DNA of 64,000 nt from an uncultured Desulfatitalea sp. (lineage in GTDB: Bacteria > Desulfobacterota > Desulfobacteria > Desulfobacterales > Desulfosarcinaceae), in assembly GCA_937868765.1 (NCBI GenBank), contig CALMNL010000003.1, positions 1 through 64,000 on the forward strand. Direction: 5' to 3'. The translations under genes and the position numbers were made by a program. Position 1 is the first letter of the stretch; each line of letters opens with the position of its first letter. The notes under the pieces were generated by a model. It was not told the DNA's origin. It was given only the letters and a program-made list of their open reading frames with translations, and did no database searches. Below are positions 1 to 64,000 of the stretch, piece by piece.

Positions 1-41
1 AGGGCCATTAGGGTCAAAATAACGTGCAATCTTTTGAGCAT
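1..41 (-). CDS. Start of a gene leaving the window (partial)
   Basis: Only the first 13 codons lie inside the window (MLKRLHVILTLMA, then cut). A strong ribosome binding site (AGGAGGGG on the minus strand, about 47-54) stands six bases before the ATG. The two basic residues followed by a hydrophobic run look like the start of a signal peptide or membrane anchor. The product cannot be named from this fragment. Confidence 0.55.
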   Translation of the reverse strand, partial: MLKRLHVILTLMA

Positions 42-817
42 GTGCGTCCCCTCCTCTTAACGGTTGTGTTTAATAGAGCACCACATTGGGTTGCTCATCG
101 GGCCGGCGTATGCCAACCCATAAAAAAAGAGACAGATATTTTTGGTGACGATGCTGGGCCTGGCACTCCCGGCTGTTCCTTTTGAGTAAAATTCTGGATA
201 TGGGTTAATCATGCAGGCAGTGGGAATGACCTGGATGCCTGATGTTCGATCTCGGCTTGCGCTGCAGGAATTGGCGTATTGTCGGTCATCACAAGTGGCC
301 ATTTGGATCGAATCGGATATGCCGCGATCGGCAAACATCGCCATATTTGATAATGATACCGATTTATTATGAGGAAAATCCCGAAGCGATCCATTCCATT
401 CCGAAGATTCAAAAATGGAAGGGTTCAAATTCATTCTAAAAGCACCTTGGCGTCTTAATTTTTCGGGCCCCCTTTACATGGTTATGGCGAAGGAAGCCTT
501 GGGGATGAAAAGTACATCAAAAATAATTAAAAGCTGATTATGAATTGAACAATATTCTGTAGTATGCGGCCTTGTCAAGCTTAAATCAATCAGACATTAT
601 ATTGTAAAATATATAAAAAAATTAATGCATAATAGAATTTTCTGTGTTACATCCGCAATTGGAATATCTATTAGAATTCTATTCAATATATTGGCTATGT
701 TTGCATGATTCGTGTTTTGATCTGAGAGGGCCAACAGTCAAATTGTCTTGGACCAATTTACCGGCGGCTTTTCCGAAACAGATCGCATTGATTTTATCAA
801 CGGCAAGAAACTTAAAG
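42..817. other. Intergenic region, AT-rich in its second half
   Basis: I see no convincing gene in this stretch of almost 800 bases. Short open frames at 57-434 on both strands have no recognisable motif and no good ribosome binding site. From about 530 the DNA becomes very AT-rich and probably holds the promoter of the TetR-type gene at 818. A weak sigma-70-like pair is TTGTCA at 572-577 and ATTATA at 596-601, 18 bases apart. A perfect 10-base palindrome TAGAATTCTA at 672-681, inside a longer imperfect dyad, is a candidate autoregulatory operator. Both are low-confidence calls. Confidence 0.35.
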
Positions 818-1999
818 ATGAGTGACAAACGGCAGAATATTCTGGATGCGGCTGAGAGCATCATGTCCGCCAAAGGGCGCAGCGCGACCATCAGTGAAAT
901 AAGTGCTGCTGCGGGGGTAACGGACTCGGTGCTCTATCATTACTTCAAGAACAAAGAGGATTTGCTCTTCTCCGTCACCCAGGAACGCCTTCGGGACGCC
1001 TTTGAAAAATTGGGGGAGCAATTGCAGGGTATCGTAGATCCGGTCAGCCAACTCAGCAAGCTGATCTGGTTTCAACTCTATTACCATGATACCCATCCCG
1101 ACTATGCCAATCTCTTGTTATTCGAGTGCCGCTCCAGCAAGAGCTTCATGAAGCATCCGGCTTACGCTCTCATCAAGCGTTGGTCAGACATCGGGCGAAA
1201 AATTCTTACCAAAGGGATGGCGGATGGCGTCTTTCGCAATGACCTTACCCTCGTGATAGTCCGTGATGCAATTTTCGGTCTGGTGGATATGGAAAATATT
1301 CAGAGCATGGTAGCTCGAGAGACGCCTCAGGCGCATACGGATCTGGATGCCATTCTGGATCTCCTGTTGCCGATGATTCGGCCCGAGGCCGAGTCGAGCG
1401 CCCCGAAATACGAAAAGTCCAGCAGGATTCTGGCGTCGGCCTTAAACGTCTTTGCCACCAAGGGATATCAGAACGCCACGATACAGGAGATTTCAAAATC
1501 GGCGGAGGTCTCTGAAGGGACCATTTACGAATATTTCAAAAACAAGGAGGATCTGCTCTTCTCAATTCTGGAACGGCAATTCCGGAATGATCTGGAGTCG
1601 CTTGATGAGTTGTTCGAAGTGAGGACCCCGCTGCGTAAGCTGAAACGCTTCATCCGCTATCACTTCACAATCTACCTGATGCAACCTGTTTTTGTGAAGA
1701 TTTTCTTGTTTGATGCAATTTACAATGCTCATTTCTATTCCTCAAATGCCTATCCGCTTTTTAAACATTACATTGAAAGCCTCTACAAGATTTTGGACGA
1801 GGGGAAGAATGACGGCAGTATTCGTCCGGGAATCAATTACCGGGTTTTCCGCAATCTGTTTATGGGAATTTTCAGTCACATGGCGATCAGGTGGCTGTTT
1901 ACGGACAAGGGCGGCCAGGTCGATAAAATCGAAGAGATTAATACGGCTGTTTCCATGTTGAGCTGCGCGGTCGCCTCGAACTTGGCCCCACGTCCCTGA
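818..1999 (+). CDS. Tandem double-TetR transcriptional regulator
   Basis: This 393-residue protein carries two complete TetR-family DNA-binding regions in one chain. The first helix-turn-helix lies at about residues 5-50 and the second at about 201-248. Each ends in the same signature, YFKNKEDLLFS. Each is followed by its own helical ligand/dimer region, so one polypeptide may act as a pseudo-dimer. TetR proteins are normally about 200 residues and dimerise. The frame stays open upstream to 644, but residues from there lack TetR character, so the ATG at 818 (MSDKRQ) is preferred. The ligand and targets are unknown; the AT-rich region upstream with a palindrome at 672-681 suggests autoregulation. 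It is transcribed away from the neighbouring metal island. Confidence 0.85.
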   Translation: MSDKRQNILDAAESIMSAKGRSATISEISAAAGVTDSVLYHYFKNKEDLLFSVTQERLRDAFEKLGEQLQGIVDPVSQLSKLIWFQLYYHDTHPDYANLLLFECRSSKSFMKHPAYALIKRWSDIGRKILTKGMADGVFRNDLTLVIVRDAIFGLVDMENIQSMVARETPQAHTDLDAILDLLLPMIRPEAESSAPKYEKSSRILASALNVFATKGYQNATIQEISKSAEVSEGTIYEYFKNKEDLLFSILERQFRNDLESLDELFEVRTPLRKLKRFIRYHFTIYLMQPVFVKIFLFDAIYNAHFYSSNAYPLFKHYIESLYKILDEGKNDGSIRPGINYRVFRNLFMGIFSHMAIRWLFTDKGGQVDKIEEINTAVSMLSCAVASNLAPRP

Positions 2000-2146
2000 G
2001 CACTGTCAGTTTGAGAACTGATCGGCAAACCTGCCCTTGCGCCAAGCAGGATGGCAGGGTCAAGGCATAGCTCAAGCAGTCGCTGGAGCGCCGCACTGGG
2101 AGGGGGGCTCAATTGATCCAGGGGGCCGGCGCTCTTTTCCCCGCCG

Positions 2147-2488
2147 CTACGATTTGGCGCAAACCCGGAGGGTGCTGGCGCCGAACCCCGCCCACTCGTT
2201 CAGTGGCCGTTCCGATACGAGCACGAATCCTTCTCCGCCAGGAATATCGGCCGAGGATATTGAAACGTCCCCGACCATTTTGCGGGTTTGCGGATCTATG
2301 GCGATGGTCAAGCCATCTATTTCCGCGGTGAGGTCATATGCTTCGGGTGCTTCCGCCGCCAGGCCGAGGGACGCGTCGCAGCATCCCGTGGATCGAATCT
2401 CGATGCGCGCGCAAAGCGGCAGCCCCTTATCCAGCAACGTTTTTTTGATGGCCTCACAGGCAAGCGGATCGAGTTTGATCATCGCCAT
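2147..2488 (-). CDS. HesB/IscA-like small protein
   Basis: This 113-residue protein has a good ribosome binding site (GAGGAGGTGC) just before the ATG. It resembles the HesB-like (seleno)protein branch of the IscA/HesB superfamily. It opens IKLDPLACEAIKKTL and has the motif STGCCDASLGL near residue 35, followed by beta-strand-rich sequence. The usual C-terminal Cys-Gly-Cys of true A-type Fe-S carriers is missing; only a lone Cys sits near the end (RVCAKS). It may therefore bind a metal or cluster differently, or not act as a carrier at all. It lies just downstream of the hybrid kinase gene on the same strand (74-base gap), so the two may be co-transcribed. The function is inferred from family resemblance only. 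Confidence 0.6.
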   Translation of the reverse strand: MAMIKLDPLACEAIKKTLLDKGLPLCARIEIRSTGCCDASLGLAAEAPEAYDLTAEIDGLTIAIDPQTRKMVGDVSISSADIPGGEGFVLVSERPLNEWAGFGASTLRVCAKS

Positions 2489-2561
2489 TCTGCACCTCCT
2501 CTTTCATGACTTCGAAACGGAAGAAAATGGGGGGCACGGCAAGGCAAATGGCCGCATGGGC

Positions 2562-4628
2562 CTAATCGCCGGCCCGGGGCTCTTTGCCGCTATCGAAACC
2601 GGTGCTTGCCTCGTCCAGAATCCTGCGCACAATTTTGGACAGGTCGAACAGGTTGAAAGGTTTCTGGATGAATCCGTTGCACCCTTTTTTAAGGATCTTA
2701 TCGGCCTGGCCGTTGAGCGAGTAGCCGCTTGAAAGCAGGATCGGCAAAGAGGGGTTCATCTTCCGGATGCTTTCAAATACCTTTTCGCCGTTGAGGTCCG
2801 GCATGATCATGTCGAGGATGACCAGGGCGAATTCCTCCGCCCTTTTCGAGGCGATCTGGACCGCCTGTCGGCCACCGAGCGCGCTCACGACGCGATAGCC
2901 CAGCTTTTCCAGCATGGCCGTTCCCACATCGATGACCATCTGCTCGTCGTCCACCAGAAGAATTTCCTCGGTTCCACCGATCAGCTCGGGTAATGGTATC
3001 TCCGGGTTTTGGGCTTGCTCCCGGGTAACCGGCAGATAGATGTTGAAGGTCGAACCCTTGCCAATTTCGCTGTAGACGTTGATAAAGCCGCCATGGTTTT
3101 TGACGATGCCGTAGGCCGACGCCAGGCCCAGCCCCGTGCCGCGCGCCTTATCCTTGGTGGTGAAGAAGGGATCGAACACCTGCCGGCGCGTGGCTTCATC
3201 CATGCCGATGCCGGTGTCCGTCAGGGAAATCTTGGCAAACCGGCCGGGAGCGATTGCGAAAGTGCTGCTATAGGCCGCGTCCAAATCGACCACGGAGGTT
3301 TCCAGGTAAATCTCACCGCCCTTGGGCATGGCCTGCCACGCATTGATGTACATGTTCAACAGGACCTGTTCGATTTGCCTGCGATCCGCCACCACCACCG
3401 GCGCCGGGTGGCACAATTTTCGATGGATGCGGATTTCCTTTTTGGTGCGGCCGAACATGGTCGCACTGGTGTGGACCACCTCGTTGATATCGGTAGGGGC
3501 GGTCTCGTATTTGCCGCCCCGGGCAACCCCCAGCAGTTGTCTGGTCAGGTCCGCGGCGCTCTTGGTATATTCCAGGATGGCCTGGACATGTTCCATGCAG
3601 GGGTGTGTGGGCGCCAGGTCGATGGACATGATGGAGGCGCGCCCCTGGATGCCCATCAGAAGGTTGTTGAAATCGTGGGCGATGCCGCCGGCCAGCGTCC
3701 CGATGGCCTCCAGTTTCTGGGATTGAATGATCTGGTTCCGGTATTTCTCTTTTTCCGCCTCCGCCTGCTTGAGTTCCGTGATGTCCCTGGTGATGGAAAG
3801 CATGACATCTTCGTCCTTGATGCGCAGGAGGCGGGCGGACAATAGGCCTGTGACGATTTCTCCATTTTTTTTGATAAACCTGGCCTCGAGGCTTTTTACG
3901 AACCCGTGTTTGGACAAACCTTGGATCAACCGCTTGCGGTCCGCGCGATTTTCCCAGATATCCTTGATGATGGCGGCGTTGCCGATGGATTCTTCACGGG
4001 TATAGCCTGTCAGGGCGGTGAACCCCTCGTTGATGTCGATATACAGCCCATCGCGCGCCCGATTGATATTGATGGCGTCCGGACTGGTCCTAAAGGCCAG
4101 GCGAAACAGCTCCTCGCTGTCCCGCAACTGCTGCTCCATGCGGGCGCGATCGGTGATGTCGGTGGACATTCCGCCGATGGCGATGACCGCTCCGGAACCG
4201 TCCAGGATTGGAAATTTCACCGAGATGTATTCATGGCGGCCGTCGGCCAGCGCCGCCTGTTCATTGAAGGTGAGGGGGCTTTTGGATTCCGTGACGCGTC
4301 TGTCATTCTCTACGTGCTGGGCGGCGATCTCCTGGGGGAACAATTCAAAGGGCGTCTTGCCGATGACCTGACCAGCCTCTAACCCGATGATCTCACAAAA
4401 GGTCTTATTGACCATGATGAAGCGCCCATCGGTTTTTTTGGCATAGATCACATTCTGGGTGTTGTTGACCAGGGCGGATAAGAAGAAGGGGGTGAGTTCC
4501 GCCGGCATTTGCCCGTCATCGCTGCCGGCCCTGTGGCGCTCCCCACGGATTCGATCCAGATCCGTCTGCAGACGGGCGATACGCCGTTCCAGTTCTTCAT
4601 AGCTCGGCTTGCTCACACTTGCCCCCAT
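2562..4628 (-). CDS. Hybrid PAS sensor histidine kinase with C-terminal receiver
   Basis: The 688-residue protein has an N-terminal coiled coil (about 8-35), PAS/PAC domain 1 (about 48-165) and PAS/PAC domain 2 (about 175-290). Then come a HisKA dimerisation domain with the phosphoacceptor H318 (AGGIAHDFNN), an ATPase domain and a receiver domain (about 553-675). The ATPase domain has an N-box near 425, DTGIGMDE at 471 and a GTGLGLA lid at 497. The receiver has DD at 560-561, phosphoacceptor D606 and K near 658. No transmembrane segment is seen, so it is probably cytosolic and senses an internal signal through PAS. No separate output regulator adjoins it, so phosphate is probably passed to a partner elsewhere. 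Its ribosome binding site is weak. Confidence 0.9.
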   Translation of the reverse strand: MGASVSKPSYEELERRIARLQTDLDRIRGERHRAGSDDGQMPAELTPFFLSALVNNTQNVIYAKKTDGRFIMVNKTFCEIIGLEAGQVIGKTPFELFPQEIAAQHVENDRRVTESKSPLTFNEQAALADGRHEYISVKFPILDGSGAVIAIGGMSTDITDRARMEQQLRDSEELFRLAFRTSPDAININRARDGLYIDINEGFTALTGYTREESIGNAAIIKDIWENRADRKRLIQGLSKHGFVKSLEARFIKKNGEIVTGLLSARLLRIKDEDVMLSITRDITELKQAEAEKEKYRNQIIQSQKLEAIGTLAGGIAHDFNNLLMGIQGRASIMSIDLAPTHPCMEHVQAILEYTKSAADLTRQLLGVARGGKYETAPTDINEVVHTSATMFGRTKKEIRIHRKLCHPAPVVVADRRQIEQVLLNMYINAWQAMPKGGEIYLETSVVDLDAAYSSTFAIAPGRFAKISLTDTGIGMDEATRRQVFDPFFTTKDKARGTGLGLASAYGIVKNHGGFINVYSEIGKGSTFNIYLPVTREQAQNPEIPLPELIGGTEEILLVDDEQMVIDVGTAMLEKLGYRVVSALGGRQAVQIASKRAEEFALVILDMIMPDLNGEKVFESIRKMNPSLPILLSSGYSLNGQADKILKKGCNGFIQKPFNLFDLSKIVRRILDEASTGFDSGKEPRAGD

Positions 4629-4773
4629 AATTCAGGGAAAATACGTTTCACTGGCTTTCCATGCAAATGGAATCAGAATATTAGATTCTGTTTCGGTATT
4701 GCAAGGAACTTGTTTTGACCCGACGGATCCAGAATCTATATGATCATGGTGGCCTAACGACAGGAAACAAGAG

Positions 4774-4796
4774 CGAGGCGCCCGACCGGCGCCTCG
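4774..4796 (-). terminator. Hairpin downstream of the multicopper oxidase gene
   Basis: A perfect 9-base stem (CGAGGCGCC / GGCGCCTCG) with a 5-base loop lies 46 bases past the stop codon of the multicopper oxidase. On the minus strand it is followed by GCTCTTGTTTCC, which is only moderately U-rich. It probably ends the metal-island transcript. Confidence 0.55.
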
Positions 4797-4841
4797 TTCG
4801 GCATATGTACCGAGTTCGGGAATGGGAAAGAGGAACTTGAG

Positions 4842-6398
4842 TTACGCCCTGATTGAATAGTTGCGCATCATCCCCATGTCTTCATGCTCCAGATTGTGGC
4901 AATGATAGAGATACAGCCCGGGGTAATCTTCGAACGGAACCAGAATTCGTATGCGCTCACCCGGCATCAGCAGCACCGTATCCTTCCAACCTTCGTCCAC
5001 ATATCCGCTGTGAGCGACACCCCTGCGTTCGAGCACCTGAAATTGTTTCCCGTGCAGATGAATGGGGTGGGGCTGTTGCATCATGCCCATCATGCCCATG
5101 CCGCCGCCCCTGTTGTTGAACTCCCACACTTCGAGCGATCCCAGCCTGACGGTCTCATCCTCGGCGACTGCATGCATTTGAAAGGTGCGTCCGTTGATCG
5201 TCCAGCGCATGTGTCCCATCACCAGATCGAACCGGCGGGGATAAGAAAAGTTTTTTGCATCGATGGGGTCGAGGCGATCGATTCGGGAAAGCCTTGCCGG
5301 CAGCGGGCGGTTTTTGCGCGCTTGACGGATCGCCTTGATTTTAAGAACCGTAAAGCCGGCGCCGTTGGGCAGATTGCCTCCATAGGTGCCACCGCCCATC
5401 ATGCCGCGCCCCGTAGGCCCGTTGCCCATGCCGCCGAAGTCGAACGGCAGGCTCACCAGCGACGACTCCCGGCCCACCTGGTAATCGCTGAAGTCGGCAT
5501 AGAGCTCGATTCGCTCCCCAGGGCTCAGGAAAACATAGCGCCGCTGAATCGCCTGCGGCAGAAGCCCCCCATCGGTGCCGATGACCACCAATGGCCGGTT
5601 GTCATCCCACGCAAGCCGGTATATTCTTGAATTTGAACCGTTCAATAGCCTGAGGCGGTAGGCACAAGTGGATACCGGCAAGGTGAAATCCGGAATGCCG
5701 TTGACGAGAATGCGGTCTCCGAGCATGCCATTCATCGATGCCATGGGGTTGCCGGCACTGTATATCAATTGATTCTCCCCATCAAAAAGGCGATCCTGGA
5801 GAACCACCGGGACGTCAAATTCACCCGCAGGGAGGCCGGCAGCCTTTTCTTCTTCATCGGAAACCAGGAAAAGGCCGGCCAGACCGCCATAGACCTGGTA
5901 GCCGGTCCGGCCATGGGGATGGGGGTGATACCAATAGCTGCCCGCTCGGTTCTTCACCAAGAACTCATAGAGATAACTCCCGCCACCGGGGATAACATGG
6001 CGCGGATGGCCATCCATGTCCGCCGGGACATGAAGTCCGTGCCAATGGACAATCGTCTCGTCGGGAAGATGGTTGCTCAAGCGGATGCGGACCTTGTCGC
6101 CAGTATCGGCTTTGATAATCGGACCCAGATAGCTGCCCGGGATTTCGACCAGTCGGTTCGGGTCCCCTTTGAGGACCTTGCCCTTGAAGCGCCACACCTG
6201 GGTAGGGCGCCCCCTGAACAGGGGTATCTCCCCTGGCATGGCGGCAAGGGCGATATCCAGGTCGGGCACAAATCCGGAATCGGTGACAGAGGTCCGATGG
6301 TTGCTGGCGAACGTACTGTTTTGAAGCAGAACTGTGCTGGCCATGATACCCAATGTCCCGATGCCCGCGGTTTTAAAAAACTGCCTGCGGTCGATCAT
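4842..6398 (-). CDS. Tat-exported multicopper oxidase (CueO/CotA-like)
   Basis: This 518-residue protein starts with a twin-arginine signal (DRRQFFKTAGIGTLG), so it should be exported folded to the periplasm. All four copper-binding motifs of three-domain multicopper oxidases are present: HWHGLH at 118-123, WYHPHPHG at 156-163, HPIHLHG near 446-452 and HCHNLEHEDMGMM at 499-511. The last includes the type-1 copper Cys500 and a candidate axial Met510. Two Met/Gly-rich loops, one just before the HPIHLHG motif, recall the Met-rich region of CueO that binds Cu(I). The likely role is oxidation of Cu(I) (or Fe/Mn) in copper tolerance. It follows the SHOCT gene by 38 bases, has an AAGGAGG ribosome binding site and probably belongs to the ZraP-SHOCT-oxidase operon. 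Substrate is inferred. Confidence 0.9.
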   Translation of the reverse strand: MIDRRQFFKTAGIGTLGIMASTVLLQNSTFASNHRTSVTDSGFVPDLDIALAAMPGEIPLFRGRPTQVWRFKGKVLKGDPNRLVEIPGSYLGPIIKADTGDKVRIRLSNHLPDETIVHWHGLHVPADMDGHPRHVIPGGGSYLYEFLVKNRAGSYWYHPHPHGRTGYQVYGGLAGLFLVSDEEEKAAGLPAGEFDVPVVLQDRLFDGENQLIYSAGNPMASMNGMLGDRILVNGIPDFTLPVSTCAYRLRLLNGSNSRIYRLAWDDNRPLVVIGTDGGLLPQAIQRRYVFLSPGERIELYADFSDYQVGRESSLVSLPFDFGGMGNGPTGRGMMGGGTYGGNLPNGAGFTVLKIKAIRQARKNRPLPARLSRIDRLDPIDAKNFSYPRRFDLVMGHMRWTINGRTFQMHAVAEDETVRLGSLEVWEFNNRGGGMGMMGMMQQPHPIHLHGKQFQVLERRGVAHSGYVDEGWKDTVLLMPGERIRILVPFEDYPGLYLYHCHNLEHEDMGMMRNYSIRA

Positions 6399-6436
6399 TT
6401 TCGTGCCTCCTTACGCGTTGAGGCCCTTGGGATGAA

Positions 6437-6799
6437 TCAGATGTTCAGGTCCTTGCGCATGGCCTCGAATTGCGTCTTGTCGATTTCACCACTCGCATAG
6501 CGTCGTTTCAAAATCTGCAGCGCATCCGGTTCCTGTCTGGTATCGCCGCGGGTGCCGCTGCGGCCAGTGAAGATGCCGGAAAACAATAAAACCAATGCTA
6601 CGATAACGATAATCCAGAAAAGAATCATGACGCCCCCCATGCCTCCGCCGGCCCCCATCATGCCGTAGGGCGTGAACCAATGGCCTCTGCCGATATAATA
6701 ATCGCCATACCGGCCGCACAGAAACCATATGCCGGCGGCTATAAGCGCAGCCGAAATGCCGATGCTGAGTAGAATGGAAGAAGTTCGCTTGCTATCCAT
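6437..6799 (-). CDS. SHOCT-domain membrane protein
   Basis: This is a 120-residue protein with two hydrophobic segments, at about residues 9-27 and 56-77. They are separated by a short Gly/Met-rich loop (MMGAGGGMGG). A C-terminal SHOCT motif follows (about 92-119, ILKRRYASGEIDKTQFEAM). SHOCT tails are common on small bacterial membrane proteins and are thought to mediate oligomerisation or partner binding; their exact role is unknown. The gene sits between a ZraP-like gene and the multicopper oxidase gene on the same strand. That makes a part in metal or envelope stress likely, but this is inferred from context. Confidence 0.75.
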   Translation of the reverse strand: MDSKRTSSILLSIGISAALIAAGIWFLCGRYGDYYIGRGHWFTPYGMMGAGGGMGGVMILFWIIVIVALVLLFSGIFTGRSGTRGDTRQEPDALQILKRRYASGEIDKTQFEAMRKDLNI

Positions 6800-6865
6800 T
6801 GCAGCGCCCCCGTCTCAGCCTTGTATGACAGGCTGGTCCAAAAAGGTTGAATGCAGCAGATAAAA

Positions 6866-7441
6866 TTACTGCTGCCTATTGTAACCGCTGTATCCGCGAC
6901 CGCTGAAGGCTTCGGGCGCGATCTTGCGCAAATCCAACTGATGCTGAACGGCTTTCTCGTTGAATTCAGCTTCCAGGGCCGATAGGCTTTTTTGCAGTTC
7001 GCCGACTTTGGCCGGATCGGGATTCTCCTTGGCCAGTTCTTCCCGCAAGGTATTGCGCCGGTCCTGAATTTTATCGCGCAGTTCCCGGGTGTCATTGTAG
7101 AATTTTTCCTGGGAGGCCTCGAGCTTGGCCCGCTGCTCACTGCTCAGATGGGTGCCGAATTCTGAACTATTGTTTGAGTATGCCGGTCCATTGCCCATCG
7201 CGCCAGGGCCCATGCCATAGCCGCCGTTGTTGTAGCCGTTGCCCATCATGCCGGGGCCCATGCCATAGCCGCTGTTCGCGTAGCCATTGCCCATCATGCC
7301 GCGCCCGGAGCCACTTCCCATCATGCCCCCACCGTACATGCCGCCTCCCCCAAAACCGTCGTTGGCAAAAAAGAAGAGGGCACTTGTTACCAGCAGCGCC
7401 ACCCCGACAATCAATGATTTCGTTGAAAAATTGGATTTCAT
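6866..7441 (-). CDS. ZraP-like Met/Gly-rich periplasmic protein (copy 1)
   Basis: This 191-residue protein has an N-terminal signal peptide or anchor (about 1-27). A low-complexity segment (about 32-85) follows, built of repeats such as GYGMGPGMMGNGY that are rich in Met and Gly. A helical C-terminal region (about 95-175) starts LSSEQRAKLEASQEKFYND, typical of the ZraP/Spy/CpxP group of periplasmic metal-binding chaperones. Met-rich repeats are a plausible Cu(I)/Ag(I) site. It is first in a run with the SHOCT protein and the multicopper oxidase. A perfect sigma-54 promoter lies 61 bases upstream (7502-7517) with candidate enhancer sites at 7636-7693. It is closely related to the protein at 14218-14745, and more distantly to the one at 9080-9568. 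Confidence 0.8.
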   Translation of the reverse strand: MKSNFSTKSLIVGVALLVTSALFFFANDGFGGGGMYGGGMMGSGSGRGMMGNGYANSGYGMGPGMMGNGYNNGGYGMGPGAMGNGPAYSNNSSEFGTHLSSEQRAKLEASQEKFYNDTRELRDKIQDRRNTLREELAKENPDPAKVGELQKSLSALEAEFNEKAVQHQLDLRKIAPEAFSGRGYSGYNRQQ

Positions 7442-7501
7442 GTTTCTTTCCTTTCATAATGCGCATAAGTCGAATCCGGTTTCCATCTGATGAGCAGTAA
7501 A

Positions 7502-7517
7502 AGCAAGCGGTGTGCCA
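7502..7517 (-). promoter_or_regulatory. Sigma-54 promoter of ZraP-like copy 1
   Basis: On the minus strand the bases read TGGCACACCGCTTGCT, a perfect match to the -24/-12 consensus TGGCAC-N5-TTGCW. It lies 61 bases before the ATG at 7441. The identical 16 bases occur before the ZraP-like gene at 14745. Confidence 0.88.
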
Positions 7518-7635
7518 AGCTTTTGATCTGAACCTCGCCATGCCTTGAAAAGTATTTAATGCCCGGTAGATATATGTGGGCTGAATCTGCTCTCGGCAAG
7601 CCGCCCGACAGGCAGATTCGATCAGGAAGGCATGA

Positions 7636-7693
7636 TGGGTAAAATTTCTCCACCCTGGCGATCATGCAGGGGTTGTTCAGGTAAACATGGTTG
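7636..7693 (-). promoter_or_regulatory. Candidate paired enhancer (activator) sites upstream of the sigma-54 promoter
   Basis: A motif TGGGTA-N4-TTCTCCACC (7636-7654, plus-strand reading) starts 119 bases from the edge of the sigma-54 core. A weaker, partly matching copy (CAGGTAAACATGG) starts exactly 42 bases further out, at 7678. The promoter at 14808 has the same layout (119 and 42 bases). Distant paired sites about four helical turns apart suit a sigma-54 activator such as the response regulator at 15118-16497. This is inference from spacing and partial sequence match. An 8-base inverted repeat (GAATCTGC / GCAGATTC, 7583-7619) also lies between these sites and the core. Confidence 0.5.
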
Positions 7694-7701
7694 ACGCCTT
7701 C

Positions 7702-7950
7702 TTACAGGTTTTCATGCTGCGCCTGATGGCCATCATGTGAAATAACCTTGTAGTCCTCTTTCTTCAGGTCAATGATGTTGTCCTCCAGCTCGGAGGATTG
7801 GCGTTTATGTGAGGAGGTATCGGCATCCGGCGGACCAGTTGACTCGTGATCGTGATGGCCGCCGCAGCATCCCATGCCCATGCCTCCTTTCCTCGAAAAA
7901 AGCATGTAAACTACTACGCCGAGAAGTATCCAGATAAGTAGGCCGCTCAT
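7702..7950 (-). CDS. Small membrane-anchored Cys/His-rich protein
   Basis: This 82-residue protein starts at the ATG at 7950, chosen for its AGGGAG ribosome binding site. It has one N-terminal transmembrane segment (about 3-17). The cluster GMGMGCCGGHHDHE (about 23-36) follows, then a hydrophilic tail ending in several His (SHDGHQAQHEN). The paired Cys and dense His suggest metal binding, which fits its place between ZraP-like genes. Similar short CCGG-HHDH membrane proteins turn up beside metal-resistance genes, but I cannot assign a named family. It reads toward the ZraP-like gene at 7441 but probably has its own transcript, because the sigma-54 promoter lies between them. Confidence 0.6.
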   Translation of the reverse strand: MSGLLIWILLGVVVYMLFSRKGGMGMGCCGGHHDHESTGPPDADTSSHKRQSSELEDNIIDLKKEDYKVISHDGHQAQHENL

Positions 7951-8289
7951 GGTTTTCTCCCTTTTGTGGTAACCTGAATGAATCCGTTTCGATTGAAGCA
8001 AAGGCATAAAACATGCCATCCGCTCTGAAAGCCGGATATGCACTGATGCTATCCGACCCGAGGGGCGATCGGCCTTGTCCGGACAGCTCTGGTCCGAGTT
8101 CTCGGATCGGTAGGAGTGGGAAAAAATGACACGGATGAGCTAAGATCGTATAGAAAAGACACAGGGCAGGGCAAAGGAACCATCGCTATTGAAATGCTTC
8201 CCAAGACCCCCCCAAATCGGAGTTCCATGGTTTCAGGGACTCAATGAACGACGGGGCGCCACGATTGAAGTCCTGGCGCGCTGCGGTCG
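7951..8289. other. Intergenic stretch without a recognised gene
   Basis: About 340 bases lie between the methyltransferase stop and the start of the small Cys/His-rich protein. Open frames here on both strands overlap the methyltransferase gene in other frames and show no motif. I see no clear promoter or terminator. Confidence 0.4.
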
Positions 8290-8940
8290 CTATCTGACAA
8301 AAGATTCTGTTTGCGGAGTGGCCTCTATCCACCAGACAATATCCAGTGAAAGACCCTGGGCGACTTGGATCTTCCAGCCCGCCTTTTCGATGTTTGCCAT
8401 CGTCCGGCGATTGATATTGGCGCCGGTGATGCGAACGGTCACCGGGTTCAGCGCATCGAACAGCAACCCCAGCCAGAAGTTGCCGGGTCGCATATGCTCC
8501 AGAAGCAAAAGCCGGCCGCCGGGTTTGCACACCCGCCTCAATTCCGAAAGCCCTTGCACAGGGTCGGGCACGGAGCAGAAGACAAAGGTTGCAAAAACGG
8601 TATCGAATGTTTGAGCGGGCCAATCCAGATGCTGAACATCCATCAGGCGCAAATCGATCGACCTGTTCAGCCGGCGGGCCGAATTTCGAGCGTGCGCCAG
8701 CATGCGCGGGCTGAAGTCGATGGCGCTGACCGAAACCTCCGGCGGGTAATAGGGGATATTCTTGCCGGTGCCGACGCCGGCCTCCAACACCAGGGGGCCG
8801 GTCAGTTTATCTCGCAAGCGGTGGCGCCAGGCGGCAAATCGACCTCGCTCCATCGGTTTTTCCAGCAGATCAAAGGCAAAGGCGATCCGGTCATAGCGCC
8901 TTCGGATGATTTCCGTTGTCTTCATAATGACTTTGTCCAT
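8290..8940 (-). CDS. Class I SAM-dependent methyltransferase (UbiE/PmtA-like)
   Basis: The 216-residue protein has the SAM-binding motif I LEAGVGTGKN (about 47-56), an acidic motif II (VSAIDFSPRML) and the downstream motif PGGRLLLLEHM. This is the layout of the UbiE / phosphatidylethanolamine N-methyltransferase group. The start at 8940 (MDKVIMK) follows a GGGGGGTTCT sequence. The substrate could be a lipid, a quinone or, given the metal island, a toxic metalloid; the sequence alone does not decide. It lies 139 bases downstream of the second ZraP-like gene on the same strand and may share its transcript. Confidence 0.75.
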   Translation of the reverse strand: MDKVIMKTTEIIRRRYDRIAFAFDLLEKPMERGRFAAWRHRLRDKLTGPLVLEAGVGTGKNIPYYPPEVSVSAIDFSPRMLAHARNSARRLNRSIDLRLMDVQHLDWPAQTFDTVFATFVFCSVPDPVQGLSELRRVCKPGGRLLLLEHMRPGNFWLGLLFDALNPVTVRITGANINRRTMANIEKAGWKIQVAQGLSLDIVWWIEATPQTESFVR

Positions 8941-9079
8941 AGAACCCCCCTGAGCAGTACATCCAGGTCCGGTCGAACCGCCCGAACATTTCTGGCGTCT
9001 ATGCGCAAACAAGATGGCGTTCGGCACGGTCCTGACCGCAGCCGGCGCTCAACCATCTGCCATGCAAGACCTGTAACTA

Positions 9080-9568
9080 TTACCGGTCATGCCCGGAACT
9101 GAGATTGGCGCTGTCTTCGCCATTGCTGCTCGACGTATTATGCCCGACCGTGCGCTCGTAATCTGAGAGCTTTTGGTCATACTCGGATTGCAGCCTGAAA
9201 AGCTCGTTTTGCAAACGGGTCACTTTGGCCTTGTCAGGGGCCTGCTTGCCCATTTCATCCTCGAGAGCCGACTGCTTATCATGGATTTCGGTACGCAATC
9301 GGCGGGTCGAATCGAAGAAGTCATCCCGGGGTTGCTGCCGCTCGGGTCGCCCTCGGTAAGGACGGCTTTGGCCATTGTACCCCATGCGACTTGGATTTCC
9401 TTGAAAGAGATCGATCATCCCTTGTATGAAACCCCCGCCGCTCATGGTTCCGGATCCCATCATCGAGCTGCCGCCCATCATGCCGTTGCCATCGGCTAGT
9501 GCAAATCCTGAAAAACCAAATATGGCTATAAGAACGATAACCCCGGTTATACGCATGGCTCGCTGCAT
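9080..9568 (-). CDS. ZraP/Spy-like periplasmic protein (copy 2)
   Basis: This is a 162-residue protein. The frame is open further upstream, but the ATG at 9568 (MQRAMRITG) has an ideal GGAGG seven bases before it and begins a clean signal peptide (about 1-25, ending FALADG). A short Met/Gly segment follows (NGMMGGSSMMGSGTMSGG, about 27-45). A charged helical region (about 80-145) then carries the pattern TRRLRTEIHDKQSALEDEM, akin to the ZraP-like copies at 6866 and 14218 but clearly more divergent. It is probably a periplasmic metal-responsive chaperone. A weaker sigma-54-like element at 9629-9644 could drive it. Confidence 0.7.
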   Translation of the reverse strand: MQRAMRITGVIVLIAIFGFSGFALADGNGMMGGSSMMGSGTMSGGGFIQGMIDLFQGNPSRMGYNGQSRPYRGRPERQQPRDDFFDSTRRLRTEIHDKQSALEDEMGKQAPDKAKVTRLQNELFRLQSEYDQKLSDYERTVGHNTSSSNGEDSANLSSGHDR

Positions 9569-9628
9569 TTTCAGACCTCCCTGGCGGAAAGGATCGGTAC
9601 AGCGGTGTTGTCCGCTGAAGAACAATCC

Positions 9629-9644
9629 TGCATCATGCATGCCA
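9629..9644 (-). promoter_or_regulatory. Candidate sigma-54 promoter of ZraP-like copy 2
   Basis: The minus strand reads TGGCATGCATGATGCA, with the invariant GG and GC at the right spacing and two mismatches to TGGCAC-N5-TTGCW. It lies 61 bases before the ATG at 9568, the same distance as in copy 1, which raises its credibility. Confidence 0.5.
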
Positions 9645-9729
9645 TGGGCAGTCCACGACCCTGATAAAGGATATCCGGCTGCGATAAACCCATCCCGGAG
9701 AAGCAGTCCAGGATGGATATCGACAGGGT

Positions 9730-11589
9730 CTATTTTCCTGGAGCCGTTATGAGCCGTGCTGCATCTCTCTTTAACGGCATGATGGTGCGGAATCCCACGT
9801 CGGCGAAGCCTTCCCAGGGATACCTCAGCAACGGCGGTTTTTGACCGGAACGCATGCCGGCATCGGCCGAATCTGCAATATGGCTCAGTACGACGACGGC
9901 GGAAGGGTCGCCGGCAGCCGTTTCCGAGGGAATGTAGTCGATCCATTCCTTGGTAGGGTTCTGCTTCATTTCTGCGAAGACATCATTCGCGGGAGAAGAC
10001 TGGCCATTTTCGGTGGCAGACATCATTCGCGCGTGGGGATCGAGGTCGGAAATAGTGTCCTGGGGGTCGGAAGCCTGCGTCTTGTCGATACCCGGCAGAT
10101 GGGAGACGACGGTCCGCCATTGGGAATAGCTGGGCATCTTTTTGTTGTAATAGCTGGCATAGGCCATGGCGCCCAGCCAGGTCACGCGCACTACCGAGCG
10201 ACCGGCCCAGGCAGCATCCCGCAAGTGAAAGCGACCATGGTCGTAGATGATTTGTTCGTAGGCCTCGCTCCCGTTGCCCAGGTAAAGCCAGATATCCTCG
10301 CCCTTTTTGACGAGACCGTCCGCTATGGAAAGCTCTGCGGCCACCTGGTTCAAGAATTCGACGTAATGGTGGAAGGTCACCGGGGTGCGGTCGCTGTAGA
10401 AGGCCTGATTTTCGCCAGCGGCCGGCATAAGTGTCATGGTGCGTCCATCTGCGGCCAGTATTGTCTGACCCGGAGGGCCCTGCTTGGCTGCCGGAAATGC
10501 CTCCGCCTTCAGTTTTAGACCCGCTCCCGCGTCTTCGAACGGGGGCGCTGCAGGCTGGCGCCAGCGATACAGGTGGTATCCCGTCATCCCTATCAGCGCC
10601 GCAAGGGTCGTAACTATGAGGCGCTGTGTCCATCGGGAGCGAGCCGTCCGTTGCGCAGATGGAAGTATGGCATCTTCGAAATTCTCCATTGCCTTCTGGA
10701 GTGCGGTGCGCAGTTCCGCGACCGAATTGTAACGCTGGCTCTTGTCTTCGTGGGTGGCTTTGCGGATGATGGCATCGATCTGCTGGAGCAGAGGTGTTTC
10801 GGGCGCCTGCAATCCGGCGGATTTGAATGGAACTGTTTTGGGGTCCATCTTGCCCGTCACCGCCTCGAATAGAATCTTGCCCAAGGAGTAAATATCCGCC
10901 GCCAAGCCGGCTTTGCGAAAATCTTCAAACTGTTCGGGCGCCATATAGGCCATGGTGCCTTTGACATCCCAGGAGTTGGATACGGCCCGCATTTGAAACG
11001 AGCGTGCCAGGCCGAAATCGGCGATTTTGGGCGTTTGGCCATCCATCAGAATGTTTTCCGGTTTTAAATCCCGGTGAACTATGCCGCTGGCATGGATGGC
11101 TTCGACCCCATCGAGCACTGGCAGGAAGAAGTGCCGGAGCCAATCGACCAGCAGATCGGTCTGGGTGTCGAATCCTGCTTCGGACATGGTGAAACGAAAG
11201 GTATTGCCCGGTACATATTCCATGGCGATATATTCCATAGGTACGGCCGAGCCGTTGCCGCTCGTCGGGATAGAGCCGTAGTCATAGATCTGCAGAATGT
11301 TGGGATGGCGCACCCGAGCCATGGTTTGCACTTCGCGTTGAAAACGGCCGATAGCGGCCGCCATCTCAGCCGGCGCCTCTTTGAAATCCCGCAAAAATTC
11401 GGCACAGATCACCTTGATGGCCACGTCGCGTTTCAGGTTGAGCTGGTGGGCCCTGTATACTTCCCCCATGCCGCCTTTGCCGATGCGCTCGATCAACACC
11501 CATTTGGCGTCAATCACCTTGCCGGTAGTGAGCATGGTTTTTTCCGAAAGCATCGTGTAGCATTCTTCATGGCTCTCTTTTGCCGTCAT
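9730..11589 (-). CDS. Ser/Thr protein kinase fused to a formylglycine-generating-enzyme-like domain
   Basis: The 619-residue protein has a complete Hanks-type kinase domain (about 28-300): glycine loop IGKGGMGEVY (36-45), Lys59 in VAIKV, catalytic HRDLKPEN with Asp174, and DFG at 191-193. A single transmembrane segment follows (about 325-345). The extracytoplasmic part (about 365-615) resembles the FGE-sulfatase/SUMF1 fold, with TPVTFHHYVEFLN, RVTWLGAMAYASYYNKKMP and a late GFRTIMPL. In signalling kinases this domain usually acts as a sensor rather than an enzyme. It overlaps the PP2C phosphatase gene by 23 bases, so kinase and phosphatase are translationally coupled. Internal Met codons at residues 13 and 19 are alternative starts. 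Confidence 0.88.
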   Translation of the reverse strand: MTAKESHEECYTMLSEKTMLTTGKVIDAKWVLIERIGKGGMGEVYRAHQLNLKRDVAIKVICAEFLRDFKEAPAEMAAAIGRFQREVQTMARVRHPNILQIYDYGSIPTSGNGSAVPMEYIAMEYVPGNTFRFTMSEAGFDTQTDLLVDWLRHFFLPVLDGVEAIHASGIVHRDLKPENILMDGQTPKIADFGLARSFQMRAVSNSWDVKGTMAYMAPEQFEDFRKAGLAADIYSLGKILFEAVTGKMDPKTVPFKSAGLQAPETPLLQQIDAIIRKATHEDKSQRYNSVAELRTALQKAMENFEDAILPSAQRTARSRWTQRLIVTTLAALIGMTGYHLYRWRQPAAPPFEDAGAGLKLKAEAFPAAKQGPPGQTILAADGRTMTLMPAAGENQAFYSDRTPVTFHHYVEFLNQVAAELSIADGLVKKGEDIWLYLGNGSEAYEQIIYDHGRFHLRDAAWAGRSVVRVTWLGAMAYASYYNKKMPSYSQWRTVVSHLPGIDKTQASDPQDTISDLDPHARMMSATENGQSSPANDVFAEMKQNPTKEWIDYIPSETAAGDPSAVVVLSHIADSADAGMRSGQKPPLLRYPWEGFADVGFRTIMPLKRDAARLITAPGK

Positions 11590-12343
11590 TTCTGATCACC
11601 ACCGCGGTAATGTTGTCCCTGGCCCCTGCATCCAGGGCACCAGTCACCAATGTTAAGGCGATGCGACGCGCATGCCAAGGCTTGCTCATCACAGTCTCGA
11701 GCTGTTTCGTCGTAAGGTGGTTATGCAAGCCGTCGGTGCATAAAAGAAACCGGTCGTCGATGAACAACGGATCGACACGGGTATCCACCCATGGCAGCGG
11801 CTCGGCGGTGCCGACAACCCGGGTGAGCAGGTGGCGTAATGGATGATCTGCGGCACGGACCACATCGACTTCACCTTCAAAGATCATTTCCTGTAAGAAC
11901 GTGTGATCAGAAGTCATGCAGGTCAAATGTCCCCGGCGCAGGCGGTATATTCGACTGTCCCCCACATGGGCGACGATCGTGTGGCCACGGGTTACGACCA
12001 GGCACGAAAGGGTCGTACCCATGTCGGCCAGCGCTGCATGGTGGAGTCCGAGCCTGCGGATGTGGCGGTCTATGCGCAGCACCGTTTCTTCCAGGTGGCG
12101 ACTCAGCTTGCGGGGGCTCCAAGGAGGGGGTGAGGGGATCCGGCGCTGGTAGTAGTCGTCCAGACCTTGACAAGCCAGGCGACTGGCCAGTCCGCCACCC
12201 TTATGTCCCCCCAGGCCGTCGGCTACGGCGAAAAGGTGCCCCCTTTCGATAGCGCGCGAATCCTCTGGCGCCCCCCGTAACATGTCCTCATTGGCTGGTC
12301 TCTGACCGGCATGGGTAACCGCACCATATTCGATGGATGCCAT
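11567..12343 (-). CDS. PP2C-family Ser/Thr protein phosphatase
   Basis: This 258-residue protein has the metal-binding motifs of bacterial PP2C enzymes in order: NEDM near 18, VADGLGGHKGG near 40, MGTTL near 95, VGDSRIYRLR near 117, CTDGL near 194 and a C-terminal DNITAVVI. It should dephosphorylate the targets of the adjacent membrane kinase, whose gene it overlaps by 23 bases. The ATG at 12343 is chosen because the frame upstream has no PP2C content and overlaps the RseC gene. Only two bases separate it from the RseC-like stop, so RseC, phosphatase and kinase form one operon. It is probably cytoplasmic, since no membrane segment is seen. Confidence 0.92.
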   Translation of the reverse strand: MASIEYGAVTHAGQRPANEDMLRGAPEDSRAIERGHLFAVADGLGGHKGGGLASRLACQGLDDYYQRRIPSPPPWSPRKLSRHLEETVLRIDRHIRRLGLHHAALADMGTTLSCLVVTRGHTIVAHVGDSRIYRLRRGHLTCMTSDHTFLQEMIFEGEVDVVRAADHPLRHLLTRVVGTAEPLPWVDTRVDPLFIDDRFLLCTDGLHNHLTTKQLETVMSKPWHARRIALTLVTGALDAGARDNITAVVIRNDGKREP

Positions 12344-12345
12344 TT

Positions 12346-12828
12346 CTACCTGCAACACGATGGCTGCTTCGATTCTGGACCTCCTGAGGCCCGGTGCAAC
12401 ACCGAAGTGATCGTCGGCATCATGTGCCGGCGCACATAACGCCCGCGATCCAGAAGCATTACAAAACCCTCGCCCGCCACCAGACCGACCCCTGCCGCCA
12501 GCACCGCGCCGGTCGTTTCGCTCCATCCCAGTCCTTCGGCCATCCTGCCGCCAATCACCGCGGCTGCTATCAGGCATGCTACCGGAAGCAGGTAGAGAAT
12601 GAGGGCGCCTTTAATCAGATACGAGACGCTCAGGCTGATCTTTACGACATCTCCTGCTTGTGCGTTGATGGGGTTGGCGGCACGACTCTCCAGCTTGGCA
12701 GCCGCCGAAAGACAGGAATGGCATCCGCCGCCGCTTTGGCATCCGCTGCAGGCGCCCTTGCGGTCCGTCACGACCACCGCCAGACCGCCATCAAGATTTT
12801 CGCGCAGTATGGCTATTTGCTCGACCAT
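12346..12828 (-). CDS. RseC/MucC-family membrane protein (SoxR-reducing type)
   Basis: This 160-residue protein has an N-terminal cysteine cluster (GACSGCQSGGGCHSC, about residues 25-39) of RseC type, which may hold an Fe-S cluster. Two membrane segments follow (about 69-90 and 99-119). A cytoplasmic tail ends in CC. The start at 12828 has a GGGAGG ribosome binding site. Relatives modulate envelope-stress signalling (RseC with RseA) or electron delivery (Rnf/Rsx and SoxR). Here the gene leads the operon with the PP2C phosphatase and the kinase, so it may feed a redox or envelope signal to them. That link is inferred from context. Confidence 0.8.
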   Translation of the reverse strand: MVEQIAILRENLDGGLAVVVTDRKGACSGCQSGGGCHSCLSAAAKLESRAANPINAQAGDVVKISLSVSYLIKGALILYLLPVACLIAAAVIGGRMAEGLGWSETTGAVLAAGVGLVAGEGFVMLLDRGRYVRRHMMPTITSVLHRASGGPESKQPSCCR

Positions 12829-13097
12829 TACGCCTCCCGACGCGCGCAGGCCGCAATGGCATTTGCCACTGGTGAATGGCTGGCGTCGTCGATTGATGAT
12901 GAATGAACTATCACGAATCATGCCATGTGCGGGCGAAAGTGCTTGACAGGTTAATGTCACACCAGATGAAAATAAGATCCCGGGTTTCGTAATGCCAAAT
13001 AAGTAATCAGAACGGGGACAGTGAGAATTCTTAATCCAACCGCCGAAGAGGTGCACACAGAGGCAATATTCACTGGCAGTTTTGGCGCAATACGATA

Positions 13098-13445
13098 TTA
13101 AAATGCATAAAAGCCAGCGATGATCAGCACATTTGCAATGAGCGAGGTCACAATGCTCAACACCAGAAACCCCGGATTGATGGTTACGCCTTTGCCCTCA
13201 TTCGGTCTGGCAAGCAGCCACCCGAAAAATAAAAAGAGAATCAGGTTTAAAACGCCGTGGGTAACCCAATGATGTCCTGTCGCAGCTTTCATCCATGCAA
13301 GAACAGAATCTTCTTGGATCTCCTTCAGGACGACCAAAAGGGCACTGATCAAGTTGGTGATAGCAAGGGAAAGCCCGAAAGACTTTGCATACTTTCCCAG
13401 CTCATATGTTTCGGTATCTTTATCACGTGTTATGATATTTTCCAT
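13098..13445 (-). CDS. Small integral membrane protein, unknown
   Basis: The 115-residue protein has a hydrophilic N terminus (about 1-22) and three predicted membrane segments (about 24-42, 62-80 and 90-112). The loop ATGHHWVTHG (about 54-63) is His-rich and could bind heme or metal. I cannot assign a family. Its stop lies downstream of the membrane protein at 13449-13913 on the same strand. Only three bases separate the two genes, so they are almost certainly co-transcribed and may form a complex. Confidence 0.6.
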   Translation of the reverse strand: MENIITRDKDTETYELGKYAKSFGLSLAITNLISALLVVLKEIQEDSVLAWMKAATGHHWVTHGVLNLILFLFFGWLLARPNEGKGVTINPGFLVLSIVTSLIANVLIIAGFYAF

Positions 13446-13448
13446 GTT

Positions 13449-13913
13449 CTATCCTCCCGCCGCGCTTTTCAGCAACCCGACCCGGACCGCCAAGCTGATG
13501 ATCGCCCCGGCGCCCTCCATTGCAAGCGACGTGGGTACAATCAGGCCCGCCACCCACAGGGTCAGCCGCCTGGCGGCTTTATTGTGTGCAATATCTCTTG
13601 CTGCGATGGGCAGATATGTGGCGAGTAAAATCAGGGCTAAAAATACATGCTCTTTGACCTCCATGAAAAAGTTGTGGCCGAAAGGCCAAGGTCCAGCCTT
13701 GATAATGGCTTTGTCAGGTCCGTAGAAGACTACATACCAATATCCGGCAATCAGGTAGGTCAGCCACATCAGCCCCGCGCAGAAGAGACTGAGAGTTTTT
13801 ATACGTCCTTGGGAGCCTTCGGCGGCATTGAAGGCATCAACAAACACCCATACCGCAGCCAGCATTGCAAGGATGCCAGTCGCGGGATGAATCAATAATA
13901 ACAAGTTTTCCAT
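13449..13913 (-). CDS. Four-helix membrane protein, unknown
   Basis: The 154-residue protein has four hydrophobic segments (about 4-25, 40-62, 84-104 and 116-138). It has scattered His in or near membrane segments (HPATG, GHNFFMEVKEH, DIAHNKAARR), the sort of pattern seen in small b-type cytochrome or quinone-linked subunits. I do not recognise a specific family. A GGAGGCC ribosome binding site precedes the ATG. It is paired with the small membrane protein at 13098-13445 and sits between the RseC/kinase operon and a ZraP-like gene. Confidence 0.55.
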   Translation of the reverse strand: MENLLLLIHPATGILAMLAAVWVFVDAFNAAEGSQGRIKTLSLFCAGLMWLTYLIAGYWYVVFYGPDKAIIKAGPWPFGHNFFMEVKEHVFLALILLATYLPIAARDIAHNKAARRLTLWVAGLIVPTSLAMEGAGAIISLAVRVGLLKSAAGG

Positions 13914-14217
13914 AATATGGCCTCCTTAACCTCAATTTTCGGTTTTCTTTAAACCCGAGGCATTAGGAATTGCAGGGTAGGGCTGCGCACGGATAGACTC
14001 CTTTTTTATTTCAACCCCTATCCGTTCCAGAATCTACGCACTGAATGGCCAAATTCAATTTGTCTGTCAAACACGCGAAAGAACTCAATTGGAAAAGGCG
14101 ATCCGGGAGGTTGTGTAAAGCGACTCTTCTCGCATTTGGGTTTTTGCTCCCCTGCTGGCTCGGTCCACATTTCGTCGAATCGAGTCAGCAGGATTTGCAG
14201 TCGAGCAGTCATTGCCG
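13914..14217. other. Intergenic region, no gene recognised
   Basis: About 300 bases separate the third ZraP-like gene from the unknown membrane-protein pair. Open frames here lack motifs. The segment probably contains the promoter of the membrane-protein pair, but I cannot point to a convincing one. No terminator with a U-tract is seen. Confidence 0.35.
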
Positions 14218-14745
14218 CTACCAGCAATAGCCGCCGTATCCCGGGCCGTATCCACCACCGTCGAAATTGTCGGGAGCGATCTTGCGGAGCTCCAATTGGT
14301 GCTCAACGACCTTCTGGTCTAATTCACTTTCCAGCGCCGAGAGTCCTTGCTGCAGTTTGGTGACCTTGGCACTGTCCGGATTGTCCGCAGCGAGCTCCTG
14401 CTGCAAAGCATTTCGCTGGTCCTGGATTTTACCGCGCAGTTCCCTGGTATCGTTATAGAATTTCTCTTGGGAGGCATCGAGTTTGCTCTGCTGCGCTTTG
14501 CTCAGGTTCGAGCCATACCATGGGCCGTTATCAGAGTATCCCGGTCCATAGCCCATCATACCTGGTCCCATGCCGTAGCCATAGCCCATCATTCCCGGTC
14601 CCATGCTATAACCGGACCCATACCCCATCATGTGCCCGCCGTATCCATTGCCCCAGTAACCACCGCGGGCAAATGCAAAGGTGGCGCCCGTCAGCAATAG
14701 AACCGCACCGATAATCAAAGATTTTTTGGTCAGATTGAATTTCAT
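14218..14745 (-). CDS. ZraP-like Met/Gly-rich periplasmic protein (copy 3)
   Basis: This 175-residue protein has a signal peptide (about 1-26, ending FAFARG). Gly/Met/Tyr repeats such as GYGMGPGMMGYG follow (about 30-75). The helical ZraP/Spy-type region (about 80-160) contains LDASQEKFYNDTRELRGKI, nearly the same as in the copy at 6866-7441. The tail is again Gly/Tyr-rich and ends in a Cys (GGYCW). The two genes are clear paralogues, and even their upstream regions align. Transcription should start at the sigma-54 promoter at 14808-14823. The gene lies directly downstream of the ZraR-like regulator gene on the same strand, like the zraP/zraSR neighbourhood of enterobacteria. Confidence 0.82.
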   Translation of the reverse strand: MKFNLTKKSLIIGAVLLLTGATFAFARGGYWGNGYGGHMMGYGSGYSMGPGMMGYGYGMGPGMMGYGPGYSDNGPWYGSNLSKAQQSKLDASQEKFYNDTRELRGKIQDQRNALQQELAADNPDSAKVTKLQQGLSALESELDQKVVEHQLELRKIAPDNFDGGGYGPGYGGYCW

Positions 14746-14807
14746 TTCTCATTTCCTTTCATTGATGTGGTTAAGTCCGAACCAATTTCAATCTGGTAAG
14801 GAACATG

Positions 14808-14823
14808 AGCAAGCGGTGTGCCA
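14808..14823 (-). promoter_or_regulatory. Sigma-54 promoter of ZraP-like copy 3
   Basis: The minus strand reads TGGCACACCGCTTGCT, a perfect -24/-12 element and identical to the one at 7502-7517. It lies 63 bases before the ATG at 14745. Confidence 0.88.
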
Positions 14824-14941
14824 GGGTTTTGGGTGAATTTGTTCGAACCTTTAAAATTGTGATATTTCCGGCAGAAGAAAAATTTTCTGCGATTGGTTTT
14901 CAGTGAAAGGGTGGCTCAAGAGGGCGGCGCAGGGATTAAGG

Positions 14942-14999
14942 TGGGTACTAAGTTCTCACCTGAAGGAAAGGGCGGGGATTGCATGGGTAATAAGTATCC
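14942..14999 (-). promoter_or_regulatory. Candidate paired enhancer sites for a sigma-54 activator
   Basis: Two related motifs lie 42 bases apart on the plus strand: TGGGTACTAAGTTCTCACC at 14942-14960 and TGGGTAATAAGTATCC at 14984-14999. The first is also part of an imperfect inverted repeat (14940-14960). It starts 119 bases from the edge of the sigma-54 core, exactly as at 7636. The rest of the 14746-15117 gap holds no gene that I can recognise. Confidence 0.55.
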
Positions 15000-15117
15000 A
15001 GATGGCCGTTGGGATCATCTGACGGCACGCACCCGGCATCAAGGCCTGGCGCGGCATCCTCGATGACCTTGTCTTCTCGCTGCGCATCCACATCATAAGA
15101 CGAGTCGGCTTGCGGTT

Positions 15118-16497
15118 TTACTTCTCGCCGTATGCTTTCAGCTTGTTATGCAAGGTTTTGCGCGTTATGCCCAGGCGGCGTGCGGTTTCGCTTTTGTTGC
15201 CTTTCGTGGCCTCCAGGGTTTTCAGAATGACTGCCTTTTCGATATCTTCAAGCGAATGAGAGCCTTGTATGAACGGTAGGCCGTCGAGCTCTTCCCGGTC
15301 GCTGCCAGGGTGCTCCTGCGTGATATTCGAAGGTAGCTGGCCTTCGGTTACATGTTCCCCGCTCATTAGAATGACTGCCCGTTCGACCGTATTTTCCAGT
15401 TCTCTCACATTTCCGGGCCAGTCGTACTTGATTAACATGTCCATCGCCAAGGGCGAAAATCCCTTGGCGATCTTTCGGTTGCGTGCGGCGTATTTGTCCA
15501 GGAAGTGATGGGCCAACAGCGGGATATCGTCCCGTCGATCCCTTAGCGGCGGAACTTTTAACTGAATCACGTTGAGACGATAGTAAAGATCTTCCCGAAA
15601 ATGGCCATCGGCCACAGCGCCCTGCAAATCGCGATTGGTAGCGGTCACGATGCGCACATCCACCTGGAGGACCTGATCGCCGCCAACTCGCTGAATTTCT
15701 CTTTCCTGAAGCACGCGCAGCAATTTGGCCTGCATCGTAGCCGACATTTCACCGATTTCATCCAGAAAGATTGTGCCTTTGTTGGCCTGCATGAAACGGC
15801 CTTCGCGGCGTTTGTCCGCGCCGGTGAAGGCACCTTTTTCGTGTCCGAAGAGTTCAGACTCCAATAAGGTTTCGGTGATGGCCGCACAATTGACCGTGAT
15901 CATTGGATAATCCTTGCGGGGGCTGTTCAAATGCAGCGAGCGGGCAACCAGTTCCTTGCCGGTACCGCTCTCCCCGGTTATCAGGACGGTCGCCTCGGAA
16001 GGCGCCGCCATTGCCAGCATGTCCATCAACTCCTTCATGGCCTGGCTTCTGCCGATAATGTTGGCAGTATCGAGATCGGCCCGCAAGCGTTCTTTGAGCA
16101 GCTTGTTTTCCGCCTTGAGCCCGGCATGGTCATTGGCTCGTTCCAGGCTCAATTTCAAAACTTCAAAATCGAGGGGTTTTATCAAATAATCATATGCCCC
16201 GGTTTTCAAGGCCGCCACCGCCGATTCCACCGATGAATACGCTGTCATAATGATGACCGGTATGGAAGGATTGTAGGCGTTGATTTTGCCGAGCGCTTCG
16301 ATGCCGCTCATTTCGGCCATGCGGACATCCATCAGGACAAGATCCACTGATGTTGATTGAACGATATCCACGGCTTTGACGCCGTCTTCGGCAGTCAGGA
16401 CATCATAGCCCCAGCTGCGGATGATCGTTTTCAAAGTAATCAGGTGGCCGGGGTCGTCATCCACAATCAATATCTTGATCGGTCTTTTGATATTCAT
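15118..16497 (-). CDS. Sigma-54-dependent response regulator (ZraR/AtoC-like)
   Basis: The 459-residue protein has a receiver domain (1-120, DDD at 13-15, phosphoacceptor Asp57). An AAA+ sigma-54-interaction domain follows (about 143-375), with Walker A GESGTGKE, the GAFTGA loop that contacts sigma-54, and a Walker B FLDEIGEM. The C terminus is a Fis-type helix-turn-helix (about 420-456, ETARRLGITRKTLHNKL). It should activate sigma-54 promoters once phosphorylated by the adjacent kinase, whose stop codon overlaps its ATG (ATGA). The likely targets are the promoters at 14808 and 7502, perhaps 9629. The system resembles ZraSR, so zinc, copper or envelope stress is a plausible signal; that part is inferred. 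Confidence 0.92.
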   Translation of the reverse strand: MNIKRPIKILIVDDDPGHLITLKTIIRSWGYDVLTAEDGVKAVDIVQSTSVDLVLMDVRMAEMSGIEALGKINAYNPSIPVIIMTAYSSVESAVAALKTGAYDYLIKPLDFEVLKLSLERANDHAGLKAENKLLKERLRADLDTANIIGRSQAMKELMDMLAMAAPSEATVLITGESGTGKELVARSLHLNSPRKDYPMITVNCAAITETLLESELFGHEKGAFTGADKRREGRFMQANKGTIFLDEIGEMSATMQAKLLRVLQEREIQRVGGDQVLQVDVRIVTATNRDLQGAVADGHFREDLYYRLNVIQLKVPPLRDRRDDIPLLAHHFLDKYAARNRKIAKGFSPLAMDMLIKYDWPGNVRELENTVERAVILMSGEHVTEGQLPSNITQEHPGSDREELDGLPFIQGSHSLEDIEKAVILKTLEATKGNKSETARRLGITRKTLHNKLKAYGEK

Positions 16498-18290
16498 GGC
16501 GTCCCCTTTCCGGTCTGAATGCTCTGGCAGGCGAAACGCAAGGTAAAGATGGCTCCCTGGCCGGGAGGGCTTTCAACCTTCAGGCGGGCCTGGTGGGCTT
16601 CGATGATTTTATGCACGATAGCCAATCCCAAGCCTGTGCCCTTGTTTTTAGTCGTAAAATAGGGATCGAAAATCTGGCTGAGATGAGCCGCATTGATTCC
16701 CGGCCCCGTATCGCTCACGGTGATCCGCGCGTATTGGCGGCCTTCCGACTCACAACGCACGGTCAGCTTGCCGCCATGTACCATCGCCTGGATGGCGTTG
16801 AGATAAATGTTCAAGAGACATTGGGCGATTCGATCCGCATCGATCATGACTGGGCAGATATCGTCGGCTATGTGGGCATCGATCTGGATATTCTGTTTGG
16901 TGGCTTCCCGTTGAATCAATTGAATGGAGCGAGAAATCAAAGGGGCGAGGTGGGTGCTGCTGCATTTCAGATCGGTTGGCCGGGCAAAGTCCAACAGCTC
17001 GGTAATCACCCGGTTCAGGCGGTCCACCTCCTGGATCATGACACCCGCCACTTGTTTGGACTCGCTCCCATCTTCGAATTGGGCCGCAAAAAATGTAGCC
17101 AGGCCTTTGATAGAACTCAAGGGATTGCGGATTTCGTGGGCCACGCCGGCGGCTAGGCCGCCCAGGGCGGCCAGTTTTTCCTGCCGGCGGATTTCATCCT
17201 GCAGGCGCCGTACCTCTCCCAAATCCCTAAGAATCAATATTTGCCCGACGAATTGGCCGATTTCATTGGTGATGCTTGTGGCGCTGATGCTGAGCGGGAC
17301 GGATCGATTCCCGGTAAAGATGCACTCTATCTCCTTGTCGGATATCATCGCACCGCTGTCGAGCTCTTGTCTTAGCGCTAACAATTGAGGCGGCAAGACA
17401 GTTTCCGCGAGCCGGTCTTTGGCCATACCAGGCTTCAAGCCAGTTATCTTCGCGGCGGCCGGGTTAAAGAAGGTGATATGCCCGGTGCGACTAGTGGCGA
17501 TCAATCCCACCGGCAGGTGGGTGACCACCTCTTCCGCAAAAGCGCTGGTATCCTGAAGGCTGCGTTTCGTGGTGCGGTAGCTGTACATCCAAAATAGCGA
17601 AACAAACCCGGCAAAACCTGATAAAAGCAAGACCACCGACAAGAGCACGGTTGTCTGCATGTCTTGCCGGATGGCTTCTTCATAGGGGGCAACGTCCAAT
17701 CCTACGACAATGAGAAACTGCTCTGTGTCGAGCCGGGAGTACCAGTCATCCGGCGCGCCCGGAATTTGGCCGTGGCGGCGCATCATGTCGCGCATTCGGC
17801 CCAGACCCTGGCCCGCACCCGGTTTCATCGGCTCAAAGCGGCGGTGAACCTCAAATGCCAGCCCGTCCTTTCCATAAGGGACCAGTTCCCAGTTTTCCTC
17901 GAGATCCGGCCCCAGATGGATCACTTTATGATTGGGTCTGAAAGGCAAATCTATTTTTGAAGGATCGCTGTGAGCCACAGCCCGGCCCTGCGGATCAACT
18001 ATGGCAATGAATAAGACATCTGGCAGTCTGGATGTTTCTTCCAGCAAGCGCTGGATCTGCGGCTTTCCCCATAGCATCCCCATCATTCCGGTTCGGGCGC
18101 CAGCCTCCACCGAACGAATGATGGCCGCCCCCTTCTCCCGGAGGATTTTTGACATGTAAAGCTTTTCACGATTCGTGTTCTGCATCGCCAGCACGATCAC
18201 GACGACAAGCAGAATGATGGTTGATCCGAGAATGATCCATGGCGAAGTTTTCATGCTTGCATTAAAGCTGTTTCGGGCTCGACGTATCAT
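16494..18290 (-). CDS. Membrane sensor histidine kinase (ZraS-like)
   Basis: The start at 18290 (MIRRARNSF) is preferred over an upstream ATG because of a GAGGAG ribosome binding site. The 598-residue protein has two membrane segments (about 16-35 and 210-232) enclosing a periplasmic sensor domain. A cytoplasmic PAS (about 255-355) follows, then a HisKA with the motif GVAHEIRNPLSSI and an ATPase domain (SDTGPGIN, GTGLGLAIV). This is the NtrB/ZraS layout. Its partner is the sigma-54 response regulator whose ATG overlaps its stop by four bases. The periplasmic domain has Met/Gly-rich stretches (KPGAGQGLGRMRDMMRRHG), which could contact metal, but this is only a suggestion. Confidence 0.9.
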   Translation of the reverse strand: MIRRARNSFNASMKTSPWIILGSTIILLVVVIVLAMQNTNREKLYMSKILREKGAAIIRSVEAGARTGMMGMLWGKPQIQRLLEETSRLPDVLFIAIVDPQGRAVAHSDPSKIDLPFRPNHKVIHLGPDLEENWELVPYGKDGLAFEVHRRFEPMKPGAGQGLGRMRDMMRRHGQIPGAPDDWYSRLDTEQFLIVVGLDVAPYEEAIRQDMQTTVLLSVVLLLSGFAGFVSLFWMYSYRTTKRSLQDTSAFAEEVVTHLPVGLIATSRTGHITFFNPAAAKITGLKPGMAKDRLAETVLPPQLLALRQELDSGAMISDKEIECIFTGNRSVPLSISATSITNEIGQFVGQILILRDLGEVRRLQDEIRRQEKLAALGGLAAGVAHEIRNPLSSIKGLATFFAAQFEDGSESKQVAGVMIQEVDRLNRVITELLDFARPTDLKCSSTHLAPLISRSIQLIQREATKQNIQIDAHIADDICPVMIDADRIAQCLLNIYLNAIQAMVHGGKLTVRCESEGRQYARITVSDTGPGINAAHLSQIFDPYFTTKNKGTGLGLAIVHKIIEAHQARLKVESPPGQGAIFTLRFACQSIQTGKGTP

Positions 18291-18576
18291 ATCGATCTCC
18301 TCGGCGTTTCTAACACTTGGCCGCAATGAAAACAGAGAAACCAAGGTAAGTGGGGGTGTGTAATTTGTAAACACCCAGGGGCGAGCGTTCATCAGTTCGG
18401 AAAGATTCTAAAGCTTCCAGTCAGGTTCAAAACCGAAAGGGGGCAAGATGGCTCTTGTTTTTGCTACCCAAATTCAATATTGTAGCAAGAATCCTTGGAA
18501 CACATGAGATTGAAGAAGGAGGCATGGGCCAAAACGGGGGTCGGTCCAGGAACGCTGCCTTGTTACCGGACCTGGT

Positions 18577-18598
18577 GGTTTCTGGCTTTCCAGAAACC
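18577..18598. other. Perfect hairpin in the gap before the HDOD gene
   Basis: GGTTTCTGG and CCAGAAACC form a perfect 9-base stem with a CTTT loop, extendable by two pairs across one mismatch. Neither strand has a U-run after it, so it is not a standard terminator. It lies about 90 bases before the TTG start of the HDOD gene and may be a leader structure or a protein site. The rest of the 18291-18685 gap shows no gene. Confidence 0.35.
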
Positions 18599-18685
18599 CC
18601 CGAACGAGTAAATTGCTAAAGTCATAAAGCAATCCGCCGAAACTGATAATGAGCTCTTTTCTATTACTTCAACGGAGGATGGGCG

Positions 18686-19909
18686 TTGCTTCTGGTTGCT
18701 TTGGACCAATTGAGGGACGGTGTTGTACTCGGTGAGGATGTTCGGGATACCAACGGGCGTCTGCTGCTGACAAAGGGGCAACAAATCGATGCCAACCAAA
18801 TTCGGCTCTTGAAAATTTGGGGGGTGCCCGAAGTTCCCATTCAGGAACAAGATCAAGGTATTGCAAAAGATAAAGGCGACAAGGAAGAGGCCGATCGTCT
18901 CAAAATCGAGCGTACCGTTCAAACCATCTTTCAGCACATCGACACAGCCCATCCCGCGATTCAACCCATTTTCAAAGCAGCCGTCGAACATCGTTGCCAA
19001 AAGGGGCTTTTTGTAGATCTCGGTCCCCGGCAGCGGCTTCCGGAAGATTTCAAGCTGGACCTCTACAACGGGATGAAGACCCAGATCCAGTTCTCCGAGG
19101 TTCACTTGCCGGAGTCTCCTGAAATAATTATCGAATTCAACAAGATCGTCGATGATCCGATGTCCTCGGCCAACGACATCGCCGCCGTGGTCAGCCGCAG
19201 TCCGAGTCTGGCCGCGTTGCTGTTGAAGATCGCCAACTCGGCCGCTTATGGCTTCGTATCAAAAATAGATACCCTTTCCCGGGCGGTCGCCCTCCTCGGC
19301 ACCAGGGAGGTGGGGGTGCTGGCCATGGTGATCAGCAGTGTGCAGTTTTTCCGCGATCTGCCCAAAGACCTGATCGATATGGCCACCTTTCTGCGGCACA
19401 GCGTGGCCTGCGGACTTCTTTCCAGAATCCTGGGCGCCCAAGCCAGGGTGCCGCATACCGAGCGTTTGTTTCTGGCCGGTTTGCTGCACGACATCGGCCG
19501 GCTGGTATGGTATCGGTACTTTCCCGAGCAGGCCAAGTTGGTGTTGAATATGGCCAAAACCACGGGGCTTTCCGTTTTCGAGCTCGAGACAGAGTGCATG
19601 GGCATCAACCATACGCAGATAGCCGGCTATTTGCTCAAAAAATGGAAATTTCCTGAATCTCTGGAAAACGCGATTGTCTATCATCACTGTCCGTCACGCA
19701 GCCATGAACCGGCGGAACCCAGCATCGTGCACGTGGCCGACATAGCGGTCAATGCGCTCGGCCTGGGACACAGTGGCGGGCACATCATCCCCCATTTCGA
19801 CCCAAGGGGATGGTATCAGTTGGGGATCGCCCCGGGGGCTTTGAAGACCGCCATCGATCAGACGGTCCAGCAGGTGGATATCATGACGGAACTCTTTACT
19901 GGGCTTTAA
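18686..19909 (+). CDS. HDOD-domain signalling protein
   Basis: This 407-residue protein starts at a TTG with GGAGGA about seven bases before it; no ATG fits this frame. The N-terminal 120 residues have the LDQLRDGVVLGEDVRDTNGR type of beta-rich segment often found before HDOD or HD-GYP domains. The HDOD domain (about 140-370) includes the HD-like HDIGRLVWYRYF and the second His segment YHHCPSR. HDOD proteins are scaffold or signalling proteins that usually lack phosphodiesterase activity. It is followed one base later by a GAF histidine kinase gene, so the two form a signalling pair. Its target process is not evident. Confidence 0.85.
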   Translation: MLLVALDQLRDGVVLGEDVRDTNGRLLLTKGQQIDANQIRLLKIWGVPEVPIQEQDQGIAKDKGDKEEADRLKIERTVQTIFQHIDTAHPAIQPIFKAAVEHRCQKGLFVDLGPRQRLPEDFKLDLYNGMKTQIQFSEVHLPESPEIIIEFNKIVDDPMSSANDIAAVVSRSPSLAALLLKIANSAAYGFVSKIDTLSRAVALLGTREVGVLAMVISSVQFFRDLPKDLIDMATFLRHSVACGLLSRILGAQARVPHTERLFLAGLLHDIGRLVWYRYFPEQAKLVLNMAKTTGLSVFELETECMGINHTQIAGYLLKKWKFPESLENAIVYHHCPSRSHEPAEPSIVHVADIAVNALGLGHSGGHIIPHFDPRGWYQLGIAPGALKTAIDQTVQQVDIMTELFTGL

Positions 19910-19910
19910 A

Positions 19911-21260
19911 ATGGCCGACACTACGGTTTCGCGAAAAGATAGCCCTGTTCAGCTGCTTCGCAGCGCGGAAGCCAAAAACCGCTTTATCCTGAACGTGATG
20001 GAGCAGGTTCTGGCGTTCGGTGATTTTCAGAAGCAGGTGGATCATCCCCTGGAACCGCATGATTTCATGCAGCTGGCGGCCGAGCGCATCAATGATGTCA
20101 TCCGATTCGATTTCAGCGCCATGTATTTCGTGGACCAGCAAACCTCGGCGCTCGAACGGGTTTGCTGCATTCCCAATGAGCTTGACCATCGACTGGAAGC
20201 GCAATTCGAAGCTCTGATCCAAAATGGCTACGTGGCCTGGGCGTTGCGGGAAAAGCGCGGCATCATGGTCTATTCGCCGGACAAGCGCTACCGGGTGCTG
20301 TTGCACGTCATGGCCACCTACGCGCGCATCCGGGGGCTGTTCATCGGCTTTATTCCGGTCAATGCCAAACGCCTGCCCGATGGTTCGCTCCAGGCCCTTT
20401 CCCTGGTGCTGCGCAACGCCGCCAATGCCTTGGAAAGCATCGAGTACCTGGCCATGTTCCAACGGCACAACGCAGAGTTGCAGCTGAAGGTGGACCAGAA
20501 GGTATGCGAGTTGCGCCGACACGACCAGCAATTGCTCAATGCACGTAAAATGGATGCCATCGTCACCCTGGCCGGCGGGGTGGCCCATCAGTACAACAAT
20601 GCGTTGGCGGTGCTGGTCGGAAACCTCGATTTAATGCGGTTCGAAATCGCCCAGGGCAAGGATCTCACCAGTTCGTTCGAGCGCATCGAAGCCGTCTCGC
20701 AAAAGATGCAGGAACTTACCTATAAGTTGCTCTCCTATGCCCGGGGGGGAAAGTACAAACCGGAAACGGTCCTGGTGGAAACGCTGGTTGAAAATGCCTT
20801 GAAGGGTCTTCCTCAATCAAACGAAAACCATTATCGTCTGGAAATGGCGTTGCCATCCAATCGTTATTCCGTAAAAGTGGATATGACCCAGATGCAGCTG
20901 GCTCTGGCGGCCATTGTGACCAATGCCGTGGAGGCCCTTGAAAAGGAGGGGCGTATCTTGATCAGCGCGGAAAGGGTCTCCATCGACGAATCGTCGGAAC
21001 CCCGGATGGACTTGGCGCCCGGTGACTATGTGGTTTTACAGATCACCGACGATGGCAAGGGCATGGACGAAGAGACCCGGCAGCGCATTTTCGACCCCTA
21101 TTTCACCACGAAATTCACCGGACGGGGTCTCAGCATGGCCGCCACCTACGGTATCGTCAAAAACCACCGGGGAGAAATTGCCGTTCAAAGCGAACCGGGC
21201 AAGGGTACGACGGTGAAGGTTTACCTGCCCCTGGTGATCGATCTGACCAAAATCGGCTGA
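19911..21260 (+). CDS. GAF-type cytosolic sensor histidine kinase
   Basis: The 449-residue protein has a GAF-like sensor region (about 45-175), a short coiled coil, and a HisKA with H226 in AGGVAHQYNN. An ATPase domain follows with N-box NAVEAL, DDGKGMDE and a lid GRGLSMAATYG. The lid has Ser-Met where most kinases have Gly-Leu, so ATP handling may differ slightly. No membrane segment and no receiver domain are seen. The ATG comes one base after the HDOD stop codon. Its H-box layout is related to that of the hybrid kinase at 2562-4628. No cognate regulator is adjacent. Confidence 0.88.
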   Translation: MADTTVSRKDSPVQLLRSAEAKNRFILNVMEQVLAFGDFQKQVDHPLEPHDFMQLAAERINDVIRFDFSAMYFVDQQTSALERVCCIPNELDHRLEAQFEALIQNGYVAWALREKRGIMVYSPDKRYRVLLHVMATYARIRGLFIGFIPVNAKRLPDGSLQALSLVLRNAANALESIEYLAMFQRHNAELQLKVDQKVCELRRHDQQLLNARKMDAIVTLAGGVAHQYNNALAVLVGNLDLMRFEIAQGKDLTSSFERIEAVSQKMQELTYKLLSYARGGKYKPETVLVETLVENALKGLPQSNENHYRLEMALPSNRYSVKVDMTQMQLALAAIVTNAVEALEKEGRILISAERVSIDESSEPRMDLAPGDYVVLQITDDGKGMDEETRQRIFDPYFTTKFTGRGLSMAATYGIVKNHRGEIAVQSEPGKGTTVKVYLPLVIDLTKIG

Positions 21261-21297
21261 CAGGCCGTCGAAGCCAAGGCGCCACAAGGCGTTGCCT

Positions 21298-21696
21298 CTA
21301 TATCCCTTGCAATACCTTCTTCACCAGGTTGCCGTCCACGGCGGCGCCGAAGTGGGCCATGATCGGCTTCATGGCCTGCATCTTGTTGTTGAATTTGCTG
21401 AAGTCGACGTTGGCCTTGATCCAGGCGGCGATCTCTTCTTCTGAGGCCATTTTGGGCAGATAGCTTTCGGCCACCTCGATGAAGCGGTCGGTTTCACCGC
21501 CGCCGCTCTGGGCCAGCACTTCCTTTTCCGATTTGATCAGCTTTTTGAGGATCTGGACCACATCGGCGTCGACGATCGCCTTTTGCGCCTGGCGGCCGAA
21601 CTCTCCCATGATGACCCTGAGAATGCTTTTCTTCTCTTCATCCTTGGCTTTCATCGCCGCGGCCAGGTCTTTCTTGATCTGATCTTGCAAACCCAT
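21298..21696 (-). CDS. YqeY/GatB-like domain protein
   Basis: This 132-residue, nearly all-helical protein has the YqeY family features MGLQDQIKKDLAAAMKAKD at the N terminus, a middle LIKSEKEVLAQS and a C-terminal MAHFGAAVDGNLVKKVL. The domain is the same as the C-terminal tail domain of GatB, which binds tRNA. Stand-alone YqeY proteins are widespread but their exact role is uncertain; a tRNA-linked function is plausible. A clear CGGAGGA ribosome binding site precedes it. It is divergent from the OmpR-type regulator gene at 21861. Confidence 0.85.
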   Translation of the reverse strand: MGLQDQIKKDLAAAMKAKDEEKKSILRVIMGEFGRQAQKAIVDADVVQILKKLIKSEKEVLAQSGGGETDRFIEVAESYLPKMASEEEIAAWIKANVDFSKFNNKMQAMKPIMAHFGAAVDGNLVKKVLQGI

Positions 21697-21788
21697 GGTT
21701 CATCCTCCGTATGGTGAAATGGCATCCGGTGAGACACCCTTTTGCCCGCTATCTTTCAGGAGCGGTTCCGTTTGTCAAGCGCCAAGGT

Positions 21789-21817
21789 TTGACAATTGCT
21801 TCAAAATTAATGATATA
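21789..21817 (+). promoter_or_regulatory. Sigma-70-type promoter of the OmpR-type regulator operon
   Basis: TTGACA (21789-21794), a 17-base spacer and GATATA (21812-21817) stand 44 bases before the regulator ATG at 21861. The spacing and the perfect -35 make this a good candidate. Confidence 0.7.
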
Positions 21818-21860
21818 TGCCACTCAGCAACGTTCGCCACCCAAGACAAAGGACCCTGCC

Positions 21861-22538
21861 ATGCGTGTGCTGCTCATTGAAGATGACACCAAGATCGCCT
21901 CGTTCGTGGTCAAGGGGCTGCAGTCCGCCGGTTTCGCCGTGGATCACGCCGCCGACGGCGACAGCGGCCTGGACCTGGCCCTGGTCGAGCCCTACGATGT
22001 CCTCATCGTGGATCTGATGCTGCCCAGGCGGGACGGCCTCTCGGTCATCCGCCATCTGCGGCGTGAAAAGATCGTCACACCCGTTATCATTCTCAGCGCC
22101 AAGGATTCTGTGGACGACCGCGTGCGGGGGCTGGAAACCGGTAGCGACGACTATCTGCCCAAGCCGTTCGCATTCACCGAACTGCTGGCCCGGGTCCAGG
22201 CGCTGATCCGCAGGGCCAGCGGCACGGCCGAGGCCACCCGCCTGACAGTGGGCGATCTGAGCCTCGACCTGGTTACCCGGGAGGTGACGCGCAGCGGGCG
22301 GCGTATCGATTTGCAGCCCCTGGAGTATTCACTGCTGGCATACCTGATGCGCAGCGCCGGCAAAGTGGTTTCCAAGACCATGATCATGGAGCATGTGTGG
22401 CACTACAATTTCGACCCCCAGACCAATGTGGTGGAGGCGCGCGTCTGCCGCTTGCGCGATAAAATCGACAAGGGGTTCGAGCCCAAGCTGCTGCACACGG
22501 TGCGAGGGGTCGGTTATGTTCTTCGACAGGACGCGTAA
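21861..22538 (+). CDS. OmpR/PhoB-family response regulator
   Basis: The start at 21861 (MRVLLIEDD) gives a 225-residue protein; the longer upstream frame has no receiver content. The receiver domain (1-115) has EDD at 7-9, Asp51 and Lys near 101. The winged-helix DNA-binding domain (about 125-222) ends in the typical VRGVGYVLRQD. It is related to CopR/CusR-type and other HAMP-kinase-paired regulators. It overlaps the histidine kinase gene by 23 bases. A serine protease of the DegP type follows the pair, hinting that the system responds to envelope stress or metals; this is inferred from order only. Confidence 0.92.
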   Translation: MRVLLIEDDTKIASFVVKGLQSAGFAVDHAADGDSGLDLALVEPYDVLIVDLMLPRRDGLSVIRHLRREKIVTPVIILSAKDSVDDRVRGLETGSDDYLPKPFAFTELLARVQALIRRASGTAEATRLTVGDLSLDLVTREVTRSGRRIDLQPLEYSLLAYLMRSAGKVVSKTMIMEHVWHYNFDPQTNVVEARVCRLRDKIDKGFEPKLLHTVRGVGYVLRQDA

Positions 22539-23934
22539 GCTCTGGCACTCTCTGGCGTTCCGTTTGACCCTCTGGTATGCCCTGGTTTTCGTGCTGCTGG
22601 CGATGACGGCCTTCGCCCTGTTTTATCTGCTGATCGTCCGGGTTATCGATCAACGCACGGACGAAGACCTGTTGACCAATGCCAACCGCCTCGGTCAGAT
22701 TTACAACCTCGAAGGCAGCGAGATGCTCCAGCGCGCGGCGCTGCTGCAAGTGCAATCGGTGGGCGAGCACAAGATGTTTTTCCGTCTTTTTTACGCCACC
22801 GGGATCTTTTATTCGTCCTCCAATATGGCCTTCTGGAAGAGCATCGGCATTGACCGTCGGGCTGTGGACGATTTGCTCGTCAAGGGCCGCACTTACAGTT
22901 ACGCCACCCAACCCATCCCGGACCGCCCGTTCAAGGCCCGGGTCATTTACCGGCGCTTCGGGGCCGCCATCATGCTGCAGATGGGCTATTCCCTGGAGGC
23001 TGAAAACCGCCTGCTGCAGAGCTTTCAGCGCATCTTCATGATCACCATGGTCGCTCTGCTCGGTCTGGCCGTGATGGTGGGCTGGTTCATGGCGCGGCGC
23101 GCGCTGGCGGGCGTGGCCAGCGTCACGCGTACGGCCCGGCAAATTTCCGAAGAGGATCTGGAAACCCGCGTGCCGGTCTTTCATCAGCACAACGAGATCG
23201 ATCAACTGGCGGTCACCTTCAACCAGATGTTGGACCGGATCCAGCACCTGGTAAAAGGCATCCGCCAGATGAACGACAATATCGCCCACGACTTACGCAG
23301 CCCCATCACCCGCATCCGGGGACTGGCCGAAGTGACTCTGGGCGGTGCCGACCTGGCGGAGTACCAGGGTATGGCGGCCAGCACCATCGAGGAGTGCGAC
23401 TGGTTGCTGCACATGATCAACACCATGCTCACCATCTCGCGCACCGAAGCCGGTCTCGATCCCAAAAGCTTTCGACGCCTGGACCTGTCGGCCCTGGCGC
23501 ACGATGCCTGTGCGCTTTTTCAACCCCTGGCCGAAGACAAGGGCATCCAGATGCAAGCGGAGGCCCAGGGCGGCTGCCCGGTGCTCGGTGATGCCGCCAT
23601 GTTGCAGCGTCTGCTGGCCAATCTCATCGACAATGCGATCAAATACACCCCCACCGGCGGCCGGGTGCGCGTCGGCGTCACCTGCGATGGGGAGAGCGCC
23701 CGGCTCGAGGTCGAGGATAACGGCACCGGCATTGCGACCGAGGATCACGCCCGGGTGTTCGAGCGTTTCTTCCGCGGTGACCGCAGCCGTTCCCAGGAGG
23801 GCGCCGGCCTGGGCCTCAGCCTGGCGCTTGCCATCGCCCGGGCCCATGGAGGCGATATTTCCCTGACCAGCCGGCCGGAACAAGGCAGTCTTTTCACGGT
23901 GCGGCTGCCCATGGAGGATAGCCGGACCCAATAA
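22516..23934 (+). CDS. HAMP-type membrane sensor histidine kinase
   Basis: Translation from the ATG at 22516 (MFFDRTRKL), inside the end of the regulator gene, gives 472 residues. There are two membrane segments (about 15-38 and 170-195) with a periplasmic domain of roughly 130 residues. A HAMP linker follows, then a HisKA with NIAHDLRSPITRIRG, and an ATPase domain with NLIDNAIKYTP, EDNGTGI and GAGLGLSLA. This is the CusS/QseC type of layout and fits the OmpR-type partner. The sensed signal is unknown. The next gene, 124 bases downstream, encodes a DegP-like protease. Confidence 0.92.
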   Translation: MFFDRTRKLWHSLAFRLTLWYALVFVLLAMTAFALFYLLIVRVIDQRTDEDLLTNANRLGQIYNLEGSEMLQRAALLQVQSVGEHKMFFRLFYATGIFYSSSNMAFWKSIGIDRRAVDDLLVKGRTYSYATQPIPDRPFKARVIYRRFGAAIMLQMGYSLEAENRLLQSFQRIFMITMVALLGLAVMVGWFMARRALAGVASVTRTARQISEEDLETRVPVFHQHNEIDQLAVTFNQMLDRIQHLVKGIRQMNDNIAHDLRSPITRIRGLAEVTLGGADLAEYQGMAASTIEECDWLLHMINTMLTISRTEAGLDPKSFRRLDLSALAHDACALFQPLAEDKGIQMQAEAQGGCPVLGDAAMLQRLLANLIDNAIKYTPTGGRVRVGVTCDGESARLEVEDNGTGIATEDHARVFERFFRGDRSRSQEGAGLGLSLALAIARAHGGDISLTSRPEQGSLFTVRLPMEDSRTQ

Positions 23935-24058
23935 CGGCATCCCCGCCGGCGAGTCGGCAACATGATTAAATGGTAATCTTTGGATCATTTCGCAGTCATG
24001 ATTTTGTATTATTTTTGCCGCAATACGAATTCAAACCCGGTCCAATAGGAGGAAATGC

Positions 24059-25486
24059 ATGTCCAAGTCCGCGTCGGTTCTTTTGATTCTGTTTCTGGTA
24101 ACGACTCCGGTGGCTTTGCTGGGATTCGGTGCCGTTCATGCCCAGAGTGATGGGGTGGCCATGGTGCCGGCCAATTTTACCGAGCTGGCCGAAATCGCGC
24201 GTCCGGGAGTAGTCAATATCCGTACCGAGCGCACCGTGAAAGGCGGCGGCCGGGTCTACCGCCACTTTTTCGGCGATCCCTTCGGCGGCCAGCGCAATCC
24301 GTTCGAGGACTTCTTCGGTCCCTTCGGCGAACAGCCCCAGCGCGAACAACGGCAGCAGAGCCTGGGTTCGGGCTTCATTATCGACAAAGAAGGTTTCATC
24401 GTGACCAACAACCATGTCATCGACGAAGCCGACGAAATCAAGGTCAAATTGGCCAGCGAAAAAGAGTATGAGGCCAAGGTGATTGGCCGTGACCCCAAGA
24501 CGGATCTGGCCCTGATCAAAATCGATGGCGTCAAAGATCTGCAGCCCTTGCCGCTGGGCGACTCGGATAAACTCAAGGTCGGTACATGGGTGGTGGCCAT
24601 CGGGAGCCCCTTCGGTCTGGAGCAGACCGTTACCCAAGGCATCGTCAGCGCTAAAAAGAGGGTGATCGGTGCCGGCCCCTATGACGACTTCATCCAGACC
24701 GACGCCTCCATCAACCCGGGCAACAGCGGTGGACCGCTGCTCGACCTGCAAGGCCGGGTGGTCGGCATCAATACCGCCATCGTGGCCAGCGGCCAGGGGA
24801 TCGGCTTTGCCATTCCCATCGACATGGCCAAAACCATCGTGTCCCAACTGAAAGAGAAGGGCGAGGTCACCCGGGGCTGGCTGGGGGTGGGGATCCAGGA
24901 TCTGACACCGGAGCTGGCCGAATATTATGGTCTGGAAGCCCGCAAGGGGGTGGTGGTGACCCAGGTGTTCGAAGGCGATCCGGCGGACAAGGCCGGTGTC
25001 CAGAAAAATGACGTGATTATCGCCCTGGACGGCCAACCGGTGTCCACGGGTCGCGAACTGTCGGGCATCGTAGCCAATCGGGCCGTTGGCGAAAAGACCA
25101 AGATCACCCTGCTGCGCGGCGGCAAAGAGATGACCCTCACCGCCACCGTGGCCAAGAGGGAAGATGATGATCTCCAAGCCAAAGTGGAGCAGAAGGATAA
25201 CGATGCCCTGGGGCTGCAGGTGGCCGCGCTTACCGCCGAACGGGCCCAGCAGTTCGGATTGGACAAAGATGAGAACGGCGTGCTGGTGGTGGATGTCGAA
25301 AATGGCAGCCGTGCCGACAAGGCCGGGATCCGTGTGGGGGACCTGATCAAGGGAATCAATCGCAAGAAAGTTGAAAATTTGAAGGATTACGAAGGGTTGA
25401 TGGATAAATCCGACAAAAAGGAGGCCATTCACATGTTGATCATGCGGCGCAACGAAGGCCTCAAGGCGATCAAAATTCTGCCTTAA
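24059..25486 (+). CDS. DegP/HtrA-family periplasmic serine protease (Do type)
   Basis: The 475-residue protein has a signal peptide (about 1-28, ending AVHAQ). The trypsin-like domain has the triad H119 (NNHVI), D149 (DLALIKI) and S223 (GNSGGPL). Two PDZ domains follow (about 285-370 and 385-470), the usual Do-family plan. It should degrade or refold damaged envelope proteins. The Gly/Phe-rich segment FGDPFGGQRNPFEDFFGPFG (about 71-90) is the usual LA loop region. AGGAGGAAATGC precedes the ATG. A strong terminator at 25538-25571 ends the transcript. Its position after the kinase pair suggests that it is a target of that pair. Confidence 0.95.
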   Translation: MSKSASVLLILFLVTTPVALLGFGAVHAQSDGVAMVPANFTELAEIARPGVVNIRTERTVKGGGRVYRHFFGDPFGGQRNPFEDFFGPFGEQPQREQRQQSLGSGFIIDKEGFIVTNNHVIDEADEIKVKLASEKEYEAKVIGRDPKTDLALIKIDGVKDLQPLPLGDSDKLKVGTWVVAIGSPFGLEQTVTQGIVSAKKRVIGAGPYDDFIQTDASINPGNSGGPLLDLQGRVVGINTAIVASGQGIGFAIPIDMAKTIVSQLKEKGEVTRGWLGVGIQDLTPELAEYYGLEARKGVVVTQVFEGDPADKAGVQKNDVIIALDGQPVSTGRELSGIVANRAVGEKTKITLLRGGKEMTLTATVAKREDDDLQAKVEQKDNDALGLQVAALTAERAQQFGLDKDENGVLVVDVENGSRADKAGIRVGDLIKGINRKKVENLKDYEGLMDKSDKKEAIHMLIMRRNEGLKAIKILP

Positions 25487-25537
25487 CATCCCTCCTGTCC
25501 CTCCCCCGCCAAAGCAGGGACCCGCCCCTGCGTGCGA

Positions 25538-25571
25538 ACGGGCCGGTGGCCATACAAAGCCGCCGGCCCGT
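25538..25571 (+). terminator. Intrinsic terminator after the DegP-type gene
   Basis: ACGGGCCGGTGGC and GCCGCCGGCCCGT form a 13-base stem (one wobble or mismatch) with an 8-base loop, followed by ATTCTTTAA. It lies 52 bases past the protease stop and also separates it from the promoter at 25585. Confidence 0.8.
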
Positions 25572-25584
25572 ATTCTTTAATGTC

Positions 25585-25613
25585 TTGACATCAGTGAATT
25601 TGCCTCCTATTTT
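25585..25613 (+). promoter_or_regulatory. Sigma-70-type promoter of the FmdB-like gene
   Basis: TTGACA (25585-25590), a 17-base spacer and TATTTT (25608-25613) stand about 50 bases before the ATG at 25664. Confidence 0.75.
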
Positions 25614-25663
25614 AGCCGTAAATTTTCCAGCTCTGAGCAGCTGCGGTTTTGGAGATTAAGGCA

Positions 25664-25849
25664 ATGCCGGTTTACGAATTCAAATGCCAATGCGGTCATC
25701 TCTTCGAAGAACTGGTTCCCATGGGAACCGAAACCCATCAATGCCCTCGCTGCCGTAAGAAACAGGCCAAAAAGATCATGAGCGCCTGTACTTTCGAGCT
25801 CAAAGGCGGCGGCTGGTATGCCGACGGATACGCATCGACCAAGAAGTAG
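25664..25849 (+). CDS. FmdB-family zinc-ribbon protein
   Basis: The 61-residue protein starts MPVYEFKCQCGHLFEELV and has two Cys pairs (CQCG and CPRC), the single zinc ribbon of the FmdB family. Such proteins are called regulators of formamide/amide genes in some bacteria, but the general role is unknown. The start is set by GGAGAT upstream and by the family's MPxYE opening. A clean promoter lies at 25585-25613. The next gene begins 163 bases later on the same strand. Confidence 0.85.
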   Translation: MPVYEFKCQCGHLFEELVPMGTETHQCPRCRKKQAKKIMSACTFELKGGGWYADGYASTKK

Positions 25850-26012
25850 CGCCAGGCGCGTGTCAATTCGTATTTGAATCTCCTCTCGAGGCCCCGGACG
25901 TCCAAGCGACGGGGCCGATTTTGTGTCCGGGCCGGCAGATGCCGACCGGGGCGGTTTCTCCATTGGTGCTGCCCACAGTGCGTTTCACGAGAACTCTTTC
26001 AAAGGAGTCAGC

Positions 26013-26813
26013 ATGCAACGATCCCTGGCTGCCCCGGACCTCGGCGAATTGAACGCCTTTGCGCTGCAGGCCGTCCAGAAAATCGGACAGGAAGCCCTGA
26101 AATTTTACGGCAAGGGGCAATCGGGTCTGCCCTTCGACCAGAGTCTGGTCACCCAGGCCGAATTGCACTTGAACGATGCTTTCCTGGATCATCTCTCCGC
26201 GCGCTTCCCGGATCATCAGCTTTACGGTCGAGAACCGGTAACCGAAGGATACAGTCACGAAGGCAAACGGTTCCTGTGGATATTCGATCCCCTGGACGGC
26301 GTAGACAATTTTCAGACCGGCATTCCCATCTGGGGCATGTCCCTCTCCCTGTACGAAAACCATTGGCCGGTGCTCGGCGTCTTTTTCATGCCGGCGACCA
26401 AGGACCTTTTCAGGGCCGTAGCCGGTGAGCCGGCTTACTGGAACGATCGGCCGATCCACCTCTCCGACCGTGGCGATCTCTCCCAGGAGAGCATCATTCT
26501 CACCTATTCTCGCTTCAATCAAAGCTATCGTTCAAGATTTACCGGTAAAATCAGGGCAATGGGCAGCACCGGGGTCCACCTGTGCTACGTCTCCATGGGG
26601 CGGGCCGATGCGGCCATCGTGGCCAACGAATATTTCAAGGATTTGGCAGCGCTGCGGGTGATCGTGGAATCGGCGGGCGGCAAAATGTACAAGCTGGATG
26701 GTTCCGCCTTTTTGTTGGGCGATTACCTCGATGGCCAGAAGATCGATGAGCCGGTGGTGATTGCCAACCCGGCCAATGTCGAGGCGGTTTTAAGCTCTCT
26801 GCAAAAGTGGTGA
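26013..26813 (+). CDS. Inositol-monophosphatase-family phosphatase
   Basis: The 266-residue protein has the metal-binding signature DPLDGVDNFQTG (about 92-103) of the IMPase/FBPase/CysQ superfamily. The second motif is less usual, with VAN in place of the common WDxA region (RADAAIVANEYFKDLAALR), though the DLAA that follows keeps the metal Asp. It should hydrolyse a phosphate ester, such as inositol phosphate, fructose bisphosphate or PAP; the substrate is not decidable here. The start is chosen from AAAGGAGTCAGC before the ATG at 26013. Nothing nearby suggests a pathway. Confidence 0.8.
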   Translation: MQRSLAAPDLGELNAFALQAVQKIGQEALKFYGKGQSGLPFDQSLVTQAELHLNDAFLDHLSARFPDHQLYGREPVTEGYSHEGKRFLWIFDPLDGVDNFQTGIPIWGMSLSLYENHWPVLGVFFMPATKDLFRAVAGEPAYWNDRPIHLSDRGDLSQESIILTYSRFNQSYRSRFTGKIRAMGSTGVHLCYVSMGRADAAIVANEYFKDLAALRVIVESAGGKMYKLDGSAFLLGDYLDGQKIDEPVVIANPANVEAVLSSLQKW

Positions 26814-26838
26814 TGCCAGCCGGAAGGCCGAGGCGCGA

Positions 26839-27015
26839 TCAGGCATCTTTGGCCTTCTTGGCGGATGGATCGCTGCGGTCGTCACGTTTGTAGAAATAAG
26901 CGCAGACAGCCAGCACGCAGCTGGAAACCATGCAAAAGAGCCAAATCTCGTCCGATGTCCGGCGTTCCAGCAGGTAAAAGACCCAGGCAAGCAATATCAA
27001 CAGTTTCGGGTTCAT
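26839..27015 (-). CDS. Small two-segment membrane protein
   Basis: This 58-residue protein starts MNPKLLILLAWVFYLLERR. It has two hydrophobic segments (about 4-16 and 24-43) and a charged Lys/Asp-rich tail. A GCGGAGTG sequence stands about ten bases before the ATG. It is convergent with the phosphatase gene and ends 26 bases after that gene's stop. I do not recognise a family. The clean hydrophobic-then-charged layout and the good ribosome binding site argue that it is real. Confidence 0.5.
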   Translation of the reverse strand: MNPKLLILLAWVFYLLERRTSDEIWLFCMVSSCVLAVCAYFYKRDDRSDPSAKKAKDA

Positions 27016-27120
27016 CGTCAGTCACTCCGCTCAGGTGTTGCGCGAGACGTTGCCAAGGTGTGCCCCTTACACATCTTTTCAGGGGCATTCGAAATTCATA
27101 TCGGCCGTTTTGAAAAGATC

Positions 27121-27329
27121 TTAAATCGGTTCGAGAGCGGAATATTCCCTTTCAATTTCGGTAAATTTTTTGAAAGCGGTGAGAAAAAGCTTGAAGCCGG
27201 CCATCTCCAGGTAGGCATAAAAAGGCGTGACCAGCAAAAGGGCCAGAATCACGTGGTAATGGAGGAGAGGAGATCGGCCAGGGGCTGAACCGTGATGAAT
27301 TTCAGGCCTTTTCGAATTGGAACAGTCAT
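27121..27329 (-). pseudogene. Possible frameshifted small gene after the primase-helicase
   Basis: Seven bases after the primase-helicase stop, an ATG at 27329 opens 26 codons (MTVPIRKGLKFITVQPLADL...) and then meets a stop. The adjacent frame continues as a hydrophobic segment (VILALLLVTPFYAYLEM) with a charged tail ending EREYSALEPI. The two halves join well at a GGAGGAGAGGAG repeat (27261-27272), a likely slip site. Alternatively, the second frame alone, opening at 27357, is a real gene. Either way the product would be about 70-78 residues and membrane-associated. Confidence 0.35.
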
Positions 27330-27335
27330 GCCTGG

Positions 27336-29108
27336 CTAAACTTCCTTGAATCGCCAATAAGGAAAATCCAGTTCATACTGGGCCACGGGGCCGGGCGAGG
27401 ACTCGCGGCTGGCCACCATCCACAGGATGCTTTTGCGCGCCTGGGTCGTGACCGGGGCCATGGGGTCCCAGTCCGGCATCAGGATCAGCGCATTATCGGC
27501 GCTGTATTCGATATCGCCCGACTCCTTGAAAGAACTCAGGTCCGGCTTTTCGCCGTATCCGCCGCCCTTGCCGCGGGTCAACTCGCTGATCACCAGAAAG
27601 CAGGCATTGTATTCGTCCCTGATGGCTTCCAGCTGCCGCAGCCAGGAATCGATGCCCGTGCGCCGTTCCGTCAGATCCTTGAAGGGCAGCTTGTGGAGGC
27701 TGTCCACCACGATGAGCAGATCATCTTTGCGCGTTTCGTGGCGGATGAAGTCGATGTGCCGGCGCATGGTGTCCGGAGTCAACTGGCGGTCATTGACCAC
27801 CCGGAAGCAGGGGAGCAGCGTCTGGAACTCACCCAGCGCCTTATCGAGGCTTTGCTTCTCCTCTCCGGTGAGCCCCCCGGCGCGGATCCGTTTTTCCGAC
27901 AGGCGACTCAGCCTCACCAGGGTGCGCATGTAGATCTTCTGGCGGCCGTTTTCAAAATCGTAGTAGATCACCGGCACGGAGCGGCGTGCCACTTCCGACG
28001 AGATCTGCATGAAGAAACACGATTTGCCGGCCTTGGGCGGGCCCCCCATGATGTTGATGCCCCGCAGGCCGTCCAGATGCCGATCCATCTTTTCGAACCC
28101 GGTGGCCAAGCCGGGCATCTCTTTGCCACTTTCCTTTTCGAGCAGGGAGATAAAGCGCTCGCGCTCTTTTTCCGGGGAAGCAAACGGCGAAAAGGCTTTG
28201 GACCACCGGATCATCTGTTGAACCGCTTTGGGCATCTCTGCCGCCGGGTCCGCGGCCAGATGGGGCAGGTCCTCTCCCCTTTTGATCCGGCCCGGCCATG
28301 ACAGAATGCGGGCCTTGAAGCCTGCCACCACGGCAAACTCCCGGGCGGCCAGGCGGGCTTCGGGGGTATTGGGCACCAGCAGAAAGAGGTGGGCGATGCG
28401 TGCCAGCCGTTCGGACCTCAGGTTGGCGATCTGGTCGATGGATGGGACGGCAATGGCCGGGTACCCCAGTTCCTTGAGAATCAGGGCATTGAGTTCGCTG
28501 GTGGTGATGAACAGCGCCCCGCCTTCGCAGCGGCCGATCTCCCGGGCATTGAAGACCGCCGCTTCGCCGCTGAAGAAGCTCTCGTCGCCGTGCCAGAATT
28601 GATCCTGCTCCCTTCCCGGCAGCACGCAGTGGGCGGCGTAGGCAAACCCGCTCTCCTGAAAATAAGGGTAGACCAGGTAGCGGCCGTTGAATCCCACGCG
28701 CATCTGTTTGAGGGTGTTCTCCGAAACGCCATATTGGCCGAAGTATCCATACTGATCGGCGCTCATCAGGGCGGCGAACTTGTCCAATTCGACGCCCAGA
28801 TGGCGGGACGGGTAATTCTGGTTGAGGGCATAGGCGTCGGCATCGGGATCGAAGCCCGGCACCTGATGGCCGGTGATATCCATCATCCGCGCGAAGTGGG
28901 CATGAAACCCCCCGGGCACACAGTCGTTCTGGCAGCGGAAGTGACCGCGAAAGTAGCTTTCCGGATTGAGCAGGACCACCAGCCGGCCGGGCTTCTCTTT
29001 TTTTTGCCGGTTGCATATGGGGCAGGGGGCGATCAGATGGGCGCCTTTCCAGGTGGCTTCGGGCAAATGGGCTTCATAGAAGGCCTTGATCTGTTCGAAG
29101 GGGATCAT
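27336..29108 (-). CDS. Primase-helicase fusion (Twinkle / T7 gp4-like)
   Basis: This 590-residue protein begins with a Cys2-Cys2 zinc ribbon like that of DnaG-type primases (CPIC near 29, CQNDC near 59). A TOPRIM-like region follows (about 190-260, ALFITTSELNALILKELG). The C-terminal half is a RecA/DnaB-type helicase core (about 320-560) with Walker A GGPPKAGKS, Walker B LLIVVDS and a later arginine-bearing segment. The DnaB/DnaG pair of the cell is usually encoded by separate genes, so this looks like an accessory or mobile-element-derived replication protein. No phage or plasmid genes flank it. The TOPRIM acidic residues are only partly evident, so primase activity is uncertain. The start is at 29108 (MIPFEQIKAF). 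Confidence 0.75.
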   Translation of the reverse strand: MIPFEQIKAFYEAHLPEATWKGAHLIAPCPICNRQKKEKPGRLVVLLNPESYFRGHFRCQNDCVPGGFHAHFARMMDITGHQVPGFDPDADAYALNQNYPSRHLGVELDKFAALMSADQYGYFGQYGVSENTLKQMRVGFNGRYLVYPYFQESGFAYAAHCVLPGREQDQFWHGDESFFSGEAAVFNAREIGRCEGGALFITTSELNALILKELGYPAIAVPSIDQIANLRSERLARIAHLFLLVPNTPEARLAAREFAVVAGFKARILSWPGRIKRGEDLPHLAADPAAEMPKAVQQMIRWSKAFSPFASPEKERERFISLLEKESGKEMPGLATGFEKMDRHLDGLRGINIMGGPPKAGKSCFFMQISSEVARRSVPVIYYDFENGRQKIYMRTLVRLSRLSEKRIRAGGLTGEEKQSLDKALGEFQTLLPCFRVVNDRQLTPDTMRRHIDFIRHETRKDDLLIVVDSLHKLPFKDLTERRTGIDSWLRQLEAIRDEYNACFLVISELTRGKGGGYGEKPDLSSFKESGDIEYSADNALILMPDWDPMAPVTTQARKSILWMVASRESSPGPVAQYELDFPYWRFKEV

Positions 29109-29334
29109 GATGCCTGTTCCTTTTCTTTCGTTGGGGCGACTTCGGTATTCGAAGTGCGCCCACTGCATCCAGAGGATGGGCGTGCGGGGGCATTATAGGC
29201 CGTGCTTCCGAAGTTGTAAACAAAGCACCTGGAAGCCTGCCGACGGCCCATGGAAGTCGGAGGTGGTATCGTGCCACCCGCGGTGGGGTAAACAGGAAAA
29301 AGAAAAGCGGAAAGGAGAGTTCAGCAGGCGGCCG

Positions 29335-30198
29335 CTATTCCACCTGCTGGATGCCTTCCAGAATCCAGAAATCCTCGGGCCGGTGGGCGTCACGGCTGAA
29401 ATGCCACAATTCTCGCACCTGTTTGGCCGTCCGGTCGCCGTTTTCCCGCAGCATGGCGTCGTAGAGAACGGTGGCCACGGTCTGCTGGTCGATGTCGCGC
29501 ACTTCTACGATGCGGCAGTCGACCATCAGGACTTCGGTTTTGCCGGGATGGGGATCTTCTTGGGCTTGGCGCTGGATTTCGGCGAACACTTCGGTGGAAG
29601 TGAACTGCCGGATGTCGTCGAGATCGCGCTTGTCCCAGGAGACCTGTAGTCTGTTGAAGATGGCTGTGGCACCCTTCTGGAACTCCTCGGCATCAAAACC
29701 CGGGGGCAGGGCGGGCAGTGGCGGCGGTTCACCGTCCGGGGTATATCCCGACTCGCCCCAGCCCTGGCCGGAGCCGCTGTAGAGCGAAGCCGGTATGGAC
29801 GTTTGGGCGGCCATCTGCCGGGCGCGCAGAAAGCGCATCAGGAGTATGAGGCCGCCGCCGATCAGCAGCAGATCCATCAGGCCCGGGCCGCCGAATCCAT
29901 GGCCGCCGCCAAAGAGCAGGGAGCCGATGAGGCCGCCCATGAGAAATCCGCCCAGCATGCCGCCCCAGCGACTGGTCGTCGGCGCTGCCATGCCCGGCTG
30001 GCTGCCGGGAGCGGGTTTGGCTTGGGTGGTGGTCGGGTTCTGGGCCGGCGCCGGGGCGCTGCGTTGATAGGTGGGGCGGCTGCCGAACGAACGGCTGCGG
30101 CCGAAGCGGGCCGCCTCGGCCGTATCGTGCCATAGGTAAAGCAGGGCCGTGGCAAAGCATAGAACCAGAAGGATAGAAAACGGTGCGCTCTTTTTCAT
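29335..30198 (-). CDS. Tim44-domain membrane protein under a Mn2+ riboswitch
   Basis: This 287-residue protein has an N-terminal membrane anchor or signal (about 4-30) and a Pro/Ala-rich linker (about 48-75). Glycine-rich hydrophobic segments follow (about 83-125, GGFLMGGLIGSLLFGGG). The C-terminal Tim44-like domain (about 160-285) contains ATAIFNRLQVSWDKRDLDDI and FWILEGIQQVE. Bacterial Tim44-domain proteins bind membranes or partner proteins, and their roles are poorly known. The start is at 30198, after GGGGAGA. Its leader contains a yybP-ykoY riboswitch, terminator and promoter, so expression should rise with Mn2+. That suggests a link to manganese export or Mn-stress, which the protein sequence alone would not reveal. 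Confidence 0.82.
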   Translation of the reverse strand: MKKSAPFSILLVLCFATALLYLWHDTAEAARFGRSRSFGSRPTYQRSAPAPAQNPTTTQAKPAPGSQPGMAAPTTSRWGGMLGGFLMGGLIGSLLFGGGHGFGGPGLMDLLLIGGGLILLMRFLRARQMAAQTSIPASLYSGSGQGWGESGYTPDGEPPPLPALPPGFDAEEFQKGATAIFNRLQVSWDKRDLDDIRQFTSTEVFAEIQRQAQEDPHPGKTEVLMVDCRIVEVRDIDQQTVATVLYDAMLRENGDRTAKQVRELWHFSRDAHRPEDFWILEGIQQVE

Positions 30199-30209
30199 GA
30201 GGTCTCCCC

Positions 30210-30254
30210 AAAAAAAAACCTTTGCCCGCCTCCGACAACCGGAGCGGGTAAAGG
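30210..30254 (-). terminator. Riboswitch-controlled intrinsic terminator
   Basis: On the minus strand a stem of about 14-16 bases with one bulge or mismatch (30219-30254) is followed by nine U (30210-30218). It ends 11 bases before the ATG. Its 5' arm begins with CCUUUA, which is also the 3' strand of the riboswitch P1 helix. Terminator and ligand-bound aptamer are therefore mutually exclusive. Confidence 0.85.
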
Positions 30255-30362
30255 TCTGGCAAATGGCGATTGGTGTCGCGATCCCGCCTCCGGATGGCAC
30301 AGCCATCGTATTGACGAAGGGCGGGCCGGTGATTGGATCGGCCGGATGCTACTCCCCTTTAT
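30249..30362 (-). promoter_or_regulatory. yybP-ykoY (Mn2+) riboswitch aptamer
   Basis: The minus-strand RNA has the conserved blocks of this class in order. AAAGGGGAGUAGC (30348-30360) comes first, then CGUCAAUACG (30307-30316). Next is a hairpin GAUGGC-UGU-GCCAUC followed by CCGG, then a small GCGA/UCGC hairpin, and last GCCAGACCUUUA (30249-30260). The first and last blocks form P1 (AAAGG with CCUUU). The order and wording match the Bacillus subtilis yybP leader closely. Mn2+ binding should stabilise P1 and stop the overlapping terminator from forming, giving an ON switch. Confidence 0.92.
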
Positions 30363-30370
30363 AGGCGGCG

Positions 30371-30399
30371 ATCCTAAATAAACCCTCGGCCGGTGTCAA
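30371..30399 (-). promoter_or_regulatory. Sigma-70-type promoter of the Tim44-domain gene
   Basis: On the minus strand, TTGACA (30394-30399), a 17-base spacer and TAGGAT (30371-30376) place the transcript start near 30364, just at the 5' end of the riboswitch. Confidence 0.85.
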
Positions 30400-30441
30400 C
30401 TCAAATCGGCGCCATTCCGTGCAGTTGTCGTTTCTCCCGTG

Positions 30442-30470
30442 TTGACACACCTGGTATAGGTCGTTAAACA
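30442..30470 (+). promoter_or_regulatory. Candidate promoter of the AI-2E-family gene
   Basis: TTGACA (30442-30447), a 17-base spacer and TAAACA (30465-30470) lie 65 bases before the ATG at 30535. The -10 is a moderate match. It is back to back with the riboswitch promoter. Confidence 0.6.
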
Positions 30471-30534
30471 GAATGAGGCATTCTCCTTTTATCCAGTGAA
30501 CCCGTAGTCGAATCTCTTCCGCCGGGAGGCGTCA

Positions 30535-31635
30535 ATGCAGCACCAAGGCATCAACCGATGGGTCCTGATCGCGCTGGTTTTTCTGATATCAGCGCTCTTT
30601 CTGGTAATGATCCGCGAATTTCTCATGGCGCTTTTGCTGGCCGGCATCTTTTCCGCCCTGGCGCAGCCCCTCTTTCGCAAGCTCACGCGCCTGCTGGGCA
30701 ACCGGCCCCGGGCGGCCTCGGGGCTTATGCTGCTGATCTTCTGCCTGGTGGTGCTGGTGCCGCTCTCCGGGCTGGTGGGTATCATCACGGCCCAGGCCCT
30801 GAAGGTGGCCCAATCCGTGACGCCCTGGGTTCAGCGGCAGATCGCCGAACCGGCGGCGTTTTCGCACTACCTGGAGAAGATTCCCTACTACCAGGAGCTG
30901 CTCCCCTATCGCGATCAGATTCTGCGCAAGGCGGGCGAACTGGCCAGCAAACTCAGCATGTTTCTGGTGGATGGGCTTTCCGCGGGCGCCAAGGGGACCG
31001 TCCAGTTCCTCTTCATGTTCTTCGTTTTCCTCTACAGCAGCTTTTTCTTCCTGGTGGATGGCGGAAAACTCCTGGAGCGCATGCTCTACTACCTTCCATT
31101 GCAGGATGCCGACGAACAGCGCCTGCTGAACCGGTTTACTTCGGTGACCCGGGCGACCCTCAAGGGTACGGCGGTGATCGGTCTGCTGCAAGGTTGTCTG
31201 GCCGGTCTGGCCTTCGCCGTGGTGGGCATCGACGCGGCGGTGTTCTGGGGCACGGTGATGACGGCGCTCTCGATCATTCCGGCCCTGGGATCGGCCCTGG
31301 TGTGGGTGCCTGCGGCCATCATCCTGGCGGTGGCCGGCAGTTATTTCAAGGCCATCGGGCTGACCCTCTTTTGCGGACTGATCGTGGGCAGTCTGGACAA
31401 CCTGTTGCGCCCGCGTCTGGTGGGCCAGGACACCCAGATGCACGAGTTGATGATCTTCTTCGGCACCCTGGGCGGCATCGCCCTCTTCGGGCTGATCGGT
31501 TTTGTCATCGGACCGATTATCGCCGCGCTCTTCGTGACCATCTGGGAGATTTACGGCGAGGTGTTCCGCGACTATCTGCCGACGGTGCACCACCCCGCGC
31601 CGGTGAAGGGCAAAAAGCCGAAAAAAGCTTCGTGA
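30535..31635 (+). CDS. AI-2E/PerM-family membrane protein
   Basis: The 366-residue integral membrane protein has about eight hydrophobic segments. The pairs at 10-55 and 70-95 come first, then a loop (about 105-150), then further segments from about 155 to 350. It has the family's QLFLxGxxxG-like conserved area (AVIGLLQGCLAGLAFAVVG) and a C-terminal GGIALFGLIGFVIGPIIAAL. Members have been linked to autoinducer-2 export or Na+/H+ antiport, but most are uncharacterised. GGGAGG precedes the ATG. The Lys-rich tail (KGKKPKKAS) is short. It is divergent from the Mn2+-riboswitch gene, and whether it relates to Mn is unknown. Confidence 0.88.
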   Translation: MQHQGINRWVLIALVFLISALFLVMIREFLMALLLAGIFSALAQPLFRKLTRLLGNRPRAASGLMLLIFCLVVLVPLSGLVGIITAQALKVAQSVTPWVQRQIAEPAAFSHYLEKIPYYQELLPYRDQILRKAGELASKLSMFLVDGLSAGAKGTVQFLFMFFVFLYSSFFFLVDGGKLLERMLYYLPLQDADEQRLLNRFTSVTRATLKGTAVIGLLQGCLAGLAFAVVGIDAAVFWGTVMTALSIIPALGSALVWVPAAIILAVAGSYFKAIGLTLFCGLIVGSLDNLLRPRLVGQDTQMHELMIFFGTLGGIALFGLIGFVIGPIIAALFVTIWEIYGEVFRDYLPTVHHPAPVKGKKPKKAS

Positions 31636-31729
31636 ACAAGCGTTCCGGGCGATCCCCAATGGCGCCTTTCAAATCATGGATGCCCGCCGGCATGCCGGCG
31701 CCCCACCCTATCGAATCAAGGGATGCAGG

Positions 31730-34714
31730 TCATAATACCCGCACGCGGTCCACGGTCAGTGTCGCCGCGCCCCAGTTCTGCTCCACCAGGCCGTGGAGCA
31801 GATAGGGCCGGCCGTGGTCCAGCAGATGGCAGAAGCGGTCGTAGGCCTGGGGAAAGAAGGTGGTCTCCAGAAGACCGGTGTCGTCTTCGAAGGTGAGAAA
31901 CTCCATGGGGTCGTCGTGCTTGGTGTGCACCACCTTGCCGGTGATCAGCCAGCCGGCGAAGGCCACGCGGCGGTTTACCCGGCGCACCACTTCGGCGGCC
32001 GTCAGGGCGCCGGCCCGGCGGACCGCATCGTGGAAAAGGGTCATGGGGTGGCGGTCGCACAGGAACCCCAGCACCTTGAACTCCCGGCGCAACCGCTCCC
32101 GGGGATCGTCGGGCGGCAGTGCCGGCGGGGCGATGGCCGCCGGATCGTCGAACAGCGGCAAGGCGCCCTGGGCGGCCTTGCGTCCGGCATGCCACCGGGC
32201 CAGCAGCCAGAGCAGTTGCGCCCGGTGATGCATGGGCGCCAGAGAGTCCAGGGCGCCGCACAGGATCAGGGCCCGGGCTTCGGCCTGGTCGGGGCGCACC
32301 CGCTGGAAGAAATCGCCGGCATCCCGGAAGGGGCGGCGCCGGCGCTGGGCCAGGATGCATTCCATGGTCGCGGCGGCGAGCCCCTTGACCGCCATCAATC
32401 CCACCCGGATCCTGCCGTGACCACCGCGCCAGCGGATCTGGCTGCACTGCACATCGGGTCCTTCGATGGCGACCCCCAGGCGCCGGGCTTCGGAGACGTA
32501 GGCGAAGGTGCTGTAGTAGCCTCCCTGGTTGCTGATCACGGCCGCCATGAACTCGGCCGGAAAGTGGGCCTTGAGATAGGCGGCCTGGAACGAGACCCGG
32601 GCATAGGAGGCGCTGTGGGGTTTGCAGAACGAATAGAAGGCAAAGCTCATCATCATGGCCCACACCGCTTCGATCTGTTCCGGCGTCACGCCTCTTTCCC
32701 GGGCGCCCTGGGAAAAGCGTTGGTAGTAATCCTGCAGCTTGTGTTCCCGGTCTTTCTGGGCCATCACCTTGCGCAGGCCGTCGGCTGCGGCGTCGTCGAA
32801 GCCAGCCAGGGCCATGGCGGCCCGGGAGACATCCTCCTGGTAGACCATGATGCCGAAAGTTTCGTCCAGCACGTCGGCCAGCAGGGGGTGGATGGGGTCC
32901 CAGGCACCGCCGTGCAGCCGCCGGATGTATTCCTGGATGAAGCGGTTGGCCGCGGGCCGGATGATGCTCGAATGGATCACCAGGTGCTCGAAGTCGCCCA
33001 TGCCGGCCTTTTGCTGGAGCAGCCGCGTGGCCGGGCTCTCGATGTAAAAACACCCCATGGTCCAGCCTTGGGCCAGGAACTCCTGGGTGACCGGGTCCTC
33101 CTCCGGTTCCCAGCCGTGCTCGTCGAAATCCACGCCGTTGAAACGCACGTTATGGATAGCGTCGCGGATGACGGCCAGGCTGCGGTTGCCCAAAAGGTCG
33201 ATCTTCACCAGTCCGGCGCTCTCCGCGGCGTCTTTTTCCCATTGGATGATGGGCACCCCCTTGGCCGCCCGCTCCACCGGCACGTAGTCTTGAATGGAGT
33301 CGGGGGTGATCACCACGCCGCCGGGGTGGACCGACAGGTAGCGGGGGATGCCCAGCAACTGCCGGGCCAGGGCCAGAATCTGCGGCCAGGGATCGTCCAG
33401 GGCCAGCTCCCGGGTCTCCGGGTGGCGCTTGAGGTCGGCCAGCAGGTCGGCCTTTTCGTGGGAGTGCCAGAACCAGGGCAGTCGTCCGGTCACCCGGCCG
33501 ATTTCGGCATCGGTCAGGCCGAACACCTTGGCGGTTTCCCGTACGGCCATGCGCGGCTGAAACAGGATGTGGCTGGAGACCATGGCGGCCCGTTCGCCGT
33601 ACTGGTCCAGCACGCTTTGGATCACGGCATCGCGTTCGTCCCAGGCGAAGTCCACGTCGATGTCGGGCGGGTCCTTGCGGCCGGGGTTCAGGAAGCGGCC
33701 GAAGTAGAGGTTGTGCTTGACCGGGCAGACATTGGTGATCCCCAGGCAGTAGGCCACCAGGGAGGCGGCGCCCGAGCCCCGGCCGCAGGTGCGCGGGCTG
33801 CGTCGAACGATGTCGCGCACATTGAGAAAGTAGGATGAAAAGTTCATCCGGGCGATGGTGCGCAGTTCGTGCTCCAGGCGATCCACCATCGGTTCGGGCA
33901 GGTCGTCGCCGTAGCGGCTCCGGGCGCCCTCGTACGCATCCAGGCGCAGGGCGGCGTCGGCACCGTGCCCCCGGGCGTCCTGCCAGGGCGGCATCACCAG
34001 GCCGAAGGCGGGGCCGGTAAAAGTGATCCGGTCGGCCAGGGCCCGGGTGTGGGCGACGGCCTCGGGGCAGGCGGCAAAGCGTTCGGCATAGAGCTGGGGC
34101 GACGCCAGCCAGGCATTGGCCGGCGCCACCTGATCGGCTGGCAGGCGCTCCAGGGTGGTGTTCAGATCGATGGCCCGCAGCAGGCGGTGGAGGAGGTGCT
34201 CCTCGGGGTGCAGGAAGAAGCTGCCCGGCGTGGCCACCAGGGGGAGGCCCAGCTCGCGCGCGGTCCGGCGCAGGGGGTGGGTGGGGGCCAGGGGCGCCCG
34301 GGGCATGGCCGCGGCCAGATCCACGCCGGCCCGGTGCCAGCGGGCCAGCAGATCGACGTCGGAGACGAGTACGATCAAGCCCCGGGCATGGGCCGGCAAG
34401 TCCGCGGCCAGGTCGAAATCGGCGGCCATATGGCGCCGGGTGAGCAGGCGGCACAAGTTGGCGTACCCGGACTGCTCGGCCACCAGGCAGACGGCCCGGC
34501 GGGGGCGGCGCGGATCGGTGACCTCGGCGCCCACGATGGGGGTGAGACCTTCCCGGCCGCAGGTTTCCAAAAAAGGCCACAGGCCATAGAGATTGTTCGT
34601 GTCGGTGAGGGCCAGGCGGGTGTAGCCCAGTTCCCGGGCCTGCCGGCACAGCCGGCGGACCGAGGCCGTGCCCCAGAGCAGCGAATGGTGGGAGCGGACG
34701 GTGAGGGGTATCAT
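31730..34714 (-). CDS. dnaE2: Error-prone DNA polymerase III alpha subunit (ImuC/DnaE2)
   Basis: This 994-residue protein is a C-family polymerase with an N-terminal PHP domain, the palm/fingers region with the catalytic PDIDVDF motif (about 349-355), helix-hairpin-helix elements and a C-terminal OB-fold. The PHP entry motif reads TVRSHHSLLWG, where replicative DnaE usually has a fuller HxHS motif, so the PHP metal site is probably degenerate. The length is shorter than replicative DnaE (about 1150) and fits DnaE2/ImuC. It performs translesion synthesis in the SOS response together with ImuB. It starts six bases after the imuB stop, so the two are co-transcribed. The start at 34714 is chosen on that basis. 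Confidence 0.93.
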   Translation of the reverse strand: MIPLTVRSHHSLLWGTASVRRLCRQARELGYTRLALTDTNNLYGLWPFLETCGREGLTPIVGAEVTDPRRPRRAVCLVAEQSGYANLCRLLTRRHMAADFDLAADLPAHARGLIVLVSDVDLLARWHRAGVDLAAAMPRAPLAPTHPLRRTARELGLPLVATPGSFFLHPEEHLLHRLLRAIDLNTTLERLPADQVAPANAWLASPQLYAERFAACPEAVAHTRALADRITFTGPAFGLVMPPWQDARGHGADAALRLDAYEGARSRYGDDLPEPMVDRLEHELRTIARMNFSSYFLNVRDIVRRSPRTCGRGSGAASLVAYCLGITNVCPVKHNLYFGRFLNPGRKDPPDIDVDFAWDERDAVIQSVLDQYGERAAMVSSHILFQPRMAVRETAKVFGLTDAEIGRVTGRLPWFWHSHEKADLLADLKRHPETRELALDDPWPQILALARQLLGIPRYLSVHPGGVVITPDSIQDYVPVERAAKGVPIIQWEKDAAESAGLVKIDLLGNRSLAVIRDAIHNVRFNGVDFDEHGWEPEEDPVTQEFLAQGWTMGCFYIESPATRLLQQKAGMGDFEHLVIHSSIIRPAANRFIQEYIRRLHGGAWDPIHPLLADVLDETFGIMVYQEDVSRAAMALAGFDDAAADGLRKVMAQKDREHKLQDYYQRFSQGARERGVTPEQIEAVWAMMMSFAFYSFCKPHSASYARVSFQAAYLKAHFPAEFMAAVISNQGGYYSTFAYVSEARRLGVAIEGPDVQCSQIRWRGGHGRIRVGLMAVKGLAAATMECILAQRRRRPFRDAGDFFQRVRPDQAEARALILCGALDSLAPMHHRAQLLWLLARWHAGRKAAQGALPLFDDPAAIAPPALPPDDPRERLRREFKVLGFLCDRHPMTLFHDAVRRAGALTAAEVVRRVNRRVAFAGWLITGKVVHTKHDDPMEFLTFEDDTGLLETTFFPQAYDRFCHLLDHGRPYLLHGLVEQNWGAATLTVDRVRVL

Positions 34715-34719
34715 GGTCG

Positions 34720-35889
34720 TCAGCCTGCCAGGCGCCCCATCCGGACGGCCTCCATGCCGAACCGGTCCCGGATGCGGTCCATGGCCGCCACGAGGTGCTC
34801 CCGGCGCAGCACGTGTCGCCGCTCTTCTTCGAACAGCGGCAGCTGGGCCGGCGGAAAGATCAGCCGGTCGCAGACCAGGCGCAGGTGGCGCACCCGGGTG
34901 CGCCGGACCACGGCCAGGTGCAGGACGCGGCGGGCCAGGTCGAACAGGGCCAGGTCGTTGGCCGTGGGCGGTTCCACGCGCATCTGGCGCACCGCGCGCC
35001 GGCCGTCGCTGTAGTCGGCGGTGACGGCGATGCGCCGGGCCACGCGGCCTTGCCGGCGCAGCTGCCGGCCGGCGGTTTCCACCATCGGGTAGAGCCGCGC
35101 CTCCAGCACGGCCGGGTCGTGGGTGTCGGTCGCCAGGGTCTGGTTGACTTCCACCCGCGGCGGCTTCTGGCCCAGAGGCAGGACCGGCGCTTCGTCCCGA
35201 CCGCGCAGGGCGGCGGCCACACATGCGGCCCGGGATCCCAGGGCCACCTCCAGGTGGGCCGGGTCGAGGGCCGTCACCTGGTGCACTCGGGTGAGGTTCA
35301 GTTCGCGCAGCCGGGAGAGGTCGGGCCCTTCGACGCCCGGCACCAGCCACACCGGCAGGGGCGACAGAAACGCCTCTTCGTCGCCGGGGGCCACGATGTA
35401 TTCGCCCTGGGGTTTGACCAGGCGCGAGGCCACCTTGGCCACCAGTTTGTTGGCGGCCAAGGTCCAGATGGGGTCCAGACCCAGGGCCTGCAGGGTGCGG
35501 CGACGCAGGCGCCAGGCCACATCCACGGGCGGTCCGAAGAGGCGGCTGGTGCCGGTGACATCCACGAAGAGGTGGCCGTCCTGCTCGCCGGGCTCGATGA
35601 GCGGCGAGTAGGTGCGGGCCTGGCCCAGCAGGTCGGCCATGGCCTGCTCGTAGCGGGCCGGCTGGGGCGGCCGGACCGCCAGGTCGCGGCACAGGCGCGT
35701 GGCCCGGGAAAGGGGCATGCCCTTGCGCACGCCGGCCTGGTAGGCCTCGTCGCTCATGTCGTAGACCACCGCCCGGGCGGCGGTCGGGGCGGCGATGACC
35801 AGGGGCCGGCGGTCCAGGCGGCGGTCCAGGCGGCGCTCGACGGCGGCGGCGAAGTCGGCGATGTTGAGGTGGATGATGGCGCGGTCCAT
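34720..35889 (-). CDS. imuB: ImuB-like inactive Y-family polymerase homologue
   Basis: The 389-residue protein has the overall Y-family (DinB/UmuC) plan but lacks catalytic acids. Where active enzymes read DMD, this one has HLNIADF (N9 in the place of the first Asp). The SxDE motif is replaced by DGHLF before VDVTG. This is the hallmark of ImuB, which serves as an adaptor and not as a polymerase. A beta-clamp-binding motif QLPLF lies at 349-353, so it can bring the DnaE2 partner to the clamp. It is shorter than many ImuB proteins (about 500 residues) and ends 36 residues after the motif. It lies upstream of dnaE2 in the same transcript. Confidence 0.88.
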   Translation of the reverse strand: MDRAIIHLNIADFAAAVERRLDRRLDRRPLVIAAPTAARAVVYDMSDEAYQAGVRKGMPLSRATRLCRDLAVRPPQPARYEQAMADLLGQARTYSPLIEPGEQDGHLFVDVTGTSRLFGPPVDVAWRLRRRTLQALGLDPIWTLAANKLVAKVASRLVKPQGEYIVAPGDEEAFLSPLPVWLVPGVEGPDLSRLRELNLTRVHQVTALDPAHLEVALGSRAACVAAALRGRDEAPVLPLGQKPPRVEVNQTLATDTHDPAVLEARLYPMVETAGRQLRRQGRVARRIAVTADYSDGRRAVRQMRVEPPTANDLALFDLARRVLHLAVVRRTRVRHLRLVCDRLIFPPAQLPLFEEERRHVLRREHLVAAMDRIRDRFGMEAVRMGRLAG

Positions 35890-35910
35890 GCTTTTTTGGG
35901 TTCCTTGCCC

Positions 35911-36091
35911 GGCTTATCCGGCAACTGGCCTGGCTGCGTCCCATGTCATCGGATCAAGGGATGCTAAAGCGCGCTGCGGGCGCCCTGGAGACTCGCTGCG
36001 CTCAGACAGTCCAGGGCGCTTTTCCTCCGCTGCGCTTAAGCATCCCTAAATTCGACGCCTGACGTGGTACAGGGCTGTTGCCGGATAAGCC
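35911..36091. repeat. Nested palindromic element of about 180 bases
   Basis: The ends are perfect 15-base inverted repeats, GGCTTATCCGGCAAC (35911-35925) and its complement (36077-36091). Inside lie a second inverted repeat, GGGATGCT (35958-35965) with AGCATCCC (36039-36046), and a third, GCGCCCTGGA (35980-35989) with TCCAGGGCGC (36010-36019). The whole can fold into one long stem. It has no coding content. It separates the DUF72 gene from imuB and may be a miniature mobile (MITE/REP-like) element. A 13-base piece of its end recurs at 45475-45487. Confidence 0.75.
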
Positions 36092-36141
36092 TACTTCCGT
36101 GCCAGTTGGGAAACTACGGTTCGTATCATGACAAAAGCCGT

Positions 36142-36972
36142 TCATGGTGTTTTGCCTTCCAGTTGCTCGATCAACATCTGCGCGTTGCGCGGGGCCTGGG
36201 CGCGGACGTGGTTGTTGAAGAAGATGAGCCCGCTGTGGGCCCGGGCGGCCATTTGGGGGATCCGTTCGCCGCTCCAGGCCTGCAGTTCGGCCGGTGTGTA
36301 GAGGTAGTCGAACTGCTTTTGCATGTTGCCCGAGCGCCAGCCCCGGGCGTTGCGGCCGTGGAAGCGGATGTAGAACAGATCGGGGTTGGTCACCACGTCC
36401 AGGGTGGGGAAAAGATAGGGCAGATCGGGCGCGTCCACGCTCACCAGGGTCACCCGGCGACGCTCCAGTTCACTGAAGACCCGGTCCACGGCCCAGGAGC
36501 GGTGGCGGAATTCCACGGCCACGGGCAGGCCGGCCAGGGCGTCCAGCAGCTCCGCCAGGTAGTGCCGGCGGGCGTCGGTGCGCTCGAAGGCCGCGGGCAA
36601 TTGCACCAGCAGGGCCGACAGCCGGTCGGCCTGCACCAGCGGGGCGATGCCCTGACGGAACTGGGTCACCTGGGCGCGCCAGCCGTGGGGGTCGATCTCA
36701 TGGGTCATGCTGCGGGTGAGCTTGGCCGCGAAGCCGAAGCCGGCGGGCACTTTGGGCAGCATGCGTTCCATGGCCGCGGCCTTGGGCATCTGGTACCAGG
36801 TGTAGTTCAGTTCGGTGATGGAAAAACGTCGGGCGTAGAGCGGCAGCATGGCCTGGGCCGGAGTGCCCGGCGGGTAAAAACCGGCATCGCCCCATTCAGG
36901 GTAGGAGTAGCCGCTGGTGCCGATGCGCAATCGGCCGCGGGGGGATACGGACGTGTCCATCGATGGTTGCAT
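36142..36972 (-). CDS. DUF72 (YecE-like) protein
   Basis: The 276-residue protein has the DUF72 TIM-barrel features: an early IGTSGYSYPEW, FGFAAKLTRSMTHE, VEFRHRSW, and a late FFNNHVRAQAPRNA. DUF72 proteins are widespread but have no settled biochemical role. It starts seven bases after the lexA stop and is followed by the palindromic element and then imuB. It therefore occupies the position that ImuA or another small SOS protein holds in the classical cassette. The start at 36972 is chosen for its closeness to lexA; MDTSVS at 36960 is an alternative. A repair role is inferred from context only. Confidence 0.85.
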   Translation of the reverse strand: MQPSMDTSVSPRGRLRIGTSGYSYPEWGDAGFYPPGTPAQAMLPLYARRFSITELNYTWYQMPKAAAMERMLPKVPAGFGFAAKLTRSMTHEIDPHGWRAQVTQFRQGIAPLVQADRLSALLVQLPAAFERTDARRHYLAELLDALAGLPVAVEFRHRSWAVDRVFSELERRRVTLVSVDAPDLPYLFPTLDVVTNPDLFYIRFHGRNARGWRSGNMQKQFDYLYTPAELQAWSGERIPQMAARAHSGLIFFNNHVRAQAPRNAQMLIEQLEGKTP

Positions 36973-36979
36973 GGCCTGC

Positions 36980-37606
36980 CTATGGCGCCATGGCGCGGTG
37001 GATGCCGACCACCTTGCCCTGGACCAGCACTTCGCCGAAATCGAAAAACATCGGCTTGAACTTTGGGTTTTCCGGCCGCAGTTCGATGCGCTCCTTGTGC
37101 AGGAAGAAGCGTTTGACCGTGGCCTCTTCGTTGCGGACCAGGGCCACCACGATTTCACCGTTGCGGGCGAACTGGCGGGGGGCGCAGATGGCCAGGTCGT
37201 CGTCCAGGATGGCGGCATCGCGCATGGAGTCGCCCCGCACCCGCAGGGCGAACAGGTGCTGCTCCTTGAACAGGGCGGCATCCAGGACCAGGGTGCCGTC
37301 CCACTCCTGCTGGGCGTACATGGGCAGGCCGGCCGTCACCCGGCCAATGATGGGCACTTCCCGCCAGCGGTGGGGCGCCGCCGCCTGCCGGGCCGCGTTG
37401 AGCACATACACGCTCCGGCTGTAGCGGCCCCCGCGTTTGACGTAACCTTTCTCCTCCAGGGCTTTGAGCCCCTGGGCCACGGCCGCATGGCTCACGCCCA
37501 GATCGGCGGCGGCCTGCCGCAGGCTGGGGGCCCGGCCTTCGTGGGCGACGGCCTGGGAGAGGTAGTCGAAAAGCTGCTGCTGCCGGTCGGTGAGAGGCGG
37601 TTGCAT
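36980..37606 (-). CDS. lexA: LexA repressor
   Basis: The 208-residue protein has an N-terminal winged helix (about 1-65), an Ala92-Gly93 cleavage site (VTAGLP) and the Ser127 (RGDSM) / Lys165 (ATVKRF) catalytic dyad of self-cleaving repressors. On DNA damage, RecA filaments should trigger its autocleavage and derepress SOS genes. It is followed by DUF72, imuB and dnaE2 on the same strand, so the mutagenesis genes may be autoregulated with it. The start is set by AAAGGAG eight bases before the ATG at 37606. Helix 3 (SLRQAAADLGVSHAAVAQG) differs from the Escherichia coli recognition helix, so the operator will differ too. Confidence 0.92.
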   Translation of the reverse strand: MQPPLTDRQQQLFDYLSQAVAHEGRAPSLRQAAADLGVSHAAVAQGLKALEEKGYVKRGGRYSRSVYVLNAARQAAAPHRWREVPIIGRVTAGLPMYAQQEWDGTLVLDAALFKEQHLFALRVRGDSMRDAAILDDDLAICAPRQFARNGEIVVALVRNEEATVKRFFLHKERIELRPENPKFKPMFFDFGEVLVQGKVVGIHRAMAP

Positions 37607-37655
37607 GGTCGCTCCTTTAATTCTGCTTGAAAGCAATTTGATTATAGCTGCCTAA

Positions 37656-37684
37656 ATGTAAATGTCAATGTAAAGCATATGTAA
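37656..37684. promoter_or_regulatory. Hexamer direct repeats between lexA and nth; candidate LexA operator
   Basis: ATGTAA or ATGTCA occurs at 37656, 37662, 37668 and 37679, a run of near-identical hexamers 6, 6 and 11 bases apart. They lie 50 bases before lexA and 93 before the nth ATG. An unusual LexA-family operator of direct repeats is possible. This rests on position and repeat pattern only. Confidence 0.45.
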
Positions 37685-37776
37685 GGTATGTGTGGGGGCT
37701 TTCCTTCGGGAGGCGTCTTTACAGGATTGGGGCAAACCGGTATGTTCGGCGACTATATATAAGGAGAACAGCGAGA

Positions 37777-38451
37777 ATGGCGCCCAAGGCCAAGCAGAGG
37801 GATATCGATATCGACGGTTTCGTGGCGGCGTTGACCGAAGCGTATGCCGATTGGCACGCGCCCATCATCACCTTTATCGCCCATCGCGGGGCCACACCGT
37901 TCGAGGTGTTGGTCTCCACGATTCTGTCCCTGCGCACCAAGGACGAGGTGACCGCCCAGGCGGCCGAGCGGCTTTTCGCCCAGGCCCGGACGCCGGACCA
38001 AATGCTGAAATTGGGCGAGACGCAGGTGGCCCGATCGATCTATCCGGTGGGCTTTTACCCCACCAAGGCCAAACGGCTGATGGAGATCAGCCGGATCATC
38101 TTGGACGATCACCACGGCCGGGTGCCGGATACCATGGAGGGGTTGCTGGCCTTGCCGGGGGTGGGTCGCAAGACCGCCAACCTGGTGCTGGTGGAGGGGT
38201 ATCGCCAGGCTGCCATCTGCGTGGACACCCATGTGCACCGCATCAGCAACCGCATCGGTTACGTCCGGACCAAGACCCCCGAACAGACCGAGATGGCTCT
38301 GCGGGCCAAGCTGCCGCGCAGGCATTGGATTCGTTACAATGAATTGCTGGTGGCCTTTGGCCAGGTGATCTGCCGGCCCATGTCGCCGTTTTGCAGCCGG
38401 TGCCCGGTTGCGGGCATGTGCCCCCGCATTGGGGTTATAAAATCGCGCTGA
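37777..38451 (+). CDS. nth: Endonuclease III
   Basis: The 224-residue protein has the helix-hairpin-helix LPGVGRKTANLVL with catalytic Lys132, the catalytic Asp150 (VDTHVHRISNR) and a [4Fe-4S] loop of C199-x6-C206-x2-C209-x5-C215. It excises oxidised pyrimidines and cuts the backbone at abasic sites. AAGGAG precedes the ATG at 37777, and this start is preferred to a longer upstream frame. The gene is divergent from lexA and the two share the region that holds the hexamer repeats. Whether it is SOS-regulated cannot be told from sequence alone. Confidence 0.95.
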   Translation: MAPKAKQRDIDIDGFVAALTEAYADWHAPIITFIAHRGATPFEVLVSTILSLRTKDEVTAQAAERLFAQARTPDQMLKLGETQVARSIYPVGFYPTKAKRLMEISRIILDDHHGRVPDTMEGLLALPGVGRKTANLVLVEGYRQAAICVDTHVHRISNRIGYVRTKTPEQTEMALRAKLPRRHWIRYNELLVAFGQVICRPMSPFCSRCPVAGMCPRIGVIKSR

Positions 38452-38486
38452 TCTATTGAAAAAATCGCGTCCATCCGGAAATGGCA

Positions 38487-39005
38487 CTATTTGAGCTTGC
38501 TTCCGGTCAGCTCCCCCAGATCGATCTCCCCCTTGGCATCGAACGGCAGTGTGCCGGGCCAGAAGGTGCCGCCCATGTCCAGCTGGCCGTTGATGCCATA
38601 GTTCCATTTTTCCATGGGGGCATGGCCCTGGGCGCCCTGGATGAGCCGGTGGGCCACCCCCACCATGTCGATGAGGGACGCATAGATGGTGACCGGAATC
38701 ACGCTGGTGCCGTAGGCGGGGATTTCCGTGCGGGGATTGGCCACCCCCTTGGCCAGGTGGCGGCCGTTGAGGGCCAGGTCGCAGACCACCCCCTCCACGG
38801 GCAGGGCCGTGTCGTTGGGATTGATCACCCGCAGGTCCACCTGGAAGGTGGATTCGAATCCCTTGATCTCCATCATGCGGATGCCGGCGATATGAACCTG
38901 GGGTTTCTCGAAGTTGGGCCTCAGGGCGGCGCAGCCCGAAAAAAGGAGCGCCAGGCAGAAGGCCATCGCCGTCCAATGGATGCATTGTCGCGCCATGCGC
39001 TTCAT
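38487..39005 (-). CDS. LEA14-like lipoprotein
   Basis: The 172-residue protein has a lipoprotein signal ending in the lipobox LFSG-Cys (about 22-26). A Water-stress/Hypersensitive-response (LEA type 2) beta-sandwich domain follows (about 40-165), with the run STFQVDLRVINPNDTALPVE. It should be attached to the periplasmic face of a membrane. Such domains are thought to protect against dehydration or to bind ligands; a precise function is unknown. It lies 52 bases downstream of the AsmA-family gene on the same strand. Confidence 0.8.
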   Translation of the reverse strand: MKRMARQCIHWTAMAFCLALLFSGCAALRPNFEKPQVHIAGIRMMEIKGFESTFQVDLRVINPNDTALPVEGVVCDLALNGRHLAKGVANPRTEIPAYGTSVIPVTIYASLIDMVGVAHRLIQGAQGHAPMEKWNYGINGQLDMGGTFWPGTLPFDAKGEIDLGELTGSKLK

Positions 39006-39057
39006 ACAATTTCCCCTATGGCTGCAAGCATAGCCATCCGCGGCGGGCGGGATGCGG

Positions 39058-41085
39058 CTACTGCTTTTGTTGCGGCTTGCCGAACGGCAGCTCCTTGAGC
39101 AGGTCCTGGGCCTTCTTTTCCAGTTCTTTTCCGGTCTCTTTGATTTCCTGCTGCGACGGCGCCATCTGTTTGAGTGCTTCTTTGTCCGGCAGCGGCTGAT
39201 TGAGGATTCCTTTGATGTCGGGTCTGAATTTGGGCTTGTCGAAGGTGCCGCTGATCAGCACCGGCACCATCAGGCCCGTGCGCTGTTTGGTATCCCCCTG
39301 GCCTTTGAGCGTGGTCACGAAGGTGGGGTCCACGCGCATGTCGAGGGTTTCCTGGACCAGGTCGGCGCTGCCGTTGGCCGAGGCGCGCAGCAGCGGAGAG
39401 TTGACCTGGGCGTTGTTCAACTTGGCCAAGCCATCGGCGATGGTGAACGGCACAACCAGTTCGCTGAAGTCGGTGCGGGGTTTCTGGGCCGGAACATCTC
39501 CGATGCCGAAGGAGGATTGCACGTTACGCACCATGTTGGCCAGATCGATGCCCACGATGGCGCCGTCGTTGAACTTGAGCTCGCCTTTGCCTGACAGCGA
39601 ACGGCGGATCCGTTCGGGGGTGTCGCCGTTGAACTGAAGGTTGATGGACGAATTCATGACCCCTTCGATGATGTCCTTGTTCATCATATCTTTGACCAAC
39701 GGGCCGGCTTGCAGGCCGTTGAGCGCAAGGTTGGCCGTGCTGCGGGGGGCATCCTGCTGCACATTGAGGGTGCTGTCCAAGGCCATTTTACCATTGTACA
39801 AATCGATGGATGCCGGAGAGAGGCGGATGACGCCGTTGCCGGCAGTGGCTTTCATCACGATGTTCTGCATGCGCAGATTTTTGACCTTGAGGTCGGCGAT
39901 CTTGATCTGAGCGTCGAGCACCAGCTTGCGCAGGGCGCTGTAATCGGTTTTTTTCTGGACCGCAGGGGTGGCGGCGGGTGTCGCCGGTGCGCTCTCTTCG
40001 GCCTTCTGCTCGGCAGGCGGGGGCAGGTAGCGGTCCGCATCGATGCGGTCCAGTTCGGCCTTGAGCTGGATATCGGGCTTTTCAAAGGCCTTGGCCCTGG
40101 CCTGGAAGGTCATCTGGGAGTCATCCAGGTTCAATTTGCCGCCGGAGACGGTGACGCTTTCCGGGGAGCCGGACAAGGCCATGGAGAGCGCCAAAGAGTC
40201 CAGGGCCTTTGGATCGGCCGGTTCGAAAGGCATCAGCTTCAGATCGGTCAGGAGCTTGCGCGGCGAGAAGGGGGCCAGTTGGAGGTGCAAGTCAAATTGA
40301 GGGGTTGCCTTGGAAGGATCGACGCTGCCTTGCACCTGCACCTTCACCTGCTTGATCAGTTCCGCCACGAGGTTGAGATCCATGGGCGCCTTGCCCGGCT
40401 GCGGACCTAATGGGCCCGCGGTACCGGTGAGCGACAAAGGGTACTTGTCGGCGACGGCGCTGAACATGATGCGGATGGGCTTGTCCAGGGAGACATCGGT
40501 GAGGGTCAGGTTCAGGTCCTTGACTTCGTGCCGGGCGCCCGCAGCGTCATCGATGTAAAGCAAATCGCCCTTGGTGATGGCGAATTCGTCGACGACCAGG
40601 GCCTTGATGGCCATGGGCTGGTCCGATTTGGAATTTTCAGCCGGCGCTTTTTCGGTCTTGGCGGCCGGGGTGGGGGCTGCAGCGCCACCCAATCCTTCCA
40701 GGTTGGTCTTGCCGTCTTTTCTTTTCTCCATGACGATACGCGGTTCGGCCACCACGAAACGCTTGATCTGGTAATCGCCGGAGAGCAGGGGCAGCAGTTT
40801 GACCCGCACTTCGAAGTGCCCTACGGAGACAAAATCCTTCTGGGTGAATCCCGGGGGATTTCCCAGATGAACATCGGATAATGCAACCCCCACCCAAGGG
40901 AACACCGACGGTTCGATCTTACCCCCCAGGGTTACCGGACGGCCGAGGGCTTTGGCGGCTTCGGCTTCGATGCGGGGCTTGTACTTTTCGAGATTGATCA
41001 CCATGGGCGCAACGATCACCGCCATGATGACGGTCACAACCAAAATGGCCAAGACGATCAGAATCCACTTGATTGGTTTTGGCAT
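39058..41085 (-). CDS. AsmA-family protein
   Basis: The 675-residue protein has one N-terminal membrane segment (about 6-29) and a long beta-rich periplasmic part (about 30-650). It carries the family's hallmarks: an early INLEKYKPRIEAEAAKALGR and DVHLGNPPG, and a late region with DGAIVGIDLANMVRN. AsmA-type proteins are bridge-like lipid-transport proteins or affect outer-membrane assembly. A Pro/Ala/Glu-rich linker interrupts the fold near residues 365-385. The start (41085, MPKPIK) has GGGGGAT before it. The LEA14-like gene follows and may be co-transcribed. Confidence 0.85.
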   Translation of the reverse strand: MPKPIKWILIVLAILVVTVIMAVIVAPMVINLEKYKPRIEAEAAKALGRPVTLGGKIEPSVFPWVGVALSDVHLGNPPGFTQKDFVSVGHFEVRVKLLPLLSGDYQIKRFVVAEPRIVMEKRKDGKTNLEGLGGAAAPTPAAKTEKAPAENSKSDQPMAIKALVVDEFAITKGDLLYIDDAAGARHEVKDLNLTLTDVSLDKPIRIMFSAVADKYPLSLTGTAGPLGPQPGKAPMDLNLVAELIKQVKVQVQGSVDPSKATPQFDLHLQLAPFSPRKLLTDLKLMPFEPADPKALDSLALSMALSGSPESVTVSGGKLNLDDSQMTFQARAKAFEKPDIQLKAELDRIDADRYLPPPAEQKAEESAPATPAATPAVQKKTDYSALRKLVLDAQIKIADLKVKNLRMQNIVMKATAGNGVIRLSPASIDLYNGKMALDSTLNVQQDAPRSTANLALNGLQAGPLVKDMMNKDIIEGVMNSSINLQFNGDTPERIRRSLSGKGELKFNDGAIVGIDLANMVRNVQSSFGIGDVPAQKPRTDFSELVVPFTIADGLAKLNNAQVNSPLLRASANGSADLVQETLDMRVDPTFVTTLKGQGDTKQRTGLMVPVLISGTFDKPKFRPDIKGILNQPLPDKEALKQMAPSQQEIKETGKELEKKAQDLLKELPFGKPQQKQ

Positions 41086-41382
41086 TGATCCCCCTTTCGT
41101 GCGGCATCTGATTTGGCATGCCGCCGTTATCGGCAAGGTTGCGGCAACTGCATCCCCTTATGTTCCCTCGGTTTGTCTGCGGCTTGCGCGCCATTATTTC
41201 TTTGCGTCAGGGAACGATGGTTGCCATGCATGGTAAAGCCTTAAAACGGGTTGTAAAGCCGGCCGGTGCAGGCGCCGGTCCGATACGATTGCGATCGAGC
41301 ATTTCGCTTGCCTTTTAGACGGGATTGGGCAATGGAACGCTCTGGCAGGGAATACTACCAGAACACATAGCGTACGACAACC
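41086..41382. other. Divergent promoter region, nothing distinctive
   Basis: Just under 300 bases separate the divergent AsmA-family and rarA genes. I see no open frame with a recognisable product and no strong promoter or hairpin. Confidence 0.35.
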
Positions 41383-42753
<1,371 letters not shown>

Positions 42754-42921
42754 GGGATATCTTCTGTAGAAAAATCGCTCGAGCCCCTGACAAGCGGGCC
42801 GGTTTGATTTACTATTCATGAGAACAGCGTGCGCTAAGGCATTCGCGGCACGCGATCCGGATCGTGCAGCGATATATCTCTCCTTCAGCGGATCACGTCA
42901 ATACGTCCAAGGGAGGAAAAC

Positions 42922-43545
42922 ATGTCACAACTGATTGCCTGCAAATCCAACGAGGGGATCGTATTCGGCGTAGACGGCAAAGCCGTGGATGTGGATGCGA
43001 ACGGCAATTTGATCGAGCTCAAAGTCGATCGTCTGCATCAATTGTCGGATTACACGGCCGTTCTCAACGGCGGCGCGGCCGCGGGCGAGCTGATGTGCCG
43101 GTCGCTGAAGCGCTTCGTGGACGAGGAGAACCTGCGCTATGTAGACGACATCTATTCGGCGGCACTGCCTTTTCTGGCCACCGAATACGAGCGTTTCATG
43201 CGCAAGACCTGCGAAATCCAACCCATCGACCCGATTCATCAGGTGACCTTCATCCTGGGCGGGTACACCCGACGCGGCCCGGAAGCGCCATTTCACCTGT
43301 ACCTGCTCTGGACGAAAAGAAAGCTGCCCCTGCTCGACAGCGATGAGATCAGCACCAGCTTCAGCGTTCCGCGCATCATCAAGCTGGAGCATCGCCTCCA
43401 CCAGCTGGTGCAGCAGCAGGCCGAACTCGATCGAATCATCACAGTGGTACGCCATGAGATGGAGCGACTGGCCGAGACCGATGAAGAGGTGTCACAACCC
43501 CTCTCCTATGCCTTTATTTCCAAGGATGGGTTCAAACGACTGTAA
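42922..43545 (+). CDS. Orphan protein with a possible Ntn-hydrolase (proteasome-like) fold
   Basis: The 207-residue protein starts after GGGAGGAAAAC. Its N terminus, SQLIACKSNEGIVFGVDGKAV, has the rhythm of the first strands of proteasome beta/HslV-type subunits (TTIVGVxxxxGVVLAAD). The middle has LNGGAAAGELM followed by a long helix with RSLKRFV, again as in that fold. The nucleophile would be Ser2 after Met removal, where HslV has Thr1, so activity is in doubt. A C-terminal coiled-coil-like segment (about 150-190) is extra. There is no HslU-like gene nearby. The fold is a guess from sequence pattern; otherwise it would be an unknown conserved protein. Confidence 0.4.
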   Translation: MSQLIACKSNEGIVFGVDGKAVDVDANGNLIELKVDRLHQLSDYTAVLNGGAAAGELMCRSLKRFVDEENLRYVDDIYSAALPFLATEYERFMRKTCEIQPIDPIHQVTFILGGYTRRGPEAPFHLYLLWTKRKLPLLDSDEISTSFSVPRIIKLEHRLHQLVQQQAELDRIITVVRHEMERLAETDEEVSQPLSYAFISKDGFKRL

Positions 43546-43552
43546 CCAGCGT

Positions 43553-43586
43553 GCCGGCGCGGATACGAGCTTTTCTCCGCGCCGGC
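43553..43586 (+). terminator. GC-rich hairpin after the orphan protein
   Basis: GCCGGCGCGGA and TCCGCGCCGGC form a perfect 11-base stem with a 12-base loop just eight bases after the stop. It lacks a U-tract, so termination is plausible but not sure. The rest of the gap to glgA (43587-43871) has no convincing gene. Confidence 0.45.
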
Positions 43587-43871
43587 CATGAAGCTCCCTG
43601 CCGGCCGTCGGGCCGCCGCTTTCTGCTTCCGCCTCGTCGCCCCATGCCGAGGGACTTTTCTGGTGATCGGCGATGAAGTGGTTTTATCTGCCGACCACCA
43701 TGGGCAACGCGTACCGCCTGGCACCATAGATCGGGAAACCACAAGCAGCCAGTGCATTTGCGCATCGGGCGCACGCGGTGCCCAGCGGGCGGCGGCAAAA
43801 AGCGGGTGGTGGGTTCAAGGAAAAGCTGATACGGATGATGTAAATTCAAGCAAATCCAAGCCGGGAGGAAA

Positions 43872-45449
43872 ATGGAACCAAGGCACATTCTCCATGTGGC
43901 TGCCGAAAACGATGCCCTGCCGGGTGCCAAGGTGGGGGGGATCGGCGATGTCGTCCGGGATATCGCTCCCGCCCTGGCCGAACAGGGCTGCCGGGTGACG
44001 GTGGTGATCCCTTCCCATGGGTTCCTGCAAAGGTCGCCGGGGACCGTACACAAACAGCAGATCGGCTTCTTCTTTCGAGGGGCGTATCATGTGGCCGACA
44101 TGTATGAAATCGGGTCGCGGCAACCCCATCCCCGGGTGCGGCAAGTGGTGGTCCACCATCCGTTTTTAGACGCATACGATCCCCAGAGGCGGCAGCCCCG
44201 CATCTATGTTCACGATTCGGTGGAGCGTCCTTTTTACTGGGACGCATCGCGATTCGCCTGTTTCGGTGCCATCGTGGCAGCCGCTGCGGCCCAAGGGGTA
44301 TGGGGCAGGCTGGATGCCATTCATTTGCATGACTGGCATGCCGCTTTCGTGGCTTTGCTGAGACGCTACGATCCGTTCTGCCGTCCACTGCGCGCGATCC
44401 GCACGGTTTACACCATTCACAATCTAGGGTTGCAGGGGGTCCGGCCGCTGAGTGGCAACGACTCCTCCCTGGAAGCCTGGTTTCCCGGGTTGGTCTATGA
44501 TTGGCTCCAGGTTTCCGACCCGCGCTGGTCCGACTGCTGTAATTTGATGGCCTGCGGCATCCGCTTGGCCGACCGGGTGCACGTGGTCTCGCCCACCTAT
44601 GCCCGGGAAATATGCCGACCGGACAATAAACCGCATGCCTACGGCGCCGAAGGGTTGGAAACGGTGACCGGCTATGCCGGCCGGGAAGGGATGCTGACGG
44701 GCATTCTCAACGGCTGTGCCTATCCGATCGATCGACGACCGCCCCGGGTCGCTTTTCCGGATCTGATGCAGGCCCTGAAAAGGGAAGTGCTCGGCTGGTG
44801 CGGCGCTCCGGGCGCTGTTCCGGCCGCTCATTTTCTTGCGGTCCAGCGCATGACGGAGCTGCAGCAACGCCCGTCGCCACCGGAGACCCTCCTGACCAGC
44901 GTCTCGCGGGCCGTCGATCAAAAATTGCTCATTTTGAAATCCGCGGCCGGCGACGGACCGTCCGCATTGGATGCGATCTTGGGGATGCTGGGGGATAAGG
45001 GGTGTTACCTCCTGCTGGCCACGGGGGATGACGGCTATAATCGATTTCTGGCCCAGGCCGCCGCCCGGCATCCCAACTTCGTATTCCTCAACGGGTATTC
45101 GAATCGTGGCGCCGACCTGCTCTACGCCAATGGCGATCTGTTTTTGATGCCCAGTTCCTACGAGCCTTGCGGGATCAGCCAGATGCTCGCCATGCGCGAC
45201 GGCCAGCTCTGCGTGGCGCATGCCGTGGGGGGCCTGAAAGACACCATCCAACACGGCCAAAATGGATTCCTGTTTACGGGTGACAGGCTGGAGAACCAGG
45301 CCGCCGGTTTTCTCGAACAGGTCGCCGCCGCGCTGGAGATAAAACAGCAATCGCCCGAAAGGTGGCAGAGCATGCGCCGCGCCGCCGCCGAAGCCCGCTT
45401 CCGGTGGCGCGACAGTGCCGAGGCCTATTTGCGCGAACTGTATGCATGA
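43872..45449 (+). CDS. glgA: Glycogen synthase (GT5 family)
   Basis: The 525-residue protein is a GT-B-fold GT5 enzyme with the N-terminal VAAENDALPGAKVGGIGDVV, where the KVGG lysine binds the sugar nucleotide. The C-terminal signature is SSYEPCGISQMLAM, followed by HAVGGLKDTI. It transfers glucose from ADP-glucose (or UDP-glucose) to alpha-1,4-glucan. It is longer than E. coli GlgA (477), mainly through inserts in the N-terminal half. It lies just upstream of the pyruvate dehydrogenase operon on the same strand, but a 141-base gap suggests a separate transcript. It complements the GlgE/TreS route at the other end of the window. Confidence 0.9.
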   Translation: MEPRHILHVAAENDALPGAKVGGIGDVVRDIAPALAEQGCRVTVVIPSHGFLQRSPGTVHKQQIGFFFRGAYHVADMYEIGSRQPHPRVRQVVVHHPFLDAYDPQRRQPRIYVHDSVERPFYWDASRFACFGAIVAAAAAQGVWGRLDAIHLHDWHAAFVALLRRYDPFCRPLRAIRTVYTIHNLGLQGVRPLSGNDSSLEAWFPGLVYDWLQVSDPRWSDCCNLMACGIRLADRVHVVSPTYAREICRPDNKPHAYGAEGLETVTGYAGREGMLTGILNGCAYPIDRRPPRVAFPDLMQALKREVLGWCGAPGAVPAAHFLAVQRMTELQQRPSPPETLLTSVSRAVDQKLLILKSAAGDGPSALDAILGMLGDKGCYLLLATGDDGYNRFLAQAAARHPNFVFLNGYSNRGADLLYANGDLFLMPSSYEPCGISQMLAMRDGQLCVAHAVGGLKDTIQHGQNGFLFTGDRLENQAAGFLEQVAAALEIKQQSPERWQSMRRAAAEARFRWRDSAEAYLRELYA

Positions 45450-45474
45450 ACCCGGACGCGGCGTAATTCCAGGT

Positions 45475-45487
45475 CTTATCCGGCAAC
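45475..45487 (+). repeat. Short copy of the palindromic element's terminal sequence
   Basis: CTTATCCGGCAAC here matches 13 of the 15 terminal bases of the element at 35911-36091. It is followed by CCGCTGCCGG, a further small dyad. It may be a REP-like half element between glgA and aceE, or chance. Confidence 0.35.
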
Positions 45488-45590
45488 CCGCTGCCGGACG
45501 CCGCCGGACTGTGTGGTTGTCGTCCGGACGGGCTTGCGGCCACCGAAAGAACCAGAACCCAACGGAGACCTTCCTGAAGGAGGTGTTCCC

Positions 45591-48272
45591 ATGCCGGAAA
45601 AACCAGAAGCTGCAGACCCCCGTGAGATCGCGCTTGAAAACCAGGAGTGGCTCGAATCTTTCGAATATGTGTACCGGAACCAGGGGCCGGGGCGGGCGCG
45701 TGAGCTCCTGCAGCACTTGCAGCGCCGTGCGGTGGCGTACGGTGTCCGGGTCGGCTACGAACACTGTACCCCTTATGTGAACACCATCCCGGTCCGGGAA
45801 CAGGCCGTTTTCCCTGGCAGCCGGGAGATCGAACGGCGCATCAAAAGCCTTGTGCGATGGAATGCCATGGCCATGGTGGTGCGTGCCAACCGACAAAAAT
45901 CGGGGATCGGCGGCCACATTTCCACCTATGCGTCCTGCGCCACCCTGTACGAAGTTGGTTTCAACCACTTTTTCAGGGCGCCCAGGGGCGATCACCCCGG
46001 TGATATCGTCTATTTCCAGGGGCACGCCTCACCCGGAGTGTACGCCCGGGCCTTCCTCGAAGGAAGGCTCGAAGAAAAAGACCTGGCCCATTTCCGTCAG
46101 GAACTCCAGCCCGGAGGCGGGTTGCCCTCCTACCCGCACCCTTGTCTGATGCCACGGTTCTGGCAGTTCCCCACCGTATCCATGGGGTTGTCGCCGATCA
46201 TGGCCATCTACCAGGCCCGCTTCAATCACTACTTGCAGGATCGCGGCCTCAAACCCGCCGACGACCAGAAAGTCTGGGCCATGCTGGGCGACGGCGAGCT
46301 GGACGAGCCCGAATCGCTGGGGGCCATCACGTTGGCGGCCCGGGAGAGACTGGATAATCTGATTTTCGTGGTGAACTGCAATCTGCAGCGTCTGGACGGC
46401 CCCGTGCGCGGCAACGGCAAGATCATCCAGGAACTGGAGGCTGCCTTCAAAGGGGCCGGCTGGCATGTGATCAAGGTGATCTGGGGCGGTGACTGGGACC
46501 CCCTGCTGGCCGACGACCACAGCGGGCTTCTGGTGCGACGCATGGAAGAGGTGCCCGACGGGCAGTACCAGCTCTACTCGGTGGTCGATGGCGCCCATAT
46601 CCGCAAGGATTTCTTCGGCAAGTATCCGCAGCTGGCGCAGATGGTCGAACATCATACCGACGAGCAATTGCAGCGGTTGCGCCGGGGCGGGCATGATCCG
46701 GAAAAGGTTTATGCCGCTTACCACGCCGCGGTGCGGCACAAAGGGTCGCCCACCGTTATCCTGGCCAAGACGATCAAGGGGTACGGCCTGGGAGAAGCCG
46801 GCGAAGGCCGCAATGTCACCCACCAGCAGAAAAAGCTCAACGAGCAGGAACTGCGGTACTTTCGCAGCCGGTTCGGCATCCCGATTGCCGATGCGGACAT
46901 CAAAAACGCTCCTTTCTACCGACCCGCCGAGCAGAGCGAGGAGATGAAGTATCTGCGCGAACGGCGCAACGCATTGGGCGGATATACGCCGTCGCGCAGC
47001 GTTTCGGTACCTATTTTCCGGCCGCCGGGAAGGGCGCTTTACAGCGAACTCGAAAAAGGCTCGGGCCGGCGCGAAGTGGCCACCACCATGGCTGCCGTGC
47101 ACCTGCTGAGCAAGCTGCTCGACGACGAGAAGATCGGCCCTTACGTCGTTCCGATCATTCCCGACGAAGCGCGCACCTTCGGTATGGAATCGCTTTTTCG
47201 CAAAGTGGGGATTTATTCCAGCCTGGGGCAGAAATATGAGCCGGTGGACAAAGAAACCCTGCTTTACTACCGGGAGACCACGGACGGACAGGTACTCGAA
47301 GAGGGGATCAACGAGGCGGGCGCCATGTCTTCCTTCATTGCGGCCGGCACGGCCCACTCCACCTTCGGCATCAACATGGTGCCTTTTTTCTTCTTTTACT
47401 CGATGTTCGGATTCCAGCGCATCGGCGATCTGATCTGGGCCGCGGGCGACGCCCAGGCGCGCGGGTTTTTGATCGGCGCCACTTCCGGGCGGACCACCCT
47501 CGCCGGCGAAGGCCTCCAGCACCAGGACGGGCACAGCCACATCTTGGCTTATGGCAACCCGCACCTGTATGCGTATGATCCTGCCTACGGGTACGAAATC
47601 GCGGTCATCGTGCGCGAAGGGTTGCGGCGCATGCTCGAAGAGGGCGAATCAGCCATCTACTACCTGACGGTGACCAACGAATTCTACACCATGCCGGCCA
47701 TGCCCGAGGGTGTGGAAGCGGGTATCCTCAAGGGGATGTACAAATTGAAAGAGGCCGACGGTCGAAAAGGCCGGCCGAGGGTCCACCTGCTGGGCAGCGG
47801 CGCGATTTTGAACGAGGCTTTGAAAGCCCAGGTGCTTCTGGAGGAACGCTTCGACATACCGGCCGATGTCTTTAGCGTGACCAGCTATAAGAGCCTTTAC
47901 TGGGACGCCATCGAGACCGAACGTTACAATCTGCTGCATCCGGGGCAGCCCGCCCGGCGCTGCTGTGTCGAGGAAACGCTTGCCCAGACCGATGGGGTCT
48001 TCGTGGCCGCCTCGGACTACCTGAAGGCCCTGCCGGCCTCCATCGCCAAATGGATCCCGGGGCCCCTGGCCGTCTTGGGCACCGACGGGTACGGCCGCAG
48101 CGAGACCCGCGAGGCGCTGCGCGATTACTTCGAAGTCGATGCGCGCCACATCGCCTTCGCGGCGCTGAGTCTGCTGGTCCGGTCCAAACAGCTCGACCCT
48201 CCCATCCTGCAGGAGGCAGTCAAAGAACTGGAGATCGATCTTGATCGCCCAAGCGCGCTGAAAAGCGTCTGA
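45591..48272 (+). CDS. aceE: Pyruvate dehydrogenase E1 component, homodimeric
   Basis: The 893-residue protein is a single-chain E1 of the AceE type. The thiamine-diphosphate motif is GDGELDEPESLGAI with the partner NCNLQRLDGPVRGN (about 240-275). The N terminus reads ENQEWLESFEYVYRNQG, as in the family. It decarboxylates pyruvate and passes the acetyl group to the lipoyl arm of E2. AAGGAGG stands seven bases before the ATG at 45591. It is first in an operon with E2 and E3. AceE-type E1 is the usual form in Gammaproteobacteria; other bacteria often have the split alpha/beta form, so this is worth noting here. Confidence 0.95.
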   Translation: MPEKPEAADPREIALENQEWLESFEYVYRNQGPGRARELLQHLQRRAVAYGVRVGYEHCTPYVNTIPVREQAVFPGSREIERRIKSLVRWNAMAMVVRANRQKSGIGGHISTYASCATLYEVGFNHFFRAPRGDHPGDIVYFQGHASPGVYARAFLEGRLEEKDLAHFRQELQPGGGLPSYPHPCLMPRFWQFPTVSMGLSPIMAIYQARFNHYLQDRGLKPADDQKVWAMLGDGELDEPESLGAITLAARERLDNLIFVVNCNLQRLDGPVRGNGKIIQELEAAFKGAGWHVIKVIWGGDWDPLLADDHSGLLVRRMEEVPDGQYQLYSVVDGAHIRKDFFGKYPQLAQMVEHHTDEQLQRLRRGGHDPEKVYAAYHAAVRHKGSPTVILAKTIKGYGLGEAGEGRNVTHQQKKLNEQELRYFRSRFGIPIADADIKNAPFYRPAEQSEEMKYLRERRNALGGYTPSRSVSVPIFRPPGRALYSELEKGSGRREVATTMAAVHLLSKLLDDEKIGPYVVPIIPDEARTFGMESLFRKVGIYSSLGQKYEPVDKETLLYYRETTDGQVLEEGINEAGAMSSFIAAGTAHSTFGINMVPFFFFYSMFGFQRIGDLIWAAGDAQARGFLIGATSGRTTLAGEGLQHQDGHSHILAYGNPHLYAYDPAYGYEIAVIVREGLRRMLEEGESAIYYLTVTNEFYTMPAMPEGVEAGILKGMYKLKEADGRKGRPRVHLLGSGAILNEALKAQVLLEERFDIPADVFSVTSYKSLYWDAIETERYNLLHPGQPARRCCVEETLAQTDGVFVAASDYLKALPASIAKWIPGPLAVLGTDGYGRSETREALRDYFEVDARHIAFAALSLLVRSKQLDPPILQEAVKELEIDLDRPSALKSV

Positions 48273-48301
48273 GATACTTCCACCCCTAACAAGGAGTCGG
48301 C

Positions 48302-49594
48302 ATGCTCAAGGATATCAAGATCCCGGAAATCAGCGAGAATGTGACCACCGGCACCGTGGTGGCCGTCCTGGTCAAGATCGGCGACCATGTGGAGGCCGAA
48401 GATCCGGTCATCGAGTTCGAAACCGAAAAAGCCGTGGTGGAAATTCCAGCCCAGGCCAGCGGCAAGATTGTGGCGCTTCTGGTTCAGGAGGGCGATCAAA
48501 AAAGCGTCGGCGACGTGATCGCCAAACTTGAAGTCGTCCCGGCGGAAACGGCGGCATCCAAGGAACAAGTCGTCGCAGAAGAGCCGGCGGCCGAAGCGGC
48601 GGAGCCGATGCCGCACCCGCCTGAAAAGGAAAAGGAGCGAGGGGAAGCCGAATCCGCACCGGTTTCCGAGACCCGGCCGGAAGGCGAAGAAGCACCGGAG
48701 CCGGCGCCGGCTGGTCCGGCCGCAAGGCGGCTGGCCCGGGAGCTGGGCATCGATATACGGCGCGTGCAAGGCTCCGGCCCCGGCGGCCGGATCACCGAGG
48801 CGGACGTCAAGGCCCATGCCAAAGCGACCGCAGCCCCCCCCGCAGGCGCCTGGGCGGTCGAAGGCGCGGGGCCGCGTCTGCCCGACTTCAGCCGCTGGGG
48901 GCCTGTCGACATCGAAGAGATCAGCACCGTGCGTCGCATCACGGCCGAGAGCACCGTCACCTCCTGGCGCCTGATCCCCCACGTGACCCAGTTCGATGAA
49001 GCGGATATCACCGTTCTGGACCCATTTCTCCTGAAAAATGCCGCGCAGGTGGAGAAGGCCGGTGGCAAGCTCACCGTTACCGCCGTGCTGGTGAAGGTGT
49101 GCGCCCTGGCGCTGCGCAAGTTTCCCCGGTTCAACGCCAGTATCGATCTGTCCGGGAAAAAACTAATCTACAAGCGCTACGTGCATATCGGCCTGATGGT
49201 CGACACGCCGCGGGGGCTGCTGGCGCCGGTCATCCGGGACGCCGATGCCAAGAGCATCACGGACCTGGCCGCGGAGATCGTGGATCTGGCCGGTCGCGCC
49301 CGCAACAAGAAAATCAGGCCCGACGAGATGGAAGGGGCCACCTTCAGCATCTCCAACCAGGGTGGGATCGGCGGTGTGGGGTTCACACCGGTGATCTCGT
49401 GGCCCCAGGCGGCCATCCTGGGGGCCAGCCGGTCGGCTACCGTGGCCCGGTACCTGGATGGCGCCTTCGCCCCACGCACCATGCTGCCCCTGTCGCTCTC
49501 CTACGATCACCGCATCGTGGACGGGGCCGATGCTGCGCGGTTCACGCGTTTTATCTGCGAGAGCCTGGAACAGCCTTTCAATCTGTTTTTGTAG
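48302..49594 (+). CDS. aceF: Dihydrolipoyllysine acetyltransferase (E2)
   Basis: The 430-residue protein has one lipoyl domain (1-78, lipoylation Lys43 in FETEKAVVE). A Pro/Ala/Glu-rich linker follows (about 82-138), then a peripheral-subunit-binding domain (about 139-173, RRLARELGIDIRRVQGSG) and the catalytic CoA-acyltransferase core (about 195-430, LSYDHRIVDGADAARF with the active-site His). E. coli AceF has three lipoyl domains; this has one, a common shorter form. It receives acetyl groups from the E1 upstream and transfers them to CoA. Gaps of 29 and 28 bases to the neighbours support a single operon. Confidence 0.95.
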   Translation: MLKDIKIPEISENVTTGTVVAVLVKIGDHVEAEDPVIEFETEKAVVEIPAQASGKIVALLVQEGDQKSVGDVIAKLEVVPAETAASKEQVVAEEPAAEAAEPMPHPPEKEKERGEAESAPVSETRPEGEEAPEPAPAGPAARRLARELGIDIRRVQGSGPGGRITEADVKAHAKATAAPPAGAWAVEGAGPRLPDFSRWGPVDIEEISTVRRITAESTVTSWRLIPHVTQFDEADITVLDPFLLKNAAQVEKAGGKLTVTAVLVKVCALALRKFPRFNASIDLSGKKLIYKRYVHIGLMVDTPRGLLAPVIRDADAKSITDLAAEIVDLAGRARNKKIRPDEMEGATFSISNQGGIGGVGFTPVISWPQAAILGASRSATVARYLDGAFAPRTMLPLSLSYDHRIVDGADAARFTRFICESLEQPFNLFL

Positions 49595-49622
49595 CAGAAA
49601 AGAGAAAGTCGGAATAAAACCC

Positions 49623-51044
49623 ATGACGAACGACAAAGCGCAACTGGTGGTCATCGGCGGAGGCCCGGGCGGTTATACCGCGGCCTTCATGGGCGCCGAC
49701 CTGGGGATGGCGGTGGTCCTCATCGACCCCGAAGAGAATCCCGGCGGTGTGTGTCTGCACAGGGGCTGCATTCCCTCCAAGGCGCTGTTGCACATTGCCA
49801 AGGTCATCGGCGATGCCCGCGAAGCCGGCCATTGGGGGGTTCGCTTCGACCCGCCGCGGATCGACCTCGAGGCGCTCCGCAGGTGGAAAGCCGATGTGGT
49901 GACCAAGCTCACCGGCGGCCTGGGCCAATTGGCCGGGCAGCGTAAAATCCGGTATATCAGGGGCCGGGCGGTCTTTACCGGTGCCGACACCCTGGGCGTC
50001 ACCGGCCATGACGGCACCACCCAGGCTCTCGGTTTCGAAAGCGCCATCATCGCCACCGGCTCCCGCGCCGTGGTGCCCTCCGATCTGCAGACCGACGACC
50101 ATCGCGTGATGACGTCGTCCCAGGCGCTCAACCTTGACCATCTTCCCAAACGTCTTCTGGTTGTCGGCGGCGGCTATATCGGCCTGGAAATAGGCACGGT
50201 CTATGCCGCTCTCGGGTCGAAGGTGACGGTGGTGGAGATGACCGAGGGACTGCTGCCGGGGGTGGACCGGGATCTGGTGCGCGTTTTGTCCAAAAGGCTG
50301 GCCGACCGTTTCGAGGAGATCCTCCTCCAAACGCGGGTATCCGGAATAAAACCGGACGGCGACAGTGTCCGCGTCTGGCTGCAAGGCAACCAGGACGAGC
50401 CGCGCGAGCGCCGGTTCGATGGCGTGCTGGTGGCGGTGGGGCGGCGGCCCAACTCCCGGGAACTCGGTCTTGAGAATACCCGCGTGAAAGTGGACCCGAA
50501 GGGGTTCATCGAGGTGGACCCGCAGCAGCGTACCGCCGAGCCCGCTATTTTCGCCATCGGGGACGTGGCCGACGAGCCCATGCTGGCCCATAAAGCGTTT
50601 TACGAAGGGCGCATCGCCGCGGAAGTCGCCTCGGGGCGCAATGTCGTACGGGACGTGCGCGCCATCCCGGCCGTGGTGTTCACCGATCCGGAGATCGCCT
50701 GGGCCGGATTGACGGAAGCCCAAGCCCGGGCGCGGCAGGTGCAGCACGAGGTCGTGCGTTTCCCATGGGCCGCCTCCGGCCGCGCCTTGACCTTGGGTCG
50801 GCCCGACGGCGTGACCAAACTGCTGATCGATCCTGAAAGCGAACGGGTGCTGGGGGTCGGGCTGGCCGGACCGGGGGCCGGGGAATTGATCGCCGAAGGC
50901 GTTCTGGCCATCGAACTGGGCGCCGGTGCCGGCGATCTCGGCCTCACGGTGCATCCCCATCCCACCCTCGCGGAAACCATGAAGGAGGCGGCCGACATGT
51001 TTTTCGGCACGGCCACCCACATCCATCGCAAGCAGCGCAGGTGA
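49623..51044 (+). CDS. lpdA: Dihydrolipoyl dehydrogenase (E3)
   Basis: The 473-residue protein has an N-terminal FAD-binding GGGPGGYTAAF, the redox disulfide C44-LHRG-C49 and a second Rossmann GGGYIGLEIGTVYAALG near 180. The C-terminal active-site HPHPTLAE starts at about 444. It reoxidises dihydrolipoyl groups with NAD+. It starts 28 bases after aceF and ends 16 bases from the convergent malQ. A longer upstream frame exists within aceF and is ignored. No terminator is evident in the short gap to malQ. Confidence 0.96.
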   Translation: MTNDKAQLVVIGGGPGGYTAAFMGADLGMAVVLIDPEENPGGVCLHRGCIPSKALLHIAKVIGDAREAGHWGVRFDPPRIDLEALRRWKADVVTKLTGGLGQLAGQRKIRYIRGRAVFTGADTLGVTGHDGTTQALGFESAIIATGSRAVVPSDLQTDDHRVMTSSQALNLDHLPKRLLVVGGGYIGLEIGTVYAALGSKVTVVEMTEGLLPGVDRDLVRVLSKRLADRFEEILLQTRVSGIKPDGDSVRVWLQGNQDEPRERRFDGVLVAVGRRPNSRELGLENTRVKVDPKGFIEVDPQQRTAEPAIFAIGDVADEPMLAHKAFYEGRIAAEVASGRNVVRDVRAIPAVVFTDPEIAWAGLTEAQARARQVQHEVVRFPWAASGRALTLGRPDGVTKLLIDPESERVLGVGLAGPGAGELIAEGVLAIELGAGAGDLGLTVHPHPTLAETMKEAADMFFGTATHIHRKQRR

Positions 51045-51060
51045 CCGCAGGCCGCTCTCC

Positions 51061-52563
51061 TCAAGGGGTGCTCCGTCCGAACGTTTTCGTGATGTGGGCC
51101 AGGCGCTCGGCCGGCGCCGCGGCCATTTGCTGCTCGGTGAGCCGCCAGCGCCAGTTGCCGTCGGCCCGGGCCGGATGGTTGATGCGGGCCTCTTCGCCCA
51201 GCCCCAGCAGATCCTGAAAGGGGATAATCACCGTGTCGGCCACCGATTGCATGGCCAGCCTTATCATCTCCCAGCAGACGTTGGCGATGTCGACCTTGTG
51301 GCCAAGGTAATCAAATAGCCTTCTCTTCTGGGCCGCGTCCGCTTCATTGCGGAACCATCCGGCCACCGTGTTGTTGTCGTGGGTGCCGGTGTAGACCACG
51401 CAATTGCGCACGTGGTGGTGGGGCAGAAAGGCGCCGTCCGGGAAATCGTCGCCGAAGGCGAACTGCAAGACCCGCATGCCCGGCAGATCCCAGTGACGCA
51501 TCACTTCGCGCACGGCCGCATCGATGATGCCCAAATCTTCCGCGATGACGGGCAGGCGTCCCAGGCGGCGCGCGGCCAGGGCCAGCAGCCTTTCGGCGGG
51601 CGCCGGCCGCCACTGCCCGTTCAGGGCCGTCGGCGCTCCGGCCTCGACTTCCCAGTAGGCCACCAGCCCCCGGAAATGATCGATGCGGAACAGGTCGTAT
51701 AAGGCCGCATGCCATTGGATGCGCGTCAGCCACCAGCGGAATCCGTCTGCGCGCATGCGCTCCCAGTCGTAGACCGGATGCCCCCACAGTTGGCCCGTAT
51801 CGGAAAAATAGTCCGGCGGCACGCCGGACACATGGGTCGGCCGCCCCAGAGGCCCCAGTTTGAAGCATTCGGGATGGGCCCACGCATCGGCGCTGTGCAG
51901 GGGCACATAGATCGGCATGTCGCCCAGGAGCTGAATCCGCTGCCGGCGGCAATAGGTGCGCAGTTGCCGCCACTGCTCGAAGAAGAAGAACTGCAGGGCC
52001 TTCTGATGGGCGATGGCCGGCGCGAAGTGGTCGGCAGCCTCTGCCAGGGCGCTTTTGTCCCGGTCGCGCAGGGCCTCGGGCCAGTCGCACCAGCTGGCGG
52101 TCTTGAAGTGGCGGTGAAGGACCGTGAACAGGGCGTAGTCGTCCAGCCAGGCCCTCTGCCGCTTGTCGAAAGCATCCAGCATGGGCCGGAAGCGGCTGCC
52201 CAGCAGGCGTTCGCAGGCCCGGGCCAGCAGTTGCTCTTTGAGCGTGTCGACGGTTGTGAAGTCGATCCGCCCCGGGGGCAGGTCGGTGAAGCCGCTGCAT
52301 TCGGCCCGGGTGAGAAATCCCTGCCGGTAGAGGATCTCCGGGCTGATCAACAAAGGATCGCCGGCAAAGGTCGACGGGCTGTAATACGGGCTGTGGCCGC
52401 CTTCGGCGCGGGTGGGATTCAGGGGCAGGGTCTGCCACAGGTGTTGCCCCGCGCGGGCCAGAAAGTCGGCGAAGCGGAAGGCCGCCGGCCCCAGATCGCC
52501 GATGCCGAAGCGACCCGGCAAACTGGTCGGGTGCAGCAATATGCCGCTGGACCTGAGGGCCAT
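51061..52563 (-). CDS. malQ: 4-alpha-glucanotransferase
   Basis: The 500-residue GH77 amylomaltase has the expected run HPTSLPGRFGIGDLG, the nucleophile segment FRIDHFRGLVAYW, EDLGIID and the late YTGTHDNNTVAGW. It disproportionates maltodextrins, making longer acceptors and glucose. It starts one base before the treY stop region (gap of one base), so the four genes treZ, GH57, treY and malQ form one operon. It probably recycles short glucans left by TreY/TreZ. The start at 52563 is set by this coupling. Confidence 0.94.
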   Translation of the reverse strand: MALRSSGILLHPTSLPGRFGIGDLGPAAFRFADFLARAGQHLWQTLPLNPTRAEGGHSPYYSPSTFAGDPLLISPEILYRQGFLTRAECSGFTDLPPGRIDFTTVDTLKEQLLARACERLLGSRFRPMLDAFDKRQRAWLDDYALFTVLHRHFKTASWCDWPEALRDRDKSALAEAADHFAPAIAHQKALQFFFFEQWRQLRTYCRRQRIQLLGDMPIYVPLHSADAWAHPECFKLGPLGRPTHVSGVPPDYFSDTGQLWGHPVYDWERMRADGFRWWLTRIQWHAALYDLFRIDHFRGLVAYWEVEAGAPTALNGQWRPAPAERLLALAARRLGRLPVIAEDLGIIDAAVREVMRHWDLPGMRVLQFAFGDDFPDGAFLPHHHVRNCVVYTGTHDNNTVAGWFRNEADAAQKRRLFDYLGHKVDIANVCWEMIRLAMQSVADTVIIPFQDLLGLGEEARINHPARADGNWRWRLTEQQMAAAPAERLAHITKTFGRSTP

Positions 52564-52564
52564 C

Positions 52565-55237
52565 TCACACCTCCCCGCGCAGCAGCGCCACCGGAAAAGG
52601 GGCGAACAGATCCTGGAGTGCCAGGGCGCCGTGCCGCGCCTCGGTTCCGGCGCGGCTCAGCAGATTCCGCCATCGCCGCGGCGCCTGCGCCGGCAGTGTC
52701 AGCCGGGTGCCCAACCACAGATCCGGCCGATTCCCGGCCCCTTCTTCGCTGGCGAGGGCACAGAAGAAACGTGGCACGACGCTGAGATACCACCGCTCTC
52801 CCAGAGTGCGGGCGAATCCCAGCCCGTGGCGCTGCCTGGGCCCGCTGATGGTCAAGGGCAGGTACTCGCCCGCGGCGAAAACCGCTTCGTCCTGTCGCCG
52901 GGCCTGCAAGGCGGTGTGAATCAAGTAGAGTTTGAGCATGCTCGGATCTGCGCCGAACAGCGGGGCGGTGATCTCCCCGATATGGGTTTCGACAATGCGA
53001 CCTACCTCGGCGAGCATCCGCCGCCGTGCCGGGTAATCCACCGGACGCCGGTTGTCCGGGTCCACCAGGCTGTCGTTCACCAGTTCGGTGCCTTGATAAA
53101 TATCGGGAACCCCCGGTGCGGTCAATTGAATCAAGGTCTGGGCCAGGCTGTTGATGCCGCCGAAAAAGGCCACCCGTTGGGCAAAAGTCCGGCAATCGGC
53201 AAGAAATGCTTCGTTGCCCTCCGGATCCAGGCTGCCACGGATGAAATCTTCCAGCCCGCTCTCGTAGGCCGGATCGGGCCGGCCCCAGTCGGTGAAGTGC
53301 TTCGCCTCCCGGGCTGCTTTGAGCATGTACGCCACGATGCGTTCCACATAATCGGGCCAACCGGAGCGTCCGGCCGGGCAGGTGGCGGCCAGGGTCTGGT
53401 AGAGCAGGTAGGTCATGGCCGGGTCGGTCCGGTGCACCGTTTTGCCGGTGGGCCTGGGCCGGCGGTTCAGCTCCCGCCAGGCCCGGACCCGCGCCGCCCA
53501 AAGATCGGGCATCTCGGCAAGCACCGACAAACGGGCGCGCACGTCGCCGCTGCGTTTGCTGTCGTGGGTGGACAAGGCATTGAGCGCATGGGGGAATCGC
53601 TGCCGACGCCGCAGGATGAACTGGTGAAAGGCTTCCCGGCTTTCGCCGAACCTGCCGGGGTCAGCGCCGACTTCGTTGAGCGCCGCCAGGCGGTGAAAGC
53701 GGTACAAGGCGGTATCTTCCACCCCTTTGGCCGCCATGGCCGCACACAGCTGCTCGAAGGCCCCCATGGCGCTGCGCCGGGGCGCCTCCTCGGCGATGGC
53801 TTCCGGTGTCCGGAGCTCGTCGTTCTCCACAGGTGCGCGCATGAAGCGGTCCAGGCGGACCAGCGTGGGGGTCAGGTCGGGGAACGCCTCCACCGCCGCG
53901 GCAACGGCGTGCCGCAGGAATTCGTTATCCTGCTCGTATCGGCCGCCGTCGCTACGGTAGGTTCGATACACCGGCATGCGGACCACGATCAGCCCCAGGG
54001 CCGCGGCCAAGTCATCCGTGGGATCGGCGGCGAAGGGTGCCAGCGCTTTGAACTTGGCGGCCAGATTGTCCAGGTCGCCGAGGAAATAGGCGTTCAATAC
54101 CTCGGTTTTGCTGCGTTGCGTCACCGCGTCGAAATCCGGTGCGTCCCCGCAGAATTCGGCGCAGACCGCATCCAATCGCTCCTGATGGTCGCCACATGTG
54201 AAGAGACGATCGAGATGGGCGGCGAATTCATAGCCGGTGGTGCCCTGGATCGGCCAGTTGTCGGGCAGGGTTTCATCGGCGCTCACGATTTTCTCCACCA
54301 CCAGATAGCCATCGCCGCAGGCGGCGCGCAGTGCCTGGAGATACGAGCCCGGCGTAAGCAAGCCGTCGATATGATCCACGCGCAATCCGGTGAATAGACC
54401 CTCCCGCGACATCCGGCGGATCAAACCGTGGGTCTGCTCGAAGACCCCCGGAGACTCCTGGCGCACGGCGATCAGGTCGTTGATCGAGAAGAAACGCCGG
54501 TAGTTGATGGCACGGGCCGCATGCTGCCAGTGATCCAGGTGAAAGCACTGCTGCGCGAGCAGCCGGGCCAGCGCGGGCCGTTGCGCCGCTGCATTGAAGT
54601 ATGCCAGGCGCCGGGCCAGCCTCTGGCGGAAATCGGGGGAAGCCTCATAGCGCGTCCGCAATTTCTCTTTGGTACGGCTGATCTCCATATTCTCAGCGAG
54701 GACCTGGGGATAACTCTTCAGGGCCAGCGGGAAGCGGTGTTCGTGGTAAGCGAAATACAAGCCGCCGGCCTCGTATCGCAGGCCGATCTCTCCCTTTTCT
54801 AAGCACTGATCGAGGGGGGTACCCAGAAACGGCGCGCTGAGACGCCCGTTGAGCTCCTGCCGGGGATGGTCCCAGATGATGTCGAAAAAGTCGGAGACGT
54901 CGCTCGTCGGGCCGTTTTCGAGGAGTTCGCGGATGCGCGGGTTTTCGGCGCTGTATGCCATGTGGTTGGGGACGATGTCCTGCAGCCAGCCCAGGTTCAG
55001 CGAGCGGCGTCGTTCGTTCAGCGCGTTCCAATCGGCCTCCGATCCCAGCTCCGGGTTCAGCTGCTCGGGATCGACCCCATCGTATCCATGGGTGCTGCCG
55101 CGGCGGGCCTTGAAGATCGGCGAGGCATAGAGATCCGAAATGCCCAAGATCGCCAGGTAGTCCAGGGCATTGGTCAGCTGTTGGAAGTTGAAAGCCGCGT
55201 TCAATTGCACGCGGTAGGTGGCCTTGGGAATGCGCAT
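52565..55237 (-). CDS. treY: Malto-oligosyltrehalose synthase
   Basis: The 890-residue GH13 protein begins MRIPKATYRVQLNAAFNFQQL, as TreY does. It has SDLYASPIFKARRGSTHGYDG, then LRVDHIDGLLTPGSY (nucleophile Asp), EKIVSADE (acid/base Glu) and STHDSKRS. It rearranges the last alpha-1,4 bond of maltodextrins to alpha,alpha-1,1, producing maltooligosyltrehalose. That product is then cut by TreZ, encoded upstream in the same operon. The length fits the larger TreY enzymes. The gap to the GH57 stop is four bases. Confidence 0.95.
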   Translation of the reverse strand: MRIPKATYRVQLNAAFNFQQLTNALDYLAILGISDLYASPIFKARRGSTHGYDGVDPEQLNPELGSEADWNALNERRRSLNLGWLQDIVPNHMAYSAENPRIRELLENGPTSDVSDFFDIIWDHPRQELNGRLSAPFLGTPLDQCLEKGEIGLRYEAGGLYFAYHEHRFPLALKSYPQVLAENMEISRTKEKLRTRYEASPDFRQRLARRLAYFNAAAQRPALARLLAQQCFHLDHWQHAARAINYRRFFSINDLIAVRQESPGVFEQTHGLIRRMSREGLFTGLRVDHIDGLLTPGSYLQALRAACGDGYLVVEKIVSADETLPDNWPIQGTTGYEFAAHLDRLFTCGDHQERLDAVCAEFCGDAPDFDAVTQRSKTEVLNAYFLGDLDNLAAKFKALAPFAADPTDDLAAALGLIVVRMPVYRTYRSDGGRYEQDNEFLRHAVAAAVEAFPDLTPTLVRLDRFMRAPVENDELRTPEAIAEEAPRRSAMGAFEQLCAAMAAKGVEDTALYRFHRLAALNEVGADPGRFGESREAFHQFILRRRQRFPHALNALSTHDSKRSGDVRARLSVLAEMPDLWAARVRAWRELNRRPRPTGKTVHRTDPAMTYLLYQTLAATCPAGRSGWPDYVERIVAYMLKAAREAKHFTDWGRPDPAYESGLEDFIRGSLDPEGNEAFLADCRTFAQRVAFFGGINSLAQTLIQLTAPGVPDIYQGTELVNDSLVDPDNRRPVDYPARRRMLAEVGRIVETHIGEITAPLFGADPSMLKLYLIHTALQARRQDEAVFAAGEYLPLTISGPRQRHGLGFARTLGERWYLSVVPRFFCALASEEGAGNRPDLWLGTRLTLPAQAPRRWRNLLSRAGTEARHGALALQDLFAPFPVALLRGEV

Positions 55238-55241
55238 GGCA

Positions 55242-57686
55242 TCACGCCGTCCTTTCCATCCGGGGCCGGATCAGCAGCTTTTCTCCCAGGTGATCGAAGC
55301 GTTCGAGCCACACGCGGGCGTCGGCATCCCCCTGATCGGCGCGTCGCACGTATTGCTGGCGATATTCGCGGGCAACGCTGAAATGCGTGTTCTGCACGCT
55401 GCGCAGCAGGACGTCGAAGGGCAGGTCGTACACCAGTTCCACCGAGGCGGCCAGGTGGTTGAGCAGCTCGAGCGCTTCTGGTTCTTGTTCAAAACGGTTG
55501 TTCTGGTTTTCGATGTTCGAACGCAGGGTGTACTCCAGGGTTTCCACATCCAGCCGGATCTGCGCCAGCTGGGCCTGTTCCATGAGGTCCCGGATCTGGT
55601 CGTGATCGAGATCTTCGCGGGCCAGGGCCTGCTCCAGCGTGTGATTGAGCACAAGCTCGCCGGCCACGGAAAAGGCCGGGGGCGTCGGGCTGTTGCTGTC
55701 TTTGAGAAAACGCATGAGCGGTATGTTAGGGATGTAGACCGTCTTGTAGACGGCGATGGCATCGTTCACCCGGCCCTCCAGAATGGGCTCGAGGATGGCA
55801 CGCTGGTCATCCCTGAACAACGATTTCATGGAGTAGAGCGGACCGTTGAAGTGCCGATCCAGTTGTTGGACGACCGTTGGAAAGTCGGCCCGTTCGAAAG
55901 TGGCGATCATTTCGTCCTGGGCCGCCTGCGTGGTCCGGGCGTTGCGGTCGCTGTTCAATCCGCAGGCGATGTTGTGGTCCCCGAAGTGCAGCACGGCAAA
56001 ATCGAATTCGGCCGACTCCCAGGTCACTTGGGAGGTGATCAGCACCCGCCCCAGGGCCAGTTTGGAGCGGCCGGCGACCCGCAGAAGATGGGCCCGGCGC
56101 CGGGCTTCATAGCTGTACAGCCGGGTCAGCTCCTCGTAATCCCTGAACAGGGAAGTGATGGCGAAATGGGCGCCCACCTGGGCCAGGCTGACGGCCGCGG
56201 GACGCACCCACTTTTCGTAGATCCTTTGCCCATTGCCGTGGGCGGGAACATTGCTGGGCGCCAGGGCCAGTTTTCTGAGGAACTGAGACTCCAGCTGGCC
56301 ATGGAACATGCTGCCGGCCAGTTGCAGCACGCGTCCGGCGAACTGGATCACCTGCACGGTCTCGATGCCTGAAATCTCATCGAAAAACCAGCCGCAGCTG
56401 GTATACATCAGCATGGCGTTGCGCTGCATCTCCATCAACTTGAGCACCTCGATGCGGTCGGCCGAAGAGAGGGCGGCCCTGCTGTTCCTGCGAAAGAAGC
56501 CCTCGATGGCGCTCGAGTCGCGCCGCAAGATCACATCGATATAGTCGTTGCGGGCCTGCCAGGGGTCTTTCAGCAATTTTCCGGCGGCGGCTTCATATTC
56601 CGGCGCCAGGGCATCGCGCAATTCATCGAGGGCCTCGCGTAACGGCTGGCGCCAGCGCTGATGCCATTGGGGCCGGCCGCCGCTTTGGCAGCCGCAATCG
56701 CCGCGCCATCGTTCCACCCCATGAATGCAACTCCAGGAAGTATTCTCTTTGACCTGTACTTCGTCTACCGGTGGAAAGCGCTCGAGGAACCAGCCGTAGT
56801 TGGTCAGCTGCACCTGCTCGCTCTGATCGATGCGGTGCAGCGCATAAGCCAGCCCCTTGTCTCCCTGGGACAGGTGGTGGCCATAAGTTTCGCCGTCGCT
56901 GCAGATGTGAACCAGTTGGGGGGTGCCCTGGTCCTTGTCGAAAGCGCCCATCATCCGTTCAATGAAGTAGTCGCCATTGGCGGGCAGTCGCTCGAAGGCC
57001 ACGGCGTGGGAGAGTTCGGCGTGATAAAAGAAAACGGACAGGCTTTTCCCGGAGGGCAGGCGGATGCGATACGCCTTGCGGGTGTCGATGGCACCGTCGA
57101 CGACATCCTGCCATTGGTCTTCGTTTGCCGGACGCAGCGCTGCGGCCTGCTTCGGGCTGAGCAGGGTGAAGCCAATGTCGAGGCGGGCCATGATCTCCAG
57201 GGATTCGATATCCACGGCGGTTTCCGGCAGCCACATGCCCTCGGGATGACGGCCGAAACGGTACACGAAGTCGCGGATGCCCCAACGGATCTGGGTCTCT
57301 TTGTCCCGGCTGTTGGCCAGGGGCATGATCAGGTGGTTATAGGGCTGGGCGAGGGCGGAACCATGGCCGCCGCAGCGCTCTCTGGCGGTTTGGTCCGCAG
57401 CGAGGATGGCCTGGTAGACCTTCGGAGATTGCTTTTCCATCCAGGAGAGCAGGGTGGGGCCGATGTCGAAACTTATTTTCTCGTAATTATTTGCGATGTC
57501 GAGGATGTAACCATCGGCATCCAGAATGCGGGAGGCGGCGTTGGCGGCGTAGCACTCGGCATTGATACGTTCGTTCCAGTCGTGGTAGGGATGGGCCGAA
57601 TCCTGGGCCTCGATAGCTTCCAGCCAGGCGTTTTCCCGTGGCGGCTGGTAAAAATGCCCGTGAATGCAAATATAGCGCTGCGTCAT
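55242..57686 (-). CDS. GH57-type glycoside hydrolase with DUF3536
   Basis: The 814-residue protein has the GH57-type N terminus (YICIHGHFYQPPRENAWLEA) and a (beta/alpha)7-barrel with EGMWLPETAVDIESLE. It has a long C-terminal region of the DUF3536 type. GH57 members include alpha-amylases, amylopullulanases and branching enzymes. DUF3536 members are little studied. Its place between treZ and treY points to processing of glycogen or maltodextrin. The start at 57686 has GAGGAGG before it. It has no signal peptide, so it is cytosolic. The exact activity is not decided by sequence. Confidence 0.85.
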   Translation of the reverse strand: MTQRYICIHGHFYQPPRENAWLEAIEAQDSAHPYHDWNERINAECYAANAASRILDADGYILDIANNYEKISFDIGPTLLSWMEKQSPKVYQAILAADQTARERCGGHGSALAQPYNHLIMPLANSRDKETQIRWGIRDFVYRFGRHPEGMWLPETAVDIESLEIMARLDIGFTLLSPKQAAALRPANEDQWQDVVDGAIDTRKAYRIRLPSGKSLSVFFYHAELSHAVAFERLPANGDYFIERMMGAFDKDQGTPQLVHICSDGETYGHHLSQGDKGLAYALHRIDQSEQVQLTNYGWFLERFPPVDEVQVKENTSWSCIHGVERWRGDCGCQSGGRPQWHQRWRQPLREALDELRDALAPEYEAAAGKLLKDPWQARNDYIDVILRRDSSAIEGFFRRNSRAALSSADRIEVLKLMEMQRNAMLMYTSCGWFFDEISGIETVQVIQFAGRVLQLAGSMFHGQLESQFLRKLALAPSNVPAHGNGQRIYEKWVRPAAVSLAQVGAHFAITSLFRDYEELTRLYSYEARRRAHLLRVAGRSKLALGRVLITSQVTWESAEFDFAVLHFGDHNIACGLNSDRNARTTQAAQDEMIATFERADFPTVVQQLDRHFNGPLYSMKSLFRDDQRAILEPILEGRVNDAIAVYKTVYIPNIPLMRFLKDSNSPTPPAFSVAGELVLNHTLEQALAREDLDHDQIRDLMEQAQLAQIRLDVETLEYTLRSNIENQNNRFEQEPEALELLNHLAASVELVYDLPFDVLLRSVQNTHFSVAREYRQQYVRRADQGDADARVWLERFDHLGEKLLIRPRMERTA

Positions 57687-57699
57687 GACAGACCTCCTC

Positions 57700-59631
57700 T
57701 CAGCCTTTCCCGGCGGCAGTTGGCGCGGCATCGTTTCCATCGCGCGCATAGAGAACCACCTGCCAGGGCATCAGATGGATCGCCTCGCCGCTCTTGGCGG
57801 CCAGGGTTTCGGGCGTCCGGCTGCCCGGACCCAGCCAACGGGGTTCGGCCGTGTCCAGGATCCGGCGCCAATGGCCTTCGGCGATGGCCACCGGGTGATG
57901 CAAGGGATGGTCGCCGAAGTGCAAGAACAGTTGCCGCGCATGCGTCTCATGTCGGCGTTGAACGACCAGCAGCTTGATTTGCTCAAACGCCTCCACCCGC
58001 ATGTCCCTGCGGTGCAACTGGCACAAGACGGCATCGCCTTTACGCAAGGCGATCAATTCGCGGTAAAGGGCGTACAGGGCGGCCTGCCGGCCGTCTTTGT
58101 GGCGGAGGGCGGCCGTCAACTTGGAATGTCTGAATGTCTCCGGTGCTTGTGGATCGGGCGGTTCTTTCTGCCAGGCAAAGGCCCTGAACTCTTCCCGCCG
58201 GCCCCTGCGCACCGCCTCGACCAATTGCGGATCGGTATGGCTGATGAAATAGGCGAAAGGCGCCTCTTCGCCATACTCTTCCCCCATGAACAGCAAGGGG
58301 ATGTAGGGCGACAAGAGCACGCAGGCCGCCGCCAGTTTGAGACGTTCGAAGCAGACCAGACGGCTCAAGCGCTCTGCGCCGATGCGGTTGCCCACCTGAT
58401 CGTGGTTCTGAATGTAGGCCAGGAACTTCCCGGGCGGCTCCGCAGTGGCATCATTCCCATGCCGACGACGGCGATACGGCGAGTAGCGCCCATTGTAGAC
58501 ATAGCCACGCCGCCAGGCGTCGGCCAGATCCGCCATGCGGCCGAAATCTCGGTAATAGCCGTTGCGCTCGCCGGTCAGCAGACAGTGCAGGGCGTGATGA
58601 AAGTCATCGTTCCATTGGGCATCGAAGCCCATGCCGCCCAGGGGCCGGGGGCGGATGACGCGCGTGTCGTTCAGATCGCTCTCCGCGATGGCGTAGATTC
58701 GCCGTCGTTGGGTTCGGGCCTCCGCCGCCACCAGTTCGGTCAGTTCAGCCAGGAACGGACGCGCCGAAAAATCGTAAATGGCATGCACCGCATCCACGCG
58801 CAGGGCGTCCACGCGGCAATCGCGGATCCAATAGCGTGCGTTTTCCAGGAAATAGCGCCGCACCGGGTCGCTGTGCGGCCCGTCGTAATTAACGGCCCGA
58901 CCCCATGGCGTGGCGTAGGTCCCGGTGAAATAGGGTCCAAAACTGTCCAGATAATTGCCCTCCGGTCCCAGGTGGTTGTAGACCACATCCAGGACCACGG
59001 CCAGGCCCTGGCGGTGGCAGGCATTCACCAGGCGCTTGAGTCCCAGGGGGCCGCCGTAGGCATGGTGGGCGGCGAAGGGAAAGACGCCGTCATAGCCCCA
59101 ATTCCGATCGCCCGGGAACTCGGCCACGGGCATCAACTCCAGGGCGGTGACCCCCAGTGCGCGCAATTCCGGTAACATGGGAATCAGCGCTTCGAAGGTC
59201 CCATCATGGGTCGCCGTACCCACATGCAATTCATAGATGATAAAATCCGACAGTTCCGGGCCGTTCCAGCCGGCATCCTCCCAAGGAAACGCTTCTTCCA
59301 TGATTTCAGAGGGGCCATGAACACCATGCGGCTGGTGCCGGGAGGCCGGATCGGCGCGCAGCACGGCCGTTGCCTCTGCCTCGGCATTGTGGGGAAAAAG
59401 CCGGTACTGATACAGGCTGCCCGGGGGCACCTGCTCGACGAACAGATGGAAATACCCCTCCTGTAGGGCCGGCATGGGAACGGTGCGCCGCTGCGGCGAT
59501 ATCAGGCAAAGCTCGACCTGGCGGGCATAGGGGGCCCAGACGAGGAATTCACAACGCCCTTGGCCGGCCAATTCCTTGCGCAAGGCCGCGCCCAGGCGTT
59601 CGCCGGGGATTTTGATTTCTTGGAAACTCAT
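57700..59631 (-). CDS. treZ: Malto-oligosyltrehalose trehalohydrolase
   Basis: The 643-residue GH13 enzyme has an N-terminal beta-sandwich (about 1-105) and the TreZ-type barrel. The catalytic segment is CRVDALRVDAVHAIYD, followed by AIAESDLND and YIQNHDQVGNR. It releases trehalose from maltooligosyltrehalose made by TreY. It leads the operon, and the ATG at 59631 has AAAGAGA at a rather long spacing before it. The downstream gene (GH57) starts 13 bases after its stop. No promoter is obvious in the 580-base gap upstream. Confidence 0.94.
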   Translation of the reverse strand: MSFQEIKIPGERLGAALRKELAGQGRCEFLVWAPYARQVELCLISPQRRTVPMPALQEGYFHLFVEQVPPGSLYQYRLFPHNAEAEATAVLRADPASRHQPHGVHGPSEIMEEAFPWEDAGWNGPELSDFIIYELHVGTATHDGTFEALIPMLPELRALGVTALELMPVAEFPGDRNWGYDGVFPFAAHHAYGGPLGLKRLVNACHRQGLAVVLDVVYNHLGPEGNYLDSFGPYFTGTYATPWGRAVNYDGPHSDPVRRYFLENARYWIRDCRVDALRVDAVHAIYDFSARPFLAELTELVAAEARTQRRRIYAIAESDLNDTRVIRPRPLGGMGFDAQWNDDFHHALHCLLTGERNGYYRDFGRMADLADAWRRGYVYNGRYSPYRRRRHGNDATAEPPGKFLAYIQNHDQVGNRIGAERLSRLVCFERLKLAAACVLLSPYIPLLFMGEEYGEEAPFAYFISHTDPQLVEAVRRGRREEFRAFAWQKEPPDPQAPETFRHSKLTAALRHKDGRQAALYALYRELIALRKGDAVLCQLHRRDMRVEAFEQIKLLVVQRRHETHARQLFLHFGDHPLHHPVAIAEGHWRRILDTAEPRWLGPGSRTPETLAAKSGEAIHLMPWQVVLYARDGNDAAPTAAGKG

Positions 59632-59647
59632 AGGCCATTAATCTCTT

Positions 59648-59812
59648 TCAGAAGAAATTCTCCGCTCGGGCCACATCGATCAATTGATCGAGGCCCTCCT
59701 GGCTTCCCTTGAAAGATAAGAAGCGGTAGCCTTCGAGGCTTGCGTCGATGCGAGATGCGGGATCGGCTGCAGTCGTCTCTGCGTTCGTAAAATCAGTATC
59801 GGGGCGTCGGTG
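59648..59812 (-). pseudogene. Possible C-terminal fragment of a decayed gene
   Basis: An open minus-strand frame of about 54 codons with no usable start ends in LEGYRFLSFKGSQEGLDQLI and then VARAENFF plus a stop. The wording is protein-like, with amphipathic helix and good codon use, unlike its surroundings. It may be the tail of a gene lost by rearrangement just upstream of treZ. No family can be named. Confidence 0.3.
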
Positions 59813-60213
59813 TTACCATCTGTCGATCGGGGCTGCGCTTCATCGCCTTTTCTGACGATTTTCATCTGCCGGTGCGGCTGCGATCATCTCCATACTATAG
59901 GGCCAAAGTGAAAAAATGCAAATCCGATCGTGCCGGGCCTTTTCGCGTTGCCGGCATGGCCGGGGCCGCCCGGCGCCGCGCCCGGTCCACATCCGCAAGC
60001 TCCGATTCGGACAGATATGGCAAAATGGCTTGACTTTCCAGGTATCCGGGACAAACATGTCATGCAGCAAGGACAGCAAATATAAGCGCCAAGCCGGCCT
60101 CGGAGCGCCCGCTCATCCATCTGCAGGAATGCGAACAACGGTCTTTCGTCTTAAACTTCTGAAGTGCGGCTGGTTATGAATTTTTCGTTTCCCGGAAGAA
60201 GAGGTATTTCGCC
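59813..60213. other. Divergent region between treZ and glgE
   Basis: About 400 bases with no recognisable gene lie between the treZ side and glgE. It must hold promoters for the two divergent transcripts, but the best sigma-70-like match (TTGACT near 60031, no clear -10) is poor. It is rich in short GC dyads. Confidence 0.35.
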
Positions 60214-62199
60214 ATGCACGATTTGAAAAAAAGGGTGTTGATCGAGAGATTGCGCCCGGCCGTGGATCACGGGCGGTTTCCCATCCGGCGGTGCACGGGC
60301 GAACTGGTGCGGGTCACGGCCGATATCTTCGTTGACGGGCATGACCGGCTCTGCGCTGAATTGCTGTGCAGAAAGCAGGGGGCGGCGCAGTGGCAGGCCC
60401 GCCCCATGGAGATGCTTTCCAATGACGTGTGGCGTGCGGATTTCAGGGTCAGCGAGATCGGGCACTACGAGTATACGCTGCAGGCCTGGATCGATCGCTT
60501 CGGCACGTGGCTCGCTGCGGTCGAGAAGAAATTCGCCGGCGGCCTGGAAGTACGCCTGGAGATGATCGAAGGTGCCCGGTTGATAGCCGCGGCGGCTGAA
60601 CGCGCCGTCGGTACGGACCAGGATTGGCTTTCGGCAAAGTCCGCCTTCCTGGCTTCGGATGGCGATGTGCGTGATAAAATGGAACTCGCGTCCGATCCTG
60701 ATCTGGCCCGCATGATGCGTGCATGCGCCGATAACGGCGCCGCAACGATCTATCCGCAAGTGCTGGAAGTGGTCGTGGAGCCGCGGCAGGCCCGTTTCAG
60801 CACCTGGTATGAGATGTTTCCCCGCAGTGCTTCGGGCGAACCCGGTCGTCACGGTACTTTTGAGGATTGCAGGCAGCGGCTGCCCGTCATTGCCGACATG
60901 GGCTTCGATGTTCTTTACCTGCCGCCGATTCACCCCATCGGGCGCACGCATCGCAAGGGAAAAAACAATGCGTCCCAGGCCGGCCCGGACGATCCGGGCA
61001 GCCCCTGGGCCATCGGCGGGCCCGAAGGCGGGCACCGCGCGATTCACCCGCAACTGGGCAATCTGGAAAGCTTTCGGGCGCTGATCGACGCCGCGCGCGA
61101 GCACGGCATCGAGATCGCCATGGATCTGGCGTTTCAATGCAGTCCGGATCATCCCTACGTACGGGAGCATCCCGAATGGTTTCGCCAACGACCGGACGGT
61201 TCCATTCAGTATGCCGAAAATCCGCCGAAGAAATATGAAGACATCTACCCGTTCGATTTCGAGTCGGATCAGGCGGAGGACCTATGCCAGGAGCTTCTGC
61301 AGGTTGTACTCCACTGGATCGGTCAAGGCGTGCGTGTCTTCCGGGTGGACAATCCCCACACCAAGCCGCTGCGCTTCTGGGAGTGGCTGATCGCTCAGGT
61401 CAAACAGACTCATCCGGAGATACTCTTTCTCTCCGAAGCCTTTACCCGGCCCAAAAGCATGTATCGCCTGGCCAAAGGCGGTTTCACCCAATCGTACACC
61501 TATTTCACGTGGCGCAATTTGAAGCGGGAAATCGAAGCCTATATGACCGAGCTGACCCAGACCGATGTGGCCGAATTCTTCTGGCCCAACTTCTGGCCCA
61601 ACACACCGGACATCCTGCCCGAATTCCTGCAGCTTGGCGGCCGGCCGGCTTTTGTGATCCGGTTGGCCCTGGCGGCCACCTTGTCTTCCAACTATGGGAT
61701 GTACGGGCCGGCTTTCGAGCTTTGCGTGAACCAGGCCAAGGCGCCGTTCAGCGAGGAGTATCTCGATTCGGAGAAATATCAAATCCATCAATGGGACCTG
61801 AAAAAGCCAGGCAACCTGCGGGGCCTCATTCGCCGCATCAATCGTATCCGGCGCCAAAATCCGGCCCTGCAGCAAACGCGCAACCTGCTTTTTCTTCCGG
61901 TGGATGACGAAGAGATCATCGCCTACTGCAAGTATAGCGACGATTTCGACAATGTGGTGCTGACCACCGTGAATCTGGACCCGCACCATACCCATGCCGC
62001 CTGGCTGCAGCTGCCCACGGCATCGCTGGGCCTGGCCGCCGATCAGCCGTACCAGGTTCATGACCTGATCGGCGATGCCCGCTATCTGTGGCACTCCGGC
62101 AGCAACTATGTGGAGTTGGACCCGCTGGTCATGCCGGTGCACATATTTCGCATTCGCAAGCGACTGCGTTCGGAGCATGATTTTGACTACTATATGTAG
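60214..62199 (+). CDS. glgE: Alpha-1,4-glucan:maltose-1-phosphate maltosyltransferase
   Basis: The 661-residue GH13_3 enzyme has the N-terminal immunoglobulin-like domain and the barrel (LPPIHPIGRTHRKGKNN, about 236-252). The nucleophile is Asp379 (FRVDNPHTKPLRFWEWL) and the acid/base is Glu408 (FLSEAFTRP). It builds linear alpha-1,4-glucan from maltose-1-phosphate. The length fits known GlgE (about 660-700). It is followed 39 bases later by treS in the same direction. Together with a maltokinase they make the GlgE pathway, which turns trehalose into glycogen-like glucan. Confidence 0.95.
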   Translation: MHDLKKRVLIERLRPAVDHGRFPIRRCTGELVRVTADIFVDGHDRLCAELLCRKQGAAQWQARPMEMLSNDVWRADFRVSEIGHYEYTLQAWIDRFGTWLAAVEKKFAGGLEVRLEMIEGARLIAAAAERAVGTDQDWLSAKSAFLASDGDVRDKMELASDPDLARMMRACADNGAATIYPQVLEVVVEPRQARFSTWYEMFPRSASGEPGRHGTFEDCRQRLPVIADMGFDVLYLPPIHPIGRTHRKGKNNASQAGPDDPGSPWAIGGPEGGHRAIHPQLGNLESFRALIDAAREHGIEIAMDLAFQCSPDHPYVREHPEWFRQRPDGSIQYAENPPKKYEDIYPFDFESDQAEDLCQELLQVVLHWIGQGVRVFRVDNPHTKPLRFWEWLIAQVKQTHPEILFLSEAFTRPKSMYRLAKGGFTQSYTYFTWRNLKREIEAYMTELTQTDVAEFFWPNFWPNTPDILPEFLQLGGRPAFVIRLALAATLSSNYGMYGPAFELCVNQAKAPFSEEYLDSEKYQIHQWDLKKPGNLRGLIRRINRIRRQNPALQQTRNLLFLPVDDEEIIAYCKYSDDFDNVVLTTVNLDPHHTHAAWLQLPTASLGLAADQPYQVHDLIGDARYLWHSGSNYVELDPLVMPVHIFRIRKRLRSEHDFDYYM

Positions 62200-62238
62200 C
62201 CATAACCGCCTTTTCTCGGCATGATGAAGGAAACCTGC

Positions 62239-64000
62239 ATGGCCATCAAGGAAACGCAACGGGGCCGGAACCCCCTGTGGTACAAGGACGCCGTCATCTA
62301 CCAGTTGCATGTCAAAACCTTTTTCGACAGCGATGGGGACGGGATCGGCGACTTTCCCGGTTTACAACAGAAGCTCGACTACCTCCAGGAACTGGGGGTG
62401 ACGGCGCTGTGGCTGCTGCCGTTCTATCCTTCGCCCCTGCGGGACGACGGATATGACATCGCCGATCTGCAAGACGTTCACCCCAGCTACGGCACACTCC
62501 GCGATTTCAAGGCGTTTTTAAAATCAGCCCACAGTCGTGGGTTGCGGGTGATCACCGAACTGGTCATCAACCACACCTCCGATCAGCACCCCTGGTTTCA
62601 GCGTGCCCGGCGCGCCAAGCCGGGCAGCCCCTGGCGCGATTTCTATGTCTGGAGCAACACTTCCCAGCGATACGAAGATGCCCGTATCATTTTCCAGGAT
62701 TTCGAAACCAGCAACTGGACCTGGGATTCGGTGGCCGGCGCCTATTACTGGCATCGGTTCTACTCCCATCAGCCCGATTTGAATTTCGACAACCCCCGGG
62801 TCCACGACGCCGTCTTCAAGGCGTTGGCGTTCTGGCTGGACATGGGCGTGGACGGGTTGCGTCTGGATGCCGTTCCCTATCTGTACGAGCGCGAAGGCAC
62901 CAATTGCGAAAATCTTCCCGAAACCCATGCTTTCCTCAAGAGCCTGCGTGCGCGGGTGGATCAGAATTATACCGACCGGATGCTGCTGGCCGAAGCCAAC
63001 CAATGGCCCGAAGATGCGGTGACCTATTTCGGCAAGGGCGACGAATGCCACATGAATTTCCACTTCCCGCTGATGCCCCGGCTCTACATGGCCTTGCAGA
63101 TGGAGAGCCGCCACCCGGTGGAAGACATTCTCGAGCAGACCCCCCAGATCCCCGACATCTGCCAGTGGGCCATCTTCCTGCGCAACCACGATGAGTTGAC
63201 GCTGGAGATGGTGACCGACGAGGAACGCGATTACATGTATCGGGTCTACGCCCGGGACCCGCGCATGCGCCTCAATCTGGGCATCCGCCGCCGGCTGGCG
63301 CCCTTGATGGGCAACCATCGCCGGCGCATCGAATTGATGAAGGGGCTGTTGCTTTCACTTCCCGGCACACCGGTGGTGTACTACGGGGACGAGATCGGCA
63401 TGGGCGACAACATCTACCTGGGCGACCGCAACGGGGTGCGCACGCCCATGCAGTGGAGCCCGGACCGCAATGCCGGCTTTTCCAGGGCCAATCCCCATCA
63501 ACTGTATCTGCCGCTGATCATCGATCCGGAGTATCACTACGAAGTGGTCAATGTGGAGTCCCAGAAGAACAACCGCCATTCGCTGCTTTGGTGGATGCGG
63601 CGGCTGATCACCTTGCGCAGCCGGATCAAAGCCTTCAGCCGGGGTGATCTGACCTTTCTGCACCCGGCCAACGAGAAGATACTCGCGTTTATCCGCCATT
63701 ACCAGGACGAGCATATCCTGGTGGTGGTCAATTTGTCCCGGTTCGTGCAGTATACCGCCCTCGACCTCTCCCGGTACAAGGATTGGGTGCCGGTGGAGGT
63801 ATTCGGCAATTTGCGTTTTCCGGTGATCACGGGTGAACCCTACATGCTGAGCTTCGGGCCGCACACCTTCTTCTGGTTCTACCTGCTGCCCAAGGAAGAC
63901 AAAATCGATGATACCGACGAGCAAAAGCCGACTTCCCTTCAATTGCCGCTGTTTCAAGTGCAGGGCCACTGGCGCGAATTGTTCGAAGAGGGCGTATCCA
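62239..64000 (+). CDS. treS: Trehalose synthase, probably fused to maltokinase (partial, runs off the end)
   Basis: 587 codons are visible without a stop. The GH13 barrel has nucleophile Asp210 ([12 protein letters not shown]), acid/base Glu252 ([10 protein letters not shown]) and Asp318 ([12 protein letters not shown]), as in TreS, which interconverts trehalose and maltose. The TreS part ends near residue 555. The last visible part (about 562-587, [16 protein letters not shown]) looks like the beginning of the Pep2-type maltokinase domain found in fused TreS-Pep2 proteins; that is inferred. The start at 62239 has AAGGA seven bases before it; two in-frame Met codons lie just upstream (62221, 62224). 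It forms an operon with glgE. Confidence 0.92.

Follow-up and report, generated by a model that had tools for sequence, protein, structure and literature searches.

What controls the expression of a gene for a Tim44-domain membrane protein in an uncultured Desulfatitalea, and is its leader a metal sensor? In the stretch of 64,000 nucleotides analysed here (the window), this gene of 287 aa occupies positions 29335-30198 on the minus strand, with its ATG at 30198 and a stop codon ending at 29335. A first-pass annotation, made from the letters alone, had placed upstream of it a promoter, a yybP-ykoY (Mn2+) aptamer and an overlapping terminator, and had suggested that the product may be a new Mn-linked membrane protein. 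A longer open frame from 30306 was also considered as the gene; it was rejected because it spans the leader and the N-termini of the relatives start at the position equivalent to 30198.

An AI-2E-family transporter gene (30535-31635, plus strand) diverges from the Tim44 gene and lies beside it in two (L001 and L012) of 15 relative loci. Some 170 nt beyond the Tim44 gene, in the same orientation, 27336-29168 codes for a protein whose C-terminal domain is of the DnaB-like helicase type; among the 15 relative loci, some of them short, it was found in one (L001). To the eye, the region 31730-35889 (minus strand) resembles a mutagenesis cassette, with an ImuB-like Y-family protein ahead of a DnaE-type polymerase.

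Architecture of the leader

All the elements of the leader lie on the minus strand. A sigma-70-type promoter can be read at 30371-30399, as the first-pass annotation had it: TTGACA (30399-30394), a spacer of 17 nt and TAGGAT (30376-30371), the -10 box ending 9 nt upstream of the P1 5' strand. It is the single promoter-like site in 29200-30700, and it represents weak evidence on its own since shuffled sequences already give 0.4 such sites on average.

The putative aptamer, 113 nt long and comprising helices P1-P4, spans 30249-30361 and was assigned with the Rfam model RF00080, with our own models R1 and R2 described below, and by covariation. The blocks on which the class had been proposed are present, namely AAAGGGGAGUAGC (from 30360), CGUCAAUACG (30316-30307) and GCCAGACCUUUA (to 30249). 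The core of the L1 loop, GGAGUAGC, lies at 30348-30355, with GGAGUA at 30355-30350, and the L3 bulge UCAAUAC at 30308-30314, where A30312 aligns with the Mn2+-contacting A41 of the Lactococcus lactis riboswitch (UCA41AU43UC). The P1 3' strand, CCUUUA (30249-30254), is the switch strand: five of its six nucleotides fall within the 5' arm of an intrinsic terminator hairpin (30218-30255, -22.7 kcal/mol) followed by nine U (30218-30210), so the double use of this arm noticed at first reading is borne out. The hairpin is absent from the list of a simple terminator scan, probably because its stem is interrupted, and the stability of the whole leader as a single fold is unremarkable (z -1.15). The U tract is immediately followed by a Shine-Dalgarno sequence, GGGGAG (30204-30209), with the ATG 5 nt further downstream.

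This layout of P1-P4 is that of the yybP-ykoY riboswitches (RF00080) of L. lactis, of Escherichia coli mntP and alx, and of Bacillus subtilis meeY/ykoY. The window keeps the class features L1 GGGGAGUAGC, the L3 bulge with its invariant A and AGACC at the P1 3' strand, and its L3, UCAAUAC, is one base apart from the UCAAUUC of L. lactis. A terminator platform overlapping P1 is likewise described for the L. lactis riboswitch in the available text of PMC11087558. In contrast to other members of the class, the window leader scores under the RF00080 cut-off and its gene encodes a Tim44-domain protein, not a transporter. Judged by structural class, the leader is very probably a yybP-ykoY riboswitch, with Mn2+ as its predicted ligand.

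Detection by RF00080 and by dedicated models

A scan of the aptamer with RF00080, suggested at first reading as a check, gave 21 bits (E = 6e-4 in a 401-nt scan), below the gathering cut-off of 45, a score that is a curator's threshold and not a structural definition. Taken literally, this goes against the assignment, a score under the threshold having been named at first reading as a refuting outcome. Controls showed that this test is nearly blind here. At the gathering score, Rfam gave no match over the whole window, and at E<=0.001 RF00080 gave none over the window's own whole genome; at E<=1, four aptamers that reading or a motif search had revealed were not picked up by Rfam. Of 20 aptamer loci (61 kb), RF00080 matched a single one at E<=10, and this was not the window's. 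The same held for established members: RF00080 of Rfam 15 gave E. coli mntP 41.6 bits, which falls short of its cut-off of 45, and did not report the alx leader at E<=1 (the E. coli K-12 stretches concerned in this mntP/alx control are L140:962-1072 and L141:1876-1999). In 14 named control genomes, which supplied all data from outside the window's phylum, RF00080 had matches in five, above the cut-off in two. We also observed that the printed consensus structure of Rfam 15 RF00080 has no P1 pairing. As mntP, alx and most aptamer loci are missed as well, the low score of the window is largely a limit of RF00080, a model that appears to need rebuilding.

Because Rfam found nothing at these thresholds in the window or its genome and missed the four aptamers, we built our own models. 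Relatives of the Tim44 protein were taken from four loci of named genomes (the closest being Desulfobacterales, Desulfobacteraceae and Deltaproteobacteria MAGs) and from a search of 291 genomes of the same class, which gave a match in 38, the window's genome included. The same motif blocks were found in the leaders of four close relatives, L001 and L002 by reading and L007 and L009 by motif search; L011 is apparently the same contig as L002. Model R1 is the P1-P4 structure written from the window and these four leaders, and its survey yielded 14 aptamers in 13 of the 291 genomes. Model R2 was built from 15 sequences, all of the window's group (the 14 R1 aptamers plus L001), and found 15 aptamers in 14 of the 291 genomes, plus one more in the L063 leader of genome G102. 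In a draw of 247 genomes from the phylum, R2 found 28 aptamers, the window's included, in 25. The class and phylum draws share several genomes, and taken together they give, for the window's phylum, at least 43 distinct aptamers from 39 genomes; all these counts are minimum values, obtained with strict filters and with the best 12 to 15 candidates scored per genome. Within that same limit, the only aptamer reported in the window's own genome is that of the window, which scores 122.3 bits with R1 and 108.8 bits with R2 as a member of both training sets.

With filters off, R2 was also run on two 4-kb stretches of E. coli K-12, where alx was the best of 24 matches (33.0 bits, E 9.5e-8) and mntP the second (27.2 bits, E 3.5e-6), both lying immediately ahead of the annotated genes; under default filters R2 missed mntP. 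Both leaders are reported Mn-sensing riboswitches (PMC9603457, available text).

Conservation and covariation of the aptamer

The 43 distinct aptamers and L001 were aligned in 44 rows. Double changes occurred in 23 of 27 pairs, amounting to 223 cells as against a mean of 66 in shuffled alignments; none of 500 shuffles scored as high in pair covariation, and no slid version came close. In all, 93.7% of the cells pair, with values between 85.1 and 99.2% for the six helical segments, figures that are favoured by an alignment fitted to the structure; for that reason, more weight belongs to the slid controls and the compensatory counts. Together with the presence of the same element in relatives, this covariation upholds the class assignment of the first-pass annotation.

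The positions invariant in all 44 rows include GGAGUA of L1, C30313 and A30312 of L3, and the AGA that precedes the P1 3' strand together with the first C of that strand. The exact sequence GGGGAGUAG is present in 42 rows, and three of the seven L3 positions vary. In solved structures, the adenosine that matches A30312 contacts Mn2+ through its N7 (PMC6754395, available text). Overlap of a terminator with the P1 3' strand was scored in 42 of the 44 loci, the exceptions being L096 and L111, and a TTGACA-type promoter-like site lies no more than 60 nt upstream in 35 of the 44.

The Tim44-domain protein

The product of the window gene matches Pfam Tim44 (PF04280) with 59.1 bits, against a cut-off of 29.6. 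This is its sole Pfam match at E<=0.001, MntP, TerC, GDT1/UPF0016 and P-type ATPase being absent, in agreement with the earlier remark that the controlled gene falls outside the known Mn-exporter families. The protein begins with a signal-like or anchor segment, continues with a Gly-rich hydrophobic pair (about 79-133) and ends in a Tim44 (NTF2-like) domain (about 151-287). In an alignment of 16 close relatives (the window included, two from G227) the signal-like N-terminus, the motif FGS.P.Y.RSA, the Gly-rich hydrophobic pair and the C-terminal domain are shared, so that the description of a Tim44-domain protein with Gly-rich hydrophobic segments was accurate.

The predicted structure has a mean pLDDT of 69.4, with 82-95 by blocks for the C-terminal domain. 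Among solved structures its fold comes closest to human Tim44 (2cw9; Z 12.1, rmsd 3.7, 140 aligned), yeast Tim44 (3qk9; Z 11.7, rmsd 2.9, 121 aligned) and mitoribosomal chains (Z up to 12.9), which we take to be mL45. Other NTF2-like chains, VirB8 and ARC6/PARC6, reach Z 10-12, that is, close to Tim44, and the fold alone therefore shows no function. The score with the NCBIfam model of the Tim44/TimA adaptor (NF033779) was 25.1, far below its cut-off of 80, and NF033778 (TimA) was not among the NCBIfam matches listed for the protein, which we therefore assign to a diverged Tim44 subfamily. Hence, while its C-terminal NTF2-like domain is the same as in the other Tim44-like proteins (PF04280; mitochondrial Tim44, mL45 and bacterial TimA), the window protein differs from Tim44 and TimA in its signal-like N-terminus, its Gly-rich hydrophobic pair and its predicted control by a metal riboswitch. 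Among the 14 named control genomes PF04280 was found in Caulobacter and Lactococcus only, B. subtilis having no match. To our knowledge, bacterial Tim44-domain proteins have no settled function, and none of the papers listed by a literature search on TimA and Caulobacter was informative.

Genes downstream of the aptamers

A survey of other genomes for Tim44 genes behind this aptamer, also proposed at first reading, was carried out within the window's phylum with our own models and showed that 12 of the 43 aptamers are followed, on their own strand and at no more than 7 kb, by a Tim44 domain. About 0.03 such linkages would be expected by chance, a rough figure that assumes random placement in 4-Mb genomes and ignores relatedness. 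Tim44 is the first gene in six cases, those of the window, G164, G175, G227, G244 and G102. In the other six it follows TerC (G046), TerC and a short ORF (G017), HtpX-TerC (G439), a P-type cation ATPase (G419), TerC-AI-2E-GDT1 (G528) or, at a distance of 5.7 kb, TerC-UPF0182 (G386). The AI-2E gene of the TerC-GDT1-Tim44 riboswitch cluster in G528 is a marginal Pfam match (L129:1779-2771). In G299 an aptamer and a Tim44 gene are close, on opposite strands. As classical (G244, G102) as well as diverged (window, G164, G175, G227) Tim44 types sit behind aptamers, the link spans two subfamilies. The genes beside Tim44 include Bax1-I (in G227, G017 and G268), HtpX, CNNM and P-type ATPase.

The first genes behind the aptamers of the window's class (n=16) are Tim44 in six cases, TerC or DUF475 in seven, a P-type ATPase in two, one of which (G081) was assigned from tblastn pieces, and, for the G047 aptamer, a gene left unassigned, with a formate/nitrite transporter, Band_7 and a P-type ATPase following. 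Outside the class (n=27) they are HtpX (11), P-type ATPase (11, nine of them by BLAST only and those of L108 and G419 by Pfam), TerC (3), GDT1 (1) and a short ORF (1) accompanied, by eye, by a DedA-like gene. The HtpX-type M48 protease is the first gene in L091, L092, L094-L098, L100, L112, L113 and L116. Short ORFs (about 101 aa) whose starts resemble each other and are highly charged were seen after HtpX in L100 (2009-2314) and before the ATPase in L107 (1904-2209). Aptamer-led clusters with both TerC and HtpX genes occur in L054, L055 and L128. A Tim44-TerC-HtpX-MntP cluster, in which no aptamer was found, is present in G085 (L135:2773-6414) and is an Mn cluster with other or undetected control.

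Among the papers listed by our literature searches, we found no report that pairs yybP-ykoY with Tim44, Tim44 with TerC or Tim44 with manganese, nor any of HtpX genes behind an Mn riboswitch. A UPF0016 gene under a yybP-ykoY riboswitch is reported for 328 of 333 screened strains (PMC7380456, available text). The window RNA belongs to a known riboswitch class, and the Tim44 and HtpX targets are provisionally new, since the gene-context lists of Dambach 2015, Price 2015 and Waters 2020 may already hold some of them.

Relatives and genome context without the aptamer

The association is not general. As stated above, Tim44 genes recur behind the aptamers, several of them among TerC, P-type ATPase and GDT1 genes, which lends the proposal of a new Mn-linked protein some comparative support. 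Against it, only 12 of 113 Tim44 matches are linked to an aptamer and 101 are not. Even among the 16 aligned close relatives, the window included, R2 found no aptamer for 11. In the same-genus genomes G059 and G137, the promoter and a terminator-like leader are kept and no aptamer was found. The minus-strand leaders upstream of Tim44 in L012 (from about 2389) and L006 (from about 2380) have a promoter, a hairpin and a T-run and lack the aptamer; a possible AAAGGU/ACCUUU pairing is kept in L012 around a short unrelated hairpin, and either decay or a changed sensor may account for these two leaders. The leader of another close relative (L003:2818-2975) has a long hairpin and a T-run, with no recognisable aptamer. 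The many relatives devoid of the aptamer imply that Mn2+ control of the Tim44 gene would be lineage-variable, though recurrent.

In the window's genome, one TerC and one MntP match were found, neither with an aptamer nearby, and Cation_ATPase_C and GDT1 had no match. The Mn link of the window's Tim44 gene therefore rests on its aptamer and on the evidence from other species.

A predicted transcriptional ON switch

The best explanation of these data is a predicted transcriptional Mn2+ ON switch upstream of the Tim44-domain gene, to which we give a probability of roughly 0.84. Judging by the promoter, RNA polymerase would start a few nt before the P1 5' strand. With plentiful Mn2+ in the cytosol, L1 of the four-helix aptamer would dock on L3 around Mg2+ and Mn2+, and the docked aptamer would keep CCUUUA in P1, block the terminator and allow transcription of the gene. 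With little Mn2+, CCUUUA would instead go into the terminator as part of its 5' arm, and RNA synthesis would end ahead of the ribosome-binding site. Owing to the shared strand, P1 and the terminator are mutually exclusive. In the unliganded fold, the terminator is favoured over a forced P1 by 5.2 kcal/mol, a thermodynamic and not a kinetic value, so that ligand energy would be needed to hold P1, as expected of an ON switch. Such ON switching was shown for the L. lactis riboswitch (PMC11087558, available text), and it is by class membership that we infer Mn2+ as the ligand as well as the sign of the response. The opposite arrangement, an OFF switch, was rejected because the P1 that binding stabilises is the competitor of the terminator.

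Possible roles of the protein and alternative readings

If the gene is induced by Mn2+, what would its product do? SecY, SecDF, HtpX and FtsH co-purify with the TerC proteins of B. subtilis, for which a role in the metalation of exported proteins has been proposed, and meeY is under an Mn-responsive riboswitch (PMC10550928, available text). The protein mL45 is located at the mitoribosome exit and has been linked to membrane insertion via its likeness to Tim44 (PMC5203842, available text). These two observations, the co-purification of TerC with Sec and the likeness to mL45, together with the presence of TerC, HtpX, Bax1-I and Tim44 in Mn riboswitch clusters, led us to propose, tentatively and at clearly less than even odds, that, under high Mn2+, the Tim44-domain protein works at the translocon as a helper of membrane or exported proteins. 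The place of the Tim44 product would be the inner membrane, next to TerC-type Mn transporters and quality-control proteases, where at high Mn2+ it would aid the insertion, metalation or clearance of such proteins. The TerC-secretosome of B. subtilis (MeeF/MeeY, SecY, SecDF, HtpX and FtsH) has a counterpart here insofar as this phylum also has TerC and HtpX together in aptamer-led clusters; by contrast, in the available text no Tim44 protein is listed among the described partners of that complex, and a physical association in the window's group is a prediction. A more specific version seems rather unlikely to us: the protein would be an Mn2+-induced subunit of a secretion or insertion complex with TerC, HtpX and Bax1-I/YccA-type proteins at the translocon, where Mn-dependent proteins would be inserted and metalated, or jammed ones cleared.

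To a translocon-side role we give the same weight as to the reading in which the riboswitch is real and senses Mn2+ while Tim44 is a general membrane-biogenesis factor, useful in many stresses, that was recruited to the switch. This alternative is compatible with the ON switch itself. It accounts well for the large majority of Tim44 matches without an aptamer and for the presence of general quality-control genes, HtpX and Bax1-I, in the same clusters; however, it is harder to reconcile with a linkage that spans two diverged subfamilies of Tim44 and a variety of gene orders beside TerC, ATPase and GDT1.

As for the predicted Mn2+ switch, a yybP fold of shifted specificity would respond to Ca2+, another transition metal or alkaline pH via metal mobilisation, and the Tim44 gene would answer to another cue. 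Variants with altered ion specificity are expected in this class (PMC7266159, available text), P-type cation ATPases are common behind the present aptamers, and L3 has its variable positions. Nevertheless, the near identity of the window L3 with that of L. lactis, the Mn-contacting A kept in every row (PMC6754395, available text) and the presence behind other aptamers of the set of GDT1 and TerC, families with Mn roles, make this improbable. A decaying riboswitch that has lost sensing, its gene being expressed by leaky readthrough, would fit the low RF00080 score and the leaders of G059, G137 and L003 without a recognisable aptamer, yet it is very improbable given that the core of the window is complete, with P1, L1, L3 and the overlapping terminator intact, and that L001, the nearest relative with the element (protein 86% identical), has the same core and platform.

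Implications

In summary, much of this branch of riboswitches escapes the current Rfam model, and the recurrence of Tim44 behind a predicted Mn2+ riboswitch gives this protein a testable role in the handling of membrane proteins under high Mn2+. The frequency of HtpX as first gene outside the window's class (11 of 27) suggests that the Mn regulon may reach from exporters to membrane quality control. If a translocon-side role proved true, bacterial Tim44 would gain a function in metal homeostasis at the translocon, as a counterpart to Tim44 at TIM23 and to mL45 at the mitoribosome exit.
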